NCBI GenBank assembly: GCA_027311165.1
Contig: DAICZL010000202.1
Span: 1-32,383, forward strand
From: a bacterium
GTDB taxonomy: Bacteria; Pseudomonadota; Alphaproteobacteria; Acetobacterales; Acetobacteraceae
Reading direction: 5' to 3'
DNA: 32,383 nt
Made by a program: the position numbers and the translations under genes
Part shown: positions 1 through 32,383 of the stretch, piece after piece
Layout: every line of letters begins with the position of its first letter
Numbering within the stretch: the stretch's first letter is position 1
Notes under the pieces: model-generated
Told to the model about the DNA's origin: nothing
Seen by the model: only the letters and a program-made list of their open reading frames with translations
Databases searched by the model: none

Positions 1-120
1 GCATGGCCCAGTGGAAACCTCCAGGGTCCCGAAGCCAGCGACCGGCACCGCTTCGGGCGCCAGCCGAGCGCGCCCGGAGCGATGCTGCGACCACGGGGCG
101 GGGGGATCACCCGGTGCGGG

Positions 121-975
121 TCAGCGCAGCCGCGGATCGGGCACCCGGGCGGCGGCAAGCACGTCCACCCGTGCCGCGCCGGCAGCCAGCAGCACCCGCG
201 CGCAGGCGCCGGCGGTGGCACCGCTGGTCAGCACGTCATCGATCAGCAGCACCGATCGCCCGGCCACGCGGGCCTCGCGGCCGGCGCGCAGGACGAAGGC
301 ATCGGCGACCTCGGCAGCCCGCTCGCTCGCCGATTTGTCACCGAGGCTGGCCGTGGCCCGGCGGCGCAGCAGCGCATCGGCCACGACCGGACGATGGGCA
401 AGCCGCCCGAGCGCGAAAGCCAGCAGCGCCGCCTGGTTGTAGCGGCGCTGGAACAGCCGCCGGCGATGCAGCGGCACCGGCACCAGCACCTCCGCTTCCC
501 GCAACAACCCGGCCCCGGCGCGCGCCATCAACCGGGCGAGCACCCCGGCCACCTCCACCCGGTCGGCATGTTTGAAGGGCAGGATCAGGTCGCGGGCCTG
601 GGCGTCATAGACCAGCGCGGCGCGGGCCCGGGCAAAGGCGGGCGGGGCGATGGCGCAGGCGGGGCAGAGGCCGGATGCATCCCCCTGGGAAGCGAAGGCG
701 AAGGGCACGCCGCAGCGCACGCAGCAGGGCTCGGTGACGAAGCCGGTGCGGCGGAAACAGGCCGGACAGAACGCGCCGTGCAGCACAACATCGGCATCGC
801 AGGTCAGGCACGCGGGCGGCAGCAGCAGGTCGAGCGCGGTGCCCCCCGCCTGGCGCAGCACCCGCACGATCCTTCCGCCCAGCGCGAACCCGGCGCCCCC
901 GACCACCCGCGAGGCCCCGGAGAGCAGACGGGCGCCAGCGGCAGGGTCAGCGGGATCTGGGGACGGCAGGGACAT
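121..975 (-). CDS. comF: ComF family phosphoribosyltransferase-like protein
   Basis: A 284-residue protein of the ComF/GntX family. The N-terminal third has a zinc-finger-like set of Cys pairs (CLTCDAD, FCPACF, CCVRCG, LCPAC), usual in ComF proteins. The C-terminal part has the type I phosphoribosyltransferase PRPP loop, seen as LLIDDVLTSGATAGAC, preceded by LVPVPLHRRRLFQRRYNQA, the strongest family signature. In naturally competent bacteria ComF supports uptake or processing of single-stranded DNA; in alphaproteobacteria its role is mostly uncharacterised. The start at 975 was chosen because the family homology begins just after it; the frame stays open to about 1644 but that upstream part reads as a shadow of the divergent methyltransferase gene. 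No strong ribosome binding site is visible. It is divergent from the methyltransferase gene across about 217 bp. Confidence 0.88.
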   Translation of the reverse strand: MSLPSPDPADPAAGARLLSGASRVVGGAGFALGGRIVRVLRQAGGTALDLLLPPACLTCDADVVLHGAFCPACFRRTGFVTEPCCVRCGVPFAFASQGDASGLCPACAIAPPAFARARAALVYDAQARDLILPFKHADRVEVAGVLARLMARAGAGLLREAEVLVPVPLHRRRLFQRRYNQAALLAFALGRLAHRPVVADALLRRRATASLGDKSASERAAEVADAFVLRAGREARVAGRSVLLIDDVLTSGATAGACARVLLAAGAARVDVLAAARVPDPRLR

Positions 976-1192
976 CGGGGGCCCATGACAAACCGGCGGA
1001 AGGATAGCCACGCACCGCGACGGTTGATATGGGCGCCCCGGGTTGCCCGCGACAGTCCGGCCGCTTGCCCCGCTCGCCCTCGCCGGGAGGGATACGGGGC
1101 GCAGCACCCCCGATCCGTGACGGCGGGACCGCAGGGCCGCGCCTGCCGATGTCCGGCTTGGCAGAACCCCGCGGCAGGCGCACATCGGGACG

Positions 1193-1978
1193 ATGTCCGA
1201 TCCGATGGCCGTGTTCGACCGCAGCGCCGTGCGCCGCCAGCGCACACGCGCCGCCGCCCTGCTGGAGCCGGTCCGTCCGGTGCTGCACGAGGCGGCTTTG
1301 CGCCTGCTCGACCGCCTGGACGACACCACCCGGCGCTTTGCCCAGGCGCTCGATCTCGGCGGCCGCGGGGTGGTGGCGCCGCTGCTGCGCGAGCGCGGGA
1401 TCGCGACCGTCAGCAGCGACCTGTCGCCCCGCATGGCGGCGCTGAACCCGCCCCCCGCGGTCGCCGCCGACGAGGAATACCTGCCCTTCGCCCCCGGCAG
1501 CTTCGATCTGGTGGTGGCCAGCCTGTCGCTACACTGGACGAATGATCTGCCGGGCGCATTGATCCAGCTGCGCCGGGCGCTGCGTCCGGGCTGGCTGCTG
1601 CTGGCGAGCCTGCCGGCTCTGGGCACGCTCGATGAACTGCGCACCGCCCTGACCGAGGCCGAGGCGCTGCTGACCGGCGGCGCCGCGCCGAGGGTCTCTC
1701 CGTTCGCCGATCTGCGCGACTGCGCCGGGCTGCTGCAGCGCGCCGGCTTCGCGCTGCCGGTCGCCGATGTCGAGGAATTGCGGCTGCTCTATGCCGATCC
1801 GCTGGCGCTGCTGCGCGACCTGCGGGCGGCCGGCGAGGCCAACGCGACATTGCTGCGCAGCCGGCGCTTCACGGGGCGGGCACTGTTGCCGGCCGCGCTC
1901 GCGCGACTGCCCGAAGAACAGGGGCGGAGCCGGGTCACATTGCGCCTTGCCGTGCTCACCGGCTGGGCGGATCCCTGA
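1193..1978 (+). CDS. SAM-dependent methyltransferase, BioC/NDUFAF5-like
   Basis: A 261-residue class I methyltransferase. The N-terminus (VFDRSAVRRQRTRAA) is typical of alphaproteobacterial relatives of BioC and of the mitochondrial complex I assembly factor NDUFAF5. Motif I is degenerate (LDLGGRG, where GxGxG is expected). The post-I acidic region is followed by YLPFAPGSFDLVVASLSLHWTNDLPGAL, the strongest family segment, and then LRRALRPGWLLLASLPALGTLDELR. The substrate cannot be read from sequence: BioC methylates malonyl-ACP, whereas NDUFAF5 has been linked to arginine hydroxylation of a complex I subunit. No other biotin synthesis gene is adjacent, so the NDUFAF5-like role is slightly preferred. 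The start at 1193 has a second in-frame ATG at 1205; neither has a clear Shine-Dalgarno. Confidence 0.85.
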   Translation: MSDPMAVFDRSAVRRQRTRAAALLEPVRPVLHEAALRLLDRLDDTTRRFAQALDLGGRGVVAPLLRERGIATVSSDLSPRMAALNPPPAVAADEEYLPFAPGSFDLVVASLSLHWTNDLPGALIQLRRALRPGWLLLASLPALGTLDELRTALTEAEALLTGGAAPRVSPFADLRDCAGLLQRAGFALPVADVEELRLLYADPLALLRDLRAAGEANATLLRSRRFTGRALLPAALARLPEEQGRSRVTLRLAVLTGWADP

Positions 1979-2065
1979 ACCATCGGCCTGGCCTGGCGGA
2001 AGGTGGTGGCGGCGGCGAGGCCGGATCAGCAGCAGCCGAACCGTTCCGGCACGGCACAATCGAGG

Positions 2066-2104
2066 CTGGCCCATGATGGTGGCCCAATGATGCTGGCCCA
2101 TGGG
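2066..2104. repeat. three short direct repeats in the gap before the membrane protein gene
   Basis: The 305-bp gap between the methyltransferase gene and the next gene holds three adjacent copies of a 12-14 base unit around TGGCCCA(A)TGATG, at 2066-2078, 2079-2092 and 2093-2104, the last ending GGCCCATGGG. The copies are not identical in length. The rest of the gap shows no convincing promoter or terminator. The repeats could be replication slippage or a small protein-binding array. Confidence 0.5.
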
Positions 2105-2283
2105 AAGGGACCCGGCCCGGGTGTAAGCCTTTCCGGGCGCGAAAGCCAGCCAGGCGAGGCGCCAGATCCGAAAGATTATGTCACATTCGGCAGCACTGTG
2201 AAACTCTGCCCGGGTGCATTCAGGCTGGTGAACGCAGGCCGGCGCAAGGATGCGCGCGCAGGGGCGTGACACAAGGAGCCATG

Positions 2284-2835
2284 ATGACCGACCCCAGTCC
2301 GATGGAACCCGAAGCTCCGCCGCCGCGCACGGGTCTGCCGGTGCCTATCATGCCGGCGCGCCGGTCCGCGGCATCGGGTGACGGCGATCCGGCTGATAAA
2401 GCCGAGGCGGCGCCGGGCTGGGACCCGCCCCGCCCGGAGACCTCCGAGCCGGGGAGGAGCGCCTGGGAAGCAGCGGACTGGGCGGCCCAGCACGCCGCAC
2501 TGCGCCGGCGCCTGGCCGCTGCCGAGCGCCAGATCGCCGAGTTGCGCGGGATGATCACGGCTGCCGCGCAGGTTGCAGCGCCGCCGCCCCCGGCAGCGCC
2601 GGTTCAGCCGCCACGCTGGCCGGCGGTGCTGATGGCTGCGGTGCCGATCATTGCGACTCTGGCGCTGGCCGGAACGGTTGCGGTGCTGGCCTGGCCGCAC
2701 CCAGCGCCAGCTCCGACCCCCATTGTCCTGCAATTGCCTCACGAATCCGCTCCCAACGAGGCTGCGCATCAGGCGGGGGCGTGGCGCAGCGACCTGCCGC
2801 CGTTGCGGGAACCCTGGCCCGGCCCGCATAGCTGA
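2284..2835 (+). CDS. hypothetical protein with coiled coil and one membrane span
   Basis: A 183-residue protein of unknown function. The first 60 residues are Pro/Ala/Glu-rich and probably disordered. A short heptad-like helix follows (AALRRRLAAAERQIAELRGMI), then a Pro/Ala linker, then one hydrophobic segment of about 22 residues (VLMAAVPIIATLALAGTVAVLAW, split here only to name it: starts VLMAAVPI, ends VAVLAW), then a short polar tail. This suggests a membrane-anchored protein with a cytoplasmic coiled coil. The start is set by AAGGAG at 2273-2278, five bases before the ATG at 2284; an ATG at 2281 is too close to it. No family was recognised. It is followed by a 348-bp gap. Confidence 0.65.
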   Translation: MTDPSPMEPEAPPPRTGLPVPIMPARRSAASGDGDPADKAEAAPGWDPPRPETSEPGRSAWEAADWAAQHAALRRRLAAAERQIAELRGMITAAAQVAAPPPPAAPVQPPRWPAVLMAAVPIIATLALAGTVAVLAWPHPAPAPTPIVLQLPHESAPNEAAHQAGAWRSDLPPLREPWPGPHS

Positions 2836-2887
2836 GCGAGCGCCTGGCGAGAAAGTGGCAGCGACTTCTTGCGTTTCGCGGCATCAG

Positions 2888-2968
2888 CATTTAGAACGCT
2901 TTATACTCGGATCAAGAAAATTTTAACGGTTTGTCGGCATGACCGCGTCTATTATAGACAGTCGGTCA
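2888..2968. promoter_or_regulatory. AT-richer leader with interrupted palindrome, upstream of sulfotransferase cluster
   Basis: The 348-bp gap before the sulfotransferase-like genes holds a locally AT-rich patch, unlike its surroundings. At 2940-2968 there is an interrupted inverted repeat: outer arms TGACCG (2940-2945) and CGGTCA (2963-2968), inner arms GTCTA (2947-2951) and TAGAC (2955-2959) around a TTA centre. TATACT at 2902-2907 and TATTAT at 2950-2955 are possible -10 elements, but neither has a well-spaced -35. The patch could be an operator or a stem in the 5' leader. No binding protein is identified. Confidence 0.4.
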
Positions 2969-3183
2969 GGCTGATGAGGGAAGGGTCAGTTGGACGGGCG
3001 GTGGTTCAGGCGGCCCGCCCCCGAACGCTCGAGTCGGAGCGTGGCTTGCCGGATGGGTGAATGGGTCGTCATGGTGGCGCGCCGCGTTGCAGGACAACCG
3101 GAGCACGTCATCTAAGTGTAATTGGATCGATCACGGATTGCTGCGTAGGTCCCTGACAGGTTCGAAGCCCGGAGAGCAGCCCG

Positions 3184-4497
3184 ATGGCGTTGACGAAAGA
3201 CGAGGTCGATTTCGCATTCAGGATGATTCTCGGCCGCCCGCCGGAGAGCGACGCGGCGATGGAGTTTCATCTGCATAAATTCCCCGATGTGGCCGCGTTG
3301 CGGAATCACCTTTTCAACACTGTCGAGTTCCGTCAGTCCTACTGGCATCGTCTGGCCGAGGGCGACGCCAGCTATGCCGGAAGGGAGATGCATTTCGCTC
3401 GCGAAAAGCTGGTGTTCCTGCATATTCCGAAGAATGCCGGCACCTCGCTCAACCGGATCCTGGAGACGCTCTGCCCGGAGACGGAGATATTTCCGCACCA
3501 ATCGCTGATCAGCCACTATCCGGCCTTCTTCATCGCTCGGCACTTTTTGTTCCGGGGTCACTACACGCTGCACGAGATCCAGTACATTCCGGGACCAAAA
3601 TGCATCTTCACCCTGTTGCGTGAGCCTCGCGCGCGCATCCTTTCACAATACCACTATCATAAATCGTCAAAGATCGGGGAAACGGCCATCAACGATCTGC
3701 CGATGGTGCACAAGGCGCGACTGCCGCTGCGGGAGTATCTTCTGGATGAGGAAGTGCGCCGGCACATCAGCGTCGACAACATGCAGACCCGCTATCTGTT
3801 TTATCTGTCGGCCGCGGCGGCTGGACGTTTCGGTGTCGTGGCCGATGACGCGACGTCGCCGTTCGACCGGCTGCCACGCCGCGCGGTGCTGGAGATCGCG
3901 AAGGAGAATCTCGCCGGTCTCGATTATGTCGGAACGGTCGAGGGGTTCGACCAGTTTCTGACGCTGTTCTGCGAGGAGCGGGGCATTCCGGTGCCGACCG
4001 ACATTCGCCGGCAGAACGTGACGCGGGAACTGGGCGAGGTCGATCCCAAGGCCCATAGCAAAGTGAGCTTCGAGCATCCCGACGAGGAGATCCATCACCT
4101 GCTCGACGACCTCGTGGACCTCGACGAAGAACTCTACCGATTCGGTGCCGGCCTGTTCAAGCAGCGCTATAACGAACATCGCGGCCTGCACGCCCAGTCC
4201 AAAGGCCTCTCGCTGCCGGCCCTGATGCAGACGGCTCCGGTCGAAGTGCGCCGGGCGCAGGCCGAACCGTCCACGCGGCCTTTGGCGCCAATGCGCAAGG
4301 CCGCAGCCAAAGGCCTGGCGGCCAAACCCGCTGCGGCGCCGGGGCACGACAAGATCGCGGCCAAGCCCAACAGGAACAAGCCCGGCAGCAAGAAGACCAT
4401 CACCGCCAAGGCCGAGCAGCCGTCCCGGCGCAGCACAGCGCCTGCCGGGCGGGCCAGCGGCGGGTCGCAGAAATCGATGGTCGAGCAGCGTCGCTAG
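3184..4497 (+). CDS. sulfotransferase-like protein, paralog 1, with long basic C-terminal tail
   Basis: A 437-residue protein, first of four tandem paralogs. Residues 1-55 form a small helical module (FAFRMILGRPPES ... LRNHLFNTVEFRQSYW) resembling the DUF4214-like ILGR module seen before glycan-modifying domains. Residues 75 to about 325 look like a Sulfotransfer_2-type domain: LVFLHIPKNAGTS at 76-88 fits the loop holding the 5'-phosphosulfate of PAPS, and LLREPRARILSQYHYH at 144-159 fits the 3'-phosphate-binding segment. The likely reaction is sulfate transfer from PAPS to a glycan or other surface acceptor, which cannot be identified here. Residues 330-437 are a Lys/Arg/Ala/Pro-rich tail absent from the other three. 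The start has GGAGAG at 3171-3176, seven bases upstream. Confidence 0.8.
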   Translation: MALTKDEVDFAFRMILGRPPESDAAMEFHLHKFPDVAALRNHLFNTVEFRQSYWHRLAEGDASYAGREMHFAREKLVFLHIPKNAGTSLNRILETLCPETEIFPHQSLISHYPAFFIARHFLFRGHYTLHEIQYIPGPKCIFTLLREPRARILSQYHYHKSSKIGETAINDLPMVHKARLPLREYLLDEEVRRHISVDNMQTRYLFYLSAAAAGRFGVVADDATSPFDRLPRRAVLEIAKENLAGLDYVGTVEGFDQFLTLFCEERGIPVPTDIRRQNVTRELGEVDPKAHSKVSFEHPDEEIHHLLDDLVDLDEELYRFGAGLFKQRYNEHRGLHAQSKGLSLPALMQTAPVEVRRAQAEPSTRPLAPMRKAAAKGLAAKPAAAPGHDKIAAKPNRNKPGSKKTITAKAEQPSRRSTAPAGRASGGSQKSMVEQRR

Positions 4498-4622
4498 GCA
4501 ACGTCGGTGTGTCAGGCGTGAGAGAGAAAGTAAGATGACGATGGCAGATCCGGCATCCGGGGCGGTCCCGGCACCTTGTCTGCTGAGGCATCGTGCCGGC
4601 CGACGGCGCGCGGAGTGAACAG

Positions 4623-5642
4623 ATGCCGCTGACCAAGGAAGACGTCGAGTACGGGTTCCGTATGATCCTCGGGCGGGCGCCGGAGAGCGAGGCGGCCGTG
4701 CAGTTTCACATGGAAAAATTTCCCGACATTCAGGCTCTGCGCAACCATCTGCTCAACTCCAAGGGCTTCCGCGACCAGTTCTGGCGGGGTATGGCGCAAA
4801 AGCGGGCCGATGCCTCGGCCAGCGAACTCGATTTCGCTACACGCAAGCTGGTGTTCCTGCACATCCCCAAGAATGCCGGCACTACGCTGACCCGCATCCT
4901 GGACAAGAATTTCAAGGTCCCGGAGATCTTCCCGCATATTTCGCTGATCGGCCATTATCCAGCCTCGTTCATCGCCAAGCACCGGCTGTTTCATGGCCAC
5001 TACACATTGAACGAAATCCAATATATTCCCGGCGAGAAATATGTGTTCACCCTGCTGCGCGAGCCACGTGCACGGATTCTGTCTCAATACCACTATCACA
5101 AATCGCTGAAGATCGACCCGTCGAATGACAAGCTGCCGATCGTGAGCAAGGCGCGTCTGCCACTGAAGGAATATCTGAGCGATCCTGAAGTGCGACAGCA
5201 CATCAGCCTCGACAACATGCAGACCCGCTACCTGATGTATATCTCTCCGGCGATCAGCCACCGTTTCGATATCCGCGCGACCGGCGCCGAGGATGTCTTC
5301 TCCAGCCTGCCGCGCCGCACCGCGATCGAAATCGCCAAGGAGAATCTCGAGAGTCTCGCCAATGTCGGGCTGGTCGAGGAATTCGACAAATTCCTGAAGC
5401 TGCTGCTGAGCGATCTCGATATTCCGGTGCCGGACAGCTACGAACGCCAGAACGTCACCACAACACTGGCCCGGGTCAGTCCCAAATCCCACGCCAAGGT
5501 GAACATAGAACAGCCCGATGAGGCAGCCCATGCGCTGATGGACGATCTGGTGAGCCTCGACGAAGAGCTTTATCGCTACGGCGCCAGCCTGTTCAACAAG
5601 CGCTTCCAGCGCTTCACCGCCCCGCAACAGGCTGCCGAATGA
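4623..5642 (+). CDS. sulfotransferase-like protein, paralog 2
   Basis: A 339-residue close paralog of the preceding protein. It has the same N-terminal ILGR module (GFRMILGRAPES), the same HIPKNAGTT loop at 80-88 and the same LLREPRARILSQYHYHK segment near 144-160; up to that point the two align without gaps. The conserved QTRYL, AIEIAKENLESL, RQNVT and LVSLDEELYRYG segments follow. It lacks the basic tail of paralog 1. The start at 4623 is preferred over an in-frame GTG at 4593 because GGAG at 4612-4615 sits seven bases before it and because the protein then aligns with its paralogs from residue 1. The gap from paralog 1 is 125 bp with no clear terminator, so cotranscription is likely. Confidence 0.82.
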   Translation: MPLTKEDVEYGFRMILGRAPESEAAVQFHMEKFPDIQALRNHLLNSKGFRDQFWRGMAQKRADASASELDFATRKLVFLHIPKNAGTTLTRILDKNFKVPEIFPHISLIGHYPASFIAKHRLFHGHYTLNEIQYIPGEKYVFTLLREPRARILSQYHYHKSLKIDPSNDKLPIVSKARLPLKEYLSDPEVRQHISLDNMQTRYLMYISPAISHRFDIRATGAEDVFSSLPRRTAIEIAKENLESLANVGLVEEFDKFLKLLLSDLDIPVPDSYERQNVTTTLARVSPKSHAKVNIEQPDEAAHALMDDLVSLDEELYRYGASLFNKRFQRFTAPQQAAE

Positions 5643-5673
5643 CCCAGCGCCGGTTTGAGGGAAAGGACTTCCC

Positions 5674-6696
5674 ATGAGCCTGACCCGCCAGGATGTGGAT
5701 TACGCCTATCGGCTGATCCTGGGCCGCGAGCCGGAGAGCGAGGAGAACATCCAGTTCCATCTGCAGAAATCCGGCAATCTGGCCGGGCTGCGGCGGCGGA
5801 TGCTCAATTCCAAGGCATTCCAGCGCTCGTATTGGGAGCTAATGGGCAAGCGCAAGCAGGATTCGGCGGAGGGGTGGCTCGACCTCGCCACCGAGAAACT
5901 CGTGTTCCTGCACATCCGCAAGAACGCCGGCACCACCATGGCCCGGCTGATCGACGCAGCCTTTCCGGCGTCCGAGATCTTCCCGCCGGACCAGAATGTC
6001 GAGAATTACGCCGCCGCCTATCTGGCGCAGCACCAGGTGTTTCGCGGCCATTTCACCCTGCACGACATTCAGATGATCCCCGGCAGCAAGCGCATTTTCA
6101 CATTGCTGCGCGCCCCGCGGGCACGGATCCTGTCGCATTATCGCTATCACCGGGCGCTCGGCCTGGGGCGGGGAGAGATCAAGGACAGCCTGGTCGCGAA
6201 GGCCCAGTTGCCACTGAAGGCCTATCTGCGCGATCCCTTCGTGCGCCAGCACGAATTCATCGACAACCACCAGACACGCTGCCTGTTTCACGTCTCCCCC
6301 CAGATCCGGGAGCGCTATGGCATCGACCGGCATGCGAGCGGCCGGCCGTTCGAGACGCTGTCGCGTGCCACGATCCTGGAAATCGCCAAGGACAATCTGC
6401 GCGGCCTCGACCATGTCGGCCTGGTGGAGGAATTCGATGCCTTCGCCCGGCTGCTGTTCCGCCAATGCGGCCTGCCGATGCCCGCGGAAACCAAGCCGCA
6501 GAACGTCTCGGCAGAACTCGCGCGATCGGCCACCGGTGCGCCGCCGCAGGCGGGATTCGAAGAACCGGACGCCGAAGTGCACGCATTGCTCGACGAGCTG
6601 GTGGCGCTCGATGATGAACTCTATCGGCTCGGCGCGGAGCTGTACCGGGCGCAGGCGGCGGCCACAGGGGAAGCCGCCCGCCATGCCGCGGAATGA
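5674..6696 (+). CDS. sulfotransferase-like protein, paralog 3
   Basis: A 340-residue third paralog. The N-terminal module reads DVDYAYRLILGREPESEEN, the clearest ILGR form of the four. The phosphosulfate loop is HIRKNAGTT (80-88), with Arg in place of the Pro of paralogs 1 and 2, and the 3'-phosphate segment is LLRAPRARILSHYRYH, keeping the Arg and Ser expected to contact PAPS. The C-terminal part (ILEIAKDNLRGLDHVGLVEEF, broken here: ILEIAKDNL then RGLDHVG; later LVALDDELYRLG) matches the others. GAAAGGA at 5661-5667 is six bases before the ATG. The intergenic gap is 31 bp. It is probably an active PAPS-dependent enzyme with an acceptor different from that of paralogs 1 and 2. Confidence 0.8.
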   Translation: MSLTRQDVDYAYRLILGREPESEENIQFHLQKSGNLAGLRRRMLNSKAFQRSYWELMGKRKQDSAEGWLDLATEKLVFLHIRKNAGTTMARLIDAAFPASEIFPPDQNVENYAAAYLAQHQVFRGHFTLHDIQMIPGSKRIFTLLRAPRARILSHYRYHRALGLGRGEIKDSLVAKAQLPLKAYLRDPFVRQHEFIDNHQTRCLFHVSPQIRERYGIDRHASGRPFETLSRATILEIAKDNLRGLDHVGLVEEFDAFARLLFRQCGLPMPAETKPQNVSAELARSATGAPPQAGFEEPDAEVHALLDELVALDDELYRLGAELYRAQAAATGEAARHAAE

Positions 6697-6714
6697 ATCC
6701 GACGGGACGATGAC

Positions 6715-7794
6715 ATGACTCTGAGCACGGCCGAGATCGAACTCGCTTATCGCGCCATACTGGGCCGGCCGCCCGAGAACGCCGCGGTGGTGGCGGCAGA
6801 CCAGCAGCGATTCACGGGGCTGGGAGGATTGCGGGCGCATCTGCTGCGCTCGAAAGCCTTCGAGACGGTCTACTGGACTCTGCGCGCCCGCGACCAGGAC
6901 GACTCCCGGCCGCCGCTGCAGGATTTCGCCGCCGAGCGGCTGGTTTTCCTGCACATCATGAAGGCCGCCGGCACCACGCTCAGCCGCCTGATCGAGAAGA
7001 ATTTCGACAAGATCGAGGTCGCGGGCTCATTCCGCGGCAATGATTTCGCCCGCACCCCGGGCAGTCTGCTGATGCCCTACCGGTTCTTCCACGGCCACTT
7101 CACCCTGCATGAGAGCCAGTTCATCCCGGGACCGAAGCGGGTCTTCACGGTCCTGCGGGCGCCGCGGGCGCGGATACTTTCCCTTTATCGCTTCCATCGG
7201 GCGCTGGCGACCACCGGCCAGCCAGACCGCCACCCGCTGGCGCACAAGGCGCTGCTGCCGCTGAAAGACTACCTGGCGGACCCGGCGGTGCGCGCCAACC
7301 GTTCATTCAACAATACCCAGACCTATACGCTGTTCGACCTCTCGCCCGAGATCATCCGGCAATTCGCGATCCGTCTGACCCCGCTGCAGGATCCGCTGAC
7401 GGTCTTGCCGGCCGATGTGATTGTGGAAGTGGCGAAGGAAAACCTGCGCCGGCTGCATGCATTCGGCGTGGTCGAACAATTCGACGATTTTCTGGAAATG
7501 CTGTTCGCCGCAAACGGATTGCACCTGCCCACGCAATACCGCCCACGCAACATCACCCAGCAGCTGGGCAAGAAAAGCGTGAAGCCCGATCCTGGCCCCG
7601 CCCCCGAACCACCGGACGCCGAGGTGGAGGCGCTGCTCGCTGGGCTGGTCAATCAGGACGAGGCGCTTTACGCCTTTGCCATCCAGGTTTACGCCGAGCG
7701 CCTGGCTCAATTCCGGGCCGAAGGCGGCGCCGCCTTGCGCACCCCCGAGCGTGTCCGCCAGCGCCTGGCCCAACGGCGCCACGCGGCGGAATAG
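6715..7794 (+). CDS. sulfotransferase-like protein, paralog 4 (most diverged)
   Basis: A 359-residue fourth paralog, 18 bp after the third. The N-terminal module is AYRAILGRPPENAAV. The phosphosulfate loop has drifted to HIMKAAGTT (80-88): the lysine and GTT are kept, but the Pro and Asn of paralogs 1 and 2 are lost. The 3'-phosphate segment is VLRAPRARILSLYRFH. The core NTQTY, VEVAKENLRRL, RPRNITQQLG and LVNQDEALYAF matches the others, and about 20 extra residues follow at the C-terminus. A GGGA at 6704-6707 precedes the ATG at 6715; a second ATG at 6710 is out of frame. Either the donor pocket tolerates the change or this copy has altered activity. Confidence 0.75.
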   Translation: MTLSTAEIELAYRAILGRPPENAAVVAADQQRFTGLGGLRAHLLRSKAFETVYWTLRARDQDDSRPPLQDFAAERLVFLHIMKAAGTTLSRLIEKNFDKIEVAGSFRGNDFARTPGSLLMPYRFFHGHFTLHESQFIPGPKRVFTVLRAPRARILSLYRFHRALATTGQPDRHPLAHKALLPLKDYLADPAVRANRSFNNTQTYTLFDLSPEIIRQFAIRLTPLQDPLTVLPADVIVEVAKENLRRLHAFGVVEQFDDFLEMLFAANGLHLPTQYRPRNITQQLGKKSVKPDPGPAPEPPDAEVEALLAGLVNQDEALYAFAIQVYAERLAQFRAEGGAALRTPERVRQRLAQRRHAAE

Positions 7795-7811
7795 CCCCCA
7801 CCGACCGCGAA

Positions 7812-7833
7812 GCCCTGCCCCGGAACGCAGGGC
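7812..7833 (+). other. hairpin after the sulfotransferase cluster
   Basis: GCCCTGC (7812-7818) pairs with GCAGGGC (7827-7833) around an 8-base loop, shortly after the stop of paralog 4. There is no T-run, so it is not a canonical intrinsic terminator, but it may protect the 3' end of the cluster transcript. The rest of 7795-7999 shows nothing else recognisable. Confidence 0.4.
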
Positions 7834-7999
7834 CTGGGCGGCATCACCGCGGCAGTGACACGCGAGACCCCGCCGGGGTATCAGCCACCGTTAAGCGCTC
7901 CGGTCGGACCCGGGCCTGGCCACCGGGCGTTGTGCCTGGGAAATCGGCTCAGAGCCCGCCCTTCCCTGCTCAATCGGCCACCATGAACCCAAACTGATC

Positions 8000-8407
8000 T
8001 CACATCGGCGGCTCGAGGCGGAATCGCGCCAGCACCACCGGATCGGTCGCCAGCGCCCGCCGCACTGCAGCCTCCCCGGCTTCAGTCAGGCTCACCACCC
8101 GGACCGCCCGGAACAAGCCCACCTCTCCCCGCGCCCGGGCCATGAACAGCGAGCCGAGCGCCAGAGCCGCCCCTCCCCGCGGGAGACAGCAGGCGCAGGC
8201 CTGCGGATGCCCGGCCGCGCCGGACGGGGCGCATTCCAGACGGCCGGGGGGAGATTGGCCGAAGCCAAAAGCCGACATTCCGAACCGCGCCACCACGGCG
8301 TTTTCCGGCGCGGGGGCATCACCCTCGATCAGCAGGGCCTCGTCCGGCGTGGCGGCGCTCATCGGCCCGAACCGCACCCACAAACGCGCATCGCTCATCG
8401 GCTGCAT
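8000..8407 (-). CDS. hypothetical protein, possible CobW/G3E GTPase-like fragment without P-loop
   Basis: A 135-residue protein not firmly assigned. The stretch from residue 71 (CACCLPRGG, then LGSLFMARARGEVGLFRAVRVV, and ATDPVVLARFRL near 120-131) runs parallel to the middle of CobW/G3E GTPases: the metal-binding CxCC, the following helix, and the LxTDPxLxxRFRL region. The GKTT P-loop that should lie before it is absent, and the ETTGLADP switch is replaced by SLTEAGEAA. It may be a non-GTP-binding relative or relic. It is divergent from the ArsR-methyltransferase gene with only 39 bp between starts, and the shared palindrome lies in that gap. Alternative start ATG at 8398. Assignment to CobW is inference by eye. 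Confidence 0.55.
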   Translation of the reverse strand: MQPMSDARLWVRFGPMSAATPDEALLIEGDAPAPENAVVARFGMSAFGFGQSPPGRLECAPSGAAGHPQACACCLPRGGAALALGSLFMARARGEVGLFRAVRVVSLTEAGEAAVRRALATDPVVLARFRLEPPM

Positions 8408-8413
8408 CTACTA

Positions 8414-8435
8414 GACATAAGGATATGTTTATGTC
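8414..8435. promoter_or_regulatory. 22-bp palindrome, probable operator for the ArsR-type regulator
   Basis: Arms GACATAA (8414-8420) and TTATGTC (8429-8435) flank an 8-base centre; 9 of 11 half-site positions are symmetric. It lies 11 bp before the ATG of the ArsR-methyltransferase gene and 6 bp before the start of the divergent gene. Size, symmetry and place suit an ArsR-family dimer. ArsR-type SAH-responsive regulators of the methionine cycle (SahR) are known in proteobacteria, and this is a natural candidate site for autoregulation and metH control. Confidence 0.6.
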
Positions 8436-8446
8436 ATTTGCAAGCC

Positions 8447-9406
8447 ATGGATCGCCTCGTCGCCGGATTGCGGGCCGCCGCCGAACCGACTCGCCTGCGC
8501 CTGCTCGCGCTGGCGGCCACCGGTGCGTTCTGCGTGGTCGAGTTCACCGAAATCCTTGGCCAGTCCCAGCCCCGCCTGTCCCGCCACCTCAAGCTGCTAT
8601 GCGATCAGGGGCTACTGGAACGGCTGCGGGAGGGGGTGAACGCCTGGTTCGCTCTGCCCGCCGGCCCGGAAGGCGACCTGGCACGGGCAGTGCTGGCGCA
8701 ATTGCCACAGCAGGACCCGGTGCTGGTCGCCGATCGCCGCCAGGCCGCGCGCGTTCTGGCCGAGCGCGCGCGCGCGGCATCGGAGGATTTCCGCCGCCAG
8801 GGTGCCGATTGGGACGAGATGCGGGCGCTCGATCTGCCGGCGGCATCGGTAGAGCAGGCGCTGCTGGCGCTGCTGGGGGATCAAAGGCGTCAGGCGCGGG
8901 TGCTCGATATCGGCACCGGCACCGGCCGGCTGCTGGAAGTGCTGGGCGCCGATGCCGCGGCCGCGCTCGGGATCGATGCCAGCCGGGCGATGTTGGCGTT
9001 GGCCCGCACCAGGCTGCACGGCGCCGGCCTGTCGCGCTGCGCGGTCAGACTGGCGGATATGTACCGGTTGCCGCTGGCGGATTCGGGCTTCGACATCGCT
9101 TTGCTGCAGATGGTGCTGCACTACGCCGAGGACCCGGCCGGCGCGCTGGCCGAAGCGGCGCGGGTGCTGCGCCCGGGCGGGACGCTGGTGGTGATCGACC
9201 TCGCCCGTCATGACCGCGCCGATCTGGTAGCGCGGCTGGCCCATCGCTGGCCGGGCTTCACCGATACGGCGATCGCCGGGCTGATGGCCGGCGCCGGCCT
9301 GCTGCCCGGCATCCCCGTCGGCGTCGCCGGACCGCTGGAAATCCGCCTGTGGCCGGCAACCCGCCCTGCCCTCGCCGCTTCGCCTGCCCTGACCGCAGCC
9401 GCCTGA
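8447..9406 (+). CDS. ArsR-family HTH fused to SAM-dependent methyltransferase domain
   Basis: A 319-residue two-domain protein. Residues 1-90 are a winged helix of the ArsR type (LRAAAEPTRLRLLALAA, then SQPRLSRHLKLLCDQGLLE as the recognition helix and wing). Residues 150-300 are a class I methyltransferase domain with motif I VLDIGTGTG at 152-160, IDASRAMLALAR, then DSGFDIALLQMVLHY and VLRPGGTLVVIDLARHD. This fusion is common upstream of metF/metH in alphaproteobacteria, where it probably senses SAM or SAH and controls methionine-cycle genes. The gene is followed by metH after 14 bp, with the metH ribosome binding site beginning at its stop codon, so they form an operon. The 5' end has no Shine-Dalgarno and the candidate operator lies 11 bp upstream, so a very short or leaderless mRNA is possible. 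Confidence 0.88.
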   Translation: MDRLVAGLRAAAEPTRLRLLALAATGAFCVVEFTEILGQSQPRLSRHLKLLCDQGLLERLREGVNAWFALPAGPEGDLARAVLAQLPQQDPVLVADRRQAARVLAERARAASEDFRRQGADWDEMRALDLPAASVEQALLALLGDQRRQARVLDIGTGTGRLLEVLGADAAAALGIDASRAMLALARTRLHGAGLSRCAVRLADMYRLPLADSGFDIALLQMVLHYAEDPAGALAEAARVLRPGGTLVVIDLARHDRADLVARLAHRWPGFTDTAIAGLMAGAGLLPGIPVGVAGPLEIRLWPATRPALAASPALTAAA

Positions 9407-9420
9407 AGGAAACACCCGCC

Positions 9421-12400
9421 ATGTCCCGTCCCCCTCTGCTCGATGCCCTGCGCGAGCGCGTGCTGCTGTGCGATGGGGGCATGGGCAGTCGCGTGCAGGC
9501 GCTGACACTCGATATCGAGCGCGACTATTGGGGACGTGAGAACTGTACCGACGTGCTGAACCTCTCGCGCCCCGATCTGGTGCGCGAGATCCATCGCGGC
9601 TATTTCGCCGCCGGCGCCGACATGGTGGAGACCAACAGTTTCGGCGGCTCGCCGGTCACGCTGGCCGAGTTCGACCTGGCCGACCGCGCCTTCGAGATCA
9701 ACCGCATCGGTGCCGAGCTGGCGCGCGAGGCGGCCGAGGGCTTCGCCGACGGGCGGGACCGCTACGTGCTGGGCAGCATCGGCCCCGGCACCAAGCTGCC
9801 GAGCCTGGGCAACATCGCCTATGATCCGCTGGAGGCGGCGCTGGCGGAACAATGCCGCGGGCTGATCGCCGGCGGGGTGGACGCGCTCCTGATCGAGACC
9901 TGCCAGGACACGCTGCAGATCAAGGCCGCGGTGAATGGCGCCAAGATCGCCCGCGCGGCGGCGGGCACCGACACGCCGATCTTCGTACAGGTGACGGTCG
10001 AGACCACCGGCACGCTGCTGGTCGGCCCCGACATCGCCGCCGCCGCCGCCGTGGTACACGCGCTGGATGTGCCGCTGATGGGACTGAACTGCGCGACCGG
10101 CCCGCAGGAGATGGCCGAGCACGTGCGCTGGCTGGCCGCCAACTGGCCCGGCCTGATCTCGGTGCAGCCCAATGCCGGCCTGCCCGAACTGGTCGATGGC
10201 CAGACGCATTATCCGCTCGGCGCCGCCGAGATGGCGACCTGGGTGGAGCGCTTCGTCGCCGAGGACGGGGTGAACCTGATCGGCGGCTGCTGCGGCACCT
10301 CGATCCCGCATATCGAGGCGCTCGATGCGATGCTGCGCCGGCGCGGCGGGTTTCGCCCGGCGCCGGTGGCGCGCCGTCCGGTCTGGATCCCCTCGGTCGC
10401 CAGCCTGTACCAGGCGGTGCCGCTGCGTCAGGAGAACAGCTATTTCTCGATCGGCGAGCGCTGCAACGCCAACGGCTCGCGGAAATGGCGCGAATTGCAG
10501 GAAGCCGCCGATTTGGACGGCTGCGTCGCCATGGGCCGCGAGCAGATCGCCGAGGGCTCCAACAGCCTCGATGTCTGCACTGCCTTCGTCGGCCGCGACG
10601 AGACCGCCGAGATGAACGAGGTGATCCGCCGCTTCACGGCGTCGGTCAATTCGCCGCTGGTGATCGACAGCACGGAAACCCCGGTGATCGAGGCGGCGCT
10701 GAAGCTGCATGGCGGCAAGCCGATCATCAACTCGATCAATTTCGAGGACGGCGAGCACGCGGCGCATGAACGGCTGGTGCTGGCCAAGCGCTTCGGCGCC
10801 GCGGTCATCGCGCTCACCATCGACGAGACCGGCATGGCCAAGACCGCCGAGGCCAAGCTCGCCATCGCCCGCCGGCTGGTCGATTTCGCCTGCGTCCAGC
10901 ACGGCCTGCCACAATCGGACCTGCTGATCGACCCGCTGACGTTCACGATCGCCACTGGCAACGAGGACGACCGCAAGCTCGGTCAGTGGACGCTGGAAGG
11001 CATCGCCGCGATCCGCGCCGAGTTTCCCGACATCCAGATCATCCTGGGCCTGTCCAATATCAGCTTCGGCCTCAATCCGGCGGCACGCGCGGTGCTGAAC
11101 AGCGTGTTCCTCGATCACGCGGTACGCGCGGGGATGAGCGGGGCGATCGTGCATGTCAGCAAGATCCGCCCGCTGCACCTGATCGCGCCCGAGGAGGTGC
11201 AGGTGGCCGAGGACCTGATCTTCGACCGCAGGCGCGAAGGCTATGATCCCTTGCAGCGCCTGCTCGCGCTGTTCGCCGACCGCAAGGCGGCCGACGCGGT
11301 GAAGAAGCAGCGCGCCGAGACGGTCGAGGAACGGCTGCGCGACCGCATCGTCGATGGCGACCGCAAGGGTCTGTCCGACGAGCTCGATCTGGCATTGAAG
11401 ACCAACAAGCCGCTCGACATCATCAACAACCACCTGCTGGAAGGCATGAAGGTGGTCGGGGAATTGTTCGGCGCGGGGAAGATGCAGCTGCCCTTCGTGC
11501 TGCAGAGCGCCGAGACTATGAAGGCCGCCGTCGCCTATCTGGAGCCGTTCATGGAGCGGGCCGAGGGCCAGGAAAAGGGCACCATCGTGCTCGCCACGGT
11601 GAAAGGCGACGTGCACGACATCGGCAAGAACCTGGTCGACATCATCCTGACCAATAATGGCTATCGGGTGGTCAATCTCGGCATCAAGGTGAAGCTGGCC
11701 GACATGGTGAGCGCCGCGCACGAGCACCACGCCCACGCCATCGGCATGTCCGGCCTGCTGGTGAAATCCACCGTGGTGATGCGCGAGAACCTTGAGGAGA
11801 TGTCGCGCCAGGGCCTGGAGATCCCGGTGCTGCTGGGCGGCGCCGCGCTGACCCGCAACTACGTCGAGGACGACTGCGTGCGCGCCTATGGCTCGGGCCG
11901 GGTCGCCTATGCGCGTGACGCCTTCGACGGGCTGCACCTGATGGACAAGGTCACCGGCAACGCCTTCGACGACTACCTCGCCGCGGTGCAGTCCAAGCGG
12001 GCCGGCAAGGCGCGCAACACCGCCCGCACGCTGGGCCAGGCCGATGCCCGCGCGTTCCGCCCGGTGGATGTCGCGGCGGTGCAGGCGCGCCGGCGACGGC
12101 TGACCGCGGATGTGGCGGTGCCGCCGCCGCCCTTCTGGGGCCCGCGGGTGATCGAGGCGGCGCCCAAGGCGATCGTTCCGTTCCTGAACGAACGCAGCCT
12201 GTACCAGTTCCAGTGGGGCTTCCGTAAGCAGGGCCGCACGCTGGAAGACTTTCTGGGCTGGGCGAAGCAGGAATTGCGCCCGGTGATGAAGCGCATGCTG
12301 GCGCTGTGCGAGGCCGAAGACATTTTGCGGCCGCGCGCGGTCTATGGCTACTGGAAGGCGGCCGGCCAGGGCAATGACCTGGTGGTGTTCGACCAGGACG

Positions 12401-12906
12401 GCGAGACCGAACTCGCCCGCTTCACCCTGCCACGCCAACCCCGCGAGGATGGCGAGTGCATCGCCGATTTCTTCCGCGACATCGACGATGCCGGGCGCGA
12501 CGTGATCGGCCTGCAGGTGGTCACGGTCGGCCAGAAAGCCTCCGACACCGCGCGGCTGTGGTTCGAGGAGAACCGCTACCAGGACTATCTGTATCTGCAC
12601 GGGCTGTCGGTCGAGATGGCCGAGGCGATGGCCGAGTATACCCATAAGCGCATCCGCGCCGAACTCGGCTTCGCCGGCGAGGATGATCGCGAGATGGAGA
12701 AGATGCTGAGCCAGGGCTATCGCGGATCACGCTATTCCTTCGGCTATCCGGCCTGCCCGAAGCTCGAGGACCAGGCACCGCTGCTGCGGCTGCTGGACGC
12801 GGAGCGGATCGGCGTTTCGCTTTCCGACGAATCGCAGTTGCACCCGGAACAATCGACCAGCGCGATCGTGGTTCTCAATCCTCGGGCGAAGTATTTTTCC
12901 GTATAG
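9421..12906 (+). CDS. metH: cobalamin-dependent methionine synthase
   Basis: A 1161-residue, full-length MetH (5-methyltetrahydrofolate-homocysteine methyltransferase), which makes methionine in the cytoplasm using methylcobalamin. Domains in order: the homocysteine-binding barrel, residues 1 to about 315, with zinc ligands Cys224 (GLNCATGP) and Cys290-Cys291 (GGCCGTS); the pterin-binding barrel, about 345-610 (FSIGERCNANGS, INSINFEDG); the B12 cap and Rossmann domains, about 630-870, with DVHDIG at 730-735, His732 being the cobalt ligand; and the AdoMet activation domain, about 890-1161 (RAELGF ... YSFGYPACPKLEDQ). AAGGAAA just upstream sets the start. No metF is visible nearby, although the ArsR-methyltransferase/metF/metH order is common. 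Regulation probably runs through the palindrome before the regulator gene. Confidence 0.97.
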   Translation: MSRPPLLDALRERVLLCDGGMGSRVQALTLDIERDYWGRENCTDVLNLSRPDLVREIHRGYFAAGADMVETNSFGGSPVTLAEFDLADRAFEINRIGAELAREAAEGFADGRDRYVLGSIGPGTKLPSLGNIAYDPLEAALAEQCRGLIAGGVDALLIETCQDTLQIKAAVNGAKIARAAAGTDTPIFVQVTVETTGTLLVGPDIAAAAAVVHALDVPLMGLNCATGPQEMAEHVRWLAANWPGLISVQPNAGLPELVDGQTHYPLGAAEMATWVERFVAEDGVNLIGGCCGTSIPHIEALDAMLRRRGGFRPAPVARRPVWIPSVASLYQAVPLRQENSYFSIGERCNANGSRKWRELQEAADLDGCVAMGREQIAEGSNSLDVCTAFVGRDETAEMNEVIRRFTASVNSPLVIDSTETPVIEAALKLHGGKPIINSINFEDGEHAAHERLVLAKRFGAAVIALTIDETGMAKTAEAKLAIARRLVDFACVQHGLPQSDLLIDPLTFTIATGNEDDRKLGQWTLEGIAAIRAEFPDIQIILGLSNISFGLNPAARAVLNSVFLDHAVRAGMSGAIVHVSKIRPLHLIAPEEVQVAEDLIFDRRREGYDPLQRLLALFADRKAADAVKKQRAETVEERLRDRIVDGDRKGLSDELDLALKTNKPLDIINNHLLEGMKVVGELFGAGKMQLPFVLQSAETMKAAVAYLEPFMERAEGQEKGTIVLATVKGDVHDIGKNLVDIILTNNGYRVVNLGIKVKLADMVSAAHEHHAHAIGMSGLLVKSTVVMRENLEEMSRQGLEIPVLLGGAALTRNYVEDDCVRAYGSGRVAYARDAFDGLHLMDKVTGNAFDDYLAAVQSKRAGKARNTARTLGQADARAFRPVDVAAVQARRRRLTADVAVPPPPFWGPRVIEAAPKAIVPFLNERSLYQFQWGFRKQGRTLEDFLGWAKQELRPVMKRMLALCEAEDILRPRAVYGYWKAAGQGNDLVVFDQDGETELARFTLPRQPREDGECIADFFRDIDDAGRDVIGLQVVTVGQKASDTARLWFEENRYQDYLYLHGLSVEMAEAMAEYTHKRIRAELGFAGEDDREMEKMLSQGYRGSRYSFGYPACPKLEDQAPLLRLLDAERIGVSLSDESQLHPEQSTSAIVVLNPRAKYFSV

Positions 12907-13172
12907 GGCGAACCGGGCGGCAGCACGGGTGCTGATCGTACCCTGTCCGATGTTCACGGATGACCGGGACGGGGCAGTGGCTGCCAGTGGGAGGGGCTTG
13001 CCACCGCGCTCACCAGGCTGATCCGCTCTGCCAGCCACCACCGGCTCCGCGCTCTGCCATCCGGACAAGATGCAGCATGGCGAGGCGGTGCCGCAGTGCG
13101 CGGACATGCCGTGCGGCCGGCCATCCGCTTCGCCGGGTTCGGGCTGACGATCCGGCCGGCCCGGACCGGGAA

Positions 13173-13196
13173 CGAGGGGTGTGTTTGCATCCCTCG
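13173..13196 (+). other. hairpin in the metH-amiC gap
   Basis: The 441-bp gap 12907-13347 holds no convincing gene. CGAGGGGTG (13173-13181) pairs with CATCCCTCG (13188-13196), with one G-T wobble, around a six-base loop TGTTTG. There is no T-run. The loop does not fit the ANTAR pattern (first base T). Near the amiC start, TTGCTT (13313-13318) and TATCAG (13335-13340) with a 16-base spacer are a weak promoter candidate that would give an almost leaderless amiC mRNA. Confidence 0.35.
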
Positions 13197-13347
13197 CCGG
13201 CGGCGGGGCGGTTCAAAGGCCACTCCCGTGTTCGGTCTTCGCCGCCCGCCTTGGCGTACTCGATGATCGCTTCAGGGGCGGAGGGAGCGGCTGACGATGT
13301 CTTAAGCCGGACTTGCTTTTCCGCCCGTCCTCGATATCAGACAGATC

Positions 13348-14496
13348 ATGATCGAACCCTGGCGTGTCGGCGTTCTGTTCTCGCAAACCGGCGTCACCGC
13401 CGCGGTCGAGACCACCCAGTTGAACGCGACGCTGCTCGCGATCGACGAGATCAATGAAGCCGGCGGCGCGGCGGGGCGCCCGATCGAGCCGATCGTCTAC
13501 GACCCGGCCTCCACGCCGCGGAGATTCCGCACCCTTGCCGAACGGCTGCTGATCGAGGACCGGGTGCGGGTGATCTTCGGCTGCTACATGTCCAGCACGC
13601 GCAAGGCGGTATTGCCGGTGGTGGAAGCGGCGCGCGGGCTTCTGATGTATCCCACGCTGTATGAGGGGTTCGAATACTCACCCAACTGCATCTATACGGG
13701 TGCGGCTCCCAACCAGAATTCCCAACAGCTGGCACGCTATCTGTTCCGCCATCATGGCAACCGCGTGGTCTTCATCGGCTCCAACTATGTCTATCCCTAC
13801 GAATCCAACCGGATCATGGGGGATCTGGTGCGCCAGGCGAAGGGACAGGTGCTGGATGAGATGTATGTGCCACTCGACCCGCGGCCAGCGGATCTGGAGC
13901 GGGCCCTGAAGGCGGTGAGCCGGGCACGACCGGATGTGATCTTCTCGACCGTGGTCGGAAGCGGCACGGCGATGCTCTATGATGCCTATCACCGCGCTGG
14001 TTTCGATTCCAGCGCACTGCCGATCGCCAGCCTGACCACCAGCGAGGCCGAGGTGGCCGAGATGCGCCCGGAGGCGGCGGCGGGCCACATCACCGCCGCA
14101 CCGTTCTTTCAGACGCTGGACCAGCCCGCCGCCAGCCGTTTCGTCGCCGCGTATCAGCACCGGCACGGCCCCGCGGCGGCGGTGCCGGCGGCGGCGGAAG
14201 CGGCCTATTTCCAGGTGCATCTGGCGGCCGGCGCACTCGCCAGGGGCGGCGGGGAAGCGCCCGAACAACTGCGCGAGGGCCTGACTGGGCTGGAGTTCAA
14301 CGCCCCCCAGGGCCAGGTGCGAATCGAGCCGGCCAACAACCACACCCATCTCTGGCCCCGCGTCGCCAGGCTGGACCCGACGGGTCGGTTTCGCGTGGTG
14401 TGGACCGCGCCCGCCCGGGTGCGACCCGATCCCTACCGGGTGATGCAGGAACTCGATCCGGAGGCCGGACACTGGCCCGGCCGCGTGGAGGCCTGA
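13348..14496 (+). CDS. amiC: AmiC, amide-sensing regulator of the amidase system
   Basis: A 382-residue cytoplasmic periplasmic-binding-protein fold, close in length to Pseudomonas AmiC (385). It starts directly with VGVLFSQTG and has no signal peptide, unlike the transporter binding protein encoded downstream, to which it is clearly related (IFGCYMSSTRKAVLPVVE, LLMYPTLYEGFEYSPN, VFIGSNYVYPYESNRI, FNAPQGQVRIEPANNHTHLWPR broken here after FNAPQGQVRI). By the Pseudomonas model it binds AmiR when no short-chain amide is present and releases it when acetamide binds. It is followed after 7 bp by amiR, which fixes the assignment. No clear Shine-Dalgarno precedes the ATG at 13348. Confidence 0.92.
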   Translation: MIEPWRVGVLFSQTGVTAAVETTQLNATLLAIDEINEAGGAAGRPIEPIVYDPASTPRRFRTLAERLLIEDRVRVIFGCYMSSTRKAVLPVVEAARGLLMYPTLYEGFEYSPNCIYTGAAPNQNSQQLARYLFRHHGNRVVFIGSNYVYPYESNRIMGDLVRQAKGQVLDEMYVPLDPRPADLERALKAVSRARPDVIFSTVVGSGTAMLYDAYHRAGFDSSALPIASLTTSEAEVAEMRPEAAAGHITAAPFFQTLDQPAASRFVAAYQHRHGPAAAVPAAAEAAYFQVHLAAGALARGGGEAPEQLREGLTGLEFNAPQGQVRIEPANNHTHLWPRVARLDPTGRFRVVWTAPARVRPDPYRVMQELDPEAGHWPGRVEA

Positions 14497-14503
14497 ACCG
14501 GCG

Positions 14504-15112
14504 ATGGGCTTCGAGATCCTGCGCGACCTGCGTGACCTCCACGTTCAGGTGATCCACGCGCCGGACGCCGAGGGGCTGGGCCTGGTCGAGCATGTGCAGC
14601 GGATCGGCTGCACCGTAGAGGCGGCCTGGCCGATCCCAGACGGGCTCGCCGTGACCGCCGATCTGGTGCTGCTGGCGATCGACCATGACAGCCGCGACCG
14701 GCTGCGCCGCCTGCTGCGCGCCGCCGACCGGATACCGCCGACACTGATCGCAATCGTCGGCTATGAGAACCCCTCGATCCTGCAGCTGGTGCTGGAAGCC
14801 GGCGCCCATGCCGTGGTCGAGCGCCCGATCCGCCCCTTCGGCCTGCTGACCCAGATGACCCTGGCCCGCGCGCTGTGGCTGGAGCAGCAGGAGACCCGCC
14901 GGCGCGTGCTGAAGCTGGAACGCAAGCTGTCGGGGCTGCACAAGATCCAGCGGGCCAAGGCGATACTGATGGACACCCACGGCATGACCGAGGATCAGGC
15001 CTATCAGGCGATACGCCGCCAGGCGATGACCAAGCGGATGGGGATGGAGGAGCTCGCCTCGGCGATCGTCAGCGCCAACGACCTCTTGAACTCGGCCCGC
15101 CGAAGCGGCTAA
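14504..15112 (+). CDS. amiR: AmiR, ANTAR-domain transcription antiterminator
   Basis: A 202-residue RNA-binding antiterminator (Pseudomonas AmiR is 196). Residues 1-130 form a receiver-like fold without the phosphorylation site pattern (LVLLAIDHDS, PPTLIAIVGYENPS, GAHAVVERPIRPFGLL). A coiled-coil helix follows (RRRVLKLERKLSGLHKIQ), then the ANTAR three-helix domain (RAKAILMDTHGMTEDQAYQAIRR broken here after RAKAILMDTHGM; MTKRMGMEELASAIV). ANTAR proteins bind paired hairpins with six-base loops and prevent terminator formation. Two such leaders are visible here, before urtA and before amiE. Its start is 7 bp after the amiC stop, with GGAGG at 14487-14491 inside the amiC end. Confidence 0.93.
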   Translation: MGFEILRDLRDLHVQVIHAPDAEGLGLVEHVQRIGCTVEAAWPIPDGLAVTADLVLLAIDHDSRDRLRRLLRAADRIPPTLIAIVGYENPSILQLVLEAGAHAVVERPIRPFGLLTQMTLARALWLEQQETRRRVLKLERKLSGLHKIQRAKAILMDTHGMTEDQAYQAIRRQAMTKRMGMEELASAIVSANDLLNSARRSG

Positions 15113-15121
15113 CCTCTCCAA

Positions 15122-15146
15122 GGCCCGAAGTAAGTTACTTCGGGCC
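15122..15146 (+). other. 25-base near-perfect palindrome just after amiR
   Basis: GGCCCGAAGTAA (15122-15133) and TTACTTCGGGCC (15135-15146) are perfectly complementary around a single G, giving a strong stem with a 5-7 base loop 10 bp after the amiR stop. There is no T-run directly after it. It may cap the 3' end of the amiCR message or shape the urtA leader that follows. Confidence 0.6.
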
Positions 15147-15157
15147 CAGGGTTTCAC

Positions 15158-15200
15158 CGGGGCATCAGCGACGCTGCCCCGAACAGGCGATGTAGCCCGT
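15158..15200 (+). promoter_or_regulatory. candidate ANTAR tandem hairpin in the urtA leader (AmiR target)
   Basis: First hairpin 15158-15181: CGGGGCATC pairs with GCTGCCCCG (one T-C mismatch) around loop AGCGAC, which has A at position 1 and G at position 4 as in known ANTAR targets. Second hairpin 15183-15200: ACAGGC pairs with GCCCGT (one A-C mismatch) around loop GATGTA, with G at 4 but G instead of A at 1. They are separated by one base. The 3' arm of the second is the 5' arm of the terminator at 15194-15230, so the two folds exclude each other, as expected for antitermination. Confidence 0.6.
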
Positions 15201-15230
15201 CAGGCCGCTGTTGAGCCTGCCGGGCTTTTT
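15194..15230 (+). terminator. intrinsic terminator in the leader of urtA
   Basis: AGCCCGTCAGGC (15194-15205) pairs with GCCTGCCGGGCT (15215-15226), 11 of 12 positions, around a 9-base loop, and ends in five T (15226-15230). It lies about 115 bp upstream of the urtA start, so it works as an attenuator between amiCR and the transporter genes. Confidence 0.85.
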
Positions 15231-15346
15231 GTCTGAAGCACGTCAGTCCGATACCGCAACATCAACGCCCCGCCTCGGACCGTCCGCGGCAGCGACGCAG
15301 GCTGCGCAGCCGGTTCAGAGCAACCATTTCGGAGACATCATCGGCC

Positions 15347-16603
15347 ATGAACACCACCCGCCGCAGTATCCTGAAAGCCAGCGCGCTCTCCGCCGCTGGC
15401 ACGCTCGCCTCGCCGTATTTCTTCCACCGCACTGCGCAGGCCGCCGATGTCATCAAGGTCGGCGTGCTGTTCTCGCAGACAGGCGGATTGTCGATCATCG
15501 AGAAATCGCTGGCCGACGCGACGCTGATGGCGATCAGCGAGATCAACGCCACCGGCGGGGTGCTGGGCAAGCAGATCCAGCCGATCGTGGAGGACGGCGC
15601 ATCCGATCCCAAGACCTTCAACGAGAAGGCCTCGAAGCTGGTCATCCAGGATAAGGTGCCGACGGTCTTCGCCTGCTACACCTCGGCCAGTCGCAAGGCG
15701 GTGCTGCCGGTGTTCGAACGCCGTGCCAACCTGCTGTTCTACCCGACGTATTACGAAGGCTTCGAGTGCTCGAAGAACGTGGTCTACACGGGCGCGGTAC
15801 CGAACCAGCAGCTTTCCAACTTCATTCCCTGGATCATTAAGACCCTGGGCAAGAAGAAGTTCTTCATCGTCGGCTCCAACTACATCTATCCGCGCGAGAT
15901 GGCCAAGGTCTGCAAGGTTCTGATCGAGCAGAATGGCGGGCAATGGGTGGCCGACGAGTACCTGGAACTGGGCGACTCCGAATGGGGCTCGATGGTCAAC
16001 AAGATCAAGTCCTCGGGCTGCGACGTAGTGCTGTCGAACGTGGTCGGTGACAGCGTCGTCGCGTTCTACCGCGAGTTCAAGAACCAGGGCCTGAGCCACG
16101 CCAAGCTGCCGATCTGCGCAACCGTCACCTCCGAGATCGAGATCGCCGCGATGGGGCCGGAATACGCAGTGGGCAGCTTCACGTCCTTTCCCTATTTCAT
16201 GGCGATCGACACCGATGCCAACAAGCAGTTCGTCGAGCGCTACCGGGCCTTCGTGAAGAACCCCAAGGCGGTGACCCATCATGCCCTGGAGAGCTCGTAT
16301 TTCCAGGTGTTCCTCTGGAAGCAGGCGGTCGCCAAGGCCGGCGAGGCGATGCCGATCCCGATCCGCAACGCGGTGATGGGCCAGGAATTCAACGCCCCGA
16401 ACGGGCATGTGAAGATCGAACCGGCCAACCTGCACACCTGGCTCACTCCGCGCATCGCCGAGTGGCAGGCCGATGGCCAGGGCAAGATCATCGACACCTA
16501 TCCGGCACCGATCATGCCGCTGCCCTATGTCGCCTATGGCGAGACCGAGAAGAACCTGTTCTGCACGGGCAAGGGTCTGGATACCGCCAAGCTGAAGGGC
16601 TGA
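15347..16603 (+). CDS. urtA: amide/urea ABC transporter substrate-binding protein (UrtA/FmdD type)
   Basis: A 418-residue type I periplasmic binding protein. The N-terminus carries a twin-arginine signal (TTRRSILKASALSAAG), cleaved probably near AQAA about residue 33. The mature protein resembles AmiC throughout (VGVLFSQTGGLS, FACYTSASRKAVLPVFE, FYPTYYEGFECSKN, FIVGSNYIYPREM, EFNAPNGHVKIEPANLH). UrtA binds urea and FmdD short-chain amides; sequence alone does not separate them, but the adjacency to amiCR and a shared AmiR-type leader favours amides. GGAG at 15331-15334 is 12 bases before the ATG, rather far. A strong hairpin follows before urtB. Confidence 0.92.
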   Translation: MNTTRRSILKASALSAAGTLASPYFFHRTAQAADVIKVGVLFSQTGGLSIIEKSLADATLMAISEINATGGVLGKQIQPIVEDGASDPKTFNEKASKLVIQDKVPTVFACYTSASRKAVLPVFERRANLLFYPTYYEGFECSKNVVYTGAVPNQQLSNFIPWIIKTLGKKKFFIVGSNYIYPREMAKVCKVLIEQNGGQWVADEYLELGDSEWGSMVNKIKSSGCDVVLSNVVGDSVVAFYREFKNQGLSHAKLPICATVTSEIEIAAMGPEYAVGSFTSFPYFMAIDTDANKQFVERYRAFVKNPKAVTHHALESSYFQVFLWKQAVAKAGEAMPIPIRNAVMGQEFNAPNGHVKIEPANLHTWLTPRIAEWQADGQGKIIDTYPAPIMPLPYVAYGETEKNLFCTGKGLDTAKLKG

Positions 16604-16613
16604 ACCGCCGACC

Positions 16614-16640
16614 GGCCGCCGCATGGGCGATGCGGCGGCC
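16614..16640 (+). other. intercistronic hairpin between urtA and urtB
   Basis: GGCCGCCGCAT (16614-16624) and ATGCGGCGGCC (16630-16640) form a perfect 11-bp stem with loop GGGCG. It starts about 10 bases after the urtA stop. Without a T-run it should not terminate; it is placed to stabilise the urtA part of the message, so that the binding protein is made in excess over the membrane subunits. Confidence 0.7.
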
Positions 16641-16666
16641 CCTTCCCCCCTGTCTCGCGGGTGCGC

Positions 16667-17560
16667 ATGGCCGAAATCATCTTTATCGGGCTCAGCCTCA
16701 GCTCCATCCTGCTGCTCGTGGCCCTGGGCCTCGCCATCACCTATGGCGCCATGGGTGTGATCAACATGGCGCATGGCGAACTGGTGATGGCCGGTGCCTA
16801 CGTCACGGTGCTGTCGGGCATCTGGCTGCACCTGAACATCATCGCCGCGATCCCGCTCGCCTTCCTGGTCACGGCCCTGATCGGCTATCTGATCGAGCGC
16901 CTGGTGGTCCGACGCCTCTATGGCCGGCTGCTGGATACACTGCTCGCCACCTGGGGTGTCGCCATCCTGATCCAGCAGGCAGTGCGGCTGGAATTCGGTC
17001 TCTCGTTCTTCGGCCGGCATATCGCGGGTCTGGGCGTAGGCTTGCAGAACGTCACCGTGCCGGAGGCGCTGACCGGCGCAATCACGATCGGCGGCGTGCA
17101 GGTCAATGCCTTTCGCGCCTTCATCATCGGCGTGACCGTGGTGCTGACGTTCGCTACCTGGCTGCTGATGTATCGAAGCTCCTTCGGCGTGCAGGTCCGC
17201 GCGATCATGCGCAATCCGAACATGGCCGCTGCCTGCGGCATCAACGTTCAGCGGGTCAATGCGCTCACCTTCGCCTATGGCTCGGGACTCGCCGGGGTGG
17301 CCGGCGTGATGATGTCCGGCTTCAAGACGGTGTTTCCCGATATGGGCACGCCGATGGTGGTGGACGGGTTCCTGGTGGTCGCCGCCGGCGGGGTTGGCAG
17401 CCTGCTCGGAACCATCCTGTCGGCCGGATTGCTGGGCCAGATCAATGGCATCGTGGCCTCGGTCACCAACGACATCCTGGCGCGCGCGATGGTCTTCGCG
17501 GTGGTGATCCTGATCATCGTGCTGAAACCGCGCGGCCTGTTCTCCTACCGGGGGCGCTGA
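16667..17560 (+). CDS. urtB: amide/urea ABC transporter permease UrtB
   Basis: A 297-residue inner-membrane permease of the branched-chain amino acid (LivH) type, with about eight hydrophobic segments (IFIGLSLSSILLLVALGLA, ending the first helix region; VFAVVILIIVLKPRGLF at the end). The family motif YGAMGVINMAHGELVMAGAY is present near residue 26, and the ATPase-contact loop is VRAIMRNPNMAAACGINV. The C-terminal LKPRGLFSYRGR is usual. The ATG at 16667 is taken rather than a GTG at 16661; neither has a strong ribosome binding site. It is separated from urtC by 3 bp. Confidence 0.93.
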   Translation: MAEIIFIGLSLSSILLLVALGLAITYGAMGVINMAHGELVMAGAYVTVLSGIWLHLNIIAAIPLAFLVTALIGYLIERLVVRRLYGRLLDTLLATWGVAILIQQAVRLEFGLSFFGRHIAGLGVGLQNVTVPEALTGAITIGGVQVNAFRAFIIGVTVVLTFATWLLMYRSSFGVQVRAIMRNPNMAAACGINVQRVNALTFAYGSGLAGVAGVMMSGFKTVFPDMGTPMVVDGFLVVAAGGVGSLLGTILSAGLLGQINGIVASVTNDILARAMVFAVVILIIVLKPRGLFSYRGR

Positions 17561-17563
17561 GCG

Positions 17564-18703
17564 ATGGATGCGAAACGCCGCCTGGACTACGCCACCTATG
17601 CCGTATTCATCGCCCTGATCATGTGCGCGCCGCTGGTGCTGGAGGAATTCTGGCTGAACCGCATCGCCAAGTTCCTGGTCTATGGCATGCTGGGTGTGGC
17701 GGCCTCGCTGTGCTGGGGCTATGCCGGCATCCTCAATCTGGGTCAGGGGCTGTTCTTCGGCCTCGGTGCCTACATGATGGCGATGTCGCTGAAGCTCGCC
17801 AGCCCCACCAGCCTGCAGCAGGGCTCCGACAAACCGGTGCCGGATTTCATGCTGTGGAATGCCGAGCCGGGGGCCCCCACCGATCTGTGCTGCATCAACC
17901 GGGGCTCCTTCCTGTGGCTGCCGTTCCAGCACCAGTGGTTCGGCGTGATGATGGGCCTGCTCGTGCCGGTGGTGGTGGCGGCGGGCCTGGGCTGGGTGAT
18001 GTTCCGCAAGCGCATCGCCGGAGTGTTCGTCTCGATCATCACCCTGGCGCTGGTGCTGCTGGTGCGGCTGGTGCTGATCGACGCCCAGCCGTTGACCAAC
18101 GGCTTCAACGGGCTGACCGATCTCGGCTACCTCACGATCGGCGGATTCGAATTCGACCCGTATTCCGCGGCGACCTACTATCTGGTCGCCTCCGCACTTT
18201 CCCTGTCGCTGATCCTGGCGCGGATGTTGGTGGAAACCCGCGCCGGACTGATCCTGCAGGCGATCCGCGACGACCAGAACCGGGTGCGCTATCTGGGCTT
18301 CGACGTGCCGGTCTATCAGATTTTCTTCTTCGCGGTCTCCGCGGCGATCGGCGGGATCGCCGGCATCCTGTATGTGGTGGTGGCGGATTTCGCCTCGCCG
18401 ACCTTCCTCGACCTGACCTTCTCGATCACCATGGTGATCTGGGCCGCGGTCGGCGGACGCGGGTCGCTGCTCGGGGCCTGCATCGGCGCCATCCTGATCA
18501 ACACGATCGAAGCCCGCGTCAGCGAGACCGAGGGCTTCCTGCAGGCCTGGCGGGCCATCATCGGCCTTATCTTCGTGCTGGTGGTGCTGTTCCTGCCGCG
18601 CGGCCTCGCCGGCCTCGCGAACGATGCCGGAGAGTGGCTGACCGGACGGCTGGGCGGCGGGCGCCGCCGCGCCACCGCGCCCCGCGTGGCGAGCAGCGAG
18701 TGA
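17564..18703 (+). CDS. urtC: amide/urea ABC transporter permease UrtC
   Basis: A 379-residue LivM-type permease and partner of UrtB. It has many membrane segments, the motif GYAGILNLGQGLFFGLGAYMM (broken as GYAGILNLGQG and LFFGLGAYMM) near residue 47, and an ATPase-contact loop at AIRDDQNRVRYLGFDV. A longer soluble insert (about residues 85-125, including PGAPTDLCCINRGSF) is usual in UrtC. The C-terminus is a basic tail. The stop overlaps the ribosome binding site of urtD. Confidence 0.93.
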   Translation: MDAKRRLDYATYAVFIALIMCAPLVLEEFWLNRIAKFLVYGMLGVAASLCWGYAGILNLGQGLFFGLGAYMMAMSLKLASPTSLQQGSDKPVPDFMLWNAEPGAPTDLCCINRGSFLWLPFQHQWFGVMMGLLVPVVVAAGLGWVMFRKRIAGVFVSIITLALVLLVRLVLIDAQPLTNGFNGLTDLGYLTIGGFEFDPYSAATYYLVASALSLSLILARMLVETRAGLILQAIRDDQNRVRYLGFDVPVYQIFFFAVSAAIGGIAGILYVVVADFASPTFLDLTFSITMVIWAAVGGRGSLLGACIGAILINTIEARVSETEGFLQAWRAIIGLIFVLVVLFLPRGLAGLANDAGEWLTGRLGGGRRRATAPRVASSE

Positions 18704-18716
18704 AGGAGGACGATCG

Positions 18717-19463
18717 ATGCCAGCAGCCCTGACCATCGACGGTATCGGCGTCGATTTCTCCGGCGTGAAGGCGGTCGATGGCGTCTCGATGGTGATCGAG
18801 GAGGGCGAGCTGCGGGTGCTGCTCGGCGCCAACGGTGCCGGCAAGACCACGCTGATGGACCTGATTTCCGGCAAGACCAAGAGCACCCAGGGCCAGGTGT
18901 TCCTCTACGATACCGAGATCACCAACTGGGAAGAGCCGGCGATCGCGCGCGCGGGCCTCGGACGGAAATTCCAGATCCCCAGCGTCTTCAAGGAGCTGAC
19001 CGTCCGGCGCAACCTCGAAGTGGCGAGCTGCCACAATCCCCGGGTGTTCGCCAATCTGGGCTTCGGCCTGCCGCGCGCGGCACGCAGGCGGCTCGATGAG
19101 GTGCTGGCACTGACCGGGCTCACCGCGCAGGCCGAGACGATCGCCGGCACGCTCAGCCACGGCGAGACGCAATGGCTCGAACTCGGCCTGCTGATCGTGC
19201 AGAACCCGCGCGTGCTGCTGCTGGATGAGCCGACCGCGGGCATGACCGCCGCGGAAACCCACCGCACCGCCGAAATCATCAAGGATCTGCGCGGCAGCCA
19301 CACGATTCTGGTGGTGGAGCATGACATGGCCTTCGTGCGCGAAATCGCCGAACGGATCACCGTGATGCATCTCGGACAGGTCCTGGCCGAGGGCGACATC
19401 GCAAGCATCGAATCGGATGCGCGGGTGCGGGCCGCCTATCTCGGCAGCCGGGGGATCGGCTGA
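18717..19463 (+). CDS. urtD: amide/urea ABC transporter ATPase UrtD
   Basis: A 248-residue ABC ATPase. Walker A GANGAGKT at 37-44; signature LSHGETQWLELG, the SHG-xxQWLE form that marks UrtD rather than LivG; Walker B VLLLDEPTAGM; switch His in VVEHDM. It works with UrtE to energise transport. AGGAGG at 18704-18709, seven bases before the ATG, is the best ribosome binding site of the operon. Its stop codon overlaps the urtE start (TGATG). Confidence 0.95.
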   Translation: MPAALTIDGIGVDFSGVKAVDGVSMVIEEGELRVLLGANGAGKTTLMDLISGKTKSTQGQVFLYDTEITNWEEPAIARAGLGRKFQIPSVFKELTVRRNLEVASCHNPRVFANLGFGLPRAARRRLDEVLALTGLTAQAETIAGTLSHGETQWLELGLLIVQNPRVLLLDEPTAGMTAAETHRTAEIIKDLRGSHTILVVEHDMAFVREIAERITVMHLGQVLAEGDIASIESDARVRAAYLGSRGIG

Positions 19464-20158
19464 TGCTGGCACTGCGCGCAGTCGATGGATTCTACGGCCG
19501 CAGCCATATCCTGCACGGTGTCACGCTGGATGTGCCGGCCGGGGCCATTACCGCCATACTGGGCCGCAATGGCGTGGGCAAGACCTCGCTGCTGCGCGCC
19601 CTGATGGGGCTGATGCTGCTGCTGGAGGGCGCCATCCTGCTCGATGGCCGCGACATCGCCGCCGAGCCCGCGTATCGTCGCGCCCGGGCTGGCATTGCCT
19701 ATGTGCCCCAGGGCCGCGAGATCATTCCGGACTTCTCGGTCCGCGAGAACATCCTGATGGGCTCCTTCGCTCGGTCCGACGGCAGGCGGGTGATCCCCGA
19801 CCTGGTGGGTGAACTGTTCCCCTATCTCGTGCAGAACCTGGAACGCCCGGGCGGGGTGCTGTCGGGCGGCCAGCAGCAACAACTGGCGATCGCCCGCGCT
19901 CTGGCCGCCGATCCGAAGCTGCTGCTGCTGGACGAGCCGACCGAGGGCATCCAGCCCAGTATCGTCGAGGAGATCGAGACCATCATCGTGCGGCTGAACC
20001 GCGAGGCGGGCCTCACCATCCTGCTGGTCGAGCAGAATGTCTTCTTTGCCCGCCAGGCGGCGCAGCATTTCGCGATGATGGAGAAGGGCCGCGTGGTGGC
20101 CGCCAGTGCCATCGCCGAGCTGACCGATGCGCTGGTGCATCGCCATATGGCGGTGTGA
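19463..20158 (+). CDS. urtE: amide/urea ABC transporter ATPase UrtE
   Basis: A 231-residue LivF-type ABC ATPase and second nucleotide-binding subunit. Walker A GRNGVGKT at 34-41; signature LSGGQQQQLAIARAL with the extra glutamines typical of UrtE; Walker B LLLLDEPTEGIQPS; switch His replaced by Gln in LVEQNVFFARQ, as in most LivF/UrtE proteins. It is translationally coupled to urtD. No terminator follows it directly; the Ni/Co permease gene begins about 220 bp downstream and has its own promoter candidate. Confidence 0.95.
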   Translation: MLALRAVDGFYGRSHILHGVTLDVPAGAITAILGRNGVGKTSLLRALMGLMLLLEGAILLDGRDIAAEPAYRRARAGIAYVPQGREIIPDFSVRENILMGSFARSDGRRVIPDLVGELFPYLVQNLERPGGVLSGGQQQQLAIARALAADPKLLLLDEPTEGIQPSIVEEIETIIVRLNREAGLTILLVEQNVFFARQAAQHFAMMEKGRVVAASAIAELTDALVHRHMAV

Positions 20159-20204
20159 CCGCGCTCACCGGAAAGACGCGCCACCACGGTGCTGCGAAGC
20201 GCGA

Positions 20205-20234
20205 TTGACCATGCGGGCAGAGCCGCCTTATCGT
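20205..20234 (+). promoter_or_regulatory. sigma70-like promoter candidate for the Ni/Co permease gene
   Basis: TTGACC (20205-20210) and TATCGT (20229-20234), 18-base spacer, in the 221-bp gap after urtE. This would give a leader of about 140 bases. TCGTT and AACGA form a small inverted repeat over the -10 region. No NikR-like or riboswitch consensus was recognised in the leader. Confidence 0.4.
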
Positions 20235-20379
20235 TTCAACGATCAGCGTGGTCGTAACATCACACCGGGCAGTTCTGCATCCTTGTCGTTCACCGCGGCG
20301 TAGGCGCCTTCAAAGCCGCTGGGCTTGATCGGCGGAAACACCGATGCGGACGACCGATCCAGGTGGAGAACGCTCGTTC

Positions 20380-21531
20380 ATGGCAACCCTGCTCGCACGG
20401 GTGTTCACCCACCGCTCGGTCCGGCTGGACGGACCGGTGGTGCGTATCTATGCCCTGCTGGCGATGGCCAACCTGGCGGCCTGGGCCTGGGCGCTGTTCC
20501 TGTTCCACGACCAGAAGCTGTTTCTCGGCACCGCTCTGCTCGCCTACGGGTTCGGGCTGCGCCATGCCGTCGATCCCGACCATATCGCGGCGATCGACAA
20601 CGTCACCCGCAAGCTGATGCAGCAGGGCCAGCGGCCGGTCACGGTCGGGTTCTGGTTCGCGATCGGCCATTCCAGCGTGATCGTACTGGTGGCCGCAGCG
20701 ATCGCGGCCACCACCACGGCGATGGCGGGCCGGTTCGAGGCCTACAGGGAGCTGGGCGGGCTGATCTCCACCAGCGTCTCTGCGGCCTTCCTGTTTCTGA
20801 TCGTGGCGATGAATCTGGTGATCCTGCAGGGCGTCTGGCGCAGCTTCCGCAATGTGCGGAGCGGCGGCGCCTATGTGGCCGAGGATTTCGACCTGCTGCT
20901 GAACAGAAGGGGTTTCCTCGCACGCCTGTTTCGCCCGCTGTTCCGCGTGGTCACCCGCAGCTGGCACATGTTTCCAGTGGGCTTCGTGTTCGGCCTGGGA
21001 TTCGATACCGCGACCGAGGTGGCACTGCTGGGCATCTCGGCGACCGATGCCGCGAAAGGCCTTTCCGTCTGGGCGATCATGGTGTTCCCCGCCCTGTTCG
21101 CTGCCGGCATGTCGCTGGTCGATACCACCGACGGCGTGCTGATGCTCAGTGCCTATGACTGGGCCTTCGTCAAGCCGATCCGCAAGCTTTACTACAACCT
21201 GACGATCACGCTGGTCTCCGTCCTGGTCGCGGTGCTGATCGGCGGGATCGAGGCGCTGGGGCTGCTGAGCGATCGGCTCGGGCTGAGCGGGACATTCTGG
21301 GACGCGATCGCCGGCCTGAATGATCATTTCAACAGCCTGGGCGTCATCATCATCGGCGTGTTCGCCGCGAGCTGGTTGGGTTCGGTGCTGATCTACCGGC
21401 TGCGCGGCTATGATGCGATCGAGGTGGCAATCGCCGGCGCCGTGCCGGCAGCGGCAGCGCCCTCTGCGACAATCATTTCGGACCCATCGAGCCGGACCCA
21501 GGCGCGGCGGCCTGGTTTGCCCGACCGTTGA
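20380..21531 (+). CDS. nickel/cobalt permease, NiCoT (HoxN/NixA) family
   Basis: A 383-residue inner-membrane permease. The NiCoT signature HAVDPDH (H62 to H68, followed by IAAIDN) is present, as are the other family motifs FWFAIGHSS, LGFDTATEVALL and FPALFAAGMSLVDTTDG. About eight hydrophobic segments are seen, with a soluble loop after residue 150. It imports Ni2+ or Co2+; the metal cannot be told from sequence. The start at 20380 is favoured by GGTGGAG at 20362-20368; an ATG at 20344 in frame has no ribosome binding site. No urease, hydrogenase or nitrile hydratase gene lies in the window; the only visible user of either metal is MetH (cobalamin). Confidence 0.9.
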   Translation: MATLLARVFTHRSVRLDGPVVRIYALLAMANLAAWAWALFLFHDQKLFLGTALLAYGFGLRHAVDPDHIAAIDNVTRKLMQQGQRPVTVGFWFAIGHSSVIVLVAAAIAATTTAMAGRFEAYRELGGLISTSVSAAFLFLIVAMNLVILQGVWRSFRNVRSGGAYVAEDFDLLLNRRGFLARLFRPLFRVVTRSWHMFPVGFVFGLGFDTATEVALLGISATDAAKGLSVWAIMVFPALFAAGMSLVDTTDGVLMLSAYDWAFVKPIRKLYYNLTITLVSVLVAVLIGGIEALGLLSDRLGLSGTFWDAIAGLNDHFNSLGVIIIGVFAASWLGSVLIYRLRGYDAIEVAIAGAVPAAAAPSATIISDPSSRTQARRPGLPDR

Positions 21532-21580
21532 GCAGGGGCGAGCACAACGTCCGCGCCCGGGGCACCGGGCCTGCCACAGC

Positions 21581-23932
21581 TCAGCGCCGGGCGAGCCTGA
21601 AATAGAGCTCCGCCAGCCGCGCCGGCAGATCATCGAGGCGCGTCACCTTCATGCAGTTGCCGGCCCCGAACATCGCCGCCCCCGCACCGGTGCCGCAGGG
21701 ATCGAGCGTCACCCCGAACACATCGATGCCACGCGCCTTCAATTGCCGGCTCACGCGGCGCGTGTCCTCCACCAGATCGAGCGGATCGGCCACATCGATG
21801 TCGGACGCCTCGCCATCGGTCAGCACCAGGATCAGCCGGCGATGGGTGCGCGCCGCGGCAAGCTCCGCTCCGGCATGACGCAGCGCCGCCCCCAGCCTGG
21901 TCGAAAGCCCGGGCTGCAAACCCGCCCGCCGCGCCTTCGCCGGCGCGCCCCAGGGCTCGGAGAACTCCTTCAGCCGGAACAGCCGCACATCGTCACGCCC
22001 GCAGGACGCGAAGGCGCGCAGCGCCAGCGGGTCTCCGGTCGGCGCGGTCGCCTCGGCCAGCAGCGCCACCGCCTGGCGCTGCACATCCAACACTGTGACC
22101 GGCGGTCCCGCGCCGTATCCGGCGACCCGCTCGCCGGTCGATTGGGAACAGTCGAGCAGGATCGACACCGACAGATCGCGCGCCAGCCGCACCGTGTCAC
22201 GATGGATGCGTTCGTCCGGTGGTTCGCCGCGCCGCATGGCGATCGCGGCCTCCAGCAGTGCATCCAGATCGAGATCGGGACCATCGATCTGCCGGCGCAG
22301 CCTGGCCGGCAGGCCGAGCCTGGCACCGCGCACCAGCCGGGCGATCCGCTGGCGCAGATCGGGACGCGCAGCGAGCAATGCATCGATCCGCGCGGCATCG
22401 CCCAGAGGGGGCGGCACGTCGCGCAGCGTGGTCCAGGCCGGACGCTCCACATTGCCGGCGCGGTCCCATTCCGGATAGGTGGCGACCACCACACCCCGCC
22501 CGTCGGATGCAGCCTCCCGCGCCCGTCCACCGGCAAGCGGATCGCGTTCCGGCTCGCCACGCGGCGGTGCCTCGCCAGCCTGGGGCTGCGGGCGCATCGC
22601 GTCCACCACCACCTCGATCTGATCGGCACGCTCAGCTGGGGGGTCGGTGAAATCCCACAGGCCCAGACCGTCATCGCGATAGGCTGGTTCCACGACATAG
22701 GTGCGGGCATTGAACTGCAGCCGCTGCTGGCCGAGATCGTTACCCAGAAGATTGCCGACACGCCGGCTCATCGCAGGGTCGTCCAGCCGGCCCGCATGCT
22801 CGGCGAACAAGGCCCGGCCCTTCACCACGAACGCATCGGTATCGACATAAGTCGGATCGAACAGCGCGCGGGCCAGACGCGCGAGCAGCCCGGGCGCGGT
22901 CGCGGCACCGGTGGCGGCGGCGGTGTGGAACGGCGCCCACAGCCGGCGCAGTCCAGGAAAGCGCGCCATCGCCAGCGCCTCGATACGGGCATCCTCGATC
23001 AGGCCCACCAGAGCCAGCTGCAGCGGCTTCAGCTGGCCGACCGGGAAGCGCCCGGCACCCAGCGCCACATGCGCGCTGGCATGGGCCGCTGCCGCGCGAA
23101 ACAGCAGCCGTGCGGTCTCCGGCGAGACGCCTCGATAGACCTCGGGCATCAGAACGATCCGTCCGGCAAGGCTGGTCCTTCGCGGCCAGCCACCCGGGCC
23201 GACGCCACCACTTCCCGGCATCCCATGCGGCGCAATCCGCAGCGCTGGCGGGTTGGCCCACAGCGCGGTCAGGAACAGTTTCAGACCGCGCTCGACATGC
23301 TGGAAATCGACCGTCTCGCCCAATCGGGCGAGCATCCGCCGCGCCGCCTCGTCCTCCAGCCCAAAGAATGCCAAACGACGGGCGCGGTCGGTTCCGCCGA
23401 GCTTCAGCCCGGCGGAGAGAAAGGATTGCCACCCGCCCAGCCCGGCAGGTTCCAAGATCGCCGCGACGTTGCTGGCCACCAGGGCGACGCTTTCCGGCGC
23501 CGTCTGCGCCAGGTGATGCAGACTGCGCCACCACTGCAGCATTTCGCCGGCCCCGTGCAGACGCGCGGCGACGGTCGGGCAGGCATTCAGCCCGGCCTGA
23601 GCGGCGCGCGACCCTGCGCGGCGGCACAGTTCCGCCGCCGCACGGACCACATCCCCCAGCGCTACCAACCCCAGACGCGGCTGCAGCGTCACGCTGATCT
23701 GCCAGGCAGCGACCAGGCAGCCAGGCCCGGCATTGACATTGGCAAGGTCCAGAATACCGCTGGCCCAGGCTTCCAGATCGGCGGGATCGGCCCCCGAGGC
23801 GATGTGCTGCCATGCCGGCTGGAAGGCGCTGCGCAACGCCGGCCGGGCGCCTGCCAGTTGATGCAGCCTGGCCACCGCCTGCTCCCGGTCGGTCACCAGC
23901 ACTTCCAGCCGGGGCCGTCGGGCCGGACTCAT
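21581..23932 (-). CDS. VWA-domain protein of the CbbO/NorD type
   Basis: A 783-residue protein. The N-terminal 550 residues are helical without enzymatic motifs. The C-terminal 200 residues are a von Willebrand A domain with a complete MIDAS metal site: DCSQS at 594-598, the Thr in LSTRLGAALRHAG, and the Asp in LVLTDGEASD. CbbO and NorD pair with CbbQ/NorQ ATPases as remodelling factors: CbbQO reactivates Rubisco and NorQD is needed for nitric oxide reductase. Here the partner ATPase lies 90 bp upstream and the first gene is an amidase, so amidase activation or assembly is the simplest inference. An in-frame stop shortly upstream of 23932 fixes the start region. It ends close to, and converges on, the Ni/Co permease gene (49 bp). 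Confidence 0.85.
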   Translation of the reverse strand: MSPARRPRLEVLVTDREQAVARLHQLAGARPALRSAFQPAWQHIASGADPADLEAWASGILDLANVNAGPGCLVAAWQISVTLQPRLGLVALGDVVRAAAELCRRAGSRAAQAGLNACPTVAARLHGAGEMLQWWRSLHHLAQTAPESVALVASNVAAILEPAGLGGWQSFLSAGLKLGGTDRARRLAFFGLEDEAARRMLARLGETVDFQHVERGLKLFLTALWANPPALRIAPHGMPGSGGVGPGGWPRRTSLAGRIVLMPEVYRGVSPETARLLFRAAAAHASAHVALGAGRFPVGQLKPLQLALVGLIEDARIEALAMARFPGLRRLWAPFHTAAATGAATAPGLLARLARALFDPTYVDTDAFVVKGRALFAEHAGRLDDPAMSRRVGNLLGNDLGQQRLQFNARTYVVEPAYRDDGLGLWDFTDPPAERADQIEVVVDAMRPQPQAGEAPPRGEPERDPLAGGRAREAASDGRGVVVATYPEWDRAGNVERPAWTTLRDVPPPLGDAARIDALLAARPDLRQRIARLVRGARLGLPARLRRQIDGPDLDLDALLEAAIAMRRGEPPDERIHRDTVRLARDLSVSILLDCSQSTGERVAGYGAGPPVTVLDVQRQAVALLAEATAPTGDPLALRAFASCGRDDVRLFRLKEFSEPWGAPAKARRAGLQPGLSTRLGAALRHAGAELAAARTHRRLILVLTDGEASDIDVADPLDLVEDTRRVSRQLKARGIDVFGVTLDPCGTGAGAAMFGAGNCMKVTRLDDLPARLAELYFRLARR

Positions 23933-23952
23933 CGGACGATCCGCCGGTCACG

Positions 23953-24012
23953 CATCGGCCACTCCGGCATCCTGCGCTCCGGCATCCGCCATTCCGACAT
24001 CCGCCGTTCCGA
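23953..24012. repeat. 15-bp tandem repeat, four copies, between the ATPase and VWA genes
   Basis: Four consecutive 15-base units of the form CATCCGCCATTCCGA at 23953-23967, 23968-23982, 23983-23997 and 23998-24012; the last two differ at one position and the first two are more diverged. A fifth very degenerate copy may run into the end of the ATPase gene. The array fills most of the 90-bp intercistronic space and lies just upstream of the VWA gene start, so its length could affect translation of that gene. Confidence 0.7.
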
Positions 24013-24022
24013 CACAGTCTAT

Positions 24023-24820
24023 TCAGACACAGGCAGCGATGGCGGCCGTCAGGGCCTCGCGCATTTCGGCATCGTCGGTGATCGGCAGCACGATGCTGGC
24101 ACGCGCCGCCTGCTCCAGCCCGACACCGGCACCGACCAGCCGTGCCGCGTGGATCAGCATGCGCGTGGAGGCGCCCTCGTTCAGACCCGCTCCGCGCAGA
24201 TTGCGGGACCGGCCCGCAATATCGACAAGCGTCTCTGCCAGCCCTGCCTCGGTGCCGGCCTCCCGCATCACGATTTCGGCCTCGATCTCCGGTTCCGGAT
24301 AGGTGAAATCGATCGCGATGAAGCGCTGCTTGGTGGATTCCTTCAGATCCTTGACCGCACTTTGATAGCCGGGATTGTAGGAGATCACCAACTGGAAGTC
24401 CGGATGGGCCGCAAGCAATTCGTTGCGCTTTTCCAGCGGCAGCATGCGCCGCCCGTCGGTCAGCGGATGGATCACCACCGTGGTGTCCTGCCGCGCTTCG
24501 ACGATCTCGTCGAGATAGCAGATCGCCCCCCCGCGTACTGCGAGTGTGAGCGGGCCGTCATGCCAGACCGTGCCGTCCTGCGAAAGCAGATATCGGCCGG
24601 CCAGATCCGCTGCGGTCATGTCCTCATGCGCAGCCACCGTGATCAGCGGGCGGCCGAGCTTCCAGGCCATGTGCTCGACGAAGCGCGTCTTGCCGCAGCC
24701 GGTGGGGCCTTTCAGCATGACCGGCAGCCGGTCACGATAGGCGGCCTCGAAGATCGACACCTCATTACCGACGGGACGGTAGTACGGCTCCGCGGCGATA
24801 CGAAAAGGAGACAGGTTCAT
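24023..24820 (-). CDS. AAA+ ATPase of the MoxR group, CbbQ/NorQ type (AmiB position)
   Basis: A 265-residue MoxR-group AAA+ ATPase close in length to CbbQ and NorQ. Walker A GPTGCGKT at 38-45; Walker B AICYLDEI with Asp104-Glu105; the CbbQ/NorQ segments [46 protein letters not shown] and the C-terminal [14 protein letters not shown] are all clear. It probably remodels a client protein together with the downstream VWA protein. In Pseudomonas the gene following amiE is amiB, which also encodes an ATPase, so this is the positional counterpart. No strong ribosome binding site is seen before the ATG. It follows amiE after about 150 bp that contain a strong hairpin. Confidence 0.9.
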
Positions 24821-24881
24821 AGGCCATCACATCAAGACCAGGGCTCCGAACCGGATCCGCCTGGGCACGCCCACGGAAGCC

Positions 24882-24913
24882 CCATCCCCTGGAGGGTGTT
24901 CTCCAGGGGATGG
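24882..24913 (-). other. intercistronic hairpin between amiE and the ATPase gene
   Basis: CCATCCCCTGGAG (24882-24894) and CTCCAGGGGATGG (24901-24913) form a perfect 13-bp stem with a six-base loop. There is no T-run on the minus strand, so it is not a canonical terminator. It could protect amiE mRNA and reduce read-through to the ATPase and VWA genes, giving much amidase and little chaperone. The loop read on the minus strand (AACACC) does not fit the ANTAR pattern. Confidence 0.75.
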
Positions 24914-24968
24914 TATCCGAAGGCAGCGCCTTGGACAGGAGCCGGGGCGAGGCGCCTGACCGTGCCTT

Positions 24969-26006
24969 CTACCGGTGTGCCGTCTTCTTGTTCGGGATCC
25001 CCTCTATCGGGCATTCCTCGGTACCCACGGTCGGCCGCGTCAGCGCCTCGACCATCTCGCGGGTGCCCTCGGGATCGGTGATCCACTTCTTGTAGAAATC
25101 ATAGGGGCACGCAGCCAGGCCGCCCACTTCGTCGCCGGAGTTGATCGTTCCGGTGTAGCCGCGATGCAGCAGCTTGAACAGATGGTTCTCGGACTGCATC
25201 GTCCGCCGCGCATCGCGGATCAGGCTGACCGAGAGTTGCGCATACTGGATGCCGTAATCCTCCTCGCCGCATTCGCCGAGCGTGCGCCCATCGAACCCCA
25301 CGATCGCGGAATGGCCGAAATACGAATACACCCCGTCGAAGCCCGAAGCATTGGCGACCGCGACATAGACATTGTTGGCCCAGGCCATCGCCTTGGCCAT
25401 CATCACCTGCTGGTCCTTGGCCGGATACATGTAGCCCTGGCAGCGCACGATCAACTCGGCGCCCTTCATGGCGCAATCCCGCCAGATCTCGGGGTAGTTG
25501 CCGTCATCACAGATGATCAGGCTGATCTTCAGACCCTTGGGTCCTTCGGAGACGTAGGTGCAATTGCCAGGATACCAGCCCTCGATCGGCACCCAAGGCA
25601 TGATCTTGCGATATTTCTGAACGACTTCCCCCTTGTCGTTCATCAGGATCAACGTGTTGTACGGCGCCTTCTTCGGATGCTCCTCGTGGCGTTCACCGGT
25701 CAGCGAGAACACACCCCAGACCTTGGCCTTGCGGCAGGCCTCGGCGAAGATCTCGGTCTCCTCGCCAGGAACGGTCGAAGCCGTCTCGTACATCTCCTTG
25801 CTGTCGTACATGATGCCGTGAGTGGAATATTCCGGAAAAACCACCAAGTCCATCCCCGGGAGCCCCATCTTCATCCCGGTGACCATGTCGGCGATTTTCT
25901 GCGCGTTGGCCAGCACCTACGCCTTGGTGTGCAGCCGTGGCATCTTGTAGTTCACCACGGCCACGCCGACCGTGTCCTTACTGCTGGAAATGTCGCCATG
26001 TAGCAT
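24969..26006 (-). pseudogene. amiE: aliphatic amidase, interrupted by an amber codon at codon 30
   Basis: Read through the stop, this is a 345-residue protein nearly collinear with Pseudomonas AmiE (346), which hydrolyses short aliphatic amides to acids and ammonia. The start MLHGDISSS has AGGGAG seven bases upstream. Codon 30, where the Pseudomonas protein has Glu (MPRLHTAAEVL), is TAG at 25917-25919. Downstream all nitrilase-fold catalytic residues remain: Glu in VFPEYS, Lys in KYRKIMPW, Cys in [10 protein letters not shown]. There are no frameshifts, so the lesion is recent, a sequencing error, or suppressed in vivo. A GTG directly follows the stop and could allow a truncated 315-residue product. 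The leader has an intrinsic terminator with ANTAR-like hairpins. It heads a minus-strand operon with the CbbQ- and CbbO-like genes. Confidence 0.9.
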
Positions 26007-26028
26007 CCCGGTACTCCCTATGCTGTGT

Positions 26029-26053
26029 GAAGCGCCCGCTCGCAGGGCGCTTC
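26029..26053 (-). other. hairpin in the amiE 5' leader near the start
   Basis: GAAGCGCCC (26029-26037) and GGGCGCTTC (26045-26053) form a 9-bp stem with a 7-base loop. It lies about 10 bases upstream of the amiE ribosome binding site (CTCCCT on the plus strand, 26014-26019) and may influence stability or translation of amiE mRNA. Confidence 0.5.
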
Positions 26054-26165
26054 GGGGTCCTGCATGAACCGCCCGTCCGCCGGGCGCCTCGGACTTATCG
26101 GCCGGCGTTCCGGGGCCGAACGGCCTACGCCGCCACGCCATCCCGGATCAGTCGCGCCGCACCAC

Positions 26166-26207
26166 AAAAAAACCCCGCACGACCGTCAGGTGACGGGCGA
26201 TACGGGG
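26166..26207 (-). terminator. intrinsic terminator in the amiE leader
   Basis: Read on the minus strand: CCCCG (26207-26203), an inner stem CCGTC/GACGG around ACCT, then CGGGG (26177-26173) and seven T (26172-26166). It lies about 160 bases upstream of the amiE start and in the middle of the leader, so it works as an attenuator to be relieved by AmiR. Confidence 0.85.
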
Positions 26208-26263
26208 ACAACTTTGTCCTGATGCGGCCACATCGGCAGCCTTGGTCGCGGCGTCCTTGCCGC
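26206..26263 (-). promoter_or_regulatory. candidate ANTAR hairpin pair in the amiE leader (AmiR target)
   Basis: Read on the minus strand. First hairpin 26263-26248: GCGGC and GCCGC around loop AAGGAC. Second hairpin 26219-26206: GGAC and GTCC around loop AAAGTT. Both loops have A at position 1 and G at position 4, the ANTAR target pattern. The second overlaps the 5' arm of the terminator by two bases, so both cannot fully form at once. The 28-base linker is longer than in the urtA leader. The first loops of the two leaders share the form A-N-N-GAC. Confidence 0.65.
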
Positions 26264-26300
26264 ACTAAAGACCGCAGATATTTCGATCAAACGATGAAAA

Positions 26301-26329
26301 AAGCTAGCCGAGCAGATCGCCCGAGTCAA
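26301..26329 (-). promoter_or_regulatory. sigma70-like promoter candidate for amiE
   Basis: On the minus strand TTGACT (26329-26324), 17-base spacer, TAGCTT (26306-26301). The -35 matches five of six consensus bases and the -10 three. The start would be near 26294, giving a leader of about 290 bases that contains the ANTAR hairpins and terminator. In the remaining gap 26330-26679 no gene or clear bioY promoter is seen. Confidence 0.45.
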
Positions 26330-26679
26330 CGACCGCGGCGAGCAGGACAAGCGCCGCACCTGCTCTGATCGTGCCCGCAGATTTCCGCCTGCGGCCGAAG
26401 ACGCAACCAGCCGAGATCGAGAATACGGCCGCCGCCGCCGCCCAGCCCTTGGCCGATCAGCTCCGAAGGGCGATGAGCAGCCGATCCTCCACCGCAGCAG
26501 ATGCCGCGCCGCGAATGCCGTTGAGCCCGATTGCGACCGCGCCCCCGCCTCCGCGTGCCGCCCGCCGCCGGTGCCGACTGGCAGCCTGCGCCGGGTAGTG
26601 CAACACTCTTCGGCAGAGACCATCTGGATCCCTGATGCGCGCCGGATCGGGGTCGGCTGCCAGCGGCAAAGGAAACGGC

Positions 26680-27255
26680 ATGGAACAGATTTTCCGGATG
26701 ATCGGACGAACCTCCCGCCCGGCCAGCCAGCAGCCCACCAGCCAGCAGCATAATCGGGCGCTGGCAGTGGGGTCAGGGCTGGTGGGCGCGGCGCTGCTGG
26801 CGGCGTCGGCCCATGTCAGACTGCCGTTCTGGCCTGTGCCGATGACCATGCAGAGCTTCGTGGTGCTGCTGCTGGGCGTGGCCTATGGCCCCCGCCTGGC
26901 CGCGGCGAGCACGCTCGCCTATCTCGCCATGGGCGCGATCGGCCTACCGGTCTTCGCCGGCAGCCCCGGTCTGCTCGGTCCCACCGGCGGTTATCTGGCG
27001 GGGTTCCTGGTCGCGGCGACCCTCGCCGGCTTCACGTTCGAGCGCTGGCCACCGCGCAGTGCCGCCGCAGCGTTCGTCCTGCTGCTGGCCGCCGATGCCG
27101 CGTTGTTCGCCTGCGGCTTCGCCTGGCTCGCGAGCCTGATCGGCCCCACCCGGGCTCTGGCAGTGGGTGTGATCCCCTTCCTGCCCGCGGAGATATTCAA
27201 GCTGATGCTGGCCACCGCACTCAGCCGCACCCGGCTGCTGCGCCTGCCGGACTGA
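26680..27255 (+). CDS. bioY: biotin transporter BioY
   Basis: A 191-residue integral membrane protein, the substrate-binding S component of the biotin ECF transporter. The family signature is clear: RLPFWPVPMTMQSFVVLLLG, YGPRLAAASTLAYLAMGAIG, PVFAGS, LLGPTGGYLAGFL and the C-terminal PFLPAEIFKLMLA. In many proteobacteria BioY acts alone, without the energising BioMN; none is visible here. AAAGGAAA at 26668-26675 supports the ATG at 26680 over the in-frame start 45 bp upstream. No BioR-like operator or other biotin gene is seen nearby. It is divergent from amiE. Confidence 0.93.
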   Translation: MEQIFRMIGRTSRPASQQPTSQQHNRALAVGSGLVGAALLAASAHVRLPFWPVPMTMQSFVVLLLGVAYGPRLAAASTLAYLAMGAIGLPVFAGSPGLLGPTGGYLAGFLVAATLAGFTFERWPPRSAAAAFVLLLAADAALFACGFAWLASLIGPTRALAVGVIPFLPAEIFKLMLATALSRTRLLRLPD

Positions 27256-27457
27256 GCGTCCGGTACGCCATGCTCTCCGCCACGAATCTGGACGGTGGAA
27301 GCCGAGCTCTGCCAGGCACGTCGCTGCACCCCTACGATGGCGCGACCTATCACGGGGCAGCCACCACCTGCCGGGGGCCGGTCCGGGTCGTGAACACGGC
27401 CCATCGTCCGGTAAGGCCCTGGTCGCCGCTGGCTTGGCGGTCACGGGACGGAAGGGG

Positions 27458-28591
27458 ATGAACCGCACCGATCCGGTCGGCCCGAAAGCATCGTCCCCTC
27501 CCGGACCGGCCAGCAGCCTGCCCGCTTCCTGCTACGTCTCGACCGAGATGTTCGCCGCCGAACTACGCCATATCCACCTCCGCCACTGGTTCTTCGTCGG
27601 GCGGGAAGAGGAATTTCCAGCCCAAGGGGATTATCGCGCCATCGAGACGGTCGGCGGTCCCGCGATCGTCCTGCGCGACCTCTCGGGCACATTGCGCGGC
27701 TTCGCCAATGTCTGCCGCCATCGCGGGGGACTGCTGCTGGAGGGTTCCGGCAACAGCCAGGTGATCACCTGTCCCTATCACGCCTGGAGCTATCGTCTGG
27801 ATGGCAGCCTGCGCGGCGCGCCTTGGATGGAGCAGCTCGACGATGCCGCCAGAGCACGGCTCGGCCTGGCTCCAATCCGGCTGGAAAGCTGGGCCGGCTT
27901 CGTGTTCATGACCTTCGACGCGAACGCCCCCAGCCTGCGCCTGCATCTCGGCGACCTGCCCGAACTGTTCGCGTCGCACCGCCTCGATCAGATGGTCTGC
28001 ACCTTCCGGACCAGCTTCCATGCCGGGTGCAACTGGAAGCTGATTCTGGAGAATGCCATGGAGACCTATCATACCGGCTGGGTTCATGCCGCGACCGTGG
28101 GCGCGCAGAGCTCCGTCAGCCTGGACACGCGCGGCGCGTGGCAGGCGATCCAGGTGCTGAGCGAGACCTCGATCGCGGTGCTGGGCGACGCGCCGCCGCC
28201 CTTGCCGCCGATCGAGGGCCTGACGAAGGCGGCACGGCAGGGCACCTATTTCACCTGCATCCATCCCACGACGCAGTTCGCGGTGGCGCAGGACTGCCTG
28301 TGGTGGCTGGCAGTGCGTCCGCTGGCAGCCGATCGCTCGGTGCTGGAACTCGGCGGCTGCTTCCCGCGCAGCACCGTCGCGCTGCCGGATTTTCCCCGTC
28401 ATGCCGAGGCGTATTACGACCGCTGGCGACGCGTCGCGATCGAGGATCTGCAGATCCTGGAGCGCCAGCAGCGTGCCCTTGGCTCGGTGCTGCATCAGCC
28501 CGGGCCGCTGTCCTGGCGCGACGATCAGGTGCATCTGTTCGGCCAATGGGTGCTGCGGCAAATACCACCCGACCAACGAAAAATGGTTTGA
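27458..28591 (+). CDS. Rieske-type aromatic-ring-hydroxylating/demethylating oxygenase, alpha subunit
   Basis: A 377-residue Rieske non-haem iron oxygenase. The [2Fe-2S] motif is C86-R-H88 ... C105-P-Y-H108. The mononuclear iron site is seen in ENAMETYHTGWVH, with His205 and His210 as ligands and Glu202 in the bridging position, and an Asp near residue 330 (IEDLQILERQ) as likely third ligand. The layout (ENxxExYHxxxxH, short N-terminus) is nearer to choline/glycine-betaine/carnitine-type oxygenases than to naphthalene dioxygenases. The substrate is unknown. No reductase or ferredoxin gene is adjacent, so electron supply must come from elsewhere. GGAAGG lies immediately before the ATG. The 202-bp gap upstream shows nothing recognisable. 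Confidence 0.88.
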   Translation: MNRTDPVGPKASSPPGPASSLPASCYVSTEMFAAELRHIHLRHWFFVGREEEFPAQGDYRAIETVGGPAIVLRDLSGTLRGFANVCRHRGGLLLEGSGNSQVITCPYHAWSYRLDGSLRGAPWMEQLDDAARARLGLAPIRLESWAGFVFMTFDANAPSLRLHLGDLPELFASHRLDQMVCTFRTSFHAGCNWKLILENAMETYHTGWVHAATVGAQSSVSLDTRGAWQAIQVLSETSIAVLGDAPPPLPPIEGLTKAARQGTYFTCIHPTTQFAVAQDCLWWLAVRPLAADRSVLELGGCFPRSTVALPDFPRHAEAYYDRWRRVAIEDLQILERQQRALGSVLHQPGPLSWRDDQVHLFGQWVLRQIPPDQRKMV

Positions 28592-28706
28592 ACCACGCCG
28601 GCAGGCATAACGCGCACGGCATGGGGGCGCGTTCGCGCATAAATCGTCTGTCATGAGCCGCCCGACCGCGCGCGCCCCCGTGACAGGACGCCGCCCGGCG
28701 GGTTCA

Positions 28707-29585
28707 ATGAGCGACATGGATCTGCCTGTCTCCCTGGCCACTGCGCCGCTGCAACTGCTCCGCCCGGAGCGGCAGACCGTGCCACTGATCTTCGCTTCGG
28801 CTCATTCGGGTAGGCTCTATCCACCCGAGTTCATCACCGCCGCCCGCCTTGATCCGACCGCGCTGCGGCGCAGCGAAGACAGCTTCGTCGACGAGTTGTT
28901 CGCATCCGCCCCGGCCCATGGCGCGCCGCTGCTGTCGGCCACTTTCCCGCGGGCCTTCTGCGATGCCAACCGGGAAGCGTGGGAGCTCGACCCGGCGATG
29001 TTCGCCGGACCCTTGCCGGACTGGGTCAACACCACCAGTCCCAGGGTCGGCGCCGGGCTCGGGACAATCCCGCGGATCGTTGCCTCGGGCGAGCCGATCT
29101 ATCGCGGCAAGCTCGATTTTGCCGAGGCCGAGCGGCGGGTGCGGGAGTTCTGGCAGCCCTACCACGACGCGCTGCGCGCGCTGATCGCCGAGACGTGCCA
29201 GGCTTTCGGCGCCTGCCTGCTGATCGACTGCCATTCAATGCCGGCCGGGGGCAGCGCCACGCGGCTCGGCGCCTCGATCGATATCGTGCTGGGCGACGCC
29301 CACGGCACCGCCTGTGCCCCGCTGGCGACCCGGCTGGTGGAACGCGACCTGGCGCAGCGCGGCTATGCGGTGCGGCGCAACGACCCTTATGCCGGCGGCT
29401 TCGTCACCCGCCATTACGGCCGCCCGCGTGAGGGCGTGCACGCGCTGCAGATAGAAATCGCCCGGAGCCTCTACATGGACGAGACACGCATCGAGCGACT
29501 GCCGCGCTTCTCCGCCCTGCAGGCCGATATCGCGGCGCTGATCGCGACCCTGGCCGAAGCGGGAGACGCGGTGTTCTCGGCCTGA
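28707..29585 (+). CDS. N-formylglutamate amidohydrolase family protein
   Basis: A 292-residue (310 from the ATG at 28653) zinc hydrolase of the N-formylglutamate amidohydrolase family. Signature segments: PLIFASAHSGRLYPPEF with a metal His, SEDSFVDELFASAP, FPRAFCDANREAWELDP, LLIDCHSMP with a second metal His, IDIVLGDAHGTAC, and the end GVHALQIEIARSLYMDE. The family hydrolyses N-formyl amino acids; HutG works in histidine breakdown, but no hut gene is present, so the substrate is open. It follows the Rieske gene by 60-115 bp on the same strand and may be cotranscribed. Neither start has a good ribosome binding site. Confidence 0.85.
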   Translation: MSDMDLPVSLATAPLQLLRPERQTVPLIFASAHSGRLYPPEFITAARLDPTALRRSEDSFVDELFASAPAHGAPLLSATFPRAFCDANREAWELDPAMFAGPLPDWVNTTSPRVGAGLGTIPRIVASGEPIYRGKLDFAEAERRVREFWQPYHDALRALIAETCQAFGACLLIDCHSMPAGGSATRLGASIDIVLGDAHGTACAPLATRLVERDLAQRGYAVRRNDPYAGGFVTRHYGRPREGVHALQIEIARSLYMDETRIERLPRFSALQADIAALIATLAEAGDAVFSA

Positions 29586-29901
29586 CCCCGGCAGAGTGAC
29601 GCTGCGGGCCTGGCGAGCCCAGGGGCTGTGCCCGCTGGTCCATCGCGGCTGACGCCTGGACGCTGGCGCCCCGCGGACCCCTGCTCGACCGATTGCGGTG
29701 CCCGAGAGCCTCGGCTGCGCGCCCGGCTCCAGAGGGATGGCCCCGGGAAGATCGGGCCCAGGGAAGATCGGCTCGGTCTGGCGTTGCGCCGGTCGCGTCC
29801 CTGATCCCTGGAAAGATCGAAGCAGCGCCCCTTCGGCACGCACCGCTGCGGGCCGGATTGGCCTGGTCGGCGCTCTGGCACCGGCCAGCCAGAGGATGAA
29901 C

Positions 29902-29931
29902 AAAAAAATGGCGGCGCCTTGCAGCGCCGCC
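29902..29931 (-). terminator. strong intrinsic terminator, minus strand
   Basis: On the minus strand GGCGGCGC (29931-29924), six-base loop TGCAAG, GCGCCGCC (29917-29910), then A and seven T (29908-29902). No protein-coding gene ends here on the minus strand, which points to a small RNA upstream of it. Confidence 0.88.
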
Positions 29932-29990
29932 AAGTTTAGGGAGGAAACGTCCAAGAAAAGCAGACAGCGGGGCAACGCCCCATTGCTGCG
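29902..29990 (-). ncRNA. candidate small regulatory RNA with anti-Shine-Dalgarno loop
   Basis: About 88 bases on the minus strand, from a start near 29990 to the terminator. Elements in order: a 5-bp hairpin GGGGC-GTT-GCCCC (29981-29969); a pyrimidine-rich stretch; a small hairpin GTTT ... AAAC (29948-29934) with CCTCCCT in its loop, complementary to ribosome binding sites; and the strong terminator. A promoter candidate lies just upstream: TTGCAC (30025-30020), 17 bases, TATCTT (30002-29997). This build, with a CCUCCC loop before a terminator, is common in alphaproteobacterial trans-acting small RNAs. No family was identified with certainty. It lies in a 726-bp gap otherwise free of genes. 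Confidence 0.6.
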
Positions 29991-30101
29991 ATGCACAAGA
30001 TAGCGATCCGACCATTCGCGTGCAAGCGATATTTTGCATTGCAGCATCGCGCCACTCCGATGCCGCAACGCCCTCGCCCATACGCTGATCCAAAGCCGGC
30101 C

Positions 30102-30153
30102 CCCAAGCTGCCCGCCCAAGCTGCCCGCCCAAGTTGCCCGCCCAAGTTGCCCC
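30102..30153. repeat. 13-bp tandem repeat, four copies
   Basis: Four contiguous units CCCAAGCTGCCCG at 30102-30114, 30115-30127, 30128-30140 and 30141-30153; units 3 and 4 have T for C at position 7 and unit 4 ends in C. The period is not a multiple of three and there are no spacers, so it is neither coding nor CRISPR. It lies between the candidate small RNA promoter and the lytic transglycosylase gene. Confidence 0.85.
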
Positions 30154-30311
30154 ATGGGCTGGCCCTCGGCTTGCACTGCCTGTCAGGACGGGCGGGCACC
30201 CTCCCCTGGCGTAGCGTCCCGGGGTGGTTGCCCTCCCGCAGGCACCAAAGACCGACCGATGAGCCAGGACGGGGGGTTGCAGACCCGGTCCCATGGCGGC
30301 AGGAGAAGACG

Positions 30312-31091
30312 ATGAAGTTCCGCTTGCGCTGCCTGGCCCTGCTCGGCCTGCTCACAACCGCCATCGCCGCATCGGCCGGGGCCGATGCGCCGGTGCCGAT
30401 GTTGCCGCCCGGCATGCTGTGCCGGCTCGCGATCGGTGCGGCCGAGCGCAGCGCCGCCATCCCCTCCAACCTGATGGCCGCGATCGGCCGGGTGGAAAGC
30501 GGCCGCCGCGACCCGCTCTCCGGCGGCTGGACCCCCTGGCCCTGGACCATCAACGCCGAGGGCGAAGGCCATTTCTACGACTCCAAGCCCGAGGCCATCG
30601 CTGCGGTCCGGGCACTGCTGGCGCGCGGCGTACGCTCGATCGATGTCGGCTGCATGCAGATCAACCTGATGCACCACCCCGACGCCTTCGCCAGCCTGGA
30701 GCAGGCCTTCGACCCCGCCAGCAACGCCACCTACGCGGCGAGCTTCCTCAACGAGCTGTTCGCCCAGACCCATAACTGGCCGAAAGCCACCGGTATGTAC
30801 CACTCCGCCACGCCGGAACTTGGCGATGAGTATCAGCGCCGGGTGATGGCGGTCTGGCCCGAGGAAGGCCAGGCACAGTTCGCCTCGCTGCAATCCGGGG
30901 GGGGCATCCTGCCTCCGGGCGCGTTTCCCCCGGGCCGGATCACCGTGGTGATCCCCAGCAACCGCAACGAGGCGCCGCACATCATCCCGCTGGCCCCGGG
31001 ACCGGGCGGGATCGCCCCCCCGGGGCGCGGGCTGTCGTCCTATCGGGCGGCACCGATCGCGGTGATCGGCCGGCCGCTGCCGCCCGGCTGA
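30312..31091 (+). CDS. secreted lytic transglycosylase, SLT domain
   Basis: A 259-residue exported protein. Residues 1 to about 22 form a signal peptide (basic MKFRLR, hydrophobic LALLGLLTTAIAA, small residues at SAGA). Residues 35-190 are an SLT lysozyme-like domain: catalytic Glu62 in AAIGRVESGRRDP, then GCMQINLMHH, NATYAASFLNELF and TGMYHSATPELGDEY. It cleaves peptidoglycan glycan strands in the periplasm. The variant with WPWTINAEGEGHFY is typical of transglycosylases associated with secretion or conjugation systems, but none is seen here. The C-terminal 60 residues are Pro/Gly-rich. AGGAGA at 30301-30306 sets the start; the longer open frame upstream (from 29991) has no such support and runs through the repeat. 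Confidence 0.88.
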   Translation: MKFRLRCLALLGLLTTAIAASAGADAPVPMLPPGMLCRLAIGAAERSAAIPSNLMAAIGRVESGRRDPLSGGWTPWPWTINAEGEGHFYDSKPEAIAAVRALLARGVRSIDVGCMQINLMHHPDAFASLEQAFDPASNATYAASFLNELFAQTHNWPKATGMYHSATPELGDEYQRRVMAVWPEEGQAQFASLQSGGGILPPGAFPPGRITVVIPSNRNEAPHIIPLAPGPGGIAPPGRGLSSYRAAPIAVIGRPLPPG

Positions 31092-31297
31092 CCTCCGCAG
31101 GGAACATCGACCGAACGCGCCGCCCGTCGCGCGCCAGCCGGCGGAAACCCTGCTCGAACCCTTATCCGCCGGAGGGTAGCCCCCGGCGAATGGGGTCTGG
31201 GGCCAAGGCCGCAGCGGGGTCCCCAATGGGAGATGGGGGCGTGCCCCCTCGCCTTCTCCCGGCCGCGGTCGACTTCATGACCGTTCAGAGAAAAAGG

Positions 31298-31340
31298 CCA
31301 GGGCTTCGCCCTGGACCCACCAGGGACCAGCAGTCCCTGG
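31298..31340. repeat. REP-like palindrome pair
   Basis: Two neighbouring hairpins: CCAGGGC/GCCCTGG around TTC (31298-31314) and CCAGGGAC/GTCCCTGG around CAGCA (31320-31340). Both start with CCAGGG and lie between convergent genes. Such CCAGGG-type palindromes recur between genes in acetic-acid-bacteria genomes. The rest of the 360-bp gap 31092-31451 holds other GC-rich inverted repeats but no gene. Confidence 0.65.
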
Positions 31341-31451
31341 ACCGGCATTCGTAATTCGTAAGAAGCGTGTCCATTCACGGTCTTGGGCTTGGACCATGGC
31401 GGGCCACAGACGTCGCGCCCAGGCATTGCCCCCACTGGTGATCCGCCTCAC

Positions 31452-32383
31452 TCATTCCACCGGCAGCACCGTAATCCGCCCCGCGCCCTGGCGAGCGAAC
31501 ACGCCCGGGCGGTACATATCCGCAAGCTCCGCCCCGGGCAGCTCGAACGTGCCGGGCGTGACCGCGCGCAGCCGCACCGCCACGCGAAACGCCGGCTTGT
31601 CGGCCCCCAGCGCGATCACCGCGGCGAACCGGTCATCCGCCGCCGGCTGCGCCTCGGTCTCGCTGAGCTCACCCAGCCACGGCAGCCCCGGGGCGGCGCC
31701 GGCCGAGAACCTGCCGGCGATCTCCCAGCCCGCCGGCAGCCCGTGCAGCAGCAGGGCCCGATGCTCCTGCCCGTCCTCGGCGCGGCCCTCGACCAGCAGC
31801 ACGAACACCGTGTTCTGCTTGAGCTGATCGAGATCGAGCGGGCTGCCATCGAGGTTCAGGAACTGCCGGCTCACCCGCATCTGGCTGCGCGCGGCGGCCG
31901 GCGCCTCGGCCGGCACGCCGGTCACCGACACGATCTGCCACACCGCCTGCTGCCCCAGGTTGCGCGCCGGCACACCGCCCGCCAGCACCGCGGTCACCTG
32001 CGGCGCCGGCGCCAGGGGCTTGCCGTCCAGCGCGATCCGCGCCGGCGCCAGGCCGTGCCCGAGCACGCCCGCGGCGGTCGCCGCCCAGGCCTGCTCCTGG
32101 GTGTTCAGCGCAGCGGCCGACAGCTCCGCACCGGGCAGGCTCTCCAGCAGCCTGCCCAGCCGGTCGGCCAGCAGGCCGCTCTCCTGCAGCAGCACCGCGA
32201 TCGCCAACTGGTCGCGCAGCGCGGTGCCGTAATCCTTTCCCCAGGCCCGCCGCGCCGGGCTGGCCAGGGCGGCGGCGAAGGCGGCCTCGGCCCGGCCGCG
32301 CTCATGGGCCAGCACCAGCGCCGCGCCGAGCTGGGCGCGGGCCAGCGGGGTGGGCAGCTGGTCCAGCCGCTCGGCCAGCACCC
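31452..32383 (-). CDS. alpha-2-macroglobulin family protein, C-terminal part (cut by window edge)
   Basis: The last 310 residues of a longer protein whose 5' part lies beyond the right edge. It shows an Ala/Leu-rich helical stretch (the end of the terpenoid-cyclase-like TED region, LARAQLGAALVLAHERGRAE), followed by segments matching the C-terminal part of bacterial alpha-2-macroglobulins of the YfhM type (WQIVSVTGVP, MRVSRQFLNLDGSPLDL, VFVLLVEGRAED, LLLHGLPAGWEIAGRF, DDRFAAVIALG, VRLRAVTPGTFELPG, AELADMYRPGVFAR). These are large periplasmic lipoproteins thought to trap foreign proteases, often paired with penicillin-binding protein 1C. No pbpC follows here. The stop is at 31452-31454. Confidence 0.85.
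   Translation of the reverse strand, partial: VLAERLDQLPTPLARAQLGAALVLAHERGRAEAAFAAALASPARRAWGKDYGTALRDQLAIAVLLQESGLLADRLGRLLESLPGAELSAAALNTQEQAWAATAAGVLGHGLAPARIALDGKPLAPAPQVTAVLAGGVPARNLGQQAVWQIVSVTGVPAEAPAAARSQMRVSRQFLNLDGSPLDLDQLKQNTVFVLLVEGRAEDGQEHRALLLHGLPAGWEIAGRFSAGAAPGLPWLGELSETEAQPAADDRFAAVIALGADKPAFRVAVRLRAVTPGTFELPGAELADMYRPGVFARQGAGRITVLPVE

Follow-up and report, generated by a model that had tools for sequence, protein, structure and literature searches.

An in-frame TAG at codon 30 of amiE in a draft alphaproteobacterial genome most likely has no biological meaning for the gene

Does an in-frame stop codon at a conserved position of an otherwise complete aliphatic amidase gene mark a recently broken gene, a codon that the cell tolerates, or an error in the sequence itself? 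This question is raised by a TAG in amiE in the window, the 32,383-nucleotide stretch of DNA analysed here, which is one contig (C511) of a draft genome comprising 819 contigs and estimated to be 87% complete. The gene and the codons concerned are the following:

24969-26006, minus strand: aliphatic amidase gene amiE, 345 codons, with a break at codon 30
25919-25917, minus strand: in-frame TAG, codon 30 of amiE, flanked by GCG and GTG
25914-25916, minus strand: GTG, codon 31, a possible restart; CCAAGGCGTAG before it holds a weak AAGG Shine-Dalgarno-like run

The frame starts with ATG at 26006 and ends with a natural TAG at 24971-24969, and in the given consensus it is interrupted by the TAG at codon 30. 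In a tblastn comparison, the read-through AmiE was collinear from residue 1 to residue 345, with exactly one stop inside the frame. It scored 721.6 bits against the aliphatic amidase equivalog NF009802 (cut-off 427), its best PDB match was the aliphatic amidase 2plq, and it shares 86-91% identity with its relatives. The catalytic Glu59, Lys134 and Cys166 are all kept, together with the second glutamate, Glu142 (AmiE numbering). An earlier note on this DNA had described a TAG between GCG and GTG in an otherwise intact amiE, with a collinear frame on either side and all catalytic residues in place, and the analysis confirmed each of these points. It had also correctly stated that one base change from GAG suffices to give TAG, but it placed the change at 25918, whereas the single base differing from GAG is 25919 (A on the plus strand).

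Codon 30 had further been taken for a conserved glutamate, which holds: among 84 homologues from about 80 genomes (window excluded), 82 carry Glu, encoded by GAG in 71 and by GAA in 11. The two exceptions are one Gln (CAG) and one Asp, the latter belonging to a distant paralogue in the same genome. Comparison with related genomes of the same family or class as that of the window revealed a sense codon in all three in which a close amiE was found. Judging by this alignment, Glu is very likely the ancestral residue, although not certainly so, since the homologue with CAG is also one step from TAG. A leave-one-out conservation test on 84 sequences, the window counted in, detected no decay in amiE beyond codon 30. 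At columns conserved in at least 97% of the sequences, the window AmiE differs in two places, the stop and I128V, and 20 of the 84 sequences show as many deviations or more. Either the stop arose very recently or it is not real.

The stop could be tolerated if GTG-31, the next codon, served as a new start for an enzyme of 315 residues. The GTG follows the TAG immediately, AAGG lies a few bases upstream, and the 315 residues after the stop still score as an aliphatic amidase (654.6 bits against the same NF009802 cut-off of 427). The AAGG-bearing CCAAGGCGTAG also encodes conserved residues. Against a restart, its product would be devoid of residues 1-30, which we take to include the core strand with which the nitrilase fold begins; the Pfam match of the remainder begins at profile position 16 rather than 2, and the N-terminal part is present in all 80 relatives. 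The restart proposed in the note would thus cost the enzyme the first strand of its fold, and we consider it very improbable.

Analysis of the gene environment bears on whether the amide pathway as a whole has decayed. The neighbouring genes are:

24023-24820, minus strand: AmiB/NorQ/CbbQ-type AAA ATPase, downstream of amiE (Pfam AAA_5, CbbQ_C)
21581-23932, minus strand: NorD/CbbO-like VWA-domain protein (Pfam VWA, weak; a neighbour in related loci)
13348-14496, plus strand: AmiC-like amide-binding regulator (Pfam Peripla_BP_5), UrtA-like, no signal peptide seen
14504-15112, plus strand: AmiR antiterminator with AmiR_N and ANTAR (Pfam)
15347-20158, plus strand: urtABCDE-type ABC transporter for short-chain amides or urea, five genes, all open (NCBIfam)

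The surrounding amide uptake and regulation genes, which the note had called complete, do look intact. A nickel/cobalt permease gene is also found on the plus strand of the same contig. In related loci, norQ directly follows amiE in 38 of 86 cases, and urtABCDE-amiE-norQ-norD is a frequent order. In Pseudomonas aeruginosa, AmiC and AmiR govern amiE through antitermination (PMC3369936, PMC5259723). Here, a G+C-rich inverted repeat at 26160-26200 of the window (minus strand), some 160 bases ahead of the amiE start and accompanied by seven consecutive T, gives a stable fold upstream of the gene. This element is a possible AmiR-controlled terminator in the amiE leader; no Rfam match was found in the leader. 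Two UrtA-like proteins are encoded in the window, one beside AmiR and without an apparent signal peptide (13348-14496), the other an exported transporter subunit (15347-16603), which suggests that the AmiC-like regulator and the Urt transporter subunit share an origin. Elsewhere in the window (3184-7794), four tandem paralogous genes have similar N-termini (LT..DV.YA.R.ILGR.PES) and carry a sulfotransferase-like FLHI.KNAGTT motif.

A single stop in a gene showing no other decay, surrounded by intact pathway genes, is what would be expected if amiE had recently suffered a real nonsense mutation of its own, independent of any other stop, by which the strain lost its acetamide pathway. The draft genome itself bears on this reading, as 575 kb of it yielded six more in-frame stops within conserved genes:

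ABC ATPase 1: GAA>TAA, in the context YQ-E-LALAPN
ABC ATPase 2, DppF-like: TCG>TAG, in place of the Walker A serine
ABC ATPase 3: GAG>TAG, at the Glu preceding IVGLIGDNGAGKS
sufB (contig C569, position 5860): TAG replacing a conserved GAG (Glu)
Aminotransferase: GAA>TAA, at a position that is Glu in PDB 2x5d
Substrate-binding protein: TAG, excluded from the set with an inferred ancestor

The ABC ATPases came from a domain search of the draft, in which 3 of 101 such domains carry one internal stop each. The sufB stop was found by comparing the draft with 1.6 Mb of a complete relative (G139), and the last two genes by a reference-free scan of the 575 kb. Besides C569:5860 in sufB, four sites grouped with the amiE stop lie at C690:1453, C500:790, C713:1515 and C256:6984. 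Outside these six, a BPD_transp_1 permease domain at positions 2311-2832 of contig C13 is reported with one internal TAG.

Several stops of this kind could indicate that this organism suppresses UAG or has recoded it as sense, and they do mostly replace Glu codons in otherwise intact genes. However, one of them replaces Ser and two are TAA, and TAG is an ordinary terminator in the window, ending 4 of its 21 genes, amiE among them. No tRNA with a CUA anticodon (amber suppressor) was found among the 32 tRNA genes of the 87% complete genome, and there was no sign of a loss of RF1, which is intact in the draft. Suppression, which the note had listed among its options, is therefore unlikely, and together with recoding we give it next to no credence.

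The type of substitution was examined in the cases where an ancestor can be inferred. All six, amiE included, are G:C>T:A transversions (GAG>TAG, GAA>TAA or TCG>TAG). By the codon usage of this genome, 44% of one-step nonsense changes would be G:C>T:A under a uniform spectrum, so that six out of six has P = 0.007. If GC>AT transitions are favoured fivefold, the share falls to 21% and P to about 1e-4. Without amiE, the corresponding values are 0.016 (uniform) and 4e-4 (transition bias). Since the same substitution class recurs in unrelated genes of the same draft, the event is not specific to amiE. The causes listed in the note did include a sequencing error, but its picture of an event confined to amiE found no support, with at least six other in-frame stops in 575 kb. 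For a lone mutation in amiE, the shared class of the other resolvable stops would have to be a coincidence, and we regard this reading as improbable.

A real process could also produce such a spectrum. Defective 8-oxoguanine repair in a mutY-type mutator lineage would have generated recent GAG>TAG and GAA>TAA mutations in several genes, amiE being a fresh null allele. The spectrum agrees with that of an Elizabethkingia outbreak strain with a disrupted mutY, where such transversions made up 45 of the 49 nonsense mutations (PMC5458099). In the draft, mutY is truncated by the end of a contig (C153:10234-10554), no other contig was found to carry its N-terminal half, and four of the genes hit serve transport and look dispensable. 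However, with 819 contigs, a contig break in mutY is no evidence of inactivation, and mutM is intact in the draft. A directional missense test, lacking power and confounded by the GC difference, gave no excess of G>T. The only copy of sufB found in the draft carries its stop mid-gene. SufB is usually essential, as is SUF in organisms that rely on it as their principal iron-sulphur system, so that a real mutation there should be near lethal. The mutator reading is possible, yet we consider it unlikely on the whole. In a bolder version, this environmental alphaproteobacterium would be a natural mutY-type mutator in which GAG>TAG and GAA>TAA changes amass in metabolic genes, even sufB, and in which readthrough makes some of these changes tolerable; we deem this quite improbable.

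The frequency of internal stops was also compared with a control, combining 1.6 Mb from the complete relative with 0.96 Mb from 80 other loci, scanned in the same way. By our reading, the hits of the control scan were nearly all gene junctions or antisense shadows, leaving perhaps one to three true interruptions in 2.56 Mb. In the draft, three internal stops were counted in 516 kb, a rate that leaves out the window and three contigs chosen for their stops (P about 0.016-0.063). The excess over the control is marginal.

The presence of the stop in the only sufB copy favours an error over a real mutation. With slightly better than even confidence, we therefore read the TAG of amiE as an error of the consensus, arising in sequencing or assembly, among scattered G:C>T:A changes of a fragmentary draft. 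Oxidative damage at library preparation or sequencing would yield 8-oxoguanine, with G read as T, and the misread G would enter the consensus of thinly covered contigs. Both the status of the stops as errors, rather than as mutations of the organism, and the thin coverage are inferred. Under a consensus error, the real amiE of the organism would be an ordinary intact aliphatic amidase gene, induced through AmiC/AmiR, with its product supplied by the Urt-like transporter. The stop most likely has no biological meaning for amiE, and reading it as gene loss or suppression would wrongly imply that acetamide use has been lost or that UAG has been recoded. It is advisable to consider the in-frame GAG>TAG and GAA>TAA stops of this draft jointly, and to check them against the reads and mutY, before calling any of its genes pseudogenes.

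Three known systems can be compared with this locus. C>A/G>T changes are a published signature of oxidative sequencing artefacts (PMC6337315, with Costello 2013 cited there), and such artefacts resemble the present changes in substitution class and scattered positions. They have been described among low-frequency variants of deeply sequenced samples, whereas here they would have to reach the consensus through low coverage. The Elizabethkingia anophelis Wisconsin outbreak (PMC5458099) resembles this draft in that GAA>TAA and GAG>TAG predominate among its nonsense mutations; it comprises many isolates with mutY disrupted by an ICE, in contrast to a single draft with mutY cut by a contig end. Finally, AmiE of the Pseudomonas/Geobacillus type (EC 3.5.1.4; NF009802) is matched over its whole length and in its catalytic residues, and the system also in its AmiC/AmiR regulation genes and a nearby AmiB-type ATPase. 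The present locus differs from it in the TAG at codon 30 and in its regulators, which lie on the opposite strand, far from amiE, with the Urt-type transporter in between.
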